Positions 1 through 56,439 of a DNA stretch of 56,439 nucleotides are shown here, piece after piece. A program made the position numbers and the translations under genes. The notes under the pieces were generated by a model, which did not search any database, was not told the DNA's origin, and saw only the letters and a program-made list of their open reading frames with translations. The stretch comes from Halorubrum lipolyticum DSM 21995 (lineage in GTDB: Archaea; Halobacteriota; Halobacteria; Halobacteriales; Haloferacaceae): positions 1,199 to 57,637 of the forward strand of contig NZ_AOJG01000038.1 in assembly GCF_000337375.1 (NCBI RefSeq). The letters run 5' to 3'. Positions within the stretch are counted from its first letter, which is position 1. Every line of letters starts with the position of its first letter.

Positions 1-18
1 GATGTGTATAAGAGACAG
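1..18 (+). other. Residual Nextera/Tn5 mosaic-end adapter
   Basis: The first 18 bases match the 3' part of the Tn5 mosaic end used in tagmentation libraries (AGATGTGTATAAGAGACAG without its first A). This is library-derived sequence, not genome. Biological sequence starts at about base 19, and the 19-60 segment next to it should be treated with caution. Confidence 0.95.
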
Positions 19-103
19 CGTCCATACTGATCGATCGAGACATACAGCGCTCATAAGTGTTCTGGATAGCAGAACAAAATACGGGTAACGGGCCCCGGTA
101 CCA

Positions 104-110
104 TTTTATA
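104..110 (+). promoter_or_regulatory. TATA box of the GH4 gene
   Basis: TTTTATA lies 19-25 nt upstream of two in-frame ATG codons at 126 and 132. This is the spacing of a leaderless haloarchaeal promoter, so transcription should begin at or next to the start codon. It argues against the longer open frame that reaches back to 57. Confidence 0.6.
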
Positions 111-125
111 GGATCGGACGGAGCC

Positions 126-1607
126 ATGAACATGGACCGAAACCGCTCGACGCGCCGCTCCGTCTCGTCGCGAGCGACGGCCGGGAATCGACTCGAAACC
201 GACGAGTTCACCGTCGCCTACGTCGGCGGCGGGAGCCGTCAGTGGGTCCCGAACCTCGTACAGGACCTCGCGCTCTCGACGTTCGGCGGCGAGGTGCGGC
301 TCTACGACCCCGACGTCGAGAGCGCCGAGCGAAACGCCGCGTTCGGGAACTGGGTACAGGAGCGCGACGACGCCGTCGGCGACTGGGAGTACGCCGCGAC
401 GGACGACCTCGCCGACGCCCTCGACGGGGCCGACGTGGTGTTGCTGTCGACCCAGTACGACCCGACCGAGACGTTCGTCCACGACCTGGATATTCCGGCG
501 TCGTACGGGATCTACGGCGCGGTCGCCGCCACCATCGGACCCGGCGGCATCTTCCGCGCGATGCGGACGATCCCCGTCTATCGCCGGTTCGCCGCCGCGA
601 TCCGCGAGCACTGCCCGGACGCGTGGGTGTTCAACTTCACGAACCCCGTCCACTTCGTGACGCGCGCGCTCTACGACGAGTTCCCCGAGATCAACGCGGT
701 CGGCATGTGTCACGAGGTGCTCCACGGCCGCGACCGACTGGCGAGCCTCGCCGGCGAGCACCTCGATATCGACGCCGACCGGTCGGACATCTCGGTGAAC
801 GTCAAGGGGATCAATCACTTCACGTGGATCGACGAGGCGTACTGCGACGGGGTCGACCTCTGGCCGCTGCTCGACGAGTTGGCCCGCGGCGAGGAGGGGA
901 ACCGCGCCTACGAGCCGGCCGACCTCGACGACGCGAGCCCCTTCACCGACTCGTGGCAGGTCTCGTGGGAGCTGTACCGGCGCTTCGGGCTGCTCCCGCT
1001 GGCCGGCGACCGGCACGTCGTCGAGTACGCCACGTGGTTCCTGCAGGGCGGTCGGGAGGCGCTGAACCGCTGGGGCGTCAAGCGGACGGGGAGCGACTTC
1101 CGCGCGAAGCACTGGACGCCGGCCGAGTCGGACCAAACCACCGACGTGGAGGCGTGGCTCTCCGGCGAGCGCGAGTTCGACCTCACCGCCTCCGACGAGG
1201 TGCTCCTCGACATCCTCGATGCGCTCGCGGGCGGCGAGCCGTTCGTCACGAACGTCAACCTACCGAACCGGGGACAGATCGAGGACCTCGAGTCCGGTAC
1301 CGTCGTGGAGACGAACGCGCTCGTCTCCGCCGGCGAGATTCGGCCGCTGAGCGCCGGCGGGTTCCCGCGTCCCGTCCGGTCGCTGCTGTCCACGCACGTC
1401 GACACGATCGAGACGGTGATCGAGGCGTCCCGCGACGGCGACGTCGACCGCGCGTTCCAGGGGTTCCTGCTCGACCCGCAGGTCCGGACGCTCCAGACCG
1501 AGGAGGCCCGGGAGCTGTTCGCCGAACTCGCGGCCGCCGAAGAGCGGTTCCTCGACGACTGGCGGCTCGACGACGCGGCGACGCTCGCGGCGGCAGACGC
1601 GTACTGA
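126..1607 (+). CDS. Glycoside hydrolase family 4 protein (alpha-galactosidase/glucuronidase/6-phospho-glycosidase type)
   Basis: GH4 enzymes cleave alpha- or beta-glycosides by an unusual NAD+- and Mn2+-dependent redox elimination. The protein has a Rossmann dinucleotide loop (VGGGS, residues 33-37). It also has the family signature FNFTNPV (169-175), a GMCHE motif (193-197) whose Cys and His are the expected metal ligands, and NHF at 230-232. Its 493 residues are slightly longer than the usual 430-480 because of a polar N-terminal extension of about 25 residues. The start at 126 (or 132) is chosen from the TATA box at 104-110. No sugar transporter or other catabolic gene is adjacent, since the contig edge cuts the upstream context. 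The substrate cannot be told from the sequence; alpha-galactoside or alpha-glucuronide is most likely. Confidence 0.88.
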   Translation: MNMDRNRSTRRSVSSRATAGNRLETDEFTVAYVGGGSRQWVPNLVQDLALSTFGGEVRLYDPDVESAERNAAFGNWVQERDDAVGDWEYAATDDLADALDGADVVLLSTQYDPTETFVHDLDIPASYGIYGAVAATIGPGGIFRAMRTIPVYRRFAAAIREHCPDAWVFNFTNPVHFVTRALYDEFPEINAVGMCHEVLHGRDRLASLAGEHLDIDADRSDISVNVKGINHFTWIDEAYCDGVDLWPLLDELARGEEGNRAYEPADLDDASPFTDSWQVSWELYRRFGLLPLAGDRHVVEYATWFLQGGREALNRWGVKRTGSDFRAKHWTPAESDQTTDVEAWLSGEREFDLTASDEVLLDILDALAGGEPFVTNVNLPNRGQIEDLESGTVVETNALVSAGEIRPLSAGGFPRPVRSLLSTHVDTIETVIEASRDGDVDRAFQGFLLDPQVRTLQTEEARELFAELAAAEERFLDDWRLDDAATLAAADAY

Positions 1608-1762
1608 GCGCTTCCGCGCACCGCGTCTCGGGCCGACATCGGGTCACGCGATCAGCTCGAGCGGCCGCCGAGGGAGCGTCGCCGGTGGAGAGATCGGATC
1701 GTCCGCGAGCGAGCACCGCGGTCCGTTCGACGCGTCGCGATCGGACGCCGTGGGCGCGACGC

Positions 1763-1782
1763 TACTCGACGATCGACGAGTA
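1763..1782. promoter_or_regulatory. Near-palindrome upstream of the zinc mini-protein promoter
   Basis: A 20-bp near-palindrome (TACTCGACGA/TCGACGAGTA, one mismatched pair) sits directly before a weak TATA-like stretch (1783-1791) and about 35 bp upstream of the ATG at 1816. The position suits an operator acting at the BRE/TATA region. The rest of 1608-1815 shows no gene. Confidence 0.3.
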
Positions 1783-1815
1783 AGAGTTATCTGTCTGTCG
1801 AACCACTACTCACGT

Positions 1816-1917
1816 ATGCGTTCGACATGCACCCGATGCGGAGACACAGTCGCGAGAGACCACGGCTCGCTCGTCTGCCGAAACTGCGGCCGCACGCTGC
1901 GGCACGGCGCCGACTGA
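1816..1917 (+). CDS. 33-residue zinc-ribbon mini-protein
   Basis: This small frame encodes 33 residues with two CxxC knuckles: CTRC at positions 5-8 and CRNC at 21-24. That is a complete four-cysteine zinc site separated by 12 residues and ended by a basic tail. Haloarchaea are known to express many such one-domain CxxC zinc proteins under 70 residues, some affecting metabolism and biofilm formation, but this one has no assigned role. It is convergent with the PEP carboxykinase gene, with about 50 bp between stop codons. A weak TATA-like element (1783-1791) at the right distance supports expression. Length alone leaves some doubt, but the cysteine spacing is unlikely to be accidental. Confidence 0.6.
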   Translation: MRSTCTRCGDTVARDHGSLVCRNCGRTLRHGAD

Positions 1918-1968
1918 CGCTCGCAGCCGCCGCCGCCGCCACGTCCGATACCGCCCCGAAGCGCCCCG

Positions 1969-3483
1969 TTAGTACATCGCGTCGCGGATCTCGTCGTCGA
2001 GGCCGTCGAACCGGTCGAGGTACTCGCGTCGGTCATCGCGGAGCGCATCCCGGGCGGCCTCGAACTCGTCGACGCGGTCGGCGACGGCGAACCGGTCGAC
2101 CTCGATCCCCGGAACGGCGCTCGGGACGGTCAGCCCGAGGTCGTCGTCGCGCTCCCACTCGATGCGGTTCCGGGCCGCTCCCTCCAGCACGGCGACAGTC
2201 TCCTCGACGCCGACGTCGATCGGGTCGTCGGTTCCCACCGCGCCCGTGTTGATGACGTAACACTCGATGTCGAGGTCGGCGATGAGGTCGCGGAACCGGT
2301 TCCCCTCCTCGCCCTCGGAGCCGACGATGAACGGGTTGGTGCCGACGACTCGGATCGGCTCGCCCACCCGCGAGGGGTCGCCCGCGCTCGTCTCGACCGA
2401 CTCCCCGAGCATGAACGCGATCGCGGCCTGTTCGTCGCTGAGGCGCGCGATCGGCGGCATGAGCGGGTTCCGGGTGATGAAAAACACCTGATCCACGCGG
2501 TCGAGGTCGATCCCGTCCGCCGAGCTCTCCAGCCGGTCCCGGCGGACGGTCGCCCGCGCGTTGCGCCCGTACCGAGGCTCGTCGAAGCGGACCGTCCCGT
2601 CGTCGTCGACGGCGACGTTCTCCAAGACTGCGCTCTCGTCCGTGACGGCGCGGTGCAGCTCCGGCTGCTCCGCCGCGTCGAGGCCGATCGTCTTCACGTA
2701 GAGGCCGCCGCCCTCGCTCCCGGCGACCGTTCCCGACGGGAGGAGCGCGCAGACGTCGTCTTGGATCATCTCGACGCCCTCCGGCTCGTCGAGCCAGAGG
2801 CCGTGGCTGGTCAGCGTCGACTTCCCCGTCCCGGAGAGGCCGAGGAAGAGCTGACCCACGTCGCGGGTGTCGTCCCCGTCGGCGAGCGTGACGCGCTTGC
2901 TTCCCGCGTGGAGGCCCAGCCCGCCCCGCCGCTTCGCGCGGTGCATGAACAGCCGGAGGAACGACTTCTTCGCTTCGCCGGTGTAGTCGCTGCCGAGCAC
3001 CGTCGTGACGCCGCGGTCCGGATGCACGCGGATCCGCGGGTCGTCCGTCGCGTCCGGCAGTTGCACCGTGACGAAGTCCGGGGGCCGGCCGCGGGCCGGC
3101 TCGAGGAGCTTCGCCCACGAGAGCGCGATCCGGCCGTATTCGGCGGGGAGGAACAGCCGACACACGTGGGAGGTCTCCGGGTGCCGACCGACGACTCGGT
3201 CGACGCACACCACGTCGTTGTCCGGGTCCTCGACCCACTCGACGCCGCGCGCGAACACGTCGTAATCCGCCTCGCCGAACTCGTCGTCGACGGCGTTCGC
3301 CGTCGCGTCGGCGCTCCGCGATCGGTGTTCGCTCACGTACGACGGCGAGCCGTACTCAGTCGTCACCTCGTCGCTCGCCGACAGCTCGCGCAGCTCCGCG
3401 AGCGAGGGGTTGTACGTGACGTGATCCGCCGTCGCCGGATCGGGATACTCCCCAGGCTCCGGCACCGCCTCATGAGCAGCCAT
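1969..3483 (-). CDS. pckA: Phosphoenolpyruvate carboxykinase (ATP)
   Basis: The enzyme converts oxaloacetate plus ATP to phosphoenolpyruvate, CO2 and ADP, the entry step of gluconeogenesis. The kinase-1a P-loop GLSGTGKST lies at residues 215-223. The metal-binding QDD is at 241-243 and an EGGG segment at 257-260. An RNPLMPP segment and a GEPIRVVGTNPF segment follow in the C-terminal half. A DYTGEAKKS stretch at about 166-174 corresponds to the conserved YAGEMKK region of ATP-type enzymes. The length of 504 residues is close to the bacterial ATP type (about 530) and unlike the GTP type (about 600). The gene is divergent from rdfA, with a TATA-like TTATTA about 30 nt upstream of its start. Confidence 0.9.
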   Translation of the reverse strand: MAAHEAVPEPGEYPDPATADHVTYNPSLAELRELSASDEVTTEYGSPSYVSEHRSRSADATANAVDDEFGEADYDVFARGVEWVEDPDNDVVCVDRVVGRHPETSHVCRLFLPAEYGRIALSWAKLLEPARGRPPDFVTVQLPDATDDPRIRVHPDRGVTTVLGSDYTGEAKKSFLRLFMHRAKRRGGLGLHAGSKRVTLADGDDTRDVGQLFLGLSGTGKSTLTSHGLWLDEPEGVEMIQDDVCALLPSGTVAGSEGGGLYVKTIGLDAAEQPELHRAVTDESAVLENVAVDDDGTVRFDEPRYGRNARATVRRDRLESSADGIDLDRVDQVFFITRNPLMPPIARLSDEQAAIAFMLGESVETSAGDPSRVGEPIRVVGTNPFIVGSEGEEGNRFRDLIADLDIECYVINTGAVGTDDPIDVGVEETVAVLEGAARNRIEWERDDDLGLTVPSAVPGIEVDRFAVADRVDEFEAARDALRDDRREYLDRFDGLDDEIRDAMY

Positions 3484-3845
3484 GTCGTCCGTCGATCCGA
3501 GAGACGGGCTAATAAGCGTACTGAACGGCGGAACACTGTCCGGCCCCGGTCCGTCTGCGCGGGGACCCCGTTCGGATCGCTCGGGTCCGCGGCGGCGCGG
3601 TGCGGTCGTCGTCGCTTCTCGGCGCGTCCGCTCGGCCGATCGCGACGTGGTCAGTGCGCGCTCGACGCCTCACCGCGAACAGTTATAAGATCGTATGTTT
3701 TCGCGAACATCTACGTTTCTTGAAATTCGTTCTCAGATCGGCTATCGCGGACGGGACCGAGATCGTCGGCCGCTCGCCGGGGGCGAGCCGTCGCGCCCGG
3801 TCGCCACACCGATGATTTTGTCACGGTCGGGGGCGAAGCCCCGGT
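3484..3845. other. Divergent promoter region pckA/rdfA
   Basis: This stretch separates pckA (minus) and rdfA (plus). Near 3508-3518 the minus strand reads CGCTTATTAGC, a TATA-like element at the right distance for a leaderless pckA transcript. Near 3681-3690 the plus strand has a strong TTATAA box about 160 bp upstream of rdfA, with no credible reading frame behind it. It could give rdfA a leader of roughly 140 nt or drive a small RNA. No gene is visible here. Confidence 0.5.
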
Positions 3846-4469
3846 ATGAGCAACGAAACGAGCGGGGCGAACACGAAGGTGGCGCGGGTGATCCGCGCGT
3901 ACGACCTCGACGGAATGGGCGCGAACCTGGAGGCCGCGTGGACCGGCGAGGCGGGCGAGCGGACGAGCCTGCGGGACCTCGCCGACGAGTTCAACGAGGC
4001 GGTGCTGGGGGCGGCCCTCCGGGAGGCGAGCGTCTCGTCGCTCAGCGTCGACGTGTCGAGCACGTACGAGGCCCTCCGCGGCGACTCCGGCTCGGCGTCG
4101 ACGCGGGCGCGTCGGCGTCTCGAACGCGAGGGAATCGACGTCGACGAGCTGACCGGGGACTTCGTCACCCACCAGGCGATCCACACGTACCTCACGCAGG
4201 AGCGCGAGGCGAGCCTCCCGGCGGCCGACGACGACATGGCCGACCGAAAGGTCGAGACCATCGAGAAGCTCCAGGGTCGGGTCTCGGCCGTCGCCGAGTC
4301 GGCCATCTCGTCGCTCGCGAACGCCGGGGAGTTGGACCGCGGCGACTACGACGTGCTCGTCGACGTGCGCACCGTCTGCCCGAACTGCGGGGCCGACGCG
4401 CCAGTCGGGGAACTGATCCGGCGCGGCGGCTGCGAATGCACGGTGGACGCCGAGGCCGACGACGAGTGA
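3846..4469 (+). CDS. rdfA: Rod-determining factor RdfA
   Basis: RdfA is a haloarchaeal protein required for the rod-shaped cell type. The N-terminus (SNETSGANTKVARVIRAYDL) and the following LRDLADEFNEAVL segment match the family as I recall it. So do the FVTHQAIHTYLT block (around residues 101-112) and a C-terminal metal-binding half with CPNC (178-181) and CEC (196-198). The length of 207 residues is typical. The N-terminal half looks like a helical DNA-binding-type fold; the C-terminal cysteines probably bind zinc. A 17-bp direct duplication overlaps its stop codon (see findings). The gene stands alone, so no operon partner helps its interpretation. Confidence 0.82.
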   Translation: MSNETSGANTKVARVIRAYDLDGMGANLEAAWTGEAGERTSLRDLADEFNEAVLGAALREASVSSLSVDVSSTYEALRGDSGSASTRARRRLEREGIDVDELTGDFVTHQAIHTYLTQEREASLPAADDDMADRKVETIEKLQGRVSAVAESAISSLANAGELDRGDYDVLVDVRTVCPNCGADAPVGELIRRGGCECTVDAEADDE

Positions 4470-4578
4470 GTCGGGAGACGCGGCGGTCGACGACGAGTGA
4501 GTCGAGGGACGCCGTTCGGCGACCGATCGGTGTCGCTTCGTGAGCGCCGCGGATCGGCTAATGTATCAGAAACAGACA

Positions 4579-4591
4579 TACTATATAAATC
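4579..4591 (+). promoter_or_regulatory. Strong TATA box downstream of rdfA
   Basis: ACTATATAAATCT is a near-consensus archaeal TATA element, but no start codon with a credible frame lies 25-30 nt downstream. It may give a longer-leader transcript of the CoA-transferase gene or a small RNA. Confidence 0.4.
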
Positions 4592-4638
4592 TGGTACTTA
4601 GAGGGACCGTCGCCTGGCTTCGAACGGCGATCGGCGGT

Positions 4639-4648
4639 AGTTTTACTA
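4639..4648 (+). promoter_or_regulatory. TATA box placed for a leaderless micro-ORF
   Basis: GTTTTACTAT is centred about 27 nt upstream of the ATG at 4672. This is the spacing at which haloarchaeal transcripts start on the A of the start codon, and that ATG begins the micro-ORF described next. Confidence 0.45.
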
Positions 4649-4671
4649 TCTGGTAAGCCGAGGTGCACGGC

Positions 4672-4749
4672 ATGGGCGTCCACGAGTTCATGAGACGGGA
4701 ATACGCGACACGCGCGACACGCGCGACAGTCACGGGGGGCCGCAGATGA
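4672..4749 (+). CDS. Candidate 25-residue upstream micro-ORF
   Basis: A 25-codon frame starts MGVHEFMRREY, continues with a basic ATRATRAT stretch and ends in TGA at 4747-4749. That stop overlaps the ATG of the CoA-transferase gene at 4746 as ATGA. With the TATA box at 4639-4648 this fits a leaderless transcript whose first translated product is this peptide, with the enzyme made by termination-reinitiation. No homology is known to me and the peptide may have no function of its own. Confidence 0.35.
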   Translation: MGVHEFMRREYATRATRATVTGGRR

Positions 4750-5963
4750 CCGACACCGGAAAGATACTCGACGGGGTGACCGTCCTCGACCTCTCCACGT
4801 TCGTCACCGGCGGCTTCTGTTCGGCGATGCTCGCGAATCAGGGCGCGGAGGTCGTCAAGGTCGAGCAGCCGGGGTACGGCGACGCCGTCCGCCACTCGGG
4901 ACCGCCGTTCATCAAGGGCGAATCGCCCTACTACTGGTCGCTGAACTACGGGAAGAAGAGCCTCGAGCTCGACTTAAAGAACCCCGAGGCCAAGGAGGCG
5001 CTGTACGAGCTCGTCGAGGAGACCGACGTGTTCATCCAGAACTTCCGGCCCGGGACCGCCGAGCGGCTCGACGTCGACCGCGAGACGCTCGCGGAGCACA
5101 ACGACGACCTCGTCTACCTCGCCATCTCCGCGTTCGGCCAGACCGGGCCGTGGCGCGAGCGGTCGGGGTACGACCTCCTGATTCAGGGGATGAGCGGGAT
5201 CATGAGCGTCACCGGCGAGGAGGGCCGCCAGCCGGTCAAAGTCGGGTTGCCGATGACGGACCTCATCACGGCCATGTGGGCCGCGTTCGGCGCGATGACG
5301 GCGCTGTACCGCCGGGAGCAGACGGGCGAGGGCGAGTACATCGACCTCGGCATGCTCGAGGCGACGCTGCCGTGGCTCACCAAGCAGGCCGGGATGGTGT
5401 TCGCGGGCGAGGAGACCAAGCGCATGGGGACGAAAGACCCTGTCCTCGCCCCGTACCAGACGTTCGAGACGAAGGACGGGTTCATCAACGTCTGCATCCT
5501 CAACGAGAAGCTGTGGGGCGAGCTGTGCGAGGCGCTCGACCGGCCCGACCTCCCCGAGGACGACCGGTTCGAGGTGAACGCCGACCGGGTCGACCACCTC
5601 GACGAGCTGGAGGCCGAGATCGAGGAGACGCTCGCCGAGCACACGACCGACGAGTGGATCGAGATCATCGCCGAGGACGCCGGCGTGCCGGCCGGGCCGG
5701 TGTACGAGGTCGAGGAGGCGCTGCACAACCCGCAGATCGACGCGCGCGGAACGCTGACCGAAATCGACCACCCGGAGCTCGGCGAGATCCCGGTGATCGA
5801 ACACCCGCTGCGGTACGACGGCGCGGAGAGCGGCTTCGACCTCCCGCCGCCGACGCTGGGCGAGCACAACCGCGACGTGTTCCGGGAGCTCGGCTACTCC
5901 GAGGCGGAGATCGACGAGCTGGCGGACGCGGGCGCGTTCGGGTCCGAGAGCGACGCGGAGTGA
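4746..5963 (+). CDS. CaiB/BaiF (class III) CoA-transferase family protein
   Basis: Class III CoA-transferases move CoA between carboxylic acids through an aspartyl-CoA thioester. The family N-terminus (LDGVTVLDLS), the LANQGAEVVKVEQP strand near residues 29-42 and the LDLKNPEAKE block are present. The GLPMTDLITA segment carries the expected catalytic Asp at residue 172, in the position of Asp169 of formyl-CoA transferase. The length of 405 residues is normal. Possible substrates include oxalate/formate, carnitine or mesaconate/succinate; haloarchaea with the methylaspartate cycle use a related succinyl-CoA:mesaconate transferase. No neighbour decides between these. Its start overlaps the stop of a candidate micro-ORF. 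Confidence 0.85.
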   Translation: MTDTGKILDGVTVLDLSTFVTGGFCSAMLANQGAEVVKVEQPGYGDAVRHSGPPFIKGESPYYWSLNYGKKSLELDLKNPEAKEALYELVEETDVFIQNFRPGTAERLDVDRETLAEHNDDLVYLAISAFGQTGPWRERSGYDLLIQGMSGIMSVTGEEGRQPVKVGLPMTDLITAMWAAFGAMTALYRREQTGEGEYIDLGMLEATLPWLTKQAGMVFAGEETKRMGTKDPVLAPYQTFETKDGFINVCILNEKLWGELCEALDRPDLPEDDRFEVNADRVDHLDELEAEIEETLAEHTTDEWIEIIAEDAGVPAGPVYEVEEALHNPQIDARGTLTEIDHPELGEIPVIEHPLRYDGAESGFDLPPPTLGEHNRDVFRELGYSEAEIDELADAGAFGSESDAE

Positions 5964-5989
5964 GTGTACCGATACGGTTGAGTGGTTGT

Positions 5990-6135
5990 TTATCAGTGAT
6001 CGTGTGGTGTTGCTGGCGGCTGTTTATAAGCGAACGCGGTGCTGTGGTGAGCGTCTCCAAAGTCTCAGTCGCCGGCTGCGTTGCCGCTGGGTGCCAGCGG
6101 CGCTTCGCGTCTCGCTGCCGCTGTTCATAAGTAGT
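5990..6135 (-). repeat. Dispersed TTATAA repeat, copy downstream of the CoA-transferase gene
   Basis: Read on the minus strand, this region contains GCAGCCGGCG, then a CTGAGACTTTGGAGACGCTC core, then TTATAAAC. This is a diverged copy of the repeat found best preserved at 30950-31120. Two further TTATCA/TTCATAAG boxes flank it. It occupies much of the 459-bp gap 5964-6422; the remainder holds the promoter of the next gene (GAAAAATAGG near 6392-6401) and no gene that I can see. Confidence 0.6.
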
Positions 6136-6422
6136 TGACTCCGGACCGCCCCGATCTCCGAGACGGGTTCCGCCTCGTGGTCCCGCACCAAGGTCGACGG
6201 CACCGGTGCCGGACTAGCCGGACGGAACCCGGGTCCTCGCCCGAGGCTCACCGAGGAGACGACCGACTCAGCCACGGGTGGCGAACCCGACGAAGGTTCA
6301 GTTTGCTTATGTAGTTGCGTGGGGCGACCGACTCGCCGACGTACCCGACGCCTGCGAGCCCCGTCTCCATGCGAATTGTCGGAACGACAAGAGAAAAATA
6401 GGCGACGGACGAAGACGCGGTC

Positions 6423-7256
6423 ATGCAGCGCATCACCACTCGAACGCTGCGGTACGGCGTCGCCGTGGCCGTGTCGACGGTCGCCGTCGTCGCGCTCCTC
6501 TCCACGCTGGGGCTGATATACACCGTCGTCAGTCTCATCGTCGGCCCGCTCCCGACGTTCACGATTCACGACGTCGCCGCCGCGCTGGCGTCCCCGCTGT
6601 TCTATCTCGGCCTCGTGGCCGTCGTCGGGACGACGACGCTCTACGGCTATCGGCGGTACGGGACCCTGCTCGGCTTCTTCGTGAGCTGCGTGAAGCTCGC
6701 CGACTCCGTGGTGGGACTCGCGGTCTTCGACGAACCCGTGCTTCGGGGCCGCGTGGCGCCGACGGACGTCGCGTGGGACGTCGAGTACTGGGACGACGGT
6801 CGCGTCGAGGCCGCCGGGCGCTGTTGTCCGCGGTGCGGCAGCGAACTCGACCAGCAGCTCCTCCCGGAGTCGGTGGCGTACGGGGCGAACGAGGGGCTCA
6901 GTCCGGACGCGGACCGACTGGAGCGGGAGACCGAGGGATGGGCGGACGTCCACGGCGCGCCGAAGACGGAGTCGACTCGCGAGGTGCCGGCGTTGGCGTG
7001 TACGCTCTGTCGGTTCTCGGTCCCGGGGCGACGCGAGGTCGAGGAGGGGAAGACGACGGCCGAGAAGGTGTTCAAAACCCACGTCCAGCGGATGAAAAGC
7101 GGCAACCCGAAATCCCGGCCGTTCGCGGAGTACCAGCCGGCGAACGGGGATCCGCTCGGCCCCGAGGGGGTCTGGGACGCCTACGCCGCGCCGAAGGACG
7201 ACCCGGAGCTGCTCCCCTTTTCACCGGAGGCCGATCGCGGCGGTGAGCGCGCGTGA
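6423..7256 (+). CDS. Membrane protein with C-terminal zinc ribbon, coupled to a helicase
   Basis: Unrecognised 277-residue protein. Two or three hydrophobic helices occupy residues about 10-40 and 52-75. They are followed by a soluble part with two CxxC pairs, CPRC (135-138) and CTLC (193-196), which form one probable zinc site split by about 54 polar residues. The C-terminus is charged and probably cytoplasmic. The stop overlaps the GTG start of the helicase gene (GTGA at 7253-7256), so the two are almost certainly translated together. A TATA-like box about 25 nt upstream of the ATG makes this the first gene of a two-gene operon. It may tether the helicase or a nucleic acid to the membrane, but that is inference. 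Confidence 0.75.
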   Translation: MQRITTRTLRYGVAVAVSTVAVVALLSTLGLIYTVVSLIVGPLPTFTIHDVAAALASPLFYLGLVAVVGTTTLYGYRRYGTLLGFFVSCVKLADSVVGLAVFDEPVLRGRVAPTDVAWDVEYWDDGRVEAAGRCCPRCGSELDQQLLPESVAYGANEGLSPDADRLERETEGWADVHGAPKTESTREVPALACTLCRFSVPGRREVEEGKTTAEKVFKTHVQRMKSGNPKSRPFAEYQPANGDPLGPEGVWDAYAAPKDDPELLPFSPEADRGGERA

Positions 7257-10063
7257 CGCGCTCCGAGCCGTCCGGAGACGCCGCAGCCGATCGGACAGCG
7301 GCCGTCGACAATTCGGCGAACGGGGCGAACTCGACAGACGGGGCGAACTCGACAGACGGCCGAAGCTCCGAAGCCGGTCGCGGCGTCACCGACCGGGCGA
7401 GCAGGGCGCTCGGCGACGAACACGAGGGGACGTTCCCCGCGCTCGAGGAACACAAGGCGAACGTCGAGCGCGAGGAACTGCTCGTCCACGTCACGCCGGA
7501 GCCGCTAGAGCCCCTGGTCGAACGGCTGTTGAACCTGGACTACTTCGCGGAACGCGATCGGATTCTCGAGCAGCGGGCGGAGACGGAGCGGGCGTTCACG
7601 AAGGCGATCGAGCGCGTCGAGGGGATATACGGCGGCCCGGTCAACCGCGCGCTCGACCGGCGCCGGGACGGGGCGCTGCCCGCCTTCGATCTCGAGGGGT
7701 TCGCGACCGAGGTCGACGACGCGATGGCGGCGGTCGAGTCGCTTCGCGACCGGGTCGACTCCGACTATCTCCGCCGGTCGGAACGGCGCTACCTCGCGAA
7801 CCTCGAGTCCGACATCGTCGCCGCCCGTGAGTATCTCCGGAACAAGCGGGCGTTCGACGACCGTCGGGAGACGCTAGCCCCCGACGTGGATGCTTTCGAG
7901 AGCCGGTTCGACCGGTATAAAGGGGGAACGCGGTACATGATCAGCAGCGATCAGGCGGCGCTGTCGGACGCGGCAGCGGAGATCCGCCGGGCCCTTCGGA
8001 CGATGGCTCGGGAGCTGGACCTGCAGTTGCTCCCCGTCGACGACGTGGAGTGGCTCCGCGACCGGAAGGCGCGCTTCGGGCAGCTGGCCGAGCAGCTCCC
8101 GGCGTACAACGAGCGGTTCGTCGAGCGACAGCGCGAGCGGTATGCCGACCGCTTCGAGACGAGCCACGGTCCGTTGAACCCGTCCCAGCAGAAGGCGATC
8201 GTCCGAAACGACCGGCGCAACCTGGTCGACGCCAGCGCCGGGACCGGAAAGACGCTCACGCTCACCTACCGGTTCCTCTACCTCCTCGAGCGGGGCGTTC
8301 CGGTCGACGACATCGCGGCCGTCACGTTCACCAACGACGCCGCGGACGAGATGAAGGGCCGGATCGCTGCGCAGGTGGACGGGGTACACGAGCGGGACCT
8401 CAACATCTCGACGATCCACAGATTCGCCAACCGGATCGTGCGCCGACACCGCGGACGCAGCAGCGGTGCCTCCCCTGGCGAGAGGCGGTCGGAGCTGGCC
8501 GAGGAGTTCTACCGGGCGTCGAGGGCCGAAGAGACGCCCGAGGCGTTCGATCCGGTCGACCCCGAGGCGTATCGCCGGTTCCGCGCGGAGATCCGGGAGT
8601 ACCGCGATCTCAGGACCGAACGCGACGGCGGGCCCCCCGACCGGGACGACGTGGTCGACAGGCTCGAGAACTTCCTGGAGAAGGCCGCCACGTTCGATCT
8701 GGAGCCCGACGACGTCCGGGCGCGGTGTCCAGACTCCGACGCGCTGGCGTCGGCGTTCGGCCGGGCGGGGGCCTCGCTGCTCTCCGCGTATCACGCGGAG
8801 GCCGCCCGGATGGACGGCCCCATCGACTTCGGGCGGATGATCGGCGACGCGGTGGCGGTGATCCGTGAGCACCCGGTCGAGCTCGGGACCCGCTACGACC
8901 ACCTGCTGGTGGACGAGTTCCAAGACGTCTCGGAGGCCGAGCTCGAGCTGTTCGAGTCGCTTCTGGGCGTCGGCAGCGAGACGCACCTGTTCTGCGTGGG
9001 CGACGACTGGCAGAGCATTTACGGGTTCCGGGGGAGCGACGTCCGGATCTTCACGGGGTACACCGACCGCTTCGAGGACACCACGTACACGTCGCTGTCG
9101 GTGAACTTCCGCTGTCCGCCGACCGTCGTCGAGGCGGGACGGAAGCTGATGTCGCTGTCGGAGGTCGAGCAGAACGCGAAGGCGGTCGAGGCGGATACGG
9201 AAGCGGACGTCGTTCCCCAGATTCACTCGCTCGATCTGTTCGACCGCCGCGGCGTCGCCTACACCGCGGACCTGATCGACGACGCCCTCGCCGACGGGCG
9301 GACCTACGACGACGTGATGGTGATCTCACAGAACGACGAGAACAGCGATTTCCTGACCGACCTCCGCGAGGAGCTCGCGTCCAGGGGCGTCCCGCACAAG
9401 CGCCCGAAGAACCACGACGATTACGTCCCGGAGTGGTACCGCGAGGAGCTGACCCGCGAGGCGGCGTTCGACGAGAAGGGGAACGTCGAATACGCCGACG
9501 CCGACGAGCGCCCGGACCTGCCCTCGAAACCGCCGGTCGTCGCGGTCCAGTCGGTGTACGGCGCCAAGGGGACCGAGGCGCCGGTCGTGATCCTCGCGCC
9601 CGCGACCGACGGCGACAAGGACGGCATTCCGAACGAGAACCGGTCCGGCGGCCTGCTGGCTCCCGTCGAGGCGAACCCGGCGAACCACCTCGCCGAACAG
9701 CGACGGCTGTTCTACGTGGCGTTGACCCGCACGGAAGGGGAGTTCCACGCGGTCGCCCCGCGGGGACAGGAGTCGCGGTTCGTTCAGGAGCTCGACGACT
9801 ACTTCGACCCCGTCCTCCCCGGGGTGACCGGTCGCTGCGCGTCGGTCACCGAACCGCACACCGATAAGTCGCCCTACCGGATCGAGCTGGACTGCGGGAA
9901 CTACGAGATCGAACTCGTCGGCTGGGAGGACCCGGAGCCGATGGTCGAAGGCGAGCGGTACCACGTCGCCGACCCCGTCGTTGAGCGTAACGGCTACGGG
10001 ACGCAGATCCGGTTCGACCAATGTGACGTCACACCGGCTCAAGACGGGTCTCTCCGGCGTTAG
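7253..10063 (+). CDS. UvrD/HelD-like superfamily 1 helicase with long coiled-coil N-terminus
   Basis: All SF1A motifs are present: Q motif LNPSQQ (308-313), Walker A ASAGTGKT (327-334), DEFQD (554-558), GDDWQSIYGFRG (583-594), YGAKGTEAPVV in motif V and ALTRTEG in motif VI. It is therefore an active-looking 3'-5' DNA translocase. The first 300 residues are not helicase: a low-complexity segment with a duplicated ANSTDG (18-bp DNA repeat) and then Arg/Glu-rich helical sequence. This layout resembles HelD (helicase IV) more than UvrD. No nuclease motif is visible. The last 70 residues may form a small beta domain. The GTG start overlaps the upstream membrane zinc protein. The role could be repair, RNA polymerase recycling as for bacterial HelD, or defence; the sequence does not decide. 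Confidence 0.88.
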   Translation: MTRSEPSGDAAADRTAAVDNSANGANSTDGANSTDGRSSEAGRGVTDRASRALGDEHEGTFPALEEHKANVEREELLVHVTPEPLEPLVERLLNLDYFAERDRILEQRAETERAFTKAIERVEGIYGGPVNRALDRRRDGALPAFDLEGFATEVDDAMAAVESLRDRVDSDYLRRSERRYLANLESDIVAAREYLRNKRAFDDRRETLAPDVDAFESRFDRYKGGTRYMISSDQAALSDAAAEIRRALRTMARELDLQLLPVDDVEWLRDRKARFGQLAEQLPAYNERFVERQRERYADRFETSHGPLNPSQQKAIVRNDRRNLVDASAGTGKTLTLTYRFLYLLERGVPVDDIAAVTFTNDAADEMKGRIAAQVDGVHERDLNISTIHRFANRIVRRHRGRSSGASPGERRSELAEEFYRASRAEETPEAFDPVDPEAYRRFRAEIREYRDLRTERDGGPPDRDDVVDRLENFLEKAATFDLEPDDVRARCPDSDALASAFGRAGASLLSAYHAEAARMDGPIDFGRMIGDAVAVIREHPVELGTRYDHLLVDEFQDVSEAELELFESLLGVGSETHLFCVGDDWQSIYGFRGSDVRIFTGYTDRFEDTTYTSLSVNFRCPPTVVEAGRKLMSLSEVEQNAKAVEADTEADVVPQIHSLDLFDRRGVAYTADLIDDALADGRTYDDVMVISQNDENSDFLTDLREELASRGVPHKRPKNHDDYVPEWYREELTREAAFDEKGNVEYADADERPDLPSKPPVVAVQSVYGAKGTEAPVVILAPATDGDKDGIPNENRSGGLLAPVEANPANHLAEQRRLFYVALTRTEGEFHAVAPRGQESRFVQELDDYFDPVLPGVTGRCASVTEPHTDKSPYRIELDCGNYEIELVGWEDPEPMVEGERYHVADPVVERNGYGTQIRFDQCDVTPAQDGSLRR

Positions 10064-10195
10064 TCGCAGTCGTTGGCGTCGCCTCTCGCGCCGGCACGGC
10101 CGCTCGCGGCCGATCGCTCGCCCGATGACCCGCCGGTAACCCGCTTACCGCGCGGTTCGGGAAGGGATATGGGGCCCCGGACCCTCGGCTCCGGT

Positions 10196-10540
10196 ATGTC
10201 ATCCGACGCGGCTTCCGGCGACGGCGCGCGGGCGGGCGGAATCATCGACGTGGAGAGCGCGGCCTCCTTCGAGGAGACGATCGCGGAGAACCACCAGGTC
10301 GTCGTCGACTACTTCGCGGACTGGTGTGGCCCCTGCAAGCAGCAGACGCCCATCCTCGAGGAGCTGGCCGGCACCATCGACGCCCCGGTCCTCGGGGTCG
10401 ACACGGACGAACACAACGGGCTCGCGGCGGAGGCGGGCGTCCGGTCGATCCCCACGGTCGCGGTCTTCCGCGACGGCGAGGAGGTCGAGCGGTTCGTCGG
10501 CGTCACGGGCGCCGACAACATTCGGGCGGCGCTGGAGTAG
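10196..10540 (+). CDS. trxA: Thioredoxin
   Basis: A 114-residue thioredoxin fold with the active site WCGPC at residues 43-47, preceded by VVDYFAD and followed by the cis-proline segment VRSIPTVAVFRDG. It reduces disulfides in the cytoplasm. The start at 10196 removes about 40 non-conserved upstream codons of the open frame and still leaves a short acidic/alanine-rich haloarchaeal extension. The gene is convergent with a peroxiredoxin gene across a repeat-filled gap, a plausible functional partner. Confidence 0.92.
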   Translation: MSSDAASGDGARAGGIIDVESAASFEETIAENHQVVVDYFADWCGPCKQQTPILEELAGTIDAPVLGVDTDEHNGLAAEAGVRSIPTVAVFRDGEEVERFVGVTGADNIRAALE

Positions 10541-10649
10541 GACCGGAGACCGGTGGAACGGATGGTTTCTGACAGAAATGCGGCGAACGACTAATTCATT
10601 TCCTCTCCGCAGTTATTCCCGATACTTCCATAGCCGCTTGTGAGGGCTT

Positions 10650-11092
10650 GTGGTGTTGTTCGTCGGCAGCGAGACAGTATTTAAAACTGAGTGAGCGAAC
10701 ACGAAAACCGCTTATAAATAGATGGCAGGGGCGCGTGCCTGCGAGGCCGCTTCGCGGCCGAGTAGCACCGCGCGAGGGAGTCGGTGGTCCGGAGCAACGC
10801 GGAGGACCACCGACGAGGCTGGGGAGGTGTGAGGCTGCGGTCCCGCGAGCGACCGGAGGGAGCGAGCGGGGGCACGGAAGTCGCAGCGCCGAGCGGAGCG
10901 AGGCGACCGTCTTCCGGCGGTGCTGTGCGTTCGGGACTCAAAGCCCCAGCCGCGAGAACGAAGCACGGCGGCGCCAGCACTGCAGGGAGCGAGCAACGCG
11001 AGCGACCGAAGCGCACAGCGAGCCGCGCGAGTTCTCGCGGCTGGGGCTTTGGCGGTGGTCACCGAACGTCTATCGGCAATCGCTTATAACAG
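10650..11092 (+). repeat. Composite structured repeat, copy 1 (between thioredoxin and peroxiredoxin genes)
   Basis: The 639-bp gap 10541-11179 between two convergent genes contains no credible gene but four repeat modules. (i) A minus-strand copy of the TTATAA unit, about 10650-10720, ends in a strong TTATAAATA box at 10712-10720. (ii) From 10733, a GCGTGCCTGCGAGG block has hairpin GGCCGC/GCGGCC (10745-10759) and a 10-bp stem TCGGTGGTCC/GGACCACCGA (10781-10790 with 10804-10813, loop 13 nt). A GAGGCTGGGGAGG block and a GCTGCGGTCCCGCGAGCG block follow. (iii) A perfect 20-bp inverted repeat lies at 10940-10959 with 11031-11050. (iv) One plus-strand TTATAA unit covers 11041-11090. Copies of the same modules occur at 30719-31130 and, reversed, at 33579-33910. 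Confidence 0.8.
10733..11050 (+). ncRNA. Candidate structured non-coding RNA (copy 1)
   Basis: A TTATAAATA box at 10712-10720 sits about 20-25 nt before the conserved GCGTGCCTGCGAGG block. A transcript starting near 10737 would fold into the hairpins described for the repeat and end after the 20-bp stem closing at 11050. The support for RNA function is the paired base changes between this copy and the one at 30719. Whether it is transcribed is unknown; it could equally act as DNA. Confidence 0.35.
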
Positions 11093-11179
11093 GGCGGCGG
11101 AAGGTTCTGCGGATTCACAGCCGCATGCTGTCGGCTGTTTCACGTGGTATTTGAAAAAGAGCGCTCCGGCGAACCGAAT

Positions 11180-11701
11180 TTATAAATACGACTTCCCGTC
11201 CGGCAGCTCGCACTCGTCGCCGTGACACCCCGCCGCGCGTTCGACGGCCGCGAGGTCCGGCTCGTCGGCGGTCTCCTCGCTCCGCCACGCGTACTGGACG
11301 GTGCGGTCGGGGTCGACCACGAAGACGGCCGAGCGCGCGACCCCGCGGTGGTCGTCGATCTCGTCGGCGCGCACGCCGTACGCCTCGGCGACCCGCCCGT
11401 CGCTGTCCGAGAGCAGCGGGAAGTCGATCCGGGGCTTCTGGGCGAACGCGCGGTGGCTGTAGACGCCGTCTGTAGAGATTCCGAGCACGACGGTGTTCTC
11501 ACGCAGCGACAGCGCCTCGCTGTCCCGCAGGGTGCACATCTGCGTCGTACACACCGGGTGGAAGTCGAAGGGGTAGAACACCACCACGACCGCCCATCCG
11601 CTGTCGGTGTACTCGGCCAGCCCGTGCGTGTCGATCCGCCCGCCGCCCGCGCCGGGGAGCTCGAACGTCGGCGCCGTCTGTCCGATCTGGAGCAGATACA
11701 A
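11180..11701 (-). CDS. Peroxiredoxin (AhpC/TSA, redoxin domain)
   Basis: A 173-residue thioredoxin-fold peroxidase that reduces H2O2 or organic peroxides. The peroxidatic segment FYPFDFHPVCTTQMC has its cysteine at residue 51 and a second cysteine at 56. This is close to the PxxxTxxC pattern, but with Val directly before the cysteine and Thr-Thr after it, so it is a divergent haloarchaeal form. SDSDGRVAEAYGV and SAVFVVDPD are the usual downstream strands. Two further cysteines lie near the C-terminus (AGCHGDEC), which could act in resolution. It is convergent with thioredoxin, its likely reductant. Confidence 0.85.
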   Translation of the reverse strand: MYLLQIGQTAPTFELPGAGGGRIDTHGLAEYTDSGWAVVVVFYPFDFHPVCTTQMCTLRDSEALSLRENTVVLGISTDGVYSHRAFAQKPRIDFPLLSDSDGRVAEAYGVRADEIDDHRGVARSAVFVVDPDRTVQYAWRSEETADEPDLAAVERAAGCHGDECELPDGKSYL

Positions 11702-11766
11702 AAGACGGCGCCCGACCGATATGAGCCCCGGCCGAGCGTGCTCCCGTGCCGCACAGCCAGCGGTCG

Positions 11767-11773
11767 TTTATAA
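11767..11773 (+). promoter_or_regulatory. TATA box of the TauE/SafE gene
   Basis: TTTATAA lies 26 nt upstream of the ATG at 11796, in a 16-bp context (GGTCGTTTATAACTGC) that is repeated exactly in the promoter at 32581-32596. Confidence 0.65.
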
Positions 11774-11795
11774 CTGCCCGCCTCCTCACGGGCGT

Positions 11796-12581
11796 ATGAC
11801 CCTCGCGCTCTCCGCCGGACTGGTGGCGACGATCGCCCTCGTCGTCGCGGTCGCGGGCGCCGTCAACGGGGTCGCGGGGTTCGGCTTCGCCGTCGTCGGG
11901 ACGATGGTGCTCGCGTCGGCGCTCGACCCGGCCACCGCCGTCGCGTTCATGATCGTGCCGATGTTCGCCGTGAACGTCGCGCTCGTCGGCGAGCTCACCC
12001 GCGAGGAGCTCCGCACCTGCGGGACCCGGTTCGCCCCGCTGCTCGTCGCCGCGCTCGTCGGGACGGTCGTCGGGATGGCGCTGCTCGACCGGCTCCCGGC
12101 GGCCCCGCTCCGCGTCCTGCTCGGGATCGTCTCACTCGGCTTCGTGGCGATCGCCCAGCGCGCGGTCCCGCTCCCGGCGCTGCCCGGCCCGACAGACCGG
12201 GTCTCCGCCGAGTCGCCCCTCGTCATGGCGGCCGTCGGCGCCGTCTCCGGCGTCCTGTTCGGCGCGACGAACGTCGGCGTGCAGCTCGTCGCGTTCGTCA
12301 GGAGCTTCGACCTCTCGCACGGGCTGTTCGTCGGCGTCGTCGCGCTCGTGTTCGTCGGGATCAACGGTCTGCGCGTCGTCGCCGCGGGCGCGCTCGGACT
12401 CTACCCGGACCTCGGGCTCGTCCTCGCGTCGGTCGCCGCCATGGTCCCCGCGGTCGCCGGCGTCGCCCTCGGAAAGCGTCTCCGGGGGCGCGTGAGCGAG
12501 CGGCTCCGGCGCGGGGTCGTCCTCGGGCTGTTGACGCTCATCGGCGTCCGGCTGATACTCGGCGGCGCTGGAGTCGTCTAA
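11796..12581 (+). CDS. TauE/SafE family membrane transporter
   Basis: A 261-residue integral membrane protein with about eight hydrophobic helices. The family hallmark is an internally repeated helix pair with a GVAGFGFA motif near the N-terminus (residues about 25-32) and its counterpart GATNVGVQL in the second half. Family members export sulfite, sulfoacetate or other small organosulfur anions. A TATA box 26 nt upstream fits a leaderless transcript and sets the start at 11796 rather than further upstream. No sulfur metabolism gene is adjacent, so the substrate is open. Confidence 0.85.
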   Translation: MTLALSAGLVATIALVVAVAGAVNGVAGFGFAVVGTMVLASALDPATAVAFMIVPMFAVNVALVGELTREELRTCGTRFAPLLVAALVGTVVGMALLDRLPAAPLRVLLGIVSLGFVAIAQRAVPLPALPGPTDRVSAESPLVMAAVGAVSGVLFGATNVGVQLVAFVRSFDLSHGLFVGVVALVFVGINGLRVVAAGALGLYPDLGLVLASVAAMVPAVAGVALGKRLRGRVSERLRRGVVLGLLTLIGVRLILGGAGVV

Positions 12582-12670
12582 GCGTCGCCGTCGCTCACGC
12601 CGAACCTGATACAACAGAGGCTCAACAGCCCGACGACCGACAGCGACCCCAGCAGACCGTCGTCGCTCAT
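12578..12670 (-). CDS. Possible 30-residue hydrophobic peptide
   Basis: An ATG at 12670 opens a 30-codon frame, MSDDGLLGSLSVVGLL followed by a CC pair and an acidic end; it reads like one short membrane segment. Its start overlaps the stop of a larger open frame (ATGA at 12667-12670). Its own stop overlaps the end of the TauE/SafE gene on the other strand. No family is recognised and it may be part of a decayed locus. Confidence 0.3.
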   Translation of the reverse strand: MSDDGLLGSLSVVGLLSLCCIRFGVSDGDA

Positions 12671-12877
12671 CGGTCGCTCCCCCCGTCGCGAACGGCGCCG
12701 AGCGCGAGCGACCGGTCGTACTCCCGGTACGGTATCCGGGAGACCGCGTCGGGGTCGATCGCGTCGTACTCGCGTAGGAGCGCGCGGACGCCGGCGACCT
12801 GACGGAGCGACGACGGCCGCAGGCTGCGGCGCCTCCCGACCCGACGGCTCTACGCGTTCGCGTGGCAGGACGATCAC
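12667..12877 (-). pseudogene. Remnant or frameshifted small gene
   Basis: On the minus strand a frame ending at 12667 reads like real haloarchaeal protein, with segments VAGVRALLREYDAIDPDAV and RIPYREYDRSLALG. It has no ATG, GTG or TTG start before an in-frame TAG near 12847. A GTG at 12877, with a TATA-like GTTTTTCACG about 30 nt upstream, opens a different frame (VIVLPRERVEPSG). That frame turns into arginine-rich, out-of-frame-looking sequence. One single-base indel near 12815-12835 would join the two halves. I read this as a frameshifted gene or sequencing error; the product is unrecognised. Confidence 0.35.
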
Positions 12878-12938
12878 GGACCCGACGCGTGTTACACTGG
12901 TTCCGTCGCGTGAAAAACTGAAACGCGTCGAAGAAGAA

Positions 12939-13013
12939 TGCTCCGGCTGGGATTCGAACCCAGGTCATTGCCGTGAGAGGGCAATATGATTGGCCGGACT
13001 ACACCACCAGAGC
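12939..13013 (-). tRNA. tRNA-Glu (anticodon CTC)
   Basis: The minus strand folds as a full 75-nt cloverleaf. The acceptor GCTCTGG pairs with CCGGAGC and the discriminator is A. The anticodon stem TTGCC/GGCAA encloses a 7-nt loop CTCTCAC with anticodon CTC, and the T arm contains GGTTCGAATCC. No intron is present and the CCA end is not encoded. A TTTACAATATCC stretch about 40 nt upstream is a plausible promoter. Confidence 0.93.
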
Positions 13014-13134
13014 GCACGTCCGTTCGACGCAATTACGGATAGGGCAGGATATTGTAAAACAGTTCCGTTTCGACCCCGCCATGTCCCGGTTTACCGTGGT
13101 TCGCCGCTCCACTGTCGTCCCCGTGACGCGTCGC

Positions 13135-14199
13135 TCAGACGTCGACGCCGAACGGCGCGGCGTCGCCCGCGTCGGCGGCGATCGCAGCGAGGAGGTCGGC
13201 CACGGCGTCGAGGTCGCCGGTGTCGATCACCTCGACCGGCGTGTGCATGTACCGGTTCGGGATCGAGACGTTGAGCGACGGGACGCCGCCCCGGGAAGTA
13301 TAAAACGCGTCGGCGTCGGTGCCCGTTCGCGTGCCGGCCGCCTGCAGCTGCACGTCGATGTCGTCGTCGGCCGCGGCGTCGCGCGCGAGGTCGACGAGAG
13401 CGGGATGATTCGCGCTGCCGCGGGTGATCACGGGACCGGCGCCGAGCTCGACCGGCCCCCGGTGTTCGCCGTCGACGTCGGGGTTGTCGGTGGCGTGGGT
13501 CACGTCGACGGCGACGAACGCGTCCACCGCGTCGAGGTCGACGCCGACCATCTGTGCCCCTTTGAGCCCGACCTCCTCCTGCACCGTGGAGACGGCGTAG
13601 ACGGTCGTGTCGGCGTCGCGTTCGGCCGCGCGACGCAGTCCCTCCGCGGCCGCCCACGTGCCGGTCCGGTTGTCGATCCCGCGGGCGGCGATCCGGTCGC
13701 CGACGAGCTCCTCCACCTCGGTCGAGAAGGTGACCGGGTCGCCGATCTCGACGTGTTCGCCGGCCTCCTCGGCGTCGGTCGCGCCGATATCGACGAACTG
13801 CTCGGCGATCTCCTCGTACTCGTCCTCCGAGGGGTCGCGCAGGTGGATGGCGGTCTGGCCGATCACGCCCTGCACGGGCTCGTCGGCGTGGACGGTGACG
13901 TGCTGGCCCTTCGAGACGGTGCGGTCGGAGCCGCCGATCGGGCTGATGCGGAGGAAGCCGTCGTCGAGCACGTCGCGGACGATGAAGCCGATCTCGTCGG
14001 CGTGGCCCGTCAGGGCGATCGTCGGCGCGTCGGGGTCGCCCTCGTGGACGGCGACGGCGTTGCCGTAGGCGTCGACGGAGACCTCGTCGGCGAAGCCGCG
14101 GACGTAGTCGGTCCAGACCCGCTGGCTCGGCGTCTCGAAGCCGGACGGGCTGGCGGTCGCGAGCAGGTCGTCGAGGAACGCTCTCTGTGAGTCGCGCAT
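13135..14199 (-). CDS. M42 family aminopeptidase (TET-type glutamyl/leucyl aminopeptidase)
   Basis: M42 enzymes form large tetrahedral dodecamers that trim peptides released by the proteasome. The two-zinc site is complete: GHAD (H66, D68), RGID (D176), QEEVG (E208 and E209, base and ligand), VDVTHATD (D232) and a C-terminal RYMHTP histidine near residue 321. The length of 354 residues is typical. The gene is divergent from the DUF2342 gene with about 120 bp between starts. The PAN gene at 25574 is in the same window but not linked. Residue specificity is not predictable from this sequence. Confidence 0.9.
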   Translation of the reverse strand: MRDSQRAFLDDLLATASPSGFETPSQRVWTDYVRGFADEVSVDAYGNAVAVHEGDPDAPTIALTGHADEIGFIVRDVLDDGFLRISPIGGSDRTVSKGQHVTVHADEPVQGVIGQTAIHLRDPSEDEYEEIAEQFVDIGATDAEEAGEHVEIGDPVTFSTEVEELVGDRIAARGIDNRTGTWAAAEGLRRAAERDADTTVYAVSTVQEEVGLKGAQMVGVDLDAVDAFVAVDVTHATDNPDVDGEHRGPVELGAGPVITRGSANHPALVDLARDAAADDDIDVQLQAAGTRTGTDADAFYTSRGGVPSLNVSIPNRYMHTPVEVIDTGDLDAVADLLAAIAADAGDAAPFGVDV

Positions 14200-14318
14200 A
14201 CGCGTGGCTGTTCGTCGGTCGGCAAGAACCCGCCGATACCGGGGCGACGGCGAGGTGGTGTGAGGTCTCGCGCCGTCACCGACACAAGGGACTTGAGGCC
14301 CGCTCCCGTCCGGTCCGT

Positions 14319-15431
14319 ATGGACATCCTCCGAAGCCTCCGGACCGTCTCCGAGGCCAGCGGGCCGGGCGTCGTCGACTGGGACCGGGCCGCGGCGGCCG
14401 CGAAGGCGAGCACCGACCCCGGGTCGATCGCGCTCACCGACGCGGAGCGGACCGGGTACGCGACCGACGTGCGCGACGCCCGGTCCCGGCTCCGCGAGGT
14501 GGCCGCGATCGAGTTCGACGTGCCCGACGCGATCGAGGTGCAGAACCGCCACCACTGGATCGACGCCAGCGTCGACACGTTCCGGAACGTGATGGCGCCG
14601 ATCGAGGAGGCGGCGACCGCGAACGACGAGGAGTCGGTCGGTGAGGTCGTCGACTCGACCGGCGGAATCGTCGAGCCGACCGGCGGACCGATTGGCGCCC
14701 CGGCCGGCGACCTCACGCGGGGGTTCGCGCGGGACCTCTCGCGGATCGCCAACACCGGGTCAATGGCGTTCACGCTCGGATTCTTAGCGCGCAACGTGCT
14801 CGGCCAGTACGACCCGCTGCTGTTGGCCGACGAGCCCGAGGCCGACCACGGGCTCTACTTTGTCCACCCGAACATCGTCGCGGTCGCGGCGTCGCTCGAC
14901 GTCGACTTCCCGCGGTTCCGGCGCTGGATCGCCTTCCACGAGGTGACCCACGCGGCGGAGTTCGGCGCGGCCCCGTGGCTCCCCGAGTACCTCGAGTCGC
15001 GGGTCGAGCGGGGGATCGAGGGGTTCACCGGCGGGAGCGGATCGACCGGTCGCGGAGGGCTGACCGCGGGCGGGCTGCCGGTCGACGCGCTCGACACCGA
15101 GCCGTTCGCGGAGCTGCAGGCGGCGATGACCGCGGTCGAGGGGTACGCCGAGGTGCTGATGGACCGCGCGTTCGACGGCGAGTACGCCGACCTCCGCCGG
15201 AAGCTCGACGAGCGACGCGGCGGTGGCGGCCCGGTTCAGCGCCTCGCGCGCCGGCTGCTCGGGCTGGGGCTGAAGCGCCGGCAGTACGAGCAGGGCGCCG
15301 CCTTCTTCCGCGAAGTCGTCGACGCCCGCGGGATCGAGGCGGCCGGCGCGGTGTGGGAGCGCCCCGAGCACCTGCCGACGCGCGCCGAGCTCGACGACCC
15401 CGCGGCGTGGCTGGTGCGGGTCGACCCCTGA
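14319..15431 (+). CDS. Zinc-dependent metalloprotease of the DUF2342 type (F420-biosynthesis-associated family)
   Basis: A 370-residue protein with a zincin motif HEVTH at residues 207-211 in the context IAFHEVTHAAEFGAAPWL. The family was named from co-occurrence with coenzyme F420 genes in actinobacteria and is also common in haloarchaea; its substrate is unknown. A Gly-rich low-complexity insert (TGGSGSTGRGG) follows the active site. The start at 14319 is the first ATG that gives the family-like N-terminus; the open frame extends about 44 codons upstream without conservation. A cofH gene exists at 34090, 19 kb away, so the F420 link is only loosely supported here. Confidence 0.78.
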   Translation: MDILRSLRTVSEASGPGVVDWDRAAAAAKASTDPGSIALTDAERTGYATDVRDARSRLREVAAIEFDVPDAIEVQNRHHWIDASVDTFRNVMAPIEEAATANDEESVGEVVDSTGGIVEPTGGPIGAPAGDLTRGFARDLSRIANTGSMAFTLGFLARNVLGQYDPLLLADEPEADHGLYFVHPNIVAVAASLDVDFPRFRRWIAFHEVTHAAEFGAAPWLPEYLESRVERGIEGFTGGSGSTGRGGLTAGGLPVDALDTEPFAELQAAMTAVEGYAEVLMDRAFDGEYADLRRKLDERRGGGGPVQRLARRLLGLGLKRRQYEQGAAFFREVVDARGIEAAGAVWERPEHLPTRAELDDPAAWLVRVDP

Positions 15432-15460
15432 ACGAGGCGCCGTCGATCGGCACTCGATCA

Positions 15461-15528
15461 CTTATAAACGAGCGAGTGAGTATTTGGAGGCGCTCACCGA
15501 TACTCCGTCAACGACCGTTTATAACCGA
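15461..15528 (+). repeat. Dispersed TTATAA repeat unit flanked by two boxes
   Basis: One unit (TATTTGGAGGCGCTCACCGA and onward, 15481-15528) lies between two TTATAA boxes at 15471-15476 and about 15518-15524. It has the same order and spacing as the tandem units at 30950-31120. It sits in the 187-bp gap after the DUF2342 gene and before the GHMP gene. The GHMP gene has its own promoter-like CATTTACC near 15594-15601. Confidence 0.6.
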
Positions 15529-15618
15529 ACCCGCCGATCGAAACGCAAGGATCGGCGCTGCGCGTTCCGGGGCAACTCCCGCCACTGCCACGCATCATTT
15601 ACCAATCCCCCTCGAACC

Positions 15619-16644
15619 ATGGACATCCACATGGCACGCGCGAGCGCCGGGGCGCGGCTCCACTTCGGCTTCTGTAACCTCAGCCTCTCGCACGAGCGGC
15701 TGTACGGCGCCCTCGGGCTCGGGCTCGCGGAGCCGCGAGTCGTCGTCGACGCAGAGCCCGCCGACCGCGTGCGCGTCGGCGTCTCGACGCTGACCGCCGA
15801 TCCGCTCGTCCGCGACGACGTCCGCGAGTACGCCGCCGTCGCCGTCGACCTCCTCGGCGTCGACGGCGCCCGGGTCGCGGTCCGCGAGACGCTCCCGCGT
15901 CACGCCGGGCTCGGAAGCGGCACCCAGCTGGCGGCGGCGACGCTCGCTGCGGTCGCGACGGCCTACGGAGAGGAACCCCGAATCCGCGAGCGCGCCCCGG
16001 CGCTCGGCCGCGGCGGGCGCTCCGGCGTCGGCGTCGCGACCTTCGAGGCGGGCGGGTTCGTCCTCGACGCCGGCCACCCCACCGCGCGATTCACCACTGA
16101 CCGCCCCGCGGACGGCGAGTGGACCGTGCCGCCGGTGGCGGCCCGTCACGGCGTGCCCGACGACTGGCGGTTCCTGCTCGTCCGGCCGGACGCCGACCCG
16201 GGCCGGAGCGGCGACGCCGAGGACGACGCGATGCGGACCGCGGTCGAGCGCGCGGACCCCGGGCTCGCCGACCGGATCGGGGGGATCGTCACCCGGCGCG
16301 TGCTCCCCGCGATCGCGACGGGGAACGCCGAGCGCTTCGGCGCGGCGGTCGCGGAGATCGGCCGGCTCAACGGCGCGTGGTACGCCGACGAGCAGGGCGG
16401 CGTCTACCGCCCGCCGGTCGGTGACGTGGTGGCGTCGCTGTCGGACGCCGCGGCGGTGTTCGGCGCCGGGCAGTCGTCGTGGGGGCCGACCGTGTACGGG
16501 GTCACGGACGCCGCGAACGCGGGCGCGGCCGCGACCGCGGGCGAGGCCGCACTCGACGAGGCGGGCGTGGACGGGTCGGTCGCGGTCGTCGAGGCGGCCG
16601 ACGGCGGGGCGCGGGTGACGGGAGGCGGGGACGGACGGGAGTGA
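15619..16644 (+). CDS. Beta-RFAP synthase-like GHMP family protein (pterin/folate branch)
   Basis: Beta-ribofuranosylaminobenzene 5'-phosphate synthase joins 4-hydroxybenzoate (or pABA) with PRPP in tetrahydromethanopterin synthesis. The GHMP-type glycine loop LPRHAGLGSGTQ, the RSGVGVATFEAGGFVLDAGH block and the C-terminal GAGQSSWGPTVYG block match the family. The length of 341 residues is normal. Haloarchaea lack methanogenesis, and a homologue there has been linked to folate-type cofactor synthesis, so the exact aromatic substrate is uncertain. The start is 15619 or the second ATG at 15631; a TATA-like box about 25 nt upstream favours 15619. It is followed by a 60-bp gap and the RecA-like gene. 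Confidence 0.82.
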   Translation: MDIHMARASAGARLHFGFCNLSLSHERLYGALGLGLAEPRVVVDAEPADRVRVGVSTLTADPLVRDDVREYAAVAVDLLGVDGARVAVRETLPRHAGLGSGTQLAAATLAAVATAYGEEPRIRERAPALGRGGRSGVGVATFEAGGFVLDAGHPTARFTTDRPADGEWTVPPVAARHGVPDDWRFLLVRPDADPGRSGDAEDDAMRTAVERADPGLADRIGGIVTRRVLPAIATGNAERFGAAVAEIGRLNGAWYADEQGGVYRPPVGDVVASLSDAAAVFGAGQSSWGPTVYGVTDAANAGAAATAGEAALDEAGVDGSVAVVEAADGGARVTGGGDGRE

Positions 16645-16704
16645 GCACAGCGGGGGCCGCGGCCGAGCAACAACACTAAGCGGAGCGGCCTCCCCATACG
16701 GGAC

Positions 16705-17541
16705 ATGCCGAGTCTTCCGTTCGGCGTCGCCCGGCTCGACTCGATCCTCGGGGGCGGGGCGCCGCCGGGGAACGTCGTGTTGCTCGCGGGCGAGTCCGGC
16801 GCCGGCGCGCGCGAGTTCCTGTACACCAGCGCGGCGATGAACGCCCTCGGACGCGCCGACGCGGAGCTGTTCGACCTCTACTACGGCGACCTCCCCGACG
16901 ACGCCGAGCTCCCGGACGAGGTCCACTACCTCTCTTTCACCGCCGACACCGGCGCGCTCACCCGGGAGATGGGGTACACGATGGCGGACGAGATCGTCGA
17001 CGCCGCGATCGACGAGATCGCCTTCCGGGACCTCTCGCCGGAGTACTTCCAGCTCAGCCCGATCCCGCGCGACTGGTACGAGGACGAGACGGCGTCGATC
17101 ACGGAGCTCGGCGACCGCGGCGAGTACGAGGACGTGCTCACCGCGTTCGGCGACTACCTCTCGGCGCACGCCGACGACAGTCTCGTCTGTATCGACTCCG
17201 TGACCGACCTCGTCTCGATGGTCGACGACGACACCGAGTGGAGCGACGTGGCGATGGTGATGAAGGGGCTCAAGAAGGCGGCCTACGAGTGGGGCGGGCT
17301 CATCCTCGTGTTGGTGAACACCGACTCGATCTCCGACCGCGAGTTCGGCGCGCTGACGGACGCCGCGGGCGGCACGCTCCAGTTCACGTGGGAGAGCGGC
17401 GGCTCCCAGCGCGCCAGAACCATGTTCGTGCGCGAGTTCCGCGGCGTGCTCTCCCGGCTTGAGTCGGAGAACATCGTCCGCTTCGAGACAGAGATCCACG
17501 AGGGAGGGTTCGACATCAGCGACGTGCGCAAGATCCGGTGA
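16705..17541 (+). CDS. KaiC/RadA-like RecA-fold protein lacking the Walker A lysine
   Basis: A 278-residue RecA-superfamily protein of the type often called RAD55-like or HTR-like in haloarchaea. The FGVARLDSILGGGAPPGNVVLLAGESG opening is the classic KaiC-family start. The P-loop reads GESGAGAREF (29-38): the expected GK(S/T) has become GAR, so the catalytic lysine is missing. A Walker B strand DDSLVCIDSVTDLV is present near residues 153-166. The protein probably binds partners or nucleotide without normal hydrolysis. It precedes two coupled zinc/coiled-coil genes on the same strand, separated by a 110-bp promoter region. Confidence 0.78.
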   Translation: MPSLPFGVARLDSILGGGAPPGNVVLLAGESGAGAREFLYTSAAMNALGRADAELFDLYYGDLPDDAELPDEVHYLSFTADTGALTREMGYTMADEIVDAAIDEIAFRDLSPEYFQLSPIPRDWYEDETASITELGDRGEYEDVLTAFGDYLSAHADDSLVCIDSVTDLVSMVDDDTEWSDVAMVMKGLKKAAYEWGGLILVLVNTDSISDREFGALTDAAGGTLQFTWESGGSQRARTMFVREFRGVLSRLESENIVRFETEIHEGGFDISDVRKIR

Positions 17542-17601
17542 GCGCTTCCGCGAGTCGCCGGCCCCCGATCCCAACTATCGATCCGGAGAACGACGCGACA
17601 G

Positions 17602-17612
17602 ATTACTTAAGT
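17602..17612 (+). promoter_or_regulatory. TATA-like box before the coiled-coil gene
   Basis: ATTACTTAAGT is centred about 28 nt upstream of an ATG at 17635 that opens a six-residue micro-ORF. A leaderless transcript would start there rather than at the main ATG at 17652. Confidence 0.45.
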
Positions 17613-17634
17613 CTCCCCCCTAAACGGAGCGTAG

Positions 17635-17655
17635 ATGACGGGGGATCCGCGATGA
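17635..17655 (+). CDS. Candidate 6-residue micro-ORF (MTGDPR)
   Basis: Six codons and a TGA at 17653-17655 that overlaps the ATG (17652) of the following gene as ATGA. The ATG lies at the expected transcription start of the TATA-like box at 17602-17612. It has the same arrangement as the micro-ORFs at 4672 and 27050. Confidence 0.3.
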   Translation: MTGDPR

Positions 17656-18647
17656 GCGACCTCGATCCGACGGACGGCGACAGCGCTGCCGCGGCCGCCG
17701 ACTCTGACGCCGAGTCCGAGGCCGTCGCGGCGGTCGAGGCCGCCGCCGACGATCTCGGCGTCAGTCGCGAGGAACTGCTGAAGCGCGCCGTCGTCGCGCT
17801 CGCGGACTCCGAGGGGATCGACGTGCCGGACGCGGGGGAGGTGGCGGCGATCGAGTCGCGGCTCGACGACCTCGACGCCGAGGTCGACGAGAAGGTCGAG
17901 GACCTGCGGGAGCGCTTCGTGGAGCTGTACCGCGAACTGGAGTCGGCGGCGCCCGCAGACCACGCCCACGAGGAGACGGCCGAGCGGCTCGACGCGGTCG
18001 CGGCCGACCTCGACGCGGTCGCCGACCGCCTCGACGACCTGGAGGCCGAGGCGGCCGCGACGGCGACCGTCGGCGAGGCGGTCGAGGAGACGATCGACGC
18101 CTTGGACGACCGGCTCGCCGGCGTCGAGTCCCGGATCGACGACGTCGACGAGTTGCGGGCTCGGACCGACGGGATCGACGACCTCGAAGCGCGGGTGGCC
18201 GATCTGGAGGGGCTCGACGACCGCGTCGGCGACCTCGACGAGGTCGAGGAGAAGCTCTCGCGGGTCGCGAGCGCGGTCGTGAGGGTCCGCCGTCGGCTGG
18301 AGGCGGCCGAGCGCGACCGGGGCGACCGCGAGCGGCTCGACGCCCTCGCCGCCGCCGCGAACCGCGAGGGAGTCCGGAAGGCCGACTGTACCAACTGCGG
18401 CGGGACCGTCGACATCGGGCTGTTGACGGCGCCGGAGTGCCCTCACTGCGGCCGCCGGTTCGGGGAACTGGAACCGAACCCGGGCTTCCTCGGCACCTCG
18501 CGGCTGGTCGCGGCGGACCGGCCTGCGCTCGACGGCGACGTGAGCGGGTCCTCGTCCGCCGCTGGGCGTGGCGCGGCCGACGAGGCGGGAGTCGAGGACG
18601 GACGCGGCGTGAGCACCCGCGACGCCGACGGAGGGGGAAGGCCGTGA
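17652..18647 (+). CDS. Coiled-coil protein with C-terminal zinc ribbon
   Basis: Unrecognised 331-residue acidic protein. Residues about 28-55 (LGVSREELLKRAVVALADSEGI) look like a small helical domain. Residues about 70-230 are a long heptad-rich coiled coil (repeated RLDDLDAEV-type units). A zinc ribbon follows with CTNC and CPHC pairs separated by 16 residues, and then a disordered tail. Its stop overlaps the GTG start of the next gene (GTGA at 18644-18647), which also carries a cysteine-rich end. A structural or scaffold role together with that partner is likely; no enzyme motif is present. Confidence 0.75.
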   Translation: MSDLDPTDGDSAAAAADSDAESEAVAAVEAAADDLGVSREELLKRAVVALADSEGIDVPDAGEVAAIESRLDDLDAEVDEKVEDLRERFVELYRELESAAPADHAHEETAERLDAVAADLDAVADRLDDLEAEAAATATVGEAVEETIDALDDRLAGVESRIDDVDELRARTDGIDDLEARVADLEGLDDRVGDLDEVEEKLSRVASAVVRVRRRLEAAERDRGDRERLDALAAAANREGVRKADCTNCGGTVDIGLLTAPECPHCGRRFGELEPNPGFLGTSRLVAADRPALDGDVSGSSSAAGRGAADEAGVEDGRGVSTRDADGGGRP

Positions 18648-19195
18648 CTGAGGACGAGTCGGACGCGTTCCGGGACGAGTCGGACGCGTTCCGGGACGAG
18701 TCGGACGCGTTCCGGGACGACCTTGGAGACGACCCGAGCGACGTGATCGACGAGACCGACGAGTTCGACGACCCCTTCGACGAACTCGGGCCGGCGACCG
18801 ACGCGACCGACGCGGACCTCGCCGACGCGTTCGAGCGGATGGACATCGGCGACCTCTCCGAGGAGGACGTCTGGGAGTCGCTCGACGAGGACGCTGGCGG
18901 GATCGGACCGGTCGGCGAGTTCGGGGGCGCGGGGGCGGAGATGGACGCGACGGGGGCAGACCTCGGCGGCGAGTTCGGCGCCGGAGGGCGGTTCGACGAC
19001 GCCGGCGTCGAGCGCGTGGTCTCGAAGCGAACGTACTGCCAGCAGTGCCCGCACTTCTCGGCGCCGCCGGACGTCGCCTGCGACCACGAGGGGACGACCA
19101 TCGTCGAGGCCGTCGGGTTCGACGAGTTCCGCGTCCGGAACTGCCCGATGGTCGACGACGACGACCCGACCTTCGACGCGACTCGCGGGGAGTGA
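18644..19195 (+). CDS. Acidic low-complexity protein with C-terminal cysteine cluster
   Basis: A 183-residue protein of unknown function. It begins with three exact copies of DESDAFR, encoded by a 21-bp DNA repeat (18653-18715), then an acidic disordered stretch. The conserved end, roughly residues 120-175, has YCQQCPHFS, a later CDHEG and a RNCPMVDDDD segment: four cysteines suitable for zinc or an Fe-S cluster. The GTG start overlaps the upstream coiled-coil gene, indicating co-translation. The C-terminal part is probably the functional module, as the N-terminal repeats look length-variable. Confidence 0.72.
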   Translation: MTEDESDAFRDESDAFRDESDAFRDDLGDDPSDVIDETDEFDDPFDELGPATDATDADLADAFERMDIGDLSEEDVWESLDEDAGGIGPVGEFGGAGAEMDATGADLGGEFGAGGRFDDAGVERVVSKRTYCQQCPHFSAPPDVACDHEGTTIVEAVGFDEFRVRNCPMVDDDDPTFDATRGE

Positions 19196-19222
19196 CCCCG
19201 CGAAAAGGCCCGAGAGAACCGG

Positions 19223-19552
19223 TCAGTTGTACCCGCGCCAGCGGCGGCCGCACTCCTTGCATTTAAAGAATCGCGTCGGCGGCTCGTCGGCGGCGCCGGT
19301 CTGTTTGATCGTGTACCACGCCTCGCCGTGGCCGCACTCGTCGCAGACCACGTCGTTGGCGGTCGGCTTCCCCTCGAAGTTCGCGCCCTCCTCCGTCTCG
19401 ATCACTTCGTCGCCGGTCTGTTCGGTCGTCGATTCGAACTCGGCGGCGAGCGCCTCGTCGCGCTCGGTGGTGGCGCCGCAGTCGTCGTTCTGACACACCA
19501 TCTCCCCGTCGCGAGAGACCATCATCGAGCCGCAGTCGTCACAGAACTGCAT
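19223..19552 (-). CDS. tfs: Transcription factor S (TFIIS-like RNA cleavage factor)
   Basis: TFS stimulates the RNA cleavage activity of archaeal RNA polymerase and rescues backtracked complexes. The 109-residue protein has the two expected zinc ribbons: CDDC with CQNDDC at the N-terminus and CDEC with CKEC at the C-terminus. The length and domain order match archaeal TFS and RpoM-type subunits. The catalytic acidic hairpin of TFIIS (DE between the C-terminal zinc knuckles) is less clear here: the loop reads TGAADEPPT, which retains a DE pair. Monocistronic and convergent with the preceding gene. Confidence 0.93.
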   Translation of the reverse strand: MQFCDDCGSMMVSRDGEMVCQNDDCGATTERDEALAAEFESTTEQTGDEVIETEEGANFEGKPTANDVVCDECGHGEAWYTIKQTGAADEPPTRFFKCKECGRRWRGYN

Positions 19553-19666
19553 ATGGGGCGGCGTACGGCGTCGAGCGGTTTAGCTTCCGTGACTGCGCGC
19601 CGACATGCGGATCCGGTTCCGCCTCCGGAACGCCCTTGGGGTTCCCCCGACCAGTGAGACGCGAAC

Positions 19667-20686
19667 ATGAACCACCGAACGCTCGGGAACGTCGGCGCGG
19701 TCAGCGAGGTCGGCTACGGCTCCTGGCAGATCGGGAGCGACTGGGGCGACGTGAGCGAGTCCGAGGCCGTCGCGGCGGTCGAGGCCGCCCGCGACGCCGG
19801 GATCGACTTCTTCGACACCGCGGACGTGTACGGCGACGGACGTTCGGAGCAGATCCTCGGCGACGTGCTCGAACGCGACATCGCGAGCGACGACGTGACG
19901 GTGGCGACGAAGGCGGGCCGCCGGCTCGACCCGCACGTCGCCGACGGGTACGACGAGGCGAACCTCCGCCGGTTCGTGGACCGGTCGCGGGAGAACCTCG
20001 GGGTGGAGACGCTGGATCTCGTCCAGCTTCACTGCCCGCCGACGGACGTCTACTACCGACCGGAGACGTTCGACGCGCTCGAAACGCTCGTCGACGAGGG
20101 GCGGATCGCGCGCTACGGCGTCAGCGTCGAGCGCGTCGAGGAGGGGCTCAAGGCGATCGCGTACCCCGGCGTCGAGTCGGTCCAGATCATCTTCAACCCC
20201 CTCCGGCAGCGCCCCGCCGAGCTGTTCCTCGACGAGGCCGCCGCCCGCGACGTGGGCGTGATCTGCCGGGTGCCGCTCGCCTCCGGCCTGCTCACCGGCG
20301 CGCTCTCGCGGGACACCGAGTTCGCCGGGGACGACCACCGCAACTACAACCGCGAGGGCGACGCCTTCGACGTGGGCGAGACGTTCGCCGGCGTCCCCTA
20401 CGAGGTCGGCCTCGACGCTGCCGACGCGCTCGCCGAGCGGGTCGACGCCGTCGCCGCCGACCCGACCGACGCGACCGGCGACGGTCTCTCGCTCCCGCAG
20501 CTCTCGCTGCGCTGGATCCTCGACCACGACGCCGTCTCGACCGTCATTCCGGGGTCGACGACGCCGGCACACGTCCGGTCGAACGCGGCCGCGAGCGAGC
20601 TCGCACCCCTCGACGAGGCAGACCGTGAGGCCGTCGCCGACGTGTACGACGAGTTCGTCCGCGAGCACGTCCACCAGCGCTGGTAG
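19667..20686 (+). CDS. Aldo/keto reductase
   Basis: A 339-residue (alpha/beta)8-barrel oxidoreductase using NAD(P)H. The start MNHRTLGNVGAVSEVGYG is typical. The catalytic tetrad is visible as D and Y in FFDTADVYGDGRSE, K in VATKAG and H in VQLHCPP. The C-terminal half keeps the LRWILDH and VIPGSTTPAHV signatures of the phosphate-binding region. It belongs to the general YajO/IolS-like group, and substrates cannot be assigned. No operon partner; the flippase gene follows after about 60 bp and is probably independent. Confidence 0.9.
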   Translation: MNHRTLGNVGAVSEVGYGSWQIGSDWGDVSESEAVAAVEAARDAGIDFFDTADVYGDGRSEQILGDVLERDIASDDVTVATKAGRRLDPHVADGYDEANLRRFVDRSRENLGVETLDLVQLHCPPTDVYYRPETFDALETLVDEGRIARYGVSVERVEEGLKAIAYPGVESVQIIFNPLRQRPAELFLDEAAARDVGVICRVPLASGLLTGALSRDTEFAGDDHRNYNREGDAFDVGETFAGVPYEVGLDAADALAERVDAVAADPTDATGDGLSLPQLSLRWILDHDAVSTVIPGSTTPAHVRSNAAASELAPLDEADREAVADVYDEFVREHVHQRW

Positions 20687-20749
20687 CGGATCCGACCGGC
20701 GACGGAACGAGTCGCTTTTCTCCCGAGCCGGGCCACGTCGAGGTGACCC

Positions 20750-22381
20750 GTGAACGACGGACCCGGTATCGGTGGCGACGCTCCGGGCGGTTCGGCGAGC
20801 GACGCCGACGCCGTCCCTGCCGACGCCGACGCTGCCTCCGAAGACGCCGACACCGCCCCCGCAGACGCCGTCCCCGACGACGAGCGCGAGGCGCTCCTGA
20901 CGATCGCCGGCGGCGCCGTGATCACCGCCGGCGGCGTCTCCGGCCAGCGCGCGCTCACGGCCGCGACCGAGTTCGCGCTCACCCGGGGGCTCGGCCCGAC
21001 CGCGTACGGCGTGTACGCGCTGGCGTGGCGGATCGCCCAGCTCCTCTCGCGACTCGTCACGTTCGGGAGCGTGCCGGCGCTCCAGCGGTACCTCCCCGAG
21101 TACGCGGACGACCCGGAGAGGCAGGGGGTCGTCGCCGGGCTCGCGTACGCCACGACGCTCGCGTTCGGCGTCGCCATCGCCGCCGGGATCTGGCTGGCCG
21201 CGCCGCGGATCGACGCGCTCACCGTCGATGACCCCGCGTTCCCGCCGACGATGCGCGCGTTCGGCCTCCTCGTCGGCCTGCTCGGCGTCGTGATGGTCGC
21301 GTCCGCGATATTCCGCGCGGTCGGCTCCGCCCGCGGCGAGATCGCCTTCAACAAGCTCCTCCGGCCCGTCGTCCGGCTCGTCGGCGCGGTCGCGGCGCTG
21401 GCGCTCGGCTACTCGGTCGTCGGCGTCGCCGGCGGCATCGTCGTCGCGACCGCGCTGCTCGCGGCCGTCGCCGCGCCGCTCGCCGCGCGGGTGACCGGCG
21501 TCGTTCCGTCGCTACGGGGGATCCGCCGGGAAGCGGGTCGGTTCTACAACCACGCGGCGCCGGTCGCGATGAGCAGCCTCGGGAAGGTGTTCCAGAACCG
21601 CGTCGACGTGCTGCTCGTCGGGGCGCTGCTGACGGCGACCGCCGCGGGGGTGTACAACGTCGTCCTCGTGCTGATCGCGATCGCGTGGATCCCGCTGCTC
21701 TCCTTCAACCAACTGCTGCCGCCGGTCGCCTCCGACCTGTACGCCGACGGTCGGACCGAGACCCTCAACGCGGTGTACGCGTCGGTGACCCGCCAGATAG
21801 TCGCGACGGTGATCCCGATCCTCGCCGTGCTCGTGGTGTTCGGCCGGGAGCTGCTCGGGCTGTTCGGCGACCCCTACGTCGCCGGGTACGTCCCCCTCGT
21901 CGTCTACCTCGGCGGGGTGTTCGTCGGGAGCGCGGTGGGCGCGACCGGCTGGCTCCTGATGATGACCGACCACCAGTACGCCCGGATGGCGCTCGACTGG
22001 CTGCTCGCCGCCCTCAACGTCGCGTTGACCTACGCGTTCGTCGTCCGGTACGGGCTCGTCGGGGCCGCGCTCGGGACCTCGCTGGCGATCGCGGTGCAGA
22101 ACGCGATCCAGGTCGTCCTGTTGCGGTACTTCGAGGGGTTGTGGCCGTTCGACCGCACCTACCTCACCCCGCTGGCGGCCGGCGGCGTGACGCTGCTCGC
22201 GATGCGAGCGATCCGGGAGGTCGTCCCCGGGCGGGCCGCCGTCGTCGTCGGGACCGCGGGCGGGCTCGCGGTGTACGCCGCGACGCTGCACGCCATCGGC
22301 GTCGACCCCCGCGACCGACTCGTCGTCCGGGAGCTGGCGGGGCGGTATCGCGCGATCCTCGCGGAGCGGTTCGGTCGGTAG
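20750..22381 (+). CDS. Oligosaccharide flippase family (MATE/Wzx-like) membrane protein
   Basis: A 543-residue protein with an acidic N-terminal tail of about 45 residues and then about 14 hydrophobic helices. LGPTAYGVYALAWR near the second helix, FNKLLRPVVRL and a second-repeat NRVDVLLVGALLTATAAGVYNV are the usual marks of the polysaccharide transporter branch of the MOP superfamily. It probably flips a lipid-linked sugar for glycan or S-layer glycosylation. No glycosyltransferase is adjacent. The GTG start at 20750 is the only good one before the acidic tail. Confidence 0.86.
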   Translation: MNDGPGIGGDAPGGSASDADAVPADADAASEDADTAPADAVPDDEREALLTIAGGAVITAGGVSGQRALTAATEFALTRGLGPTAYGVYALAWRIAQLLSRLVTFGSVPALQRYLPEYADDPERQGVVAGLAYATTLAFGVAIAAGIWLAAPRIDALTVDDPAFPPTMRAFGLLVGLLGVVMVASAIFRAVGSARGEIAFNKLLRPVVRLVGAVAALALGYSVVGVAGGIVVATALLAAVAAPLAARVTGVVPSLRGIRREAGRFYNHAAPVAMSSLGKVFQNRVDVLLVGALLTATAAGVYNVVLVLIAIAWIPLLSFNQLLPPVASDLYADGRTETLNAVYASVTRQIVATVIPILAVLVVFGRELLGLFGDPYVAGYVPLVVYLGGVFVGSAVGATGWLLMMTDHQYARMALDWLLAALNVALTYAFVVRYGLVGAALGTSLAIAVQNAIQVVLLRYFEGLWPFDRTYLTPLAAGGVTLLAMRAIREVVPGRAAVVVGTAGGLAVYAATLHAIGVDPRDRLVVRELAGRYRAILAERFGR

Positions 22382-22461
22382 GTCGCGGACCGATCGGCGA
22401 CGAAAAGCGGTGGACGGTGGCGGACAGCGGCGGACGTCGACGAACAGGCGCTGACGGCGGT

Positions 22462-23136
22462 CTAGCGCCCCGCCGCGGGGTCGGCGAGCAGCCGATCGAG
22501 GTGCGCGTCGAGCGCCGTCCGTACCCCCCCGATCGGGAACCCCTCGCGCGTCGAGAGCCGGCGGGTCCGGACGCCCGTGAGGAGGGAGACGAGGACCTCC
22601 GCCTCGGTGTCGGGGTCCGCGTCGGCGGCGAACGCGCCGGACTCGACCCCGCGCCGGAGCACGTCGGCGATCACCGATTTGAGAGTGTCGTCGACCACCG
22701 CGTACTGCTCGCGGAACCGATCGTTGTGGGGGGTCTCGCTGCGGAGCTCCAACAGCGCCACCTGCACGCGGTACTCGTCGTCGTCGAGCGACTCGGGGAC
22801 GAGCCGGTCGACGAGCGCGCGGAGCTGCGCCTCGGGGTCGTCGATCTCGACTTCGATCTCCCGTCGGAACCGGTCGGTCGCGAACCCGAGAAAGGACGCG
22901 AGCAGGTCGTCTTTCCCGTCGTAGTGGTAGTAGAGCAGGGACTTGCTCTTGGGGAACTCGTCGGCGATCGCCTGCACCGTGAGGTCGTTGTACCCCCGTT
23001 CGACCAGCGCTCTGTAGGTCGCGCGCATGATCTCCGCTTCGAGGGGGTCGTCCGTCGCGATCCCGAGGGATCCGGCGGGTCCGGTCCCGGAACCGTCGGC
23101 CACCTCTGCGTCTCCGGCGTTCTCGGCGTCGACCAC
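22462..23136 (-). CDS. TetR/AcrR family transcriptional regulator
   Basis: A 224-residue dimeric repressor. The N-terminal HTH (ATYRALVERGYNDL, then TVQAIADEFPKSKSLLYYHY) is a clear TetR domain, preceded by a disordered 30-residue tail. The C-terminal ligand domain is variable. The start used is GTG at 23136; no good TATA box is visible at 25-30 nt, so a downstream start is possible. Its target is not evident: neither the aspartoacylase-like gene (divergent) nor the flippase (convergent) is an obvious drug or lipid transport target. Confidence 0.86.
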   Translation of the reverse strand: MVDAENAGDAEVADGSGTGPAGSLGIATDDPLEAEIMRATYRALVERGYNDLTVQAIADEFPKSKSLLYYHYDGKDDLLASFLGFATDRFRREIEVEIDDPEAQLRALVDRLVPESLDDDEYRVQVALLELRSETPHNDRFREQYAVVDDTLKSVIADVLRRGVESGAFAADADPDTEAEVLVSLLTGVRTRRLSTREGFPIGGVRTALDAHLDRLLADPAAGR

Positions 23137-23330
23137 GTTACGGACTCACCTCGCGGCTGGCGTTGCGGGAGTGCATCTATCCGGTCTGATCGCCCCCCGT
23201 CGTTAAGCGTGCGGATCGCGCCCCGGCGTCCCCTCAGATCGCGCCCCGATTTCTCCCGGACTGCGCCGCGGCGCCCCCGTCTCCCTTCCAGAACGGTGAC
23301 ACTTTATGTGGACCGGCCCGTAGTGAGGAT

Positions 23331-24230
23331 ATGGAAACGATCGACCGCGGGTCGGCGGGGTCGGCCCGCGTCGCGATCGTCGGCGGGATCCACGGCGACG
23401 AGCCCGCCGGCGAGCGGATCGTCCGGCGACTCGCAGCGGAACTCGCCGGGGAGGATGAGGGGGAGGCGTCCACCGGCGAGGCTGGCGACGGGATAATCCG
23501 ACTGATCGTCGCCAACGAGCGAGCGCTGGCGGCCGGAACGCGGTACACCGACACCGACCTGAACCGCGCGTTCCCGGGCGACGCCGACAGCGACGAGTAC
23601 GAGCGGGCGCTCGCGCCCCGGCTCGCGGCCGAGCTGGAGGGGATGGACGCGGTGCTCGCGCTCCACACCTCTCACAGCGCGCCGCCGCCGTTCGCGATCT
23701 ACAGCGAGCTCACGCCGTCGGTGCGCCGGAGCGTGACGGGGATGCCCGTCGATTACGTCGTCGACGCGGGCGGGCTCCGCGGGACGACCCTGGACTCGAC
23801 GGTGCCCCACACCGTCTCGATCGAGGTCGGTCGACAGGGCAGCGAGGAGGCGGTCGCGTTCGGCTACGAGGCCTGTCTGGCGTTTCTGCGGGCGCACGGC
23901 GCGATCGACGACGAGCCGCCGACGTTCACCGAGACGACCGTCGTCGCGGGCGACGAGGAGGTGCCGAAGGGGGGCGGCGAGCCCACGGTTCACTTCGCCA
24001 ACTTCGAGGAGATCCCCGCGGGGGCGGTGTTCGCCGAGGACGACGTGTACACCCACCGCGTCGAGGAGGAGGGCGTGGTCCCGATCCTCGCGAGCGAGGA
24101 AGGATACGAAGATATTTTCGGGATCTACGGGCGGGTGGCGGGAACGGTCGCGCCGGCGGAAGCGGCGGGGGAAACGGACGGTTCAGGTGGCTCGGACGGC
24201 GCGGCCGGCGAACGGAAACCGACGGAGTAG
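23331..24230 (+). CDS. Succinylglutamate desuccinylase/aspartoacylase family protein
   Basis: A 299-residue zinc carboxypeptidase-like hydrolase. The zinc motif GGIHGDEPAG (residues 17-26) supplies His and Glu. NERALAAGTRYTDTDLNRAFPG is the substrate arginine region, and LHTSHS holds the third ligand. Family members deacylate N-acyl amino acids. The C-terminal beta domain and a Gly/Asp-rich tail complete the chain. The arginine decarboxylase at 24716 is close but not in an operon (opposite strand). The start at 23331 is supported by ACTTTATG about 25-30 nt upstream. Confidence 0.85.
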   Translation: METIDRGSAGSARVAIVGGIHGDEPAGERIVRRLAAELAGEDEGEASTGEAGDGIIRLIVANERALAAGTRYTDTDLNRAFPGDADSDEYERALAPRLAAELEGMDAVLALHTSHSAPPPFAIYSELTPSVRRSVTGMPVDYVVDAGGLRGTTLDSTVPHTVSIEVGRQGSEEAVAFGYEACLAFLRAHGAIDDEPPTFTETTVVAGDEEVPKGGGEPTVHFANFEEIPAGAVFAEDDVYTHRVEEEGVVPILASEEGYEDIFGIYGRVAGTVAPAEAAGETDGSGGSDGAAGERKPTE

Positions 24231-24237
24231 CCCGGAC

Positions 24238-24615
24238 TCACTTCGCGGTCGGCGTCACGTCACCGACCGCGTCCATCACCTGCATCGCGGCGCTGGCGGC
24301 CAGCCCGCGGGCGACCTCGTCGGTGTCGGCGTCGGCGATGCCGGCCTCGAGTTCGTCGGGGTCCGGCGTGAACCCGGCCGAGACCGGGTGGCCCGCGGGC
24401 GGGTTGACGGCGACGGTCGCCTGCGGCCCGTTCGCGCCGACCGACAGCTCGGAGCCGACGGCGTAGCTGTTCGGGAGATACGACTCGGTTCGCGAGACGA
24501 TTCCGGCGACCGCGCGCCGGAGACGCCGTTCTTGGTCCGGAGAGAGGTCGACGGCCGCGGGCTCGCCCGCGTTCGTCACACCCGGTGCCCCGGCGTACGG
24601 GTTGTTGCCGTTCAT
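24238..24615 (-). CDS. DUF5811-type haloarchaeal protein
   Basis: A 125-residue protein restricted to haloarchaea as far as I recall. The start MNGNNPYAGAPGVTNAGEPA and the end VARGLAASAAMQV with a final TPTAK are typical of the family I know as DUF5811. It has no membrane segment, cysteine or catalytic motif. The start at 24615 is preferred over a TTG 11 codons upstream because a T-rich TATA-like CTTTTTGAACC lies about 30 nt before it. The function is unknown. Confidence 0.65.
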   Translation of the reverse strand: MNGNNPYAGAPGVTNAGEPAAVDLSPDQERRLRRAVAGIVSRTESYLPNSYAVGSELSVGANGPQATVAVNPPAGHPVSAGFTPDPDELEAGIADADTDEVARGLAASAAMQVMDAVGDVTPTAK

Positions 24616-24715
24616 CGAAGACACGTCCGGTACGCGGAGACGGTTCAAAAAGGCGTCGGCGAGGGCGATCCGCGCGCGGACGCCGCGGGGCGCCTCGGAG
24701 GCGCCGCCTGAGGGC

Positions 24716-25261
24716 CTACAGGATCGGCTCGGACTCGCCGTACGCCGCGATGACGACCGCCGTCGTGAACCGCTCGGGCGCCGCGGCCGCCGTCTCCACG
24801 CGGACCTCGCGGTCCGGCAGGTCCCAGTCGCGCAGGTCGCCGCCCGCGTCGAGGCCCGCCTCGATCCGCTCGCGCACGTCGTCGGGGTCCTCGCCGGTCA
24901 CCTCGTAGAAGAGTCCGGGCCCCGGACCGGTGGCCCAGCCGAGGCCGGCGGCCACGTCGGGGCGGCGACGCGGCGCTCGCTTCGAGTCGGCGTCCTCCGC
25001 GCCGGCGCGGCCGCCCTCGCGGAAGTCGACCTCGTCGCCCGGCCCGACCGTCCGCCGCGCCTCGACGACCGTGAGTCGGTCGCCGGCGGGGCCGAGATCC
25101 GGCGCCTCCGGGACCGCCTCGACGGTCGCCTCGGCGGGGACGACCGAGGAGACCGCGACGAGGTTGTAGTTGTGGAGGTTCGCGTCCGCGAGCGCGGCGT
25201 CGTAGGAGGCCATCGCCGTGTCGGCGACCCCGACGCCGCCGGCGACGTGGATGGTGTTCAT
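24716..25261 (-). CDS. pdaD: Pyruvoyl-dependent arginine decarboxylase
   Basis: It makes agmatine from arginine, the first step of archaeal polyamine synthesis and of tRNA-Ile2 agmatidine supply. The protein is a 181-residue proenzyme that cleaves itself at a Ser-Ser bond to create the pyruvoyl cofactor. The site is visible as NLVAVSSVVP near residues 33-42. GLFYEVTGED and the FTTAVVIAAYGE end match the family. An insertion of charged residues near 85-97 (EDADSKRAPRR) is haloarchaeal. The gene lies upstream of the DUF5811-like gene on the same strand, separated by about 100 bp. Confidence 0.88.
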   Translation of the reverse strand: MNTIHVAGGVGVADTAMASYDAALADANLHNYNLVAVSSVVPAEATVEAVPEAPDLGPAGDRLTVVEARRTVGPGDEVDFREGGRAGAEDADSKRAPRRRPDVAAGLGWATGPGPGLFYEVTGEDPDDVRERIEAGLDAGGDLRDWDLPDREVRVETAAAAPERFTTAVVIAAYGESEPIL

Positions 25262-25331
25262 CGCTGGAGCGTCGACGGCGCGGGAGGTAAGGAGTTACGA
25301 AGCGATCGCATCTCGACGGACTGCGACACGA

Positions 25332-25500
25332 CATTTATAAACGACTGCGGTGGCGCGCCCCGGTGAGCGGCCCAGTGTTCACCGACAGGGAGAGAGCGAA
25401 GCTCTCGCTTGCAACCGGCGCTACGCGCCGGCTGGGGCTTTGGAGGTGTTCGCCGTTGAGCTGCCAGCAACGATTTATAAGCGAGCGGCTGAGGTTTTAA
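25332..25500 (+). repeat. Dispersed TTATAA repeat with twin short hairpins
   Basis: The 312-bp gap 25262-25573 holds no gene. It has a TTTATAA box at 25334-25340 and the hairpin GAGAGC-gaa-GCTCTC near 25391-25405. A second hairpin of the CCGGCGC/GCGCCGG type lies near 25415-25432. Then comes the core CTGGGGCTTTGGAGGTGTTC (from 25432) ending in TTTATAAGCGAGC (about 25474-25486). The two hairpins recur, reversed, at 33866-33910 next to another copy. It lies downstream of the PAN gene. Confidence 0.65.
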
Positions 25501-25573
25501 ACGACATCACCGCCGATCAACGGTCAGAAGCCTCACAGAACTCGAAAACAACTCCCGGCCAGTGGCAGTACCC

Positions 25574-26797
25574 CTAGTACTGGTAGTTGATGACCTGCTC
25601 TTCGGTCTGCTCGGCGTCCTGCAGCTTCTCGCGGGCCGCCTCGAAGTCCGCCTGCCTGACCTCGGTGCGCCCGTCGCGGACCGCGAACATCCCGGCCTCG
25701 GTCGCCAGCGAGGCGATGTCGGCGCCGCTGTATCCGTCCAACTCCGCTGCGACCTCGCTCACGTCCGTCCCCTCGGCGACGTTCATGTCCTGCGTGTGGA
25801 TCTCGAGGATTCGCGCGCGACCCTCGGCGTTCGGCTCCGGCACCTCGATGAGGCGGTCGAAGCGACCGGGACGCAGGATCGCCTCGTCGAGCATGTCGAA
25901 CCGGTTGGTGGCGGCCATGATGCGGACCTCGCCGCGGTCGTCGAAGCCGTCCATCTCGCTGAGTAGCTGCATCATCGTGCGCTGGACCTCGGCGTCGCCC
26001 GAGGTCTTCGAGTCCGTGCGCTTGGCGGCGACGGCGTCGATCTCGTCGATGAAGATGACGGCGGGCTCGCGCTCGGCGGCGAGCTCGAACAGGTCGCGGA
26101 CGAGCCGGGCGCCCTCGCCGATGAACTTCCGGACGAGCTCGGAGCCGGCCATCTTGATGAACGTCGCGTCGGACTCGTTGGCGACCGCCTTCGCCAGCAT
26201 CGTCTTCCCGGTGCCCGGCGGGCCGTGCAGGAGGACGCCGCTCGGCGGGTCGACGCCGACCGCCTCGAACTGCTCGGGGTCGTCGAGCGGGTCCTCGACG
26301 GCCTCGCGCACCTCGCGGATCTGGTCGTCGATCCCGCCGATGTCGGCGTACTCGACCTCGGGCGACTCGGTGACCTCCATCGCCTGCGCCCGGGAGTCGG
26401 TCTCGTCGTCGAGCACCTGCTGGACCGCGAAGGAGTCGTTGATCGCGACGCGGTCGCCCGGCCGGAGGTCGGACTCCAGCGTCGTGGACGCCTGCGTCAG
26501 CACCTCCTGGTTGTTGCCGTGCTGTTTGATGACGACGCCGTCCTCGGTGATCTCCTCGACGGAGGCGATGTACAGCGAGGAGGTCTTCAGCACCTCGTTC
26601 TCGCGTTTCAGCTCGTCGACGTCCGTCTTCAGCTCGCCGCGTCGGTCCTGTGCGTCGTCGAGTCGGTCCTCGAGCTCGTCGTTCACCTGCAGGATCCGCC
26701 GGTAGTGCTGGCGGATGGCCTCGAGCCGCTCCGTCTCGCTCATCTCCGGATCGAGCTCCAGACGGGGACGGTCGGGCAGTGAGGGGCTATGAGACAT
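25574..26797 (-). CDS. pan: Proteasome-activating nucleotidase (PAN)
   Basis: A hexameric AAA+ unfoldase that feeds proteins to the archaeal 20S proteasome. An N-terminal coiled coil (residues about 20-70, ending in DVDELKRENEVLK) is followed by the OB domain. The AAA core follows with Walker A GPPGTGKT (about 192-199), Walker B VIFIDEIDA and an arginine-finger region ATNRFDMLDEAILRPGRFDR. The C-terminus reads VINYQY. The penultimate residue is Gln, so the canonical hydrophobic-Tyr-X docking motif is shifted or altered. An ATTTAC box about 28 nt upstream supports a leaderless start at 26797. Confidence 0.95.
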   Translation of the reverse strand: MSHSPSLPDRPRLELDPEMSETERLEAIRQHYRRILQVNDELEDRLDDAQDRRGELKTDVDELKRENEVLKTSSLYIASVEEITEDGVVIKQHGNNQEVLTQASTTLESDLRPGDRVAINDSFAVQQVLDDETDSRAQAMEVTESPEVEYADIGGIDDQIREVREAVEDPLDDPEQFEAVGVDPPSGVLLHGPPGTGKTMLAKAVANESDATFIKMAGSELVRKFIGEGARLVRDLFELAAEREPAVIFIDEIDAVAAKRTDSKTSGDAEVQRTMMQLLSEMDGFDDRGEVRIMAATNRFDMLDEAILRPGRFDRLIEVPEPNAEGRARILEIHTQDMNVAEGTDVSEVAAELDGYSGADIASLATEAGMFAVRDGRTEVRQADFEAAREKLQDAEQTEEQVINYQY

Positions 26798-26990
26798 TCG
26801 TTGGTGCCGGTTAGGAAGCGCGCGTAAATGTGCCTTTGGGTCACGGCGGTCTCCCGATCCGACCGTGCGGAACGGTCCCGTCGAACGACCGCGACTCGAC
26901 CGACCGTCGGCGCGCCCTCTCGCGGTTCGGCCCTCGATCTCAGCCCCGACCGCTGTCCCAGTGTCGGCCGCCGCCTCAGTCTCTGCCCCG

Positions 26991-27028
26991 GTATCAGTAT
27001 TGATACACTGGGGTCAACGTTTTAACCG
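26991..27028 (+). promoter_or_regulatory. HalX regulator promoter with upstream inverted repeat
   Basis: GTATCA-gtat-TGATAC (26991-27006) is followed 13 bp later by CGTTTTAACC (27019-27028). The latter is a TATA-like box centred 27 nt upstream of the ATG at 27050. The inverted repeat is in the position of an operator or activator site. The rest of the 26798-27049 gap shows nothing else. Confidence 0.4.
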
Positions 27029-27049
27029 ATCCCGCGAGTAGCTCGCGTC

Positions 27050-27130
27050 ATGAGCGCACGAACAGCGGTCGACCGCGGCGGACCGGGACTCGCAGCGGGC
27101 GATCAGCGGACCGCGGTCCTCCGATCATGA
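27050..27130 (+). CDS. Candidate 26-residue upstream micro-ORF
   Basis: The ATG at 27050 stands exactly where a leaderless transcript from the TATA-like box at 27019-27028 should begin. The frame (MSARTAVDRGGPG and onward) ends in TGA at 27128-27130, which overlaps the ATG of the HalX gene at 27127 as ATGA. It is either a translated leader peptide that couples to the regulator, or a chance frame. Confidence 0.35.
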   Translation: MSARTAVDRGGPGLAAGDQRTAVLRS

Positions 27131-27687
27131 GCGACGCCGAGGCGCGGCCCACGGTCCTCGCTGTCGACGACGAGCCCGACCTCGCCGAGCTGTACCGGGT
27201 GTACCTCGACGCGGCCTACGACGTGCGGATCGCCACCGGCGGCGAGGAGGCCCTCTCGATGATGGACGAGTCGGTCGAGGTTGTCCTCTTGGACCGGCGG
27301 ATGCCCGACATGTCGGGCCACGAGGTGCTGGAGGCGATCCGTGGAGCGGGGTACGACGCGCGGATCGCGATGCTGACCGCGGTCGAGCCCGACGTGGACA
27401 TCGTCGAGATGCCGTTCGACGACTACAAGACCAAACCCGTCACGAAGGAGGACCTGCTCGCGCTCGTCGAGGTGCTGCTCCACCGCGCGAAGTTCGACGA
27501 GCACAGCCAGGAGTTCTTCGCGCTGGCGTCGAAGAAGGCCGCGCTGGAGGCCGCCGACACGACGAACACCGACGAGTACGAGGAGCTCATCGACCGGATG
27601 GAGTCGGTCCGGGACCGCGTCGACGACACCCTCGATCACCTCTCGGCGCGGGACGCGTTCGCCGAGGTCTCCAGCGAAGTCCCGTAG
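27127..27687 (+). CDS. HalX domain response regulator
   Basis: A 186-residue protein with a receiver domain followed by the haloarchaeal HalX output domain. The acidic pair DDE is near residues 14-16, the phosphoacceptor in LLDRRMPDMSG is at about D58, T86 lies in MLTAVEP and K is in YKTKPV. The HalX part (residues about 120-180) is a coiled coil with the FFALASKKAALE and EYEELIDRM helices. The regulated process is unknown and no histidine kinase is adjacent. The start overlaps the stop of a candidate leader peptide. Confidence 0.9.
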   Translation: MSDAEARPTVLAVDDEPDLAELYRVYLDAAYDVRIATGGEEALSMMDESVEVVLLDRRMPDMSGHEVLEAIRGAGYDARIAMLTAVEPDVDIVEMPFDDYKTKPVTKEDLLALVEVLLHRAKFDEHSQEFFALASKKAALEAADTTNTDEYEELIDRMESVRDRVDDTLDHLSARDAFAEVSSEVP

Positions 27688-27703
27688 TGTCGACGACTCC
27701 CGC

Positions 27704-27991
27704 CTACTCGATCTCCAGCTCGCCGCCGTCGCCGTCGTCGCCGCCGCTCTCCTCGTCCCACTCCAGTTCGAGCTCGACGCTGAGTTCGCCCGGCCCGTCG
27801 ACCGGTCCCTCGCGCTCGGCTTTCACCTCGAACGTCGGTCGCGCCGGCGGGTCCATCGTCACGGACTGATCGCCCTTCTTCAGGGTGACCGCGTTACCGG
27901 ACTCCAGCGAGTCCGCGACCGTCCGGAGGTACGCGGCGATCTCGTCGCGGCTCCGACGACTCTCCGACTTGAACAGGACTTCTTCGGGCAT
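27704..27991 (-). CDS. Amphi-Trp domain protein
   Basis: A 95-residue haloarchaeal protein with the pattern MPEEVLFKSESRRSRDEIAAYLR, ADSLESGNAVTL and a following beta meander, as in amphi-Trp domain proteins (the tryptophans of the name are mostly replaced here, with a single W near the end). The C-terminus is an acidic Gly/Asp tail. The function of the domain is unknown. The start at 27991 gives the family N-terminus; longer frames upstream are arginine-rich and not credible. Confidence 0.75.
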   Translation of the reverse strand: MPEEVLFKSESRRSRDEIAAYLRTVADSLESGNAVTLKKGDQSVTMDPPARPTFEVKAEREGPVDGPGELSVELELEWDEESGGDDGDGGELEIE

Positions 27992-28090
27992 ACCGGCTCG
28001 TACGCGCCCCGGAAACATAAACACCGTCCGCGTCGCGGTGGCGGCGCGTCCCCCTGACCGTTTTATAGGCTCCGTCCGAACCCGCACGCC

Positions 28091-28486
28091 GTGACAGTCC
28101 CCGACTGGCTCCGCACGGTCGTCGCCGTCGCCGTGTACTGGACGGCGATCGCCCTCGGCGGGAGCGTCCTCCTCGCCGACCCGACGAGCCCGCTCGTCGC
28201 GATTCCGATTCTCGGCGGCGGCGCGGTCGTCGCGCACGCGGCGCGAACCGACCGGCTCGTGGAACTCGGGTACGCGGTGGGGACGATGTGGCTCGCCGTC
28301 CTCGCGGTCTCGGTCGGAACCGGCGTCGTCGACCTCGTCGCGGCGCCCGACGGCGAGATCGCGCCGCTCGCCGGCTCCCCGGGCGCCGCCGCGCTCGGAA
28401 CCGTCGGGCTGTTCGGCGTTCTCGTCGTCGCGTACGCGGCGTTCTCTCGCCGGCGTGCGGGGCGCGACGGGTCCGATCCCGAGTGA
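28091..28486 (+). CDS. Small four-helix membrane protein, unknown
   Basis: A 131-residue hydrophobic protein with about four transmembrane helices (residues 7-27, 33-50, 58-80, 98-117) and a short basic/acidic tail. There are no charged residues in the helices and no family motif. The GTG start at 28091 is preceded by TTTTATAGG about 28 nt upstream, a good leaderless promoter, so it is probably a real gene. Convergent with the M29 aminopeptidase. Confidence 0.65.
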   Translation: MTVPDWLRTVVAVAVYWTAIALGGSVLLADPTSPLVAIPILGGGAVVAHAARTDRLVELGYAVGTMWLAVLAVSVGTGVVDLVAAPDGEIAPLAGSPGAAALGTVGLFGVLVVAYAAFSRRRAGRDGSDPE

Positions 28487-28510
28487 CGCGTCCGCGCTTT
28501 GAACCCGCCC

Positions 28511-29590
28511 TCAGAACCCGTCTTCGAAGGCGAACGTCCCGTCGCGCTGGACGACCTCGCCGTCGACCTCGATGACGGAGTCCTCGCTCATGTCGACGAT
28601 CATGTCGACGTGCTCGGCGGACTCGTTGACCGCGTTCTCCTCGCCGACCGTCTCGGGGTACGCGGACCCGACCGCCATGTGGACCGTGTCGCCCATCTTC
28701 TCGTCGAACAGCATGTTATAGGTGAACCGGTCGATCTGGCGGTTCATGCCGATACCGAGCTCGCCGAGGCGCCGGGAGCCCTCGTCCGTGTCGAGGATAC
28801 CGGTGAGCAGGTCCTCGTTGCGCTCGGCGGAGTGGGAGACGACCTCGCCGTCCTCGAACCGCAGGCGGACGCCGTCGATCTCGCGGCCGTAGCGGTACAG
28901 CGGGAGGTCGAAGTGGACCTCGCCGTCGACGCCGTCTCGCACGGGCGCGGTGAACACCTCGCCGCCGGGGAGGTTCGCCTCGCCGTAGTCGTTGAGCGTC
29001 GAGTTCCCCGACAGGTCCATCGTCAGGTCGGTCTCGTCGCCGGACGTGATGCGGACCTCGTCGGCGTCGTCCAGAATGTCGACCATCTCCGACTGGAAGG
29101 CGCGCTGTTCGTCCCAGTCGAGCGAGACGGCGTCCCAGACGAAGTTCTCGTACGCCTCGGTGCTCATCCCGGCGAGCTGGGCGTGGCTCGCGGTCGGGTA
29201 CTGCGTGAGACACCACGTCTTCGAGAGGCGCGTCCGCTTGACGTCCTCCATCGCGCGGTTGTAGGCCGCGTTGGTCTCCGGGTCGACGTCGGCGTCCTCG
29301 GTGGCGTTCGCGCCGCCGCGCGCGATGACGAACACGTCGGCCTCCTCGTAGAGGGCGCGTCGGTGGCTCGGCTCGGAGAAGTCGTCGGACGAGCGCTTGA
29401 AGGCGCGCTGGGCGCGCTTCGAGTAGTTCAGGTAGACGGGGTTGGCGCCGCGGTCTCCACAGACCTCGTGGAGGGCGACCGCGAGGTCCTCGGCCTCCTT
29501 CGGCAGCTGGATGACCACGTCGTCGCCCGACTCGATGCCGGTGGAGTGGTCGGCGATGATCTCGGCGTGTTCGCGAACGCGTGCGTCCAT
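28511..29590 (-). CDS. M29 family aminopeptidase (AmpS/T type)
   Basis: A 359-residue cobalt/zinc aminopeptidase removing N-terminal residues from peptides. Family features visible are GDDVVIQLPKEAEDLAVAL at the N-terminus, and the metal region with EANLPGGEVFTAP (Glu), HSAERNEDLL, LGELGIGMN and EKMGDTVHMAVGSAYPE (Glu and His). The closing HVDMIVDMS segment matches the usual C-terminal aspartate and histidine ligands. It is one of several peptidases in the window (M42, M48, DUF2342). Confidence 0.9.
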   Translation of the reverse strand: MDARVREHAEIIADHSTGIESGDDVVIQLPKEAEDLAVALHEVCGDRGANPVYLNYSKRAQRAFKRSSDDFSEPSHRRALYEEADVFVIARGGANATEDADVDPETNAAYNRAMEDVKRTRLSKTWCLTQYPTASHAQLAGMSTEAYENFVWDAVSLDWDEQRAFQSEMVDILDDADEVRITSGDETDLTMDLSGNSTLNDYGEANLPGGEVFTAPVRDGVDGEVHFDLPLYRYGREIDGVRLRFEDGEVVSHSAERNEDLLTGILDTDEGSRRLGELGIGMNRQIDRFTYNMLFDEKMGDTVHMAVGSAYPETVGEENAVNESAEHVDMIVDMSEDSVIEVDGEVVQRDGTFAFEDGF

Positions 29591-29692
29591 ACACCGGGTT
29601 TCGCGGCCGGGGAATTACGGCTTTTCCTTCCGGCGGCGCGCGTGGGGGAGCCGGCCGCAACGCGTTTGTCCCGCCGTCGCGTACGTCGGAAT

Positions 29693-30679
29693 ATGTCCCG
29701 GCTCGCGTTCCGCGCGGCCGCGGCCGTCGTCGGCGTCGCGCTGCTCGCGGTCTACCTGACGGCGGCGCTGTTCGTCGCCGACGCGCTGCGGCTCCTCTGG
29801 GCCGCCCGCCCCGACCTCCCCGTCCTCCTCGCGTTACTCGTCGCGGTCGCGGTCGGCTCGGCGTACCTCAGCTACCGGATCGGGACCGCGCAGGTGCTCG
29901 CGAGCCTCGACGGCGACCGGCTGCCCCGCGAGCGCGCGCCCGACCTCCACCGCCGGGTCGACGCGCTGGCGGCGCGGATGGCGGTCGACCGCCCGGCGCT
30001 GTACGTCACCGACGCTCGGACGCCGAACGCGTTCGCGGTCGGCGGCGGGTCGGGCGGCGGCGCCCTCGTGCTGGACCGGTCGCTGTTCCGCGTCCTCTCG
30101 GCCCGCGAGGTGGAGGCGATCGTCGCGCACGAGCTGGCGCACCTCGAGACGAACGACGGGCTCGCGCTCGCGATGGCCGACGGGATCGGACGCGCGCTCG
30201 TCGGGTTCGCCACGGTGCTCGCGCTGCCGGCCCTGCTGGCGCTCTCCGGGCTCGCCGCCGGCTCGGCGTGGATCCGCGGGCGCCCGGGCGACCGGTCCGG
30301 CCCCTTCGCGCGGCTCCACCGCGCGCTCGCGGGCGGGCTGTTCGCCGGATTCGTGCTCGCGACGTTCCTCACGCGGTCGCGCTCGCGAAAGCGGGAGTTC
30401 GCCGCCGACGACCGCGCGGCCGAGGTGACGGGCGACCCCGCCGCGCTCGCGCGGGCGCTCCGCCGGATCGAGCGCGCCGCGGAGCCCTCCTGGCCGTTCG
30501 CGCCGCTGTCGACGTATAAACGGACCGAGAACCCGGCCGAGCGCTGGCTGTCGACGCACCCGTCGATCGACGAGCGGGTCGAGCGCCTCCGAGCGAAAGC
30601 CGCGTCTCGGGGCCCGACGAGACGGATCCCGGCGGGGCCGTCGCGGGGGACCGCCGGGCGCGGACGGTCGCGGCGGTGA
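29693..30679 (+). CDS. M48 family membrane metalloprotease (HtpX-like)
   Basis: A 328-residue protein with two N-terminal transmembrane helices (residues about 8-30 and 40-62), and the zinc motif HELAH at 146-150 in VEAIVAHELAHLETND. Two further hydrophobic segments follow, and then the third ligand region RKREFAADDRAAEVTG. This is the layout of HtpX-like heat-shock proteases that degrade misfolded membrane proteins. The start at 29693 directly precedes the first helix. The 3' end faces a repeat array and the acetamidase gene. Confidence 0.88.
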   Translation: MSRLAFRAAAAVVGVALLAVYLTAALFVADALRLLWAARPDLPVLLALLVAVAVGSAYLSYRIGTAQVLASLDGDRLPRERAPDLHRRVDALAARMAVDRPALYVTDARTPNAFAVGGGSGGGALVLDRSLFRVLSAREVEAIVAHELAHLETNDGLALAMADGIGRALVGFATVLALPALLALSGLAAGSAWIRGRPGDRSGPFARLHRALAGGLFAGFVLATFLTRSRSRKREFAADDRAAEVTGDPAALARALRRIERAAEPSWPFAPLSTYKRTENPAERWLSTHPSIDERVERLRAKAASRGPTRRIPAGPSRGTAGRGRSRR

Positions 30680-30718
30680 GGAGGCGCGCGACACCTGATT
30701 CGGCCGATACTGCGGTCG

Positions 30719-30958
30719 GCGCGTGCCTGCGAGGCCGCTTTGCGGCCGAGCAGCACCGCGCGAGGGAGTCGGCCACTCGGAGCGAAGCGGAGAGTGGCCG
30801 ACGAGGCTGGGGAGGCGTGAGGCGCGGTTGCGGTGCGGGGCGGGACTCAAAGGGGCAGTCGCGAGGACGAAGGCGCGGGACGCAAGGACCGCAGGGAGCG
30901 AGCATCGCGAGCGACCGAGGACCGCAGCGACCGCACCGAGTCCTCGCGGCTGGGGCTT
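30719..30958 (+). repeat. Composite structured repeat, copy 2
   Basis: The same module order as copy 1 at 10733. It starts with GCGTGCCTGCGAGGCCGC, with hairpin GGCCGC/GCGGCC. The 10-bp stem is TCGGCCACTC/GAGTGGCCGA (30769-30778 with 30792-30801), with a 13-nt loop GGAGC-N3-GCGGA type as in copy 1. GAGGCTGGGGAGGCGTGAGG follows, then a degenerate form of the long inverted repeat (CAAAGGGGCAGTCGCGAGGA with GTCCTCGCGGCTGGGG). Five of the ten stem pairs differ from copy 1 while pairing is kept. It lies in the 489-bp gap 30680-31168 between convergent genes. Confidence 0.8.
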
Positions 30959-31130
30959 TGGAGACGTTCGCTGTCGATCTGCCAACAACCACTTATAAGC
31001 GAGCGACTGGGGCTTTGGAGACGTTCGCTGTCGATCTGCCAACAACCACTTATAAGCGAGCGACTGGGGCTTTGGAGGTGTTCACCGTCGATCCGCCGGC
31101 AACCATTTATAAGTAATCAACTGGGATTTG
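30950..31130 (+). repeat. 57-bp tandem repeat, each unit ending in TTATAA
   Basis: Units begin with CTGGGGCTTTGGAG at 30950, 31007 and 31064, and a decayed fourth begins at 31121 (CTGGGATTTGG): an exact 57-bp period. The first two units are identical; the third differs at several bases. Each ends AACCA(C/T)TTATAAG. This array is the best reference for single diverged copies at 5990-6135, 10650-10720, 11041-11090, 15461-15528, 25432-25486, 32548-32592 and 33579-33655. Confidence 0.9.
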
Positions 31131-31168
31131 GCGGCGTCGACACCGACGGTTCCTGCCTCGCCGGCGTC

Positions 31169-32476
31169 TTACAGCCCGTACTGCTCCCGCGCCGCGTCGC
31201 CGAGCCCGCGCTCGTCGAGCAGGTCCAGCGGCGCCAGCATATCGAGCTGGACGACGCCGGGCAGCCGGCCGATCTGGACGCCGCCGGTGAAGGTGCACCG
31301 GGCGCGGATCTCGCCCTCGCTCATGTCGAGGAGCTGTCCCGCGCGGTCGAAGGCGTTCTGCGTGGCGTCGTTGACGGTGGCGCCGGAGCCGACGACCTGG
31401 ATCGGGGCCATCTCGTCGTCGACGTCGACGCCGTGTTCCGCGCCGAGGTCCCGGCCGGCCTCGCGCTCCGCGTCGCTGTAGGGCTGGCTGATGAAGGGGA
31501 GGTCCGCCTCGTTCGGGAGGAGGACGGGACCGTCGATGTCGAGGTCCTCGATCACCTCCACGTCCATAGTGACCGTGCCGCTCACGTCGGTGGTGTGGAG
31601 CGAGAGTTCGCCGTCGCCCTGGTTCGCGTGGAGGTCGCCGACGTACACCCCGCCGCCGTCGACTTCGACGGGGCAGATCAGCGTGGCGCCCGCGCGGACC
31701 TCCGGGATGTCCATGTGGCCGTCGGTGCGCTTCTCGAGGTCGGCCTCGGTCTCGACGCCGTAGTCGTGGTCGGCGCCGATGAGGCTCTGTCCGAAGTCGC
31801 CCGCGTTGTGCGAGTCGGGCATCGTCACCGAGGGCGTCGTCCCGATGTTCCCGATGAAGGGGCGGAGCCGGCCGAGCGTGCCGGGCATCCCGTCCGGCTC
31901 GTACAGGAGGATCGGGTGTTGCCGGGCGTTCTCGGGGATGTCCATCACCTCGTCGGCGTCGAGCGCGAGCTCGTGGGCGCCCTCCTTGTCGAGGGTGACC
32001 CCGACCGCGTTCTCGTGGTCGAACGCGACGGTGTAGCCGTACTCGAAGCCGAACGAGGAGGCGTTGGCGCCGCACTCGGCACAGCGGATCGCGTCCTCGC
32101 CCGTGCCCTCGACGACGGAGTCGGGCCACGTCGTCCCGCACTCGGGGCAGCGGTGGTCGACGAAGGGGTCGTCGCCGAACGCGCCCTCGCGCTCCGCCAT
32201 CGACCCCGTGCTCGTCGCCATGCTCGTCACGGTCACGTCGCGGATGCGGATCGCGATGGCGTCGCCGACCTCGGCGCCCTCGACGCGGATCGGGCGGGTC
32301 ACCTCGTGGCCGCCGCGGAACGAGGGCGTGACCATCGGCCCCCAACACCCCGGCGGCGTGTACGTCTCCACCGTCCCGCCGTCCGCGACCGTGCCGGCCC
32401 ACTCCTGATCGGGCCCGACCAGCCCGAGCGTGTACTGGTCGACGTAGAGTTCGTCTTGAACGCCTTGCTGTGACAT
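31169..32476 (-). CDS. Acetamidase/formamidase family protein with zinc-ribbon insert
   Basis: A 435-residue amidohydrolase releasing ammonia from short-chain amides. Family blocks include GPMVTPSFRGGHEVT, PSVTMPDSHNAGDFGQ, AGATLICPVEVDGGGVYVGDLHANQGDGE and a C-terminal FTGGVQIG. An insert near residues 108-138 carries two CxxC knuckles (CPECG and CAECG) that form a probable zinc ribbon. The ATG at 32476 is the only sensible start. It stands alone; no amide or urea transporter is adjacent. Confidence 0.87.
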   Translation of the reverse strand: MSQQGVQDELYVDQYTLGLVGPDQEWAGTVADGGTVETYTPPGCWGPMVTPSFRGGHEVTRPIRVEGAEVGDAIAIRIRDVTVTSMATSTGSMAEREGAFGDDPFVDHRCPECGTTWPDSVVEGTGEDAIRCAECGANASSFGFEYGYTVAFDHENAVGVTLDKEGAHELALDADEVMDIPENARQHPILLYEPDGMPGTLGRLRPFIGNIGTTPSVTMPDSHNAGDFGQSLIGADHDYGVETEADLEKRTDGHMDIPEVRAGATLICPVEVDGGGVYVGDLHANQGDGELSLHTTDVSGTVTMDVEVIEDLDIDGPVLLPNEADLPFISQPYSDAEREAGRDLGAEHGVDVDDEMAPIQVVGSGATVNDATQNAFDRAGQLLDMSEGEIRARCTFTGGVQIGRLPGVVQLDMLAPLDLLDERGLGDAAREQYGL

Positions 32477-32547
32477 ACCACGTCGTGGTAGGGGCGTCGA
32501 GCGAATAATGCTACTGTTGGCGGAAGGGTGGGATCCGGTGTCGTGGG

Positions 32548-32592
32548 CGGGGTTTTCGGAGAACGATCGAGAGCCCTTGCGGTCGTTTATAA
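32548..32592 (+). promoter_or_regulatory. Degenerate TTATAA repeat serving as promoter
   Basis: The sequence CGGGGTTTTCGGAGAACGATC and onward, ending in GTTTATAAC, resembles the 57-bp unit. Its terminal TTTATAA (32586-32592) is 25-30 nt upstream of the ATG at 32617. The 16 bases at 32581-32596 equal those before the TauE/SafE gene at 11762-11777. A repeat copy may have supplied this promoter. Confidence 0.45.
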
Positions 32593-32616
32593 CTGCGTCC
32601 CGCTATATCCTCACCC

Positions 32617-33546
32617 ATGCAGACCCACGTCGTGCCGGTCGGCTTCGACTACGACCGCATGATCGCCCCGCTCATCCGGGACCAGTTCGACGTCGACCGG
32701 GTGATCCTGTTGGAGGGGACGGTCGGCAGCGAGGCCAACGTCGAGTACTCGCGCAACATCGCGCGCAAGCTCGAACAGGACTTTCGGAACCTGCTCGGCG
32801 CCGAGACCGTCCGCGAGCGGTTGGACGACGTGTACGACTACGACGCCGCCTTCGAGCGCGCCTACGACCTGATCAACGCGGAGCTGGACCGGGACGAGGG
32901 CGTCGAGGAGTCCGGCAAACGCGAGGTGTGGGTGAACCTCTGCTCGATGCCCCGGCCGGTCTCCTTCGCGTTCGCGACCGCGGCCCACTCGATCATGGTC
33001 GAGCGGCAGGACGACCGCGACCGCATCCACACCTACTACACCGCCCCGGAGAAGTACCTCGAGACCGAGCTCGCCGAGGAGCTGCGCGCGACGCGGGACC
33101 TCCTGCGGGAGCTGGTCGCGGACGACGCGGTGGCCGACGACCGCGTCGCCGACCGGCTCGCGAGCACCACCGACCTCCTGGCGGAGTTCGACGAGCGCGG
33201 CACCACCATCGGCGCGAAGAAAATCGGCGACAGCCACGTGATCGAGCTCCCGGTCGCCTCCTTCCAGAACGTCAAGCCGTTCGAGGAGCTGGTGCTGTTC
33301 ACGCTGGGCGAGCACGGCGAGTTCGAGTCGGTCTCCGAGCTGGCCGAGACGCTCGCCGCCGACCTCAACGAGGAGTACACCGACTCGTTCCGCTCGAAGG
33401 TGATCTACAACGTCGACCGCCTCGGCCCCGGCGGCAAGGGGTACATCGAGCGCGAGGAACACGGGAAGTCCTACCGGACCACCCTCTCACGGATCGGCGA
33501 GCTGTGGGTCCGAGCGCACGCGGACGAGGATCGGAACTTGGCCTAG
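32617..33546 (+). CDS. DUF6293/HFX_2341-type transcriptional regulator
   Basis: A 309-residue haloarchaeal regulator. The N-terminal two thirds is a Rossmann-like domain starting MQTHVVPVGFDYDRMI with the core strands RVILLEG and REVWVNLCSMPRPVSFAFATAA. It is similar in layout to the CARF-type ligand domains of Csa3 regulators. The C-terminal 90 residues form a winged helix (KPFEELVLFTLGEHGEFES, then SELAETLAADLN). The family often occurs near CRISPR or stress genes, but no CRISPR locus is in this window. Ligand and targets are unknown. Confidence 0.8.
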   Translation: MQTHVVPVGFDYDRMIAPLIRDQFDVDRVILLEGTVGSEANVEYSRNIARKLEQDFRNLLGAETVRERLDDVYDYDAAFERAYDLINAELDRDEGVEESGKREVWVNLCSMPRPVSFAFATAAHSIMVERQDDRDRIHTYYTAPEKYLETELAEELRATRDLLRELVADDAVADDRVADRLASTTDLLAEFDERGTTIGAKKIGDSHVIELPVASFQNVKPFEELVLFTLGEHGEFESVSELAETLAADLNEEYTDSFRSKVIYNVDRLGPGGKGYIEREEHGKSYRTTLSRIGELWVRAHADEDRNLA

Positions 33547-33578
33547 GACGCGTCGGATCCGAACGAACCGGTCGGTTG

Positions 33579-33910
33579 GTTATAAACGACTGTTGCTGGC
33601 GGATCGACGACGACCATCTCCAGAGCCCCAGTCGCTCGCTTATAAGTAGTCGATCGCGGAGTGACGGCGTGGGCTGCGACTTCCGTGCTCCCGCTCGCTC
33701 CGCTCGCGGGACCGCAGCCTCACGCCTCCCCAGCCTCGCGGTTCGCGCTCTCCGAGCGCTCACCGCATCCAGCGAGAATCGAAGATTCTCTGGCAGCCGG
33801 CGCGTAGCGCCGACGACCTCGCGCGCGCTGCTCGCGGCCGATGGGCCGCTCGCAGGTACGCAGGGCGAGAGCAAAGCTCTCGCTTGCAGCCGGCGCGTAG
33901 CGCCGGCGAC
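33579..33910 (-). repeat. Composite structured repeat, copy 3 (reversed)
   Basis: In the 543-bp gap 33547-34089 the minus strand reads, from about 33860 downward: GCGTACCTGCGAGC, GGCCGCGAGCAGC, a replaced central hairpin, GAGGCTGGGGAGGCGTGAGG, GCTGCGGTCCCGCGAGCG and GGAAGTCGCAGC. The last part (33672-33740) is nearly identical to 10812-10895. TTATAA units flank it at 33579-33655. The twin hairpins seen at 25391-25432 recur at 33866-33910. The remaining 33911-34089 holds TTTAAAT and TTTATAAATC boxes and no gene. Confidence 0.75.
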
Positions 33911-34060
33911 GCCACCGCGGTGATTTAAATACGAAACCGAGCGCACCTCGCTGGTTTATAAATCATGTCGCCGTCGGCGGGTCGAAGCCCCGTTGCCGCC
34001 GCATATCGCGCGTGCGGTCCGCATCACGGTTCTGAGAGGGGGTGCCGTGACCGTCCCGTT

Positions 34061-34070
34061 TTTATCCGTG
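34061..34070 (+). promoter_or_regulatory. TATA box of cofH
   Basis: GTTTTTATCC lies about 25 nt upstream of the ATG at 34090 and supports that start on a leaderless transcript. Confidence 0.55.
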
Positions 34071-34089
34071 GGACGGGGAGACACACGCG

Positions 34090-35517
34090 ATGACTCCGGC
34101 GCGGGACCCCGACGCGACAGACCGCGACGCCGCCGACCTCGACGACGACTTCGGCTTCGCCGAGCCGTCGACCGACCAGTCGTTCGAGAACGCGCTGGCG
34201 AAGGCCCGCGACGGAACCCGACTCTCAGTCGACGACGCGACCGAGCTGCTCGCGACCGGCACGGACGCCGAGGGGATCGACCCGGTCCGGAAGGAGCGCG
34301 TCCTCGAACTCGCCGACCGGCGGCGCCGCGAGGAAGTCGGCGACGAGGTCACCTTCGTCGCCAACCTCAACAACAACGTCACGACCGCCTGCAACACGGG
34401 CTGTCTGTTCTGTAACTTCAAGGACTCCGCGCACGCCTTCGAGGCCGACAGCGACGCCGACCACGCGGGCTTTACGAAGACGCCCGCCGAGTCCCGCGCG
34501 ATCGTCGAGGACGCCCTCGACATGGGCGTCTACGAGGTGTGCTCGGTGTCGGGGCTCCACCCCGCCTTGGCGCTGAACGAGGAGCACCACGAAATCCTCC
34601 GGTCGTACGACGACCCCGAGAGCGCGGTGAACTACAAGCCGCCGTCGGCGTACGCCACCGACCCGGGCACCTACGTCGACCAGATCGAGGCGATGTCGGT
34701 CGGCGGGATCCACGTCCACTCGATGACGCCCGAGGAGGCGTACCACGCCGCCCGCGGCACGGAGTGGGAGTACGAGACGGTCTACCGCGAGCTGGCGGCC
34801 GCGGGGCTCGACTCCGCGCCCGGCACCGCCGCGGAGATCCTCGTCGACGAGGTCCGCGACGTGATCTGCCCCGGGAAGATCCGCACCGACGACTGGGTCG
34901 CGGCGATGGAGGGCGCGATGGCGGCCGGCCTCGACACCACCTCCACGATGATGTACGGCCACGTCGAGACGGTCGCCCACCGCGCGGAGCACCTCGGCGT
35001 GATCCGCGACCTGCAGGACCGCACCGGCGGAATCACCGAATTCGTCCCGCTCTCCTTCATCCACCAGAACACGCCGCTGTACCGTCACGGCGTCGTCGAC
35101 TCCGGCCCCTCCCGCGACGAGGACGAACTCGTGGTCGCGGTCGCGCGCCTCTTCCTCGACAACGTCGACCACGTGCAGGCCTCGTGGGTGAAGTCGGGCG
35201 ACGCGCACGGACTCAAGCTGCTCAACTGCGGCGCCGACGACTTCATGGGCACCATCCTCTCGGAGGAGATCACCAAGCGCGCGGGCGGCGACTACGGCGA
35301 GTTCCGCTCGTTCGACGACTACGTCGACATGATCACGGCGATCGGCCGCACCCCGGTCGAGCGCTCGACCGACTACCGCACCCGGCGCCGGATCGACCCC
35401 GACGACGGCCCCCACGGGCCGCGACTCGGTCCGCGCGCCGACGGGACGCCGATACTCCCGACCCGGTCGGGCGAGGGCTCTCGCCCCGAGGGCGAGTCGG
35501 CGGGCGCGGACGACTGA
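34090..35517 (+). CDS. cofH: FO synthase subunit 2 (5-amino-6-(D-ribitylamino)uracil--L-tyrosine 4-hydroxyphenyl transferase)
   Basis: A radical SAM enzyme joining tyrosine to the ribityl-uracil in synthesis of Fo, the chromophore of coenzyme F420. The cluster motif CNTGCLFC is near residues 101-108, preceded by NLNNNVTTA. KPPSAYATD, GGIHVHSMTPEEAYHAA, CPGKIRTDDWV and TTSTMMYGHVET are family blocks. The 475 residues include a disordered acidic N-terminal tail of about 40 and a Gly/Ser-rich C-terminal tail, both longer than in methanogens. The partner cofG is not in this window. Confidence 0.93.
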   Translation: MTPARDPDATDRDAADLDDDFGFAEPSTDQSFENALAKARDGTRLSVDDATELLATGTDAEGIDPVRKERVLELADRRRREEVGDEVTFVANLNNNVTTACNTGCLFCNFKDSAHAFEADSDADHAGFTKTPAESRAIVEDALDMGVYEVCSVSGLHPALALNEEHHEILRSYDDPESAVNYKPPSAYATDPGTYVDQIEAMSVGGIHVHSMTPEEAYHAARGTEWEYETVYRELAAAGLDSAPGTAAEILVDEVRDVICPGKIRTDDWVAAMEGAMAAGLDTTSTMMYGHVETVAHRAEHLGVIRDLQDRTGGITEFVPLSFIHQNTPLYRHGVVDSGPSRDEDELVVAVARLFLDNVDHVQASWVKSGDAHGLKLLNCGADDFMGTILSEEITKRAGGDYGEFRSFDDYVDMITAIGRTPVERSTDYRTRRRIDPDDGPHGPRLGPRADGTPILPTRSGEGSRPEGESAGADD

Positions 35518-35617
35518 CCCGGCCGACGACGCCGATCGGAGCGTCACGTCCCGCGTCTCCCGGCGAGCGGGAACGACCGGAATACTCTTTATCTTGGTAA
35601 TCGTTAACACACTAACT

Positions 35618-35935
35618 ATGCCCGCGTCAGACGCGCCGACTCCCGGCTCGGAGCGGGACGCGTCGCCCGAGGACGGCGACGCCGACCCGGACTCCCCGGC
35701 GATCGCACTCACCCGCACCGACGAGCGGGTGCTCGCGTATCTCGCCGACGTCGGGACCGATTACCCCGCGTTCGTCGCGAGCAACACGGGGCTGTACGTC
35801 GACCACGTCGAGTCGCGGCTGGACGCGCTCGACGCGGCGGGGCTCGTCGAGCGGGCGACCGGTGAGGAGGTCTTTCGGGTCACCGACGCCGGCCGCGACG
35901 CGCTGCGCGAGGACTGCGCGGCGTGGTCGGACTGA
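35618..35935 (+). CDS. Small winged-helix protein (DUF2250-like)
   Basis: A 105-residue protein. A disordered acidic N-terminus of 25 residues is followed by a winged helix: LTRTDERVLAYLADVG, then VASNTGLYVDHVESRLDALDAAGLVER as recognition helix region, then EVFRVTDAGRDAL as wing. It is similar to DUF2250 and other MarR-like mini-regulators. A CTTTATCTTGG box about 30 nt upstream fits a leaderless start. Convergent with hmgA by only 13 bp, so mutual transcriptional effects are possible. The target is unknown. Confidence 0.72.
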   Translation: MPASDAPTPGSERDASPEDGDADPDSPAIALTRTDERVLAYLADVGTDYPAFVASNTGLYVDHVESRLDALDAAGLVERATGEEVFRVTDAGRDALREDCAAWSD

Positions 35936-35948
35936 CGGCTTTCGGGAG

Positions 35949-37172
35949 TCAGCGGCCGAGGTCCGCGTGCGCCGAGGAGAGGTGTCGGGAGCCGAGCGCC
36001 GCGAGCAGCGAGAGCTCGCCCGCGAGCGCGCCCACTGCGATCGCCTCCGCGAGCGCGTCGCCGTTGCTGCCGGCGGGGTCGCCGCCGCCGCGGACTCCCA
36101 GAATCTCGAGGCCGGCGGCCTGCGTCGGGAGCTTCGTCCCGCCGCCGACCGTGCCGACCTCGAGGCTCGCGAGCGACACGGAGAGGTAGAGGTCGCCGTC
36201 CGGCGTCGTCTCCGCGGTCGTGATCGCGTTCGCGCCCTCGACGACCTGCGCCTCGTCCTGCCCGGTCGCGAGGAACATCGCGGCGACCGCGTTGGCGACG
36301 TGGGCGTTGAAGCCGAGCCCGCCGGCCTTCGCGGACCCGACGAGGTTCTTCCGCGTGTTGATCTCGGCGATCGACTCCGGCGTCGTGTGGAGCCGCTCCT
36401 CGACGACCTCACGGGGGACCTCCACGTCGGCGCTCACGGAGCGCCCGCGGCCCTCGACCGCGTTGATCGCGGCCGGCTTCTTGTCCGAACAGAGGTTGCC
36501 CGAGAGCGCGACGAGCGAGGCGTCGGTCTCGGCCTCGATCGCGTCGCACGCCTCGCGGGTCGCGATTGTGACCATGTTCATCCCCATCGCGTCCTTCGTG
36601 TCGTAGCGGAACCGCAGGAAGACGTTGTTGCCGACGACGTACGGGGTCACGTCGAGCAGCTCGCCGTGACTCGTCGTCGACTCGGCGGCCTCCCGAAGGG
36701 TCTCCTCGTTGTCGCGGACCCACGAGACGAGCGCCTCCGCCTCGGCCACGTCGGCGACGCGGAAGACGGGCGCGCGCGTCATCCCGCTCTTCGTCACGCG
36801 CGCGGTCGCCCCGCCGGCGTCGTTGACGACCGAGCAGCCGCGGTTGATCGAGGCGACCAGGGCGCCCTCCGTGGTTGCCATCGGGAGGTAGCGCTCGCCG
36901 GAGAGCGCGCCGCCGTCGACCGCGACGGGGCCGGCGACGCCCATCGGCACCTGCACGGCGCCGACCATGTTCTCGATGTTCGACCCGTGGGCGTCGGCCG
37001 CGTCGAACGCGTACTCGCCGAGGGCGTCGACGTCGGCGTCGGCGGTCTCGGCGACGAGCAGGCGCCGGGCGGCCGCGGCGGTGTCGGCGTCGGCGTGCTC
37101 TTCGAGCTCGTGGAAGCGGACCTCGCCGTCGCGGACGCGCTCCGCGAGCGACGCGGGAGTTGGTTCGGTCAT
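35949..37172 (-). CDS. hmgA: Hydroxymethylglutaryl-CoA reductase (NADPH), class I
   Basis: It makes mevalonate from HMG-CoA, the committed step of archaeal isoprenoid lipid synthesis. Family motifs are ENMVGAVQVPMGVAGP, the catalytic lysine in SDKKPAAINAVEGRG, KNLVGSAKAGGLGFNAHVAN with its aspartate/His region, and the NADPH loop GTVGGGTKLPTQ. The catalytic His is in the C-terminal SRHLSSAHADLGR. The length of 407 residues is that of soluble archaeal enzymes without membrane helices. Confidence 0.95.
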   Translation of the reverse strand: MTEPTPASLAERVRDGEVRFHELEEHADADTAAAARRLLVAETADADVDALGEYAFDAADAHGSNIENMVGAVQVPMGVAGPVAVDGGALSGERYLPMATTEGALVASINRGCSVVNDAGGATARVTKSGMTRAPVFRVADVAEAEALVSWVRDNEETLREAAESTTSHGELLDVTPYVVGNNVFLRFRYDTKDAMGMNMVTIATREACDAIEAETDASLVALSGNLCSDKKPAAINAVEGRGRSVSADVEVPREVVEERLHTTPESIAEINTRKNLVGSAKAGGLGFNAHVANAVAAMFLATGQDEAQVVEGANAITTAETTPDGDLYLSVSLASLEVGTVGGGTKLPTQAAGLEILGVRGGGDPAGSNGDALAEAIAVGALAGELSLLAALGSRHLSSAHADLGR

Positions 37173-37259
37173 GGCCGGGGTTCCTCGCGGCGCGCGCTAA
37201 TGGCTATCGGTTCCGGCGGCGCCGGAGGGGTCTCGGGGGCCGCTTCGCGGTCCCGCCGC

Positions 37260-37733
37260 CTACCGCCCGACGAACCCCGAGAGCCGCTCGCGGAGCGACT
37301 CGCCGCCGAGCTTGAGGTAGTAGGCGTCGCCGCCGTCCTCGTAGTAGTCGTCGATCCGGCGGACGACCTCGAAGCCGAGGTGTTCGTAGAAGCCGAGCGC
37401 CCGGGTGTTGGTCGTGCGGGCGTGGCAGGTGACAGACCGGTGCTCCTCGGCCACGTCGGCGATGAGGCGCTCGGCGTGGCCGCGCCCGCGGTGGTCGGGG
37501 TGGACGGCCAGAAAGAGGATGTAGCCGTCGCGGCGCACGGAGGCGAACGCGACGATCTCGTCGTTCTCGGTGAGGAGGTGCGTCGTGGACCGGCGGTAGG
37601 CGTCGACGAAGAACCCTCGCCGCTGTCGGAGGACGCCCTCCGCCGACCGGATCCGCTCTTTGAGCTCCCACGCTTCCGTGGCGTGGTCGGCCTCGCCGGG
37701 CGGTTCCGTCCGCTTTTCCACGTTGACGCTCAC
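37260..37733 (-). CDS. GNAT family N-acetyltransferase
   Basis: A 157-residue acetyltransferase. The acetyl-CoA loop is AVHPDHRGRGHAERLIADVAEEH, and the C-terminal NTRALGFYEHLGFEVVRRIDDYYEDG is the RimI-like substrate part. It may act on protein N-termini or small amines. The closing tail LRERLSGFVGR is basic. Downstream of hmgA's start by about 90 bp on the same strand, but probably transcribed separately. Confidence 0.85.
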   Translation of the reverse strand: MSVNVEKRTEPPGEADHATEAWELKERIRSAEGVLRQRRGFFVDAYRRSTTHLLTENDEIVAFASVRRDGYILFLAVHPDHRGRGHAERLIADVAEEHRSVTCHARTTNTRALGFYEHLGFEVVRRIDDYYEDGGDAYYLKLGGESLRERLSGFVGR

Positions 37734-37787
37734 TGCACGAAGCTAACACGCCAACGGAATATAACTCCACCGCCAGCGGCCACCGAG

Positions 37788-38456
37788 CTACTCGGTCCGA
37801 AGCGACGCCGCGATCGACAGGAGCCCCGCGAACTCTACCGTCAGGACCGAGCCGATCCGGAGCGCGTCGGACGCCCACGCCGCCGGGACGTTGAGCACGG
37901 CGAAGGACCCGACGGTCAACAGTCCGATCCCGACGGAGAAGAGCAGCATCGGCCGGCGGTCGTACCGTTGGTACCCGCGGAACGCCTGCGCCGCGACGAA
38001 CAGCCCCAGTCCGGCCGTGACGCCGTTCGCGACCGTCGCCGCGGCCAGCGGCGCGAGCGCGTCCGCTCGAACGAGCGCCACCGGTACCAGGAACACGAGG
38101 GCTCCGCCCGCCGCCGCGCCGGCCATCACCCGCGTCGTCCTCCGGCCGGGGTTCCCGTAGACCGCGTACAGGACGAACACGAGCCCCGTGAACTGCACCG
38201 CCACCGCGACCGTGTTCACGAGGAACAGCGACGCCCCCGCCGTCGATAGGACCACTCGCAGAGACGCGTGGACGGCCGCCGCCAGCGCGATCCCGACCGC
38301 GAGGAACCACGTCGACCGATCGCCGGACCGCCGGTACCCGTTGTACGCCGACACCGCGACCCAGGCGCCGACGGCGATCGTCGCCAGCGCGATCGCGATC
38401 GCGAACAGCACGACCGCGGCCGATCCGCCGTCCACGGTGAGTCCGGACCCGCTCAT
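37788..38456 (-). CDS. Seven-helix membrane protein with internal duplication
   Basis: A 222-residue protein with seven hydrophobic helices. The first three and last three helices are similar. GAWVAVSAYNGYRRSGDRS with WFLAVGIALA matches GLFVAAQAFRGYQRYDRRP with LLFSVGIGLL, so it looks like a duplicated three-helix unit joined by one extra helix. Single units resembling this (about 85 residues, DUF7521-like) are common beside HTH genes in haloarchaea. Its start overlaps the stop of the upstream HTH gene by 4 bp (ATGA). A membrane sensor that controls the HTH protein is a reasonable inference. Confidence 0.72.
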   Translation of the reverse strand: MSGSGLTVDGGSAAVVLFAIAIALATIAVGAWVAVSAYNGYRRSGDRSTWFLAVGIALAAAVHASLRVVLSTAGASLFLVNTVAVAVQFTGLVFVLYAVYGNPGRRTTRVMAGAAAGGALVFLVPVALVRADALAPLAAATVANGVTAGLGLFVAAQAFRGYQRYDRRPMLLFSVGIGLLTVGSFAVLNVPAAWASDALRIGSVLTVEFAGLLSIAASLRTE

Positions 38457-38809
38457 CGTAACCCCTCGTACAGTTTCGTGAACCGCTCGACGGCGTCGGA
38501 TTCGGTTCGCTCGACCGACACCCTATACTCCCCGTCTCGGAGTTCGACCGTCACGCGCTCTAACCGCGCGGAGAACTGCCGGTAGTGGTGGCCGTCCGGA
38601 TCGAGCTCCTGCTCTTCCTCGACCATGTCGAGCTCCTGTAGTCGGTTGATCCGTCGGTACACCGTCGGCGGAGACGCGTCGCATCGGTCGACGAGCTCCT
38701 GTGCCGACAGCGGCTCCCGACTCGTTTCCGCGAGGATCGAGCGAGCGTATTCGTCTTCCAGCAGCTCGCCGACGGTCTCGGCGCCGACCTGCTCCGAGCG
38801 CTTCCCCAT
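38453..38809 (-). CDS. Winged-helix transcriptional regulator (ArsR-like)
   Basis: A 118-residue regulator. The helices LLEDEYARSILAETSREPLSAQELVDRC and SPPTVYRRINRLQELDMVEE form a typical haloarchaeal wHTH. A C-terminal beta/helical part (RVTVELRDGEYRVSVE) probably dimerises. It is translationally coupled to the 7TM protein and divergent from an ABC transporter operon. Two inverted repeats in the divergent region (38809-38839 and 38853-38875) are good candidates for its binding sites. Confidence 0.82.
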   Translation of the reverse strand: MGKRSEQVGAETVGELLEDEYARSILAETSREPLSAQELVDRCDASPPTVYRRINRLQELDMVEEEQELDPDGHHYRQFSARLERVTVELRDGEYRVSVERTESDAVERFTKLYEGLR

Positions 38810-38839
38810 CTGTCACGCGGACGTTCGTTCGGTGACAGA
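38809..38839. promoter_or_regulatory. Inverted repeat at the HTH gene start
   Basis: TCTGTCAC (38809-38816) and GTGACAGA (38832-38839) are perfect 8-bp arms 15 bp apart. They overlap the start of the HTH gene and lie just downstream of its TATA-like GTATTTTC. Autorepression would follow if the HTH protein binds here. Confidence 0.45.
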
Positions 38840-38852
38840 AAATACCCGATCA

Positions 38853-38891
38853 CCGAGTTTCGTCCTCAGAAACTGTGGGTCTCGGATTAAG
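38853..38891 (+). promoter_or_regulatory. Palindromic operator and TATA box of the ABC transporter operon
   Basis: CCGAGTTTC-N7-GAAACT (38853-38874) ends about 10 bp before GGATTAAGG (38884-38891), which is about 28 nt upstream of the ATG at 38916. The same palindrome with the same 7-bp spacer occurs at 40647-40671. It probably binds a dimeric regulator at the BRE/TATA region. Confidence 0.5.
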
Positions 38892-38915
38892 GTCTCTCGC
38901 CGGTCGGGCCCACAT

Positions 38916-39686
38916 ATGCCAGCGATCGAGACCGACGGCCTCACCAAGACGTACGGCGATCACACCGCGATCGACGAGGTGACGTTCACCGTGAGAGACG
39001 GCGAGGTGTTCGGCTTCCTCGGACCGAACGGCGCCGGAAAGTCGACCACGATCGGCGTCCTGCTCGGGTTCGTCGCCCCTTCCCGCGGAACGGCGACGGT
39101 GCTCGGCCACGACGTCGAAACGGCGCCGCGCGCGGTCCGCGGACGAGTCGGTTCCCTCCCGGACGGCGACGCGCTGTACGACGAACTCACGGGGGTCGAA
39201 CACCTCCGTCTCGCGGGCGATCTGCGGGGGGTCGACGTCGACGCCGCGGAGCTCGTCGATCGCGTCGGGCTATCGACCGAGGCCGCGAAACGATCCGCGG
39301 GGACGTATTCAACCGGGATGCGCCGGCGGCTCGCGCTCGCGCTCGCCCTCGCCGGGGATCCCGACCTGCTCGTGTTGGACGAGCCGACGAGCGGACTCGA
39401 CCCCGACGGGGTCTCGCGGTTGGAGCGGATCGTCCGGGCGACGGCCGACGGCGGCGCGACCGTGTTCTTCTCCAGCCACGCCCTGTCGCACGTCGAGGCG
39501 GTCTGTGACCGCGTCGGGATCCTCGACGGCGGGCGACTGGCGGCGGTCGGATCGTTCGACGAGCTCCGGACGACCGCCGACGCGGGAGCCGCCGACCGAT
39601 CGCTCCGGGCCCTGTTCGACGCGTACACGTCAGATCGGAACTCGGAGACGGCGCGTCTAGGGGTTCGCGACGGGGAGGTAACGTGA
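38916..39686 (+). CDS. ABC transporter ATP-binding protein
   Basis: A 256-residue ATPase. Walker A is GPNGAGKST (about 39-47). The signature is YSTGMRRRL in place of LSGGQ, as in the DrrA/CcmA-like multidrug and export group. Walker B is LLVLDEPTSGLDP with FSSHALSHVEAVCDRVGIL as the switch. It pairs with the permease two bases downstream. The class is exporter-type (ABC-2), without a binding protein; the cargo is unknown. Confidence 0.93.
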   Translation: MPAIETDGLTKTYGDHTAIDEVTFTVRDGEVFGFLGPNGAGKSTTIGVLLGFVAPSRGTATVLGHDVETAPRAVRGRVGSLPDGDALYDELTGVEHLRLAGDLRGVDVDAAELVDRVGLSTEAAKRSAGTYSTGMRRRLALALALAGDPDLLVLDEPTSGLDPDGVSRLERIVRATADGGATVFFSSHALSHVEAVCDRVGILDGGRLAAVGSFDELRTTADAGAADRSLRALFDAYTSDRNSETARLGVRDGEVT

Positions 39687-39687
39687 G

Positions 39688-40605
39688 ATGTCTCGCCGGC
39701 CCCGTTCGTCGCCGCCGACCGCGGGTCTACCCCCGAGGATCCGTCGGTCCCTCGCCGTCGCTCGCGCGGAGTTCGTCCGGATCGGTCGGTCGCGCAGCCT
39801 CCGTGCGCTGTTCGTCCTGCTACTCGCCGCGACGGTCCTCGCGTTCGTCGCCGGAAGCGACGGTGACCCGGCGTACGCGGCCGACGCCGCGGTCGGGCTG
39901 CTCGGGCTCCCGTTTCAGCTGACCGTCCCGGTCGCGGCGATCCTCGCGGGCTGTTTCACGCTCGCCGGCGATCGCGACGCCGGGACGGTACGGCTCTTGC
40001 TCGGGCTCTCTGCCTCTCGGACGGAGGTCGTCGCCGGGACGTTTCTGGGCGCGTTCGCCGCGCTGACGCTCGGCGTCGCCGCGGCGGTGGCGGTCGCGGT
40101 CCCCGCGAGCCTCGCCGCGACCGGACGGGTCCCGGCGTCGTCGCTCGCCGCCGCCGGGATCGCGACGACGCTACTCGCGGGGGCGTTCTTAGGGGTCGCC
40201 GTCGGGGCCGCCGCGCTCGCGTCCACACGGAAGCGATCGATCGCGATCGCGGTCGGCGCCCACCTCACCCTCCTGTTCCTCTGGGAGGCCGTCGTCGCCG
40301 GCGCGTCCTACGCGGCAACGGGATCGCTCCCGACCGCGCCGCTTCCGGTGTGGCTGGCCGCGCTCGATGCCTGCAACCCGATCGGGGCGTACGCGAGGGT
40401 CGCCGTGGCGCTCGGAGCCGAGACCGTCGCGCCGCTCCGCGTGTCGATCGGTCTCCTCGGCTCGGAGGCCGGCGCGACGACGGCGCGAGGAGCCGGGGGC
40501 GCTCCGGTGTACCTCTCCGACCCGTTCGCCGTCGCCGTACTCGGGCTCTGGACGGTGATCCCGCTCGCCGTCGGGACGCTCCGGCTCCGACGCCGTGACC
40601 TGTGA
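39688..40605 (+). CDS. ABC-2 type transporter permease
   Basis: A 305-residue membrane protein with about six helices, following the ATPase by one base. The N-terminal RRSLAVARAEFVRIGRSRSLRALF is a typical amphipathic interface helix. The next segments (LFVLLLAATVLAFVAG, LPFQLTVPVAAILAGCFTLAGDRDAGT, VVAGTFLGAFAALTLG) match ABC-2 permeases. The soluble loop near residues 210-270 may face outside. It completes a two-gene exporter. Confidence 0.87.
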   Translation: MSRRPRSSPPTAGLPPRIRRSLAVARAEFVRIGRSRSLRALFVLLLAATVLAFVAGSDGDPAYAADAAVGLLGLPFQLTVPVAAILAGCFTLAGDRDAGTVRLLLGLSASRTEVVAGTFLGAFAALTLGVAAAVAVAVPASLAATGRVPASSLAAAGIATTLLAGAFLGVAVGAAALASTRKRSIAIAVGAHLTLLFLWEAVVAGASYAATGSLPTAPLPVWLAALDACNPIGAYARVAVALGAETVAPLRVSIGLLGSEAGATTARGAGGAPVYLSDPFAVAVLGLWTVIPLAVGTLRLRRRDL

Positions 40606-40646
40606 CGGGTGGGAACGGAGGTGCTCGGTCGGAGCGCGGAGACGGG

Positions 40647-40688
40647 CCGAGTTTCTCGCCGTGAAACTCGGCACACCTTCATAAGCGG
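40647..40688 (+). promoter_or_regulatory. Second CCGAGTTTC palindrome followed by a TATA box
   Basis: CCGAGTTTC-TCGCCGT-GAAACTCGG (40647-40671) is perfect over 9 bp per arm. A CTTCATAAGCG box begins about 8 bp further on (40678-40688). The geometry copies that before the ABC operon. No start codon follows at the expected distance, so it may drive a small RNA or a long-leader transcript of the DUF502 gene, or act as a terminator hairpin for the permease. The rest of 40606-40896 shows no gene. Confidence 0.45.
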
Positions 40689-40896
40689 ACACGGGGAGAC
40701 GGACGAGACGCCCCCGGTAGCGTCTCCCCCCGCTGCCGCTTCGGCCCTCCGCCGAGACGGTCGTTCCCCGCGCTCACCGACCACCAGGGGCGATCGGTCG
40801 GTGACCCGCCGCCGTTCTCTTTTTGCGTTCGACTGACGCCTGGTGGGTCGTCTCTGACGGAAGCGTTTTGTCGCGCTCGGTCGTGGGTGTGGAATA

Positions 40897-41709
40897 ATGG
40901 ACCCGTCGCAAACGGGCCGGCAGCGCCTCCGTCGCGCGTTCCTGACCGGCGTCGCCGTCATCGTCCCCTCCGTCATCACGCTCGCGGTGCTCGGCGTGGT
41001 GTTCAACGCGATCTACGACTACTTGGACGCCTTCTCCACGGCGCTCGTCCCGCTGTTGCCGTCGGGGACGGTCCCCGTCGGCGGCGAGGTCGCGATCGAG
41101 GTCGCGACGCCGGTCGTGTTCGTCGCGTCGATCCTCGCGCTCGGAGTCGTCGTCGAGTCGACGCGCTACGGCGAGCTCGCGGTCGACTACGTCGACTACG
41201 CGATCGAGCAGATCCCCGGCGCCGGCTCCGTCTACCAGGGGTTCCGGCAGATGAGCGACGCCATGCTGGAGTCCGACAGCGGGAACTTTCGGGAGGTGGT
41301 CCTCGTCGAGTTCCCCACGGAGGCCGTCTACACCCTCGCGTTCGTCACGAGCGAGACCCCGGACGCGGTCGCCGCCCCGGCCGAGGGCGGCGAGATGCGG
41401 ACGCTGTTCATGCCGATGGCCCCGAACCCGGTGATGGGCGGCCACGTCCTGTTCGTCCCCGAGCGCCGGATCGTCGAGGTCGACCTGAGCGTCGAGGAGG
41501 GGATCCGGGCGCTGGTGACGAGCGGCGTCGCCCTCGAACGGGCCGCGGCCGACGCCGACGGGGTGTCGCCGGAACAGGTCCGTGACCCCGACCGCGGCGG
41601 GCGGGTCGGCTCGTACCACTCCTCGATGTCGGACGCCGCGAAGCGCCCCGACGCCGACGGGGAGTCCGACGAGCGGGTCGCGCCCGACGAGCGAGGTGAC
41701 GACTCGTGA
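40897..41709 (+). CDS. DUF502 family membrane protein
   Basis: A 270-residue protein with two transmembrane helices (residues about 13-40 and 60-88). The conserved DUF502 core includes PGAGSVYQGFRQMSD, VVLVEFPTEAVYTLAFVTSE and FMPMAPNPVMGGHVLFVPERRI. Members occur across bacteria and archaea and plants (LIKE-COV), with membrane-trafficking effects in plants but no assigned prokaryotic role. The acidic tail ends at a GTGA overlap with the archease gene. Confidence 0.85.
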   Translation: MDPSQTGRQRLRRAFLTGVAVIVPSVITLAVLGVVFNAIYDYLDAFSTALVPLLPSGTVPVGGEVAIEVATPVVFVASILALGVVVESTRYGELAVDYVDYAIEQIPGAGSVYQGFRQMSDAMLESDSGNFREVVLVEFPTEAVYTLAFVTSETPDAVAAPAEGGEMRTLFMPMAPNPVMGGHVLFVPERRIVEVDLSVEEGIRALVTSGVALERAAADADGVSPEQVRDPDRGGRVGSYHSSMSDAAKRPDADGESDERVAPDERGDDS

Positions 41710-42170
41710 GCTACGCCCTCCGCGAGCACACGGCGGACATCGCGGTCGAGGCGACCGCGCCGACCCTCGCGGCGCTGTTCGAGGCCGTCGCCGACGGGCT
41801 CACCGCCGCGAGCTGCGAGGCGGTTCCCGACGCCGGAGACCGGTTCGAGCTCTCCGTGACCGCCGAGAGCCGCGAGGCGCTCCTCTTCGACTACCTCGAC
41901 CAACTGATCTACGAGCGCGACGTGCGGCTCGTGCTCCCCGCCGATCACCGGTGTGCGGTCTCGGGGCCGGGCGATGCCGGGGGCGACGACGACACCGAGG
42001 GCGACGACGGTGCCGGGAGCGACGACGCCGCGTGGACCGCCGAGGCGACGGCCCGCGGCGTCCCCCTCGACGCCGTCGCCGCCCGGGAGATCAAGGCGGT
42101 CACCTACTCCGAGATGACCCTCGAACGGCGGGGCGACGGGTGGTACGCGTACGTCGTCTTCGACGTGTGA
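41706..42170 (+). CDS. Archease (RtcB activator)
   Basis: Archease accelerates the guanylation of the RNA ligase RtcB. The 154-residue protein has the conserved EHTADIAVEA start with the metal-binding aspartate, LLFDYLDQLIYERD, and a C-terminal REIKAVTYSEMTLE then YVVFDV. An acidic 20-residue loop near 92-112 is a haloarchaeal insert. The GTG start at 41706 overlaps the DUF502 stop. RtcB is encoded 750 bp downstream on the same strand. Confidence 0.93.
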   Translation: MSYALREHTADIAVEATAPTLAALFEAVADGLTAASCEAVPDAGDRFELSVTAESREALLFDYLDQLIYERDVRLVLPADHRCAVSGPGDAGGDDDTEGDDGAGSDDAAWTAEATARGVPLDAVAAREIKAVTYSEMTLERRGDGWYAYVVFDV

Positions 42171-42238
42171 GGGCCGTAACAGGCCGTGAATCGGGAATGT
42201 GTAAAAACCGTTATCCGTGGTGAGTACCTTGTCATCGT

Positions 42239-42838
42239 ATGTCACCGTCAGCCCGAGGCGGTACGGACGCGGGAGTCGAAGCGGAACCGACGGCCGAACC
42301 GCAGTCGGAGGCGACGGCCGGGCGGCACGCCGAGAGGGACGGGCGGCACTGGCGCGCCGGCGCCGTGGGCGGATTGGTCGCCGGCGCCGCCATGGGTCTC
42401 GTGTTGCACGGGGCGTTAGGCCTCATGCCGACGATCGGTGCCCTCGTCGGCGTCGAGACGGTCGCCGCGGGCTGGGCGGTCCACCTGATCAACAGCACGG
42501 CGTTCGGGGCGCTGTTCGTCGCCGTCTTCGACCGCGCGTTCTTCGACGACCTGCGGACGGACATCGGCGGGTGCCTCTCGCTCGGCGTCGCCCACTCGGC
42601 GCTGCTCGGCGTGATCACCGGCGGACTGCTGTTGCCGACCGCGATCGCGATCGCGGGCGCGACTTCGCTACCGGTCCCGACGCTGCCGGTCCCGGGGCTC
42701 ACGGCGAGCTTCGAGTTCGGCGCGGTCATCGCGGTGGCGCACCTGCTGTACGGGCTCGTGCTCGGGCGCGTCTTCGCCGCGTTCACCCTCGCCGACGGCG
42801 GGGTCGGGTGGCTCCCCATCGACCCGGTCGACCGATAG
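42239..42838 (+). CDS. Membrane protein between archease and rtcB, unknown
   Basis: A 199-residue protein with a disordered 40-residue N-terminus and about four transmembrane helices (residues about 42-62, 70-98, 117-145, 160-183). It is rich in Gly/Ala with HLINSTAFGALFVAVFDRA and VAHLLYGLVLGRVFAAF. It may resemble histidine/glycine-rich DUF-type haloarchaeal membrane proteins, but I do not recognise a family. AAAACCGTTATCC about 28 nt upstream of the ATG is its likely promoter, so it is probably not part of the archease transcript. Confidence 0.7.
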   Translation: MSPSARGGTDAGVEAEPTAEPQSEATAGRHAERDGRHWRAGAVGGLVAGAAMGLVLHGALGLMPTIGALVGVETVAAGWAVHLINSTAFGALFVAVFDRAFFDDLRTDIGGCLSLGVAHSALLGVITGGLLLPTAIAIAGATSLPVPTLPVPGLTASFEFGAVIAVAHLLYGLVLGRVFAAFTLADGGVGWLPIDPVDR

Positions 42839-42922
42839 CGGTCGCGGAGAGCTCCGCCTCCGCTCCCCTCCACCGCGCCCGCCTCTCGCAACGCCCTTGC
42901 CTCCCCGCGTCGAACCCCGGGT

Positions 42923-44431
42923 ATGACCACGCGCGAGTTCGACGGGATCCGACTGGAGAAGGTGCGCGAGCACGTCTGGGAGATCCCCCGCGAGGGCGAC
43001 ATGAACGTCCCCGCACGGGTCCTCGCCAGCGAATCGCTGCTGGAGGAGATCGGCGAGGACGACTCGCTGCAGCAGCTGAAGAACGCCACCCATCTGCCCG
43101 GGATGGTCGAGCCCGCCCTCTGCATGCCCGACGGCCACCAGGGGTACGGCTTCCCGGTCGGCGGCGTCGGCGCCATCGACGCCCGAACCGGCTGTATATC
43201 GCCCGGAGCGGTCGGCTATGACATAAATTGCGGAGTGAGAATGGTAAAAACTAATCTCACGTACGACGACGTGCGCGGCCGCGAGTCGGAGCTCGTCGAC
43301 GCGCTCTTCGAGGCGATCCCGTCCGGGCTCGGCGGCGGCGGCGTCATCGACGGCGACGCGGACGCCATCGAGGGCGCCCTCGAACGCGGCGTCGAGTGGG
43401 CGGTCGAGGAGGGGTACGGGATCGAGAGCGACCTCGCGCGCTGCGAGGACGAGGGGCGACGCCCCGACGCGCGCCCGGAGTACGTCTCCCAGAAGGCGAT
43501 GGACCGCGGGCGCAACCAGATGGGCTCGCTCGGCTCGGGGAACCACTTCCTGGAGGTCCAGCGGGTCACCGACGTGTTCCGCGAGGGAGTCGCCGACGAG
43601 TTCGGCCTCCGCGAGGACGGGATCGTCGTCCTGATCCACTGCGGGAGCCGCGGGCTCGGCCACCAGACCTGCAACGACTACCTGCGTCGGATCGAGAAGG
43701 AGCACGGCGACCTCCTCGACTCGCTACCGGACAAGGAGCTCGCGGCCGCGCCCGCCGGCTCCGAGCTGGCCGACGAGTACTACGGCGCGATGGGCGCCTG
43801 TATCAACTTCGCGTGGGTGAACCGCCAGCTGATCACCCACCAGGCTCGGGAGACGTTCGGCGAGGTGTTCGACGCCGACCCGATCGATGACCTCGGGATG
43901 GAGCTGCTGTACGACGTGGCGCACAACATCGCGAAGAAGGAGACCCACGAGGTCGGCGTCGACGCCGACGGCCGCCCCGCGGTCGGCGACGAGGCCACCG
44001 AGCGCGCGGACCGCGAGCTGTACGTCCACCGAAAGGGCGCCACGCGCGCGTTCCCCGCGGGCCACGAGGACGTGCCCGACGCGTACCGCGACGTCGGCCA
44101 GCCCGTCATCATCCCCGGCAGCATGGGTGCCGGTTCGTACGTGCTCCGGGGCGGCGCGGAGTCGATGTCGGTCTCGTTCGGCTCCACCGCCCACGGCGCC
44201 GGCCGACTGATGAGCCGGACGCAGGCGAAACAGGAGTTCTGGGGCGGCGACGTACAGGACGACCTCGAGGACGGCCAGCGGATCTACGTGAAGGCGCAGT
44301 CGGGCGCCACCATCGCCGAGGAGGCGCCCGGCGTCTACAAGGACATCGACGAGGTGATCCGCGTCAGCGACGACCTGGGAATCGGCGACAAGGTGGCGCG
44401 GACGTTCCCCGTCTGTAACATCAAGGGCTGA
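42923..44431 (+). CDS. rtcB: RNA-splicing ligase RtcB
   Basis: RtcB joins 2',3'-cyclic phosphate and 5'-OH RNA ends in tRNA splicing and repair, using GTP and Mn2+. The metal site GYDINCGVR (Asp and Cys near residues 98-101), NQMGSLGSGNHFLEVQ, HCGSRGLGH and the guanylated histidine in STAHGAGRLMSR are all present. The length of 502 residues is typical for archaea without an intein. The nearby archease gene (41706) is its known cofactor. Confidence 0.95.
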   Translation: MTTREFDGIRLEKVREHVWEIPREGDMNVPARVLASESLLEEIGEDDSLQQLKNATHLPGMVEPALCMPDGHQGYGFPVGGVGAIDARTGCISPGAVGYDINCGVRMVKTNLTYDDVRGRESELVDALFEAIPSGLGGGGVIDGDADAIEGALERGVEWAVEEGYGIESDLARCEDEGRRPDARPEYVSQKAMDRGRNQMGSLGSGNHFLEVQRVTDVFREGVADEFGLREDGIVVLIHCGSRGLGHQTCNDYLRRIEKEHGDLLDSLPDKELAAAPAGSELADEYYGAMGACINFAWVNRQLITHQARETFGEVFDADPIDDLGMELLYDVAHNIAKKETHEVGVDADGRPAVGDEATERADRELYVHRKGATRAFPAGHEDVPDAYRDVGQPVIIPGSMGAGSYVLRGGAESMSVSFGSTAHGAGRLMSRTQAKQEFWGGDVQDDLEDGQRIYVKAQSGATIAEEAPGVYKDIDEVIRVSDDLGIGDKVARTFPVCNIKG

Positions 44432-44488
44432 TCGGCGTCCCGGAGCGCCGACGGTTTATGGCCGATACCGCGGCCACGTCGCACCGAG

Positions 44489-45175
44489 ATGACCGACCAC
44501 TCGCGGAACGGTAGCTCGTCCGAAGCGGTCTCCAGACGCTCGGTCCTCGGCGGCGTCGCCGCCGTCGCGGTCGGCGGTTTCACCGGCCTCGGCGCCCTCG
44601 CGGCGTCGAGCGAACCGGCCGCCGCGGTCGACGGCGACCCGGCGGCCTTCGAGGCGGGCGACGCCCCGACGGTCACCAGCAACGACGGCCGGATCGAGTC
44701 GGTCTACCTCTCGCCCGCCGTCGACGTGTCGTGGACCGACTTCTCCGAGGGCGTCGAGCGCGTGACGCTCACGCTCGCCGTCGGGAGCGACGACGGCGTC
44801 GACGAGGTGTACCGGGAGACCCTCACCGCTGACGATCCCGGGGCGACGCCGGGCGACGTCGCGGCCGTGGGCGACGACTCTGCATCGGACGACTCGACGC
44901 CCGACTTCGACGCGGTCGACGGCGGCCTCACCGCGCGGTTCGAGCGCGCCGACGCGACCGCCCGGGGCGACGCGGTGACGAGCGAGACGCTCTCGGCCAC
45001 CGACCTGTCCGGCGGCGAGACGGAAACGACGACGCTGGACGTGGTGTTCCGCGTGGACGTCGCCGGCGGCGGCGACGAGGCGACCGTCGTGCGCACGACG
45101 ACCGTCGACCTGACCGTCGAGAACCCGGCGGGCGACGCGACGGCGGGCGGGTCGGTCGAGGTCGACACCGCCTGA
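44489..45175 (+). CDS. Tat-exported protein of unknown function
   Basis: A 228-residue protein. A twin-arginine signal RRSVLGGVAAVAVGGFTG at residues 16-33 is followed by LGALAASSEPAAA, a probable cleavage site. Most haloarchaeal secreted proteins use Tat. The mature part is acidic and threonine-rich with beta-strand patterns (ESVYLSPAVDVSWTDF, RVTLTLAVGSDDG, TTLDVVFRVDVAG). It is perhaps an Ig-like or carbohydrate-binding fold. A GGTTTATGG box 30 nt upstream supports the start. No lipobox cysteine is present. Confidence 0.75.
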   Translation: MTDHSRNGSSSEAVSRRSVLGGVAAVAVGGFTGLGALAASSEPAAAVDGDPAAFEAGDAPTVTSNDGRIESVYLSPAVDVSWTDFSEGVERVTLTLAVGSDDGVDEVYRETLTADDPGATPGDVAAVGDDSASDDSTPDFDAVDGGLTARFERADATARGDAVTSETLSATDLSGGETETTTLDVVFRVDVAGGGDEATVVRTTTVDLTVENPAGDATAGGSVEVDTA

Positions 45176-45235
45176 GACGCGACGCCGCCTGAGGAGCGAC
45201 GCCGTTCGGGGGTCGACTCCCCCGCCCTCGGCCGG

Positions 45236-45547
45236 TCAGCGCTCCCGCTTCGCCTCCCGACCGAGGTGCTCCTCGACGGCCGCGACCTTCCGGTCGGCGG
45301 TCGTCTCCTCGGTCCGCTTGTCGTCGATTTTTAAGACGGTGGAGACGCGGTCGCCGTCGACGGCGTCGTGGGCGGCGGCAGCCGCCGCGAACAGCGTCTC
45401 GGCGTCGCCGGCCTCGATCACGGTCCCCATCGGGTTGGTCTCGTAGCTCACGTCGAACTCGTCGAGCGCCGCGACGGCCTTCGCGACCTCGCCCGACATG
45501 CTCCCCTCGATCACCGGCGCGACGCTCAACAGCGCGATGGCGGTCAT
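45236..45547 (-). CDS. MTH1187/YkoF-type thiamine-binding-like protein (DUF77)
   Basis: A 103-residue ferredoxin-like protein of the MTH1187 family, whose members bind thiamine or related ligands as tetramers. The pattern IALLSVAPV at the start, SGEVAKAVAALDEFDVSYETNPMGTVIEA and a second half with STVLKIDDKR is typical. Convergent with the Tat protein gene. Thiamine genes are not visible nearby, so the ligand is uncertain. Confidence 0.85.
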   Translation of the reverse strand: MTAIALLSVAPVIEGSMSGEVAKAVAALDEFDVSYETNPMGTVIEAGDAETLFAAAAAAHDAVDGDRVSTVLKIDDKRTEETTADRKVAAVEEHLGREAKRER

Positions 45548-45613
45548 GCCCGAGCGTCCGGCCCGCGAACACTTAAAAACGGACGCGACACGGCGCCGGC
45601 TCCGGCAGCCGCA

Positions 45614-46549
45614 TCACTCGAGCGCGTCCCGGAGGAAGGAGAGCTGGTGCCCCACGGCCGGTTCGAAGTCCTCGCCGAACGGGGAGAAGTGGTCCGCGGG
45701 CATGGCGACGACGGTCCCGCGCGACAGGGTTTCGCCCGCGTCGACGACCGCCTCGCTGTCGACGATGGCGTCGTCGGTCCCCGCGAGGAGCAGCGTCGGC
45801 GCCCGGATCTCGTCGAGCCGCTCGACCGGCCGGTAGTTCGCCACCCCCAACAGCGACCGCGCGGGCGTCTCGTTGCGCCACGCCGACCCGCGGTCGACCA
45901 GATCGAGGTACTTCCGCTTCGTCCCCGGCTCCGTGATCGCGGCGAGCTCCTCGGTGCCGCCGACGATCGGGACCGTCCGCCCGCGACCGAGCCGGTGACC
46001 GAGCAGGTCGCGGACGCCCGCGGCCCCGGAGCGCGCGAGGTACCGGCCGCCGCGGCGTCGGGCGATCGCCCGCCCGTCGAGCATCGGGACCGCGGCGATC
46101 ACGGCGTCGGGGTCGCGCCGCTCCGCCGCGAGCGTGAGGACGTGCGCGGCCGACAGCGACGCGCCCCAGAGGACCAGTCCGCGGCCGACCGCGTCGACCC
46201 GGCGAACGCGGTCGATCGCGGCCGCGTAGTCCGCGCGCTGGCCATCGGGGTCGACGAGCTGCGAGTCGCCGTCCGACGCCCCGAACCCGCGGTAATCGAA
46301 GAGGAACGCCGCGTAGCCGGCGTCGGCGAACCGCTCCGCGACCGCGGGGTAGCCGAAGCTCCGCTCCGCGCCGAGCCCCGGCGCCATCACGACGACCGGC
46401 GGGTCCTCGCCGTCGCCGCCGGGGAGATAGAGGGTGCCACGGCAGGTGTCGCCGCCGGCGTCGAACGCGAGCTCGCGGGTGGCGAACCGCTCGCGCGGCG
46501 GCCGCGATAGACGCCGCTGCGCGCGGTTTATCGGGTCTCTGCGGGTCAC
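45614..46549 (-). CDS. Alpha/beta hydrolase
   Basis: A 311-residue hydrolase with the nucleophile elbow GASLS (Ser in the middle of LWGASLSAAHV). An oxyanion-type VMAPGLGAERSFGYP and a core DYRGFGASDG precede it. A C-terminal acid-base pair follows in LAGTDDAIVDSEAV and PADHFSPF. It is similar to acetyl xylan esterase/DUF1749-like peptidase-S9 relatives. The GTG at 46549 overlaps the stop of the upstream gene (GTGA), which sets the start; the longer open frame runs through that gene and is not credible. Confidence 0.85.
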   Translation of the reverse strand: MTRRDPINRAQRRLSRPPRERFATRELAFDAGGDTCRGTLYLPGGDGEDPPVVVMAPGLGAERSFGYPAVAERFADAGYAAFLFDYRGFGASDGDSQLVDPDGQRADYAAAIDRVRRVDAVGRGLVLWGASLSAAHVLTLAAERRDPDAVIAAVPMLDGRAIARRRGGRYLARSGAAGVRDLLGHRLGRGRTVPIVGGTEELAAITEPGTKRKYLDLVDRGSAWRNETPARSLLGVANYRPVERLDEIRAPTLLLAGTDDAIVDSEAVVDAGETLSRGTVVAMPADHFSPFGEDFEPAVGHQLSFLRDALE

Positions 46550-46923
46550 GCTTCGTCCCCGCTCCCGGCGGGCTCGTCGGCGTGCGTCAGCGTCTCCAGC
46601 ACGCGGGTCGAGAACTCGGTCTCGCTGATCTCGTACGCGATCAGCGCCTCGAACCACGCCGCCTCCGCGTGCCACGTCCCGAGCACGTCGCCCGGCGAGC
46701 GGACCACGGTCGCCTCGACCCGAACGGGGTCCCACGCGTCCGCTTCGGCGCGATCGATGAGCGCGTTGAGCGCGCGCCCGATCTCCCCGCGGTGCACCTC
46801 GCGGCCGGGAAACGCCGTCATGTACGTGAGATCCAGCGGGTCGCCGCCCTCGACGGCCTCGACGCTGACCCCGTAGCTGCGGAGCGCCGGCTCCACCTCG
46901 GTCGTCCGCTCGTCACCGGTCAT
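46546..46923 (-). CDS. Haloarchaeal protein coupled to the hydrolase, unknown
   Basis: A 125-residue acidic protein with a predicted alpha/beta fold: SYGVSVEAVEGGDPLDLTYMTAFP, REVHRGEIGRALNALIDRA, VRVEATVVRSPGD and a long C-terminal helix pair (WHAEAAWFEALIAYEISETEF). I recognise no named family. It overlaps the alpha/beta hydrolase gene by 4 bp and is the first gene of that pair, so it probably works with it or is required for its translation. Confidence 0.72.
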   Translation of the reverse strand: MTGDERTTEVEPALRSYGVSVEAVEGGDPLDLTYMTAFPGREVHRGEIGRALNALIDRAEADAWDPVRVEATVVRSPGDVLGTWHAEAAWFEALIAYEISETEFSTRVLETLTHADEPAGSGDEA

Positions 46924-47226
46924 ACGCGACCCACGTCCGGACGAGATAAATCGGTACCGGCGTCCGACGGCGCGGCCGCTCGGCGCGTGAGAAACGACTC
47001 GTTCCGAAAGCCGCGGACGGGGGAAGGCCGCCGCGAACGACGGCCGGGATCGGTTCTGTCAGAGGCACACGATTGTCCCGCGCGGCCGGGCTGTAGTACT
47101 CTGTGAAATTATATAAACTCTCGGGAAAGTCGGCTCGGTGACAGGTGTGGCCGAAACCGGACCCGCTCCGCGAGCGAGTCGCCGGTTCCGGGCACCCTTT
47201 ATCAGTGTCGCGCGACAGGATCCGGT
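46924..47226 (+). promoter_or_regulatory. Divergent gap with two TATA boxes
   Basis: TTATATAAAC at 47109-47118 is the best TATA box in the window by eye. It lies 25-28 nt upstream of a GTG at 47138 that opens a 35-codon frame ending at 47245, overlapping the DUF4013-like gene. A second box CTTTATC near 47198-47204 is placed for the ATG at 47227. The rest of the gap shows no gene. Confidence 0.45.
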
Positions 47227-48411
47227 ATGCTTCGGGGGACGGTGACCGCGCTGACGCGCTCGGCCGACGCGGCCGGCGTCCTCGTCGTCGGCGGGGTGCT
47301 GACGCTGCTGGCGTGGGTCGTCACCCCGGTTTGGGTCGGCGGATCGATCCTTTTCCCCCCGCTCGTCCTGTTCGCGCCGCTGGCGCTCGCGCCCGCGTTC
47401 GTCGCTCGCGGCTACTTTGTCCGCGTCCTCGCCGCCGGCGTCGCCGACGGGAACGCCGACGGCGCACCCCCGTTCGTCGCGTGGAACGAACTCTATCGGA
47501 CCGGCCTCAGATCCGCGCTCTTGAGCGCCGTCCTGCTCGCGCCGCTCGCGGCGGGAGCCGCGCTCTCGGCGCTCGCGACCGGCGCGCTCGCGACCGGCGT
47601 CGTCGCTCCCGCTCCCCTCGCCGACGCGACTCGGAGCGCCCTCGGTGACGGCGGCGCGGTGGCCGTTGCCGGGGTCGCGGGCGGGCTCGGCGGGGTCGTC
47701 GCGGCGGCGTACCTCCTCGCGTTCGCGTACGTCAGGCCCGCGGCGCTCGCGGCGTTCGCCGCGTCCGGCCGCCTCCGCGACGGGCTTCGCCCGCGCCGCG
47801 TCGCTCGCGTCGCCGGCTCCGGCGCGTACGCGACCGCGTGGGTCGTGGCGGCCGCGACGCTGGGCGCGGGCTACGCGCTGGCGGGGCCGTTCGTCCCGCT
47901 CGTGGTCGGGACCGCGCTCGTCTTCGTCGTCCGCGTCGCCGCGTACGGGCTGTACGGGCGGGGGGCGTCGTCGACGCTGGACGCCGTCGTCGCGGGCGAC
48001 GCGGACGGGCCGGCAGCCGACGCGACCACGGCGGGGGCGGGTCGCGCTGATTGGCCGGCCGAGCCCGTACGCCCCCCGACGCCCGAGGTGCCGCCGGCGG
48101 TGCAGACGGGCCGGTCGGTTCCGATCGGTGGGCCGAGAGTCGGCGAGGCGGGAGTCGGCGAGACGGGGGGCGACGGCCCCGTCCCCGACGGGCTCGGTGG
48201 TGTCGTCGGGGTCGACGGCGGGTTCGACTGGAACGCGCGCGGCGGCGAACCGGGCGACCGCCGCGGGGACGACGCGGCCGACTCCCGTGACGGACCCGCT
48301 ACCGCCGACGCCACCGACGCCACCGACGCCACCGACGCCACCGACGCCACCGACGCCGCCGACGAGTTCGAGTGGAACGTCGACGTCGCCGATCCGAAAG
48401 ACAAGCGTTGA
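47227..48411 (+). CDS. DUF4013-like membrane protein with repetitive acidic tail
   Basis: A 394-residue protein. Residues 1-260 contain about six hydrophobic helices in pairs, starting [25 protein letters not shown], with the [11 protein letters not shown] segment common in DUF4013-type haloarchaeal proteins. Residues 260-394 are disordered and rich in Gly, Asp and Pro. They contain about five to six DAT repeats encoded by a 9-bp tandem array (48303-48364) and end [14 protein letters not shown]. The function is unknown. Pelota follows after 25 bp, probably on the same transcript. Confidence 0.72.
48303..48364. repeat. 9-bp coding tandem repeat
   Basis: Units of GCCACCGAC/GACGCCACC repeat about six times and encode DAT. 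The length is likely to vary between strains because the copies are almost identical. Confidence 0.85.
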
Positions 48412-48436
48412 TACGCGGGCGGGGCCACGTTCGGGC

Positions 48437-49504
48437 ATGCGCATCACCGATCGGGGGTACGGCGAGGAGGGACGCGAGCGGCTCGCTCTCGTCCCCGAGA
48501 ACGTCGACGACCTCTGGCACCTCGCGCACGTCCTCGAACCTGGGGACCTCGTCGAGGGCGACACCACCCGCCGGATCCAGCGGAACGACGACCAGATGCG
48601 GGACACCGGCGGCCAGCGCGAACACCTGTTCGTCACGCTCGAGGTCGACGAGGTGGAGTTCGCCCGGTTCGCCAACCGGCTCCGCGTGTCGGGCGTGATC
48701 GTCGGCTGCTCCCGCGAGGACCAGCTCAACGCCCACCACACCCTCAACGTCGAGGAGCACGACGAGATCACGGTGGAAAAGCACTTCAAGCCGGACCAGA
48801 CCGAGCGGCTGGAGGAGGCGACCGAGGCCGCCGAGAACCCCGACGTGGCCATCGCCACCGTCGAGGAAGGGGCCGCCTACGTCCACACGGTCCAGCAGTA
48901 CGGCACCGAGGAGTACGCCTCGTTCACGAAGCCGACCGGGAAGGGCGACTTCTCACGGCCGCGCGAGGAGCTGTTCGCCGAGCTGGGCGAGGCGCTCGCG
49001 CACCTCGACGCCGACGCGGTGATCCTCGCGGGGCCGGGGTTCACGAAGCAGGACGCGCTCGACTACGTCGAGGAGGAGCACCGCGATCTGGCCGACCGGA
49101 TCACCACCGTCGACACCTCGGCCGCCGGCGACCGCGGCGTCCACGAGGTGCTCAAGCGCGGCGCGGTCGACGAGGTGCAGAAGGAGACCCGGATCTCGAA
49201 GGAGGCGACGCTCATCGACGACCTCACGGCCGAGATCGCGCAGGGCGCGAAGGCGACGTACGGGCCCGAGGACGTGGCCGAGGCCGCCGAGTTCGGCGCG
49301 ATCGAGACGCTCCTCGTCGTCGATGAGCGGCTCCGGCAGGAGCGGCAGCACGAGGGCGACTGGGAGATCGACGTCAACGGGGTGATCGAGTCGGTCGAAC
49401 AGCAGGGCGGCGACGTGGTCGTCTTCTCCTCGGAGTTCGACCCCGGCCAGCAGCTCTCCAACCTCGGCGGCATCGCCGCGATACTGCGGTATCGGCTGCA
49501 GTAG
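48437..49504 (+). CDS. pelA: mRNA surveillance protein Pelota (Dom34)
   Basis: Pelota releases stalled ribosomes together with aEF1A/ABCE1 and resembles eRF1 without the GGQ loop. The 355 residues cover the Sm-like N domain ([29 protein letters not shown]), the central domain ([32 protein letters not shown]) and the C domain ([28 protein letters not shown], ending [19 protein letters not shown]). No GGQ is present, as expected. The start at 48437 follows the DUF4013-like gene by 25 bp. Confidence 0.95.
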
Positions 49505-49520
49505 CGGACCGACAGTACGG

Positions 49521-52500
49521 CTACCGGACGAGACCTTCGAGCGTTTCGAAGACGACCGCGGGGTCGACCAGCACGCCGCTGAACAGCGCGGCGATGATGA
49601 CTACCACCACTTTTCCGTAGCGACTGATCAGGACCCGCGTCGAGGTCGGCAGTTGCGCGCGAACGATCGGGAGCGCCATCACGCCGAGGAAGATGCCTAA
49701 CCCGCCGGCGAAGACGTTGCCTTCGAGGTTCGTCGTCCCGATGTAGATGATGATCACCCCGGCGGTGTAACTGAGGATCTTCCCTTTCTTCTGCCAGATC
49801 CGGTCGAGGAGGCCGGTTCGGCTGCCGTCGTCCAACTCCGCCTCCGAGGCGTCGGCGTCGAGCGCCGCCTCGCTGTCGCTCTCATCGGGAGCCGTCGATT
49901 CGCCGTGTGCGGCCTCGCCGTCGTCGGTACGTGCGTCGTCTGAATGCGTCGTCGTTTCGCTCATTGGTTCGTGGTCCTCGTCATTTCGCTCGCCGACGGT
50001 GACGTCGACGTCGGTCGAATCCGTCTCGCAATCGACGGTGAAGCCGAGCGTTTTGCCGTCGTCCGCCGTGGTCGTCTGGTACTCCAGAACCGCCGTTCGG
50101 GCGCTGTGGGCGGGGAGATCCATCGTCACCGAGTCTTCCGTCTCGTCGAGCGAGAGCGTGACTACCCTCGCGCCCGGAACGTCGCCTTTGTTCTCGACCG
50201 TCACGTCGAGGGTCGCCGTCTCCCCGGCGGTCACGTCGATACCGTCGTCTCCGTCCGCCCGTCCGCCGGCGAGCGCCACCGCGCCGACGACGAACGCCGC
50301 TTGCTCGGGTTCGGCCATAAGGACGCCCGCGGCACCCGGCACCGCCGCGACGGCCTTGGCGACGCCGGCCGGCGCGGCCGCGGCGAACAGCTCGGTCCGC
50401 GAGACCAGCACGACGAGGAGATACGAGCCGATGGCACCCGCACCGCCGCCGGCGGCGATTCGCGCCACCGTCGAGCGTGACCCGCCGCCGTCGACCGATT
50501 CGACCGCGGTTTCGTTCTCGGGCGTCTCGTCGGTCGCGTTGTCAACTGTCTCGTTTATCGGTTCCGGCTCCGGTTCGGTCTCTACCGATTCGTTCTCCAC
50601 CGATTCGTTCTCCACCGATTCGTTCTCCACCGATTCGTCTGCCACCGGTCCGTCTTCCGGTTCATCACCGCCATCGTCGTCGGACGACCGAGAAGACGAG
50701 GTCGACGATCGAGTCGGAGCGGTGACCGATAGCGAGACGCTGTCGGAGAAGCCGCTCGCCGCGGCGGTGAGTTCGGCCGTCCCGGCTTCCTCGGCGGTCA
50801 CGAGGCCGTCGTCGTCGACCGTGACCGTGGCCGGCGCGTCCGAGGTGTACTCCGCGGGCGCGGTCGCGGTGGGGGTCGTCCCGTCGGACAGCGTGAGCGT
50901 GACCGTCGCAGCGGTCGTCTCATCCGGATCGAGCGTCGTCTCGCCGACCGAGAGCGCGTAGTCGTCGACTCGCCACGCGTGGATCGGATACGCGTCGGTC
51001 GCGACCCAGACCGGGTTGAACGCGAGGGCCGTGGTCTCGGTGACGTTCGACCCCTGGAGCTCACTCGTCGTGAGGCCGGTGAGACCGGTCGCCGGACCGG
51101 TTCCGTTCGGGGTGTCCGTCCCGCTGGTCTCGGTGTCCCAGTACGAGTCGACGACGGGGATCGAACTGATCTCGCCGGCGAACCCGCCGACGGTCTCGGT
51201 TCCGGTGACCGTGCCGACCGAGTAGGACGCGGCGATCTCGGAGCCGTCGAACTCGTCCCTGACGATCCCCGCGAAGCCGCCGACGCTCCGGTTCCCGGTC
51301 ACGTCGCCGAACGCCGACGAGTTCCCGATCGGGCCGTTGCTGTCCCCGACCAGTCCGCCGGCGTTCTCGCCGACGGTCGTGTTCCCCTCGACGTCGCCGG
51401 TCGCGAACGACCGGAAGATGTCGCTCTGGGTCGCGCCGACGAGCCCGCCCACATCCGACTGCCCGCGAACGGTTCCCGTCGCGGCCGAGTCGATGACCTC
51501 GGCGTAGCCGCCTCCGCTCCCGAGGAGCCCGCCCACCGCTCGTGCTCTCGGGGCGGTCACGTCGACGCTCGCGCTCGCGTTCGAAATCGCTGTGAAATCG
51601 CTCGTCCCGGAGCTGAATCCGACAAGCCCGCCGATACTCGACCCGTTAGATGCAGAGACGGTCCCGGACGCGCTCGAACTGCGGACCCGCCCGTTGTTTT
51701 CGCCGACCAGTCCACCAACATCGGACCCGTTAGGTGCCGAGACGGTCCCGGAGGTATTCGAATCGACGACCCGCCCGTTGTTGTTCTGACCGACCAATCC
51801 GCCGACACCGGACCTGTCCGGTGCGGAGACAGTCGCTGAGGCGCTCGAATCGACGACCCGACCGTTGTTTTGGCCGACCAGTCCACCGACTGAATCGGAT
51901 CTCGCTTCACCAATCAGCTGTGAACCAGCTTCAACGCCCTGCAGTGAACCGCCCTGAGCGTCTCCCCCCGAAATAGTGCCGCCGTTCCGCCCGACGAGCG
52001 CACCGACATTCTGCGCTCCCGTGACGTTCGCGTCGGTAATCGTGACGTTCGCTATCGTGCTGTCGGATCCGGTGACGCCGAACAGCCCGGTGTCTGTTCC
52101 GTTAGGCCGTTCGATGGTTACTCCATCGATAGAGTGGCCGTTACCTTCGAACGAGCCGTCAAACGAGTCCAGGTCGTCCCCTAGCGGCTCGAATCCAACT
52201 CCATCATTCTCAGCAGACGAGACGCTCCAGCCGTCCGTCCGAGAGGCGTTTATATCGGTCGTCAGCTCGTGGTTCGCCGAGAGCCGCTGCCCGATCAGCT
52301 GCAGTTCGTAGACGTTCGTGATCGCGTACGGCGTTTCGTTCCCGTCGCCGGCGACGAGCGCGTCGAAGGCGTCTCCGCCGTCGGCGAACGACGAGTTCCA
52401 CGCGAGGTCGGGGTACCCGCCGTCGCGCGGCATCCACGTCCCGTAGAACGCGAGGTCGTCCATCTCGACGGTCGCGTTGAGACCGGTCATCTCGGCGGCC

Positions 52501-53420
52501 GGCTCGGCGTCGCCGACCGCGCCGAAGCCGCTGAGATCGTCCTCGGATCCCGCTCCGCCACCGGTCGCGTTCTCGCGGGTCGCGGCTCCCCGATCCCAGT
52601 ACGAGTTCCCGACGGTCGCGTTATTCACACCGATCAGGCCGCCGACGCCGACGTCCCCGTCGACCGCTCCGGCGGCGTACGACTCGTTGAGCACGCTGCT
52701 CTCGTTGTTATATCCGACCAGTCCACCGACCTCGGTCTCTCCGTCGACCGCCCCGACGGCGTACGAGTCGGTTATCTCGCTCTCGTCGGCGCTCTCGCCG
52801 ACCACCCCGCCGACGGACTCGTTACCGGTGACCGCGCTCGTGGCGTACGACAAAGTGACGGTACTCGCGGCGGCCCGGCCGACCAGTCCGCCGACGCCGT
52901 CGACGCCGACGACCGAGCCGGTGACGGACGCGGCGGTCACGGCGGTGTCGTTGGTGCCGTTGCCGACCACCCCGCCGACCGATTCGTTACCGTCGATATC
53001 GACGTCATCGAGGCCGACGCGTTCGATAGTCGCACCGTCTGTGACCCCGAACAGCCCCACGTCGGCTTCGGCGTTCCGATTGACGGACAGCCCCGATATC
53101 GTCCGGTCGCTCCCGTTGAACGAGCCCGTGAACGGGTCGGTGGCGTTCCCGATCGGCGCGAAGCCGGCCCCGCCGTTCCACGCGGAGGTGTTGCTCGCGT
53201 TGACGGCGGCCGTGAGAGTGTAGTTGGCGCTCAGGTTGCCGGCCATCGACTGGAGCTCGGAGGCGTTCCCGATCCGGTACGGGTCCGATTCCGTCCCGTT
53301 TCCGTCCAGGTCCGCGTCCGGATCGAGACCGACGAGCGGCTCGGCGGCCGCCGCTCCCGAAAACAGCGTTATTCCCACCGTAACGACGAGCACGACCCGC
53401 CAGAACCCGCGTCCGATCAT
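49521..53420 (-). CDS. Large GLUG-motif cell-surface protein
   Basis: A 1299-residue secreted, membrane-anchored protein. It begins with a signal peptide (VVLVVTVGITLFSGAAAAEP). Two blocks of GLUG repeats follow (about 15 motifs such as GGLVGQN and GGVVGES), each opened by a DGNGT-type lead and a SELQSMAGNLSANY-like segment; these form beta-helix-like solenoids. A Big-type domain (SVGETTLDPDETTAATV), a SVENE repeat linker (15-bp DNA repeat), one or two hydrophobic segments, a CARDB-like domain (GETATLDVTVENKGD), an acidic linker and two C-terminal hydrophobic segments follow. The start at 53420 is set by the signal peptide; the frame extends further but is arginine-rich. Possible adhesion role. 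Confidence 0.82.
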   Translation of the reverse strand: MIGRGFWRVVLVVTVGITLFSGAAAAEPLVGLDPDADLDGNGTESDPYRIGNASELQSMAGNLSANYTLTAAVNASNTSAWNGGAGFAPIGNATDPFTGSFNGSDRTISGLSVNRNAEADVGLFGVTDGATIERVGLDDVDIDGNESVGGVVGNGTNDTAVTAASVTGSVVGVDGVGGLVGRAAASTVTLSYATSAVTGNESVGGVVGESADESEITDSYAVGAVDGETEVGGLVGYNNESSVLNESYAAGAVDGDVGVGGLIGVNNATVGNSYWDRGAATRENATGGGAGSEDDLSGFGAVGDAEPAAEMTGLNATVEMDDLAFYGTWMPRDGGYPDLAWNSSFADGGDAFDALVAGDGNETPYAITNVYELQLIGQRLSANHELTTDINASRTDGWSVSSAENDGVGFEPLGDDLDSFDGSFEGNGHSIDGVTIERPNGTDTGLFGVTGSDSTIANVTITDANVTGAQNVGALVGRNGGTISGGDAQGGSLQGVEAGSQLIGEARSDSVGGLVGQNNGRVVDSSASATVSAPDRSGVGGLVGQNNNGRVVDSNTSGTVSAPNGSDVGGLVGENNGRVRSSSASGTVSASNGSSIGGLVGFSSGTSDFTAISNASASVDVTAPRARAVGGLLGSGGGYAEVIDSAATGTVRGQSDVGGLVGATQSDIFRSFATGDVEGNTTVGENAGGLVGDSNGPIGNSSAFGDVTGNRSVGGFAGIVRDEFDGSEIAASYSVGTVTGTETVGGFAGEISSIPVVDSYWDTETSGTDTPNGTGPATGLTGLTTSELQGSNVTETTALAFNPVWVATDAYPIHAWRVDDYALSVGETTLDPDETTAATVTLTLSDGTTPTATAPAEYTSDAPATVTVDDDGLVTAEEAGTAELTAAASGFSDSVSLSVTAPTRSSTSSSRSSDDDGGDEPEDGPVADESVENESVENESVENESVETEPEPEPINETVDNATDETPENETAVESVDGGGSRSTVARIAAGGGAGAIGSYLLVVLVSRTELFAAAAPAGVAKAVAAVPGAAGVLMAEPEQAAFVVGAVALAGGRADGDDGIDVTAGETATLDVTVENKGDVPGARVVTLSLDETEDSVTMDLPAHSARTAVLEYQTTTADDGKTLGFTVDCETDSTDVDVTVGERNDEDHEPMSETTTHSDDARTDDGEAAHGESTAPDESDSEAALDADASEAELDDGSRTGLLDRIWQKKGKILSYTAGVIIIYIGTTNLEGNVFAGGLGIFLGVMALPIVRAQLPTSTRVLISRYGKVVVVIIAALFSGVLVDPAVVFETLEGLVR
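50584..50638. repeat. 15-bp coding tandem repeat in the surface protein gene
   Basis: GATTCGTTCTCCACC is repeated about 3.5 times and encodes the SVENE units of the linker between the Big-type domain and the membrane part. Confidence 0.85.
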
Positions 53421-53569
53421 CGACTCCCGGCGGGTCGCAGGCGGGTCGGTCGGTCGGTGGTCCGCGTCGCCGGCGGTTGTCCGCCGAGGCCGACGGCCGA
53501 CGGGGGCGCGCCGCGCTGCACGTCTCGCCACAGTCCGCTGCTCCGATGGTACGTGTCTCCGATTTTCAT
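53417..53569 (-). CDS. Candidate 50-residue upstream ORF of the surface protein gene
   Basis: A minus-strand ATG at 53569 opens a frame (MKIGDTYHRSSGLWRDV and onward) whose TGA overlaps the surface-protein ATG as ATGA (53417-53420). A TATA-like TTATATCTCC lies near 53650-53660, leaving a short leader before it. The peptide is Pro/Arg-rich and has no known relatives. The remainder of the 53421-53757 gap shows no other gene. Confidence 0.25.
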   Translation of the reverse strand: MKIGDTYHRSSGLWRDVQRGAPPSAVGLGGQPPATRTTDRPTRLRPAGSR

Positions 53570-53757
53570 GAGCTGTGACCGGTAGCTGCGCCCACGGCGA
53601 ACACTTCGGATGGGCCGGACTACCGCTCTTGCGTGACGTTCTCAGGTGGAGGAGATATAACCGATACCAGCACATGGTGGTACGGCGAAATCAACCGACA
53701 GACGGCTGTTAATAGCTGAATACGGACAGTAGCGAAGGCCTAATACACGCTGCCGTG

Positions 53758-54783
53758 ATGGGTTCGAAAATGGGTCACATCTCGTTACGGAAGCGAACCC
53801 GTCGGCTGGTCGATCCCACGCACGCCGACGGGAGGGGGAAACTCTTCAACTGGGTCATTATCTCTCTCATTTTGCTGAACGTGCTCGCGGTCGCGCTCGA
53901 GACGGTCGACTGGATATACGCGGCGTACAGCGCGCAGTTTGTGCTGTTGGAGACCGTCTCGGTCGCCGTCTTCACCGCCGAGTACCTCGCGCGAATCTGG
54001 AGCGCGGTCGAAGCGGGCGAACCCTACGACCGACCGGTCGTCGGTCGACTCCGATACGCCACCCGGCCGCTGCTGTTGCTCGACCTCGTCGCCATCGCGC
54101 CGTTTTACATCACGCTCGTGGGTGGAACATCGGACCTCCGCTTTTTGCGCGCACTCCGCTTGATGCGGTTTCTCCGTCTGTTTCGGCTCGTTCGATACAG
54201 CGAGTCGATGCAGGCCTTCGGGCGCGCCTTCGCCCTCAAGCGCGGGCAACTCGTCGTGGCGATGACCGGCAACCTGATCCTGTTGGTGGTCGCCTCGTCG
54301 CTGATGTATTTCGCGGAACACGCCGCCCAACCGGAGGCGTTCCCCTCGATACCGGGGACGATGTGGTGGGGGATCGTCACGCTCACAACGGTGGGATACG
54401 GCGACGTCACGCCCGTTACCCCGACCGGCCAGGTCATCGGTAGCGCGGTCGCGATCCTCGGGATCGGGTTGTTCGCCCTCCCGGCGTCGATCATGGCGTC
54501 CGGGTTTATCCAGGGATCGTCGTACGAGACCGGTTACTGTCCCGACTGCGGACACGAGATCGACTGGGAATCGGACGTGAGCGCCGACGGCCCTACCTAC
54601 GGCGTGTCGAACCGCGTCCGGATCGACATCACCGCGGAAAGCGCGCTCGATTACGACTACCACGGCGTTCACGGAACCGTCGCCGAGTACGATCCGGACA
54701 GAGACGAGTATCTGATCGAGTTAGACGAGTCCGAAGAACGGCTCACCGCGACGTGGAAGGACCTCCGGACCCCGCTGCGATAA
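53758..54783 (+). CDS. Voltage-gated-type potassium channel / ion transporter
   Basis: A 341-residue six-helix channel. S1-S4 occupy residues about 28-160, with an arginine-rich S4 (RFLRALRLMRFLRLFRLVR). The pore loop TLTTVGYGDVTPV carries the K+ selectivity filter TVGYGD, and S6 is AVAILGIGLFALPASIMASGF. The cytoplasmic tail has a CPDCGHEIDW knuckle and a small beta domain. Starts at GTG 53755, ATG 53758 and ATG 53770 are all possible; 53758 is used here. Confidence 0.9.
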   Translation: MGSKMGHISLRKRTRRLVDPTHADGRGKLFNWVIISLILLNVLAVALETVDWIYAAYSAQFVLLETVSVAVFTAEYLARIWSAVEAGEPYDRPVVGRLRYATRPLLLLDLVAIAPFYITLVGGTSDLRFLRALRLMRFLRLFRLVRYSESMQAFGRAFALKRGQLVVAMTGNLILLVVASSLMYFAEHAAQPEAFPSIPGTMWWGIVTLTTVGYGDVTPVTPTGQVIGSAVAILGIGLFALPASIMASGFIQGSSYETGYCPDCGHEIDWESDVSADGPTYGVSNRVRIDITAESALDYDYHGVHGTVAEYDPDRDEYLIELDESEERLTATWKDLRTPLR

Positions 54784-54853
54784 CGGGGGCGTCCCGCCGC
54801 GTTCGGCTCCGTGAGACGACACGACGCCCGGCCACGAATCCCGATACCGCCCG

Positions 54854-55852
54854 CTATCGCCCGGTCAACGCCTCGCTCGCGGGCGCGAAGTCGATCGTCT
54901 GTCCGCGCCCCTTCTCGCTCGCCCGTTGATAAAGCATGTGCGCGGCCGCGACCGTCTCGATCCCGGTCCCGCCGGAGTCGAAGACCGTGATCTCCTCCTC
55001 GCTCGTCCGACCTGGGTGCCCGCCGGCGACGACCTCACCGAGATCGGCCGCGACGTGGTCCTCGTCGACGAGCCCCGCCTCGACCGCGGCGAGGAACGAC
55101 CCGGCGTCCTGCGCTGCGCGCGCCCGGATGTCGGGGACGTACGTCGCCCGCGCGACCAGCTCCGGCGGGAGCTCGTTCTTCTCCGGGTGATACTGTCCCA
55201 TCGCGGTGACGTGGGTGCCGGGCTCCACGTCGCCGTCGTCGATCACGGGCCCGCTCGCGGTGGTCGCGGTGACGACCACGTCGGCGCCGTCGAGGGCGTC
55301 GCTCGCGCTCGCGACCGCTGACACGTCGGCGTCGATCCGCTCGTCGAACTCGTCGGCGAGCGCCTCGCGGTTCTCCGGGGTCGGGGAGAACACCCGGACC
55401 GCCTCGAACTCGCGGACGGTCGCGGTCGTCGCGAGCTGGCCGCGGGCCTGCGCGCCGCTGCCGATCACGGCGATCTCGGTGGCGTCGGCGCGGGCGAGCG
55501 CGTCGACCGCGGTCGCCCCCGCGGCGCCCGTTTTAAAGGGATTCATCGAGGCGCCGTCGAGCAGCGCGAGCGGCTCGCCCGACTCGGCGTCGAACAGCGG
55601 CGTCATGAACCACGCGTCCCCCGCGCCGAACCCCGCGGAGTAGGCGTACCCGCCCATCGCGCCCGTCTCCGGCAGGACCGCGGCGTAGGTCGTCAACATC
55701 CCCGGCGGGTCGCGGTTGAGCAGCTTCGTCCGCGGCTCCGCGGGCGCGCCCTCGCCGACCTGGCGGTAGGCGTCGCGGACGACCGCGACGTAGTCGGCCG
55801 GCTCGGCGAGGTCGTCGACCTCGGCGCTCGTCAGGAACAGGGTGTCGGTCAT
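54854..55852 (-). CDS. Ornithine cyclodeaminase/mu-crystallin family protein
   Basis: A 332-residue NAD(P)-dependent enzyme of the OCD/alanine-dehydrogenase-like family. KLLNRDPPGMLTTYAAVLPE carries the conserved substrate lysine/arginine region. ASMNPFKTGAAGATAVDALAR and the dinucleotide loop IGSGAQARGQL follow, and GQYHPEKNELPPELV and FDSGGTGIETVAAAHM complete the family signature. Reactions in the family include ornithine to proline, pyruvate to alanine and reduction of cyclic imines; the sequence does not settle which. No amino acid operon is adjacent. Confidence 0.86.
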   Translation of the reverse strand: MTDTLFLTSAEVDDLAEPADYVAVVRDAYRQVGEGAPAEPRTKLLNRDPPGMLTTYAAVLPETGAMGGYAYSAGFGAGDAWFMTPLFDAESGEPLALLDGASMNPFKTGAAGATAVDALARADATEIAVIGSGAQARGQLATTATVREFEAVRVFSPTPENREALADEFDERIDADVSAVASASDALDGADVVVTATTASGPVIDDGDVEPGTHVTAMGQYHPEKNELPPELVARATYVPDIRARAAQDAGSFLAAVEAGLVDEDHVAADLGEVVAGGHPGRTSEEEITVFDSGGTGIETVAAAHMLYQRASEKGRGQTIDFAPASEALTGR

Positions 55853-55933
55853 ACCAGACCGCTCGGGCGCGAGGGACTAAACCGTGCAGGGAACCGGAAC
55901 GGCCGACCCGCGTGGTCGGAGAGAGAGGCCCGG

Positions 55934-56206
55934 TCAGTCGGCGCCGCCGGTCCGCGATCGCCCGGCCTGTGACCGCCCGACGCCCGATCGTCCGGCAGAG
56001 CGCTCCGCGGCGCGGTCGTTCCGGACGCGCGCGTCGTCCGTGACTGGGGCCTTGACGAACACCGCGTGGGCCATGATACCCCCCGCGACGAGTGCGCCTC
56101 CCGGGAGCGCCGCCGTCAACGGCAGCCCGACCAGGTTCAACGCGGCGGTCACGCCGATCAACGCCACCGGGATAAGGCCGAGCACGTAGTCGTAGTACCC
56201 AGTCAT
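55934..56206 (-). CDS. Small membrane protein with basic repeat tail
   Basis: A 90-residue protein with two hydrophobic helices (residues about 7-27 and 32-52) and a tail with four RS/GRS-type repeats (RSAGRSGVGRSQAGRSRTG). No recognised family. The ATG at 56206 is preceded by ATAGTGATTTTG/TTTAATAG-type AT-rich sequence on the minus strand, a plausible promoter. The region 56207-56350 beyond it shows AT-rich boxes and no gene. Confidence 0.6.
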   Translation of the reverse strand: MTGYYDYVLGLIPVALIGVTAALNLVGLPLTAALPGGALVAGGIMAHAVFVKAPVTDDARVRNDRAAERSAGRSGVGRSQAGRSRTGGAD

Positions 56207-56350
56207 GATCTGGTTAGCGATACGACAAAATCACTATTAAATCTTTCTCAGGGTTCGACGTGATACGTCAGCTGATCACTTCGAAGGATTTCATAAGTTA
56301 TAGAGACGTATTCGCCGTGGACGACAGACGGTGCCGACGGTCATCGGAGG

Positions 56351-56439
56351 CGGGTCGGGCTCGGAGACGGGTCGGGCTCGGAGACGGGTCGGGCTCGGAG
56401 ACGGGTCGGGCTCGGAGACGGGTCGGGCTCGGAGACGGG
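56351..56439 (+). repeat. 17-bp tandem repeat at the contig end
   Basis: The unit CGGGTCGGGCTCGGAGA repeats 5.2 times without change and runs off the sequence end. The assembly probably stopped because short reads could not span it. The true copy number is unknown. Confidence 0.95.

Follow-up and report, generated by a model that had tools for sequence, protein, structure and literature searches.

What is the short tandem array, with a TTATAA box in each 57-bp unit, that lies in the gap between two convergent genes of Halorubrum lipolyticum, and why does its unit recur after the ends of other genes? The window, which is the whole stretch of DNA analysed (56,439 nucleotides), was searched with Tandem Repeats Finder, and the array was recovered at 30946-31113 with a period of 57, 2.9 copies, 91% match and a score of 273. 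The tandem array with a decayed end described in an earlier note is therefore real. Its units start at 30946, 31003 and 31060; the first and second differ at a single position, the third has 82% identity to the adjacent unit, and after it comes a decayed stub of a fourth. What the earlier note missed is the folded body ahead of the units. The array is the 3' tail of a larger element (30712-31133) with a folded body of ~250 nt. The 57-bp unit is a repeat of the last stretch of the body, GGCTGGGGCTTTGGAG, together with a spacer that has TTATAA at its end, and unit 1 overlaps the 3' strand of the body.

A unit profile search of the window identified five further places beyond the array, and these correspond to the single copies previously listed near 5990, 11041, 15461, 25432 and 33579. 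Two others on that list, at 10650 and 32548, were rejected as units. The former is the leader region of a larger copy (copy B), and the latter, judged by the unit profile and by gene calls from a caller based on codon usage, is an ordinary TATA box flanked by the starts of divergent genes. The claim that every copy lies after a gene 3' end holds for all of the real copies and fails for 32548 only. The large clusters said to lie between convergent genes are the intact and near-intact copies, with gene ends at 10540/11180 and 30679/31169. Of the 17 TTATAA sites in the window, 16 are intergenic, and the gaps make up only 15% of the bases. In total, the window holds one intact copy, one nearly intact copy, one decayed copy on the minus strand and three tail remnants, listed below with matches to R1, a covariance model of the element, and to a second model, R2.

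30712-31133, plus strand: copy A, whole element, intact, in a convergent gap
30712-30963, plus strand: body of copy A, with P1/P2 hairpins, a variable P3 hairpin and the core stem (alignment and RNAalifold)
30946-31113, plus strand: tail of copy A, three 57-bp units (30946, 31003, 31060), each repeating GCGRCTGGGGCTTTGGAG and ending in TTATAA
31114-31133, plus strand: decayed start of a fourth unit of copy A (CTGGGATTTGGCGG), from the sequence
10677-10718, plus strand: leader of copy B with TATTTAAA and CTTATAAA boxes, from the sequence
10725-11053, plus strand: body of copy B, nearly intact (R1 10899-11061, 115.8 bits; R2 10931-11060)
11037-11091, plus strand: tail of copy B, one 57-bp unit (unit profile match 11037-11089)
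33578-33919, minus strand: copy C, decayed, core stem lost, one unit and a partial unit kept (unit profile and R1)
25429-25518, plus strand: tail remnant, one unit and a decayed one (unit profile match 25429-25483)
15434-15527, plus strand: tail remnant, one and a half units (unit 15473-15527, half unit at 15438)
6022-6072, minus strand: tail remnant, one diverged unit (unit profile)

Copy A matched R1 over 30802-30970 (160.6 bits) and R2 over 30840-30969 (135.1 bits). In copy C, units were found at 33578-33635 and 33637-33669 together with a weak R1 match at 33611-33738. The gap that contains the remnant at 25429-25518 holds a full element in a relative, G026.

Fold of the body and repetition of the tail

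Across the lined-up loci, the sequence before the units was conserved over about 250 bp, with GCGGTGGCGCGYGCC at the body start. RNAalifold applied to 24 whole copies predicted a 5' hairpin domain, P1/P2, together with a long core stem that CUCAAAG...CUUUG closes, and folding of single copies added the variable hairpin P3. The closing sequence across copies is ACUSAAAG...CUUUS. At its end the core forms a helix in which tandem G-A mismatches part short Watson-Crick steps, and after the closing helix comes an internal loop in which each strand has G runs. The GA helix and this loop are both retained across the order. The near-invariant G runs, in GGGTGGGACT, AAGGGGC and TGGGGCT, face each other in this loop, and a G-quadruplex at this position in high potassium is conceivable.

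Covariation was assessed in two alignments. In the core alignment for the genus, 111 double-changed cells retained the pair, compared with 36.7 +- 5.0 after shuffling, and pairing dropped from 94.5% to 30-44% when the partner was slid by one to three columns. In an order-wide alignment (32 sequences from this and other genera), 94.9% of cells pair, compensatory change was seen in 30 of the 38 pairs, and there were 277 double-changed cells versus 87.4 +- 7.3 in shuffles.

If the fold is read as RNA from one strand, G.U pairs should outnumber A.C, while equal use of both strands should leave the two about equal. G.U exceeded A.C by 63 to 19 (p = 1e-6) in a 125-sequence alignment fitted by the model, a procedure that slightly favours G.U, and by 49 to 24 (p = 0.005) in alignments fitted by neither model nor structure; both p-values are optimistic because the cells are not independent. 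This excess points to the sense strand as the one that folds, most likely in the form of RNA. G.U pairs are nevertheless rare (about 2%), and in copy B the GGGG of the 5' core strand has become CCCC, so that 10931-10960 reads CAAAGCCCCAGCCGCGAG instead of CAAAGGGGCAGCCGCGAG and is a perfect complement of the 3' strand. The change in copy B is likely to be a palindrome correction, and the corrected type was found in one of 66 exact (intact) motifs. Given the rarity of G.U and this correction, DNA hairpins may play some part in mutation of the element.

Parts of the body appear in different versions. The P3 hairpin is exchangeable, as the window copy (C38:30838) and G036 have the same core stem in the same gap but a different P3, and in G026 the P3 at the copy A site is a perfect palindrome, GGCGCTTATAAGCGCC. 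Extra hairpin modules, for example CGGCTGCCAGAGGGACCGAAGGTCCCTCGCTGGAG, were found inside some copies, including the body of copy B (about 10838-10923) and loci L003, L019, L022, L027 and L032. Such modules may represent another small mobile repeat, with the element as its target.

Tails in this genus consist of 1-8 tandem 57-bp units, with a spacing of 57 in 67 of the steps counted. In 41 arrays with at least three units, mean identity was 87% for the pair adjacent to the body and 72% for the last pair (Wilcoxon p = 2e-7). Some of these loci were picked up through their similarity to the window array, and the polarity may be inflated as a result. The tail would most likely grow by unequal exchange or slippage beside the body, where units would stay identical while distal ones decay. 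Some loci in other genera repeat the 3' strand too, with periods of 51-68 (counted by eye) and without TTATAA, so repetition of the 3' strand seems to be a trait of the family and TTATAA an addition of this genus.

Abundance, placement and turnover

A DNA search returned 41 matches in the host genome and detected matches in 49 of 52 genomes of the genus. At an E-value cut-off of 0.001, R1 matched the host genome at 111 places; about 54 of these scored more than 120 bits, and many copies are decayed. The first 400 kb of G021 contain 32 core motifs, equivalent by extrapolation to about 240 in a whole genome, and copy number over the genus is roughly 100-240 per genome. Part of the copy sample was picked by similarity to the window array. 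Within the order, 211 of 293 genomes match, and a relaxed form of the core was found in most genera sampled, with 7-119 copies in each of 12 genomes from other genera and zero among the searched genomes of the same phylum from outside the order. Common to the homologues in other genera are GGGTGGGACTGAAAGGGGC, AAGCACCGCAG, the GA helix and GGGGCTTTC, and in many of them the 5' half also has GGCTGGGGAGG and GCGCGAGGGA. R2 matched 44 of 295 genomes drawn over the phylum, all 44 in the host's order, and when a specific DNA pattern was run over 84,980 genomes all those among the matches listed were haloarchaeal.

The Rfam 15 covariance models gave no match up to E 1 for the window stretch or up to E 0.5 for 17 loci. 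No earlier description of the element was found in the open literature, though it may have one in a subscription journal or under another name. Host contigs C10, C11, C12, C13, C16, C18 and C38 end within or beside these elements, and for this reason it is probable that recent near-identical copies broke the host assembly at these points. If the interpretation favoured below is right, few structured sequence families of haloarchaea would be more abundant than this one, which has no Rfam entry, breaks assemblies and fills intergenic gaps. Its copies would provide many natural replicates for testing expression, movement and a role between convergent genes.

Placement relative to genes was examined in 822 kb containing 51 copies, and any overlap with a called gene was 20 nt or less. 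Copy-bearing gaps were convergent in 22 cases, tandem in 23 and divergent in four, compared with 112, 352 and 134 gaps without one. Convergent gaps are thus enriched (odds ratio 3.5, p = 7e-5) and divergent gaps depleted (0.31, p = 0.018). Orientation with respect to tandem neighbours was unbiased (12 same, 11 opposite). The proposal that the copies insulate convergent genes agrees with this enrichment, but not with the location of about half of the copies elsewhere or with their unbiased orientation.

Presence of the element differs between close species. The copy A site is empty in G027, G017, G024 and G008, where the aligned flanks are 4-48 bp apart, and in G002 the flank aligns only in part, with a 92-bp gap. 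It is filled in G036 and G026, and G016 retains a 5' stub only. Among 34 sites that could be compared in five genomes of close relatives, 12 had no element in at least one relative; absence at a site covers deletion, as the stub in G016 illustrates, and non-insertion alike, and the relatives are too diverged for exact insertion points to be read by aligning empty with filled sites. Where a site is shared, its flanks were mostly about 90% identical or more, while most cores were only 66-87% identical, and the core differences comprised 84 compensatory, 34 one-sided and 62 broken pairs. Similar flanks around diverged cores with compensatory changes look like the replacement of one copy by another with the fold retained.

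A subset of copies, the only ones in which the exact ends of the element are defined, is bounded by inverted ends, TGATCGATWGCGGGAGTGRGTMTYGCA, which lie about 212 bp upstream of the core motif and 204-300 bp downstream of it. These ends were found in 26 of 52 genomes (zero for the reversed control), and none were seen on the window copies. Target duplication was not detected, as the longest word shared by the flanks averaged 6.15, against 6.16 in shuffled pairs. The earlier suggestion that the units are remnants of a mobile element with a TTATAA end is therefore supported in part, by the variable sites and by the inverted ends of some copies, but the boundary is not TTATAA and the target duplications that were to be looked for were not found. 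In one pair of loci (G021:C1:378406 and G026:C26:192958) the flanks match and the inverted-end elements lie in opposite orientation, as if the element had flipped in place.

Mobility and relation to known repeats

We consider it probable that the array is the tail of a dispersed, BOX-like mobile element that has no transposase, carries a structured RNA body and is moved in trans. The body would act as RNA, the element would move in trans without a transposase of its own, and copies would persist where they are harmless, after gene ends. No coding partner, transcript, mobiliser or autonomous relative was found. A coding partner with the same inverted ends was rejected, as the pairs among the matches listed were only about 340-490 bp apart and none was transposase-sized. 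An origin of the array in phages was rejected when no match was found in 50,697 phage records, and a plasmid origin likewise for want of a match. Exact searches of viral contigs found neither the core motif nor the inverted end.

The element could instead be a multi-copy family of host RNA genes, each copy a working regulatory or structural RNA under host selection, duplicated as the genome changes and not selfish. The fold kept over the order, the excess of compensatory over broken pairs at shared sites and the sense-strand bias are all consistent with this. Against it, copy number within the one order runs from zero to more than 100 per genome, closely related species have gained and lost sites, many copies are decayed and there is no orientation rule relative to neighbours, and we regard it as possible but unlikely. 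Also doubtful is a mobile element that spreads by means of a structured RNA of its own, through RNA priming or guidance for example, and has no DNA-transposon partner; it would be kept over most haloarchaea, amount to a few percent of some genomes and extend its tail beside the body. An element that works at the DNA level, with cruciforms or protein sites between convergent genes (a terminator, insulator or nucleoid site) and compensation arising partly from palindrome-correcting template switching, is less probable again. The preference for convergent over divergent gaps, the unbiased orientation, the scarcity of G.U pairs and the corrected strand of copy B would suit it, but G.U exceeds A.C, the corrected type is confined to that single motif of the 66, and the GA mismatches and G-run loop, which template switching would remove, are both kept order-wide.

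Derivation from an IS200/IS605-type element, as a PATE, REPIN or TnpB guide RNA, is very improbable. The palindromes, small size, lack of target duplication and high copy number recall the PATEs of Haloquadratum (PMC3119063), but a convincing core was found within 1.5 kb of only three of 30 TnpB loci and on no fixed side, and a guide RNA or IS605 end was rejected on these grounds. Y1 transposases, few or none in the genomes tested, are absent from the host G000, G149 and G075 (111, 87 and 95 copies, respectively), G075 also has no TnpB, and some copies have inverted ends. We give even less credence to the idea that each TTATAA box starts an intergenic or antisense RNA. The genus keeps the boxes well, they cluster 10-15 nt ahead of the body and in a second group around -45, and halovirus HF2 repeats of similar length carry promoters (PMC8707807). 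However, the promoter-grade TATA box in each unit was the weakest part of the earlier note. TTATAA is missing from the other-genus homologues read, which keep the fold and, at some loci, the 3' repetition, and copy A has no box just before its body. The unit box was also rejected as a promoter of the body because the spacing is wrong: the box nearest the body is too close for an RNA containing the first stem and would start it inside P1.

For the favoured reading, a mobile element moved in trans, the closest analogue by build is the BOX element of Streptococcus pneumoniae, a non-coding boxA-(boxB)n-boxC arrangement of folded modules with a variable-number tandem module and over 100 intergenic copies. 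The comparison is one of elements that may work alike, not a claim of membership in that family. Both have a modular intergenic build, folded modules, a module of variable number (1-8 units here), many copies and no coding capacity. They differ in domain of life, sequence and fold; the fold described here is kept over a whole order, and what is repeated, at the end of the element, is the 3' strand of the closing helix.

The REP/BIME and REPIN sequences of bacteria have units of 20-40 nt and are moved by Y1 transposases, and in E. coli REP/BIME serve as DNA-level sites (terminator, insulator or nucleoid site). They resemble the present element in being intergenic, near gene 3' ends, palindromic and of high copy number, but it is ~250 nt long and Y1 (RAYT-like) transposases are absent from the three element-rich genomes named above. 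MITEs have terminal inverted repeats, a target duplication and a parent transposon with the same ends; here inverted ends are clear in the subset of copies only, and neither a target duplication nor a transposase-sized pair of ends among the matches listed was seen. The TnpB guide RNA (reRNA) overlaps or follows the 3' end of tnpB, whereas the core has no fixed position at TnpB loci. CRISPR arrays have short repeats parted by unique spacers; here the whole 57-bp unit is repeated without unique spacers, and only the polarity is CRISPR-like.

By taxon, the closest relatives in kind are the transposase-free PATE, SMR and MITE repeats of Haloquadratum walsbyi, which have many copies, palindromes, strain differences and same-site replacement (PMC3119063). 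All of these features, in a haloarchaeal host, are shared by the element described here. PATEs are tied to IS605-type ends (PMC3119063), for which there was no support here, with no consistent core at the 30 TnpB loci, though they too lack a target duplication. No open paper that was found gives this core or a 57-bp tail. The class I intergenic repeats of HF2, a virus of Halorubrum, are 56-58 bp long with an AT box and the motifs TCTTTAAGTC and CGTCTNNTAGAG (PMC8707807). Unit length (57), AT box and host are alike, but both motifs are absent from the unit sequences read, and the units are tandem and chromosomal and had no phage match.

Other repeats were also found in the window. Tandem Repeats Finder reported a 17-bp tandem repeat (TCGGAGACGGGTCGGGC) at 56344-56439, reaching the window end. 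Repeats of 84-87 bp at 51619-51890 and 52657-52814 lie inside a long minus-strand gene (49521-53420) and are probably protein repeats.
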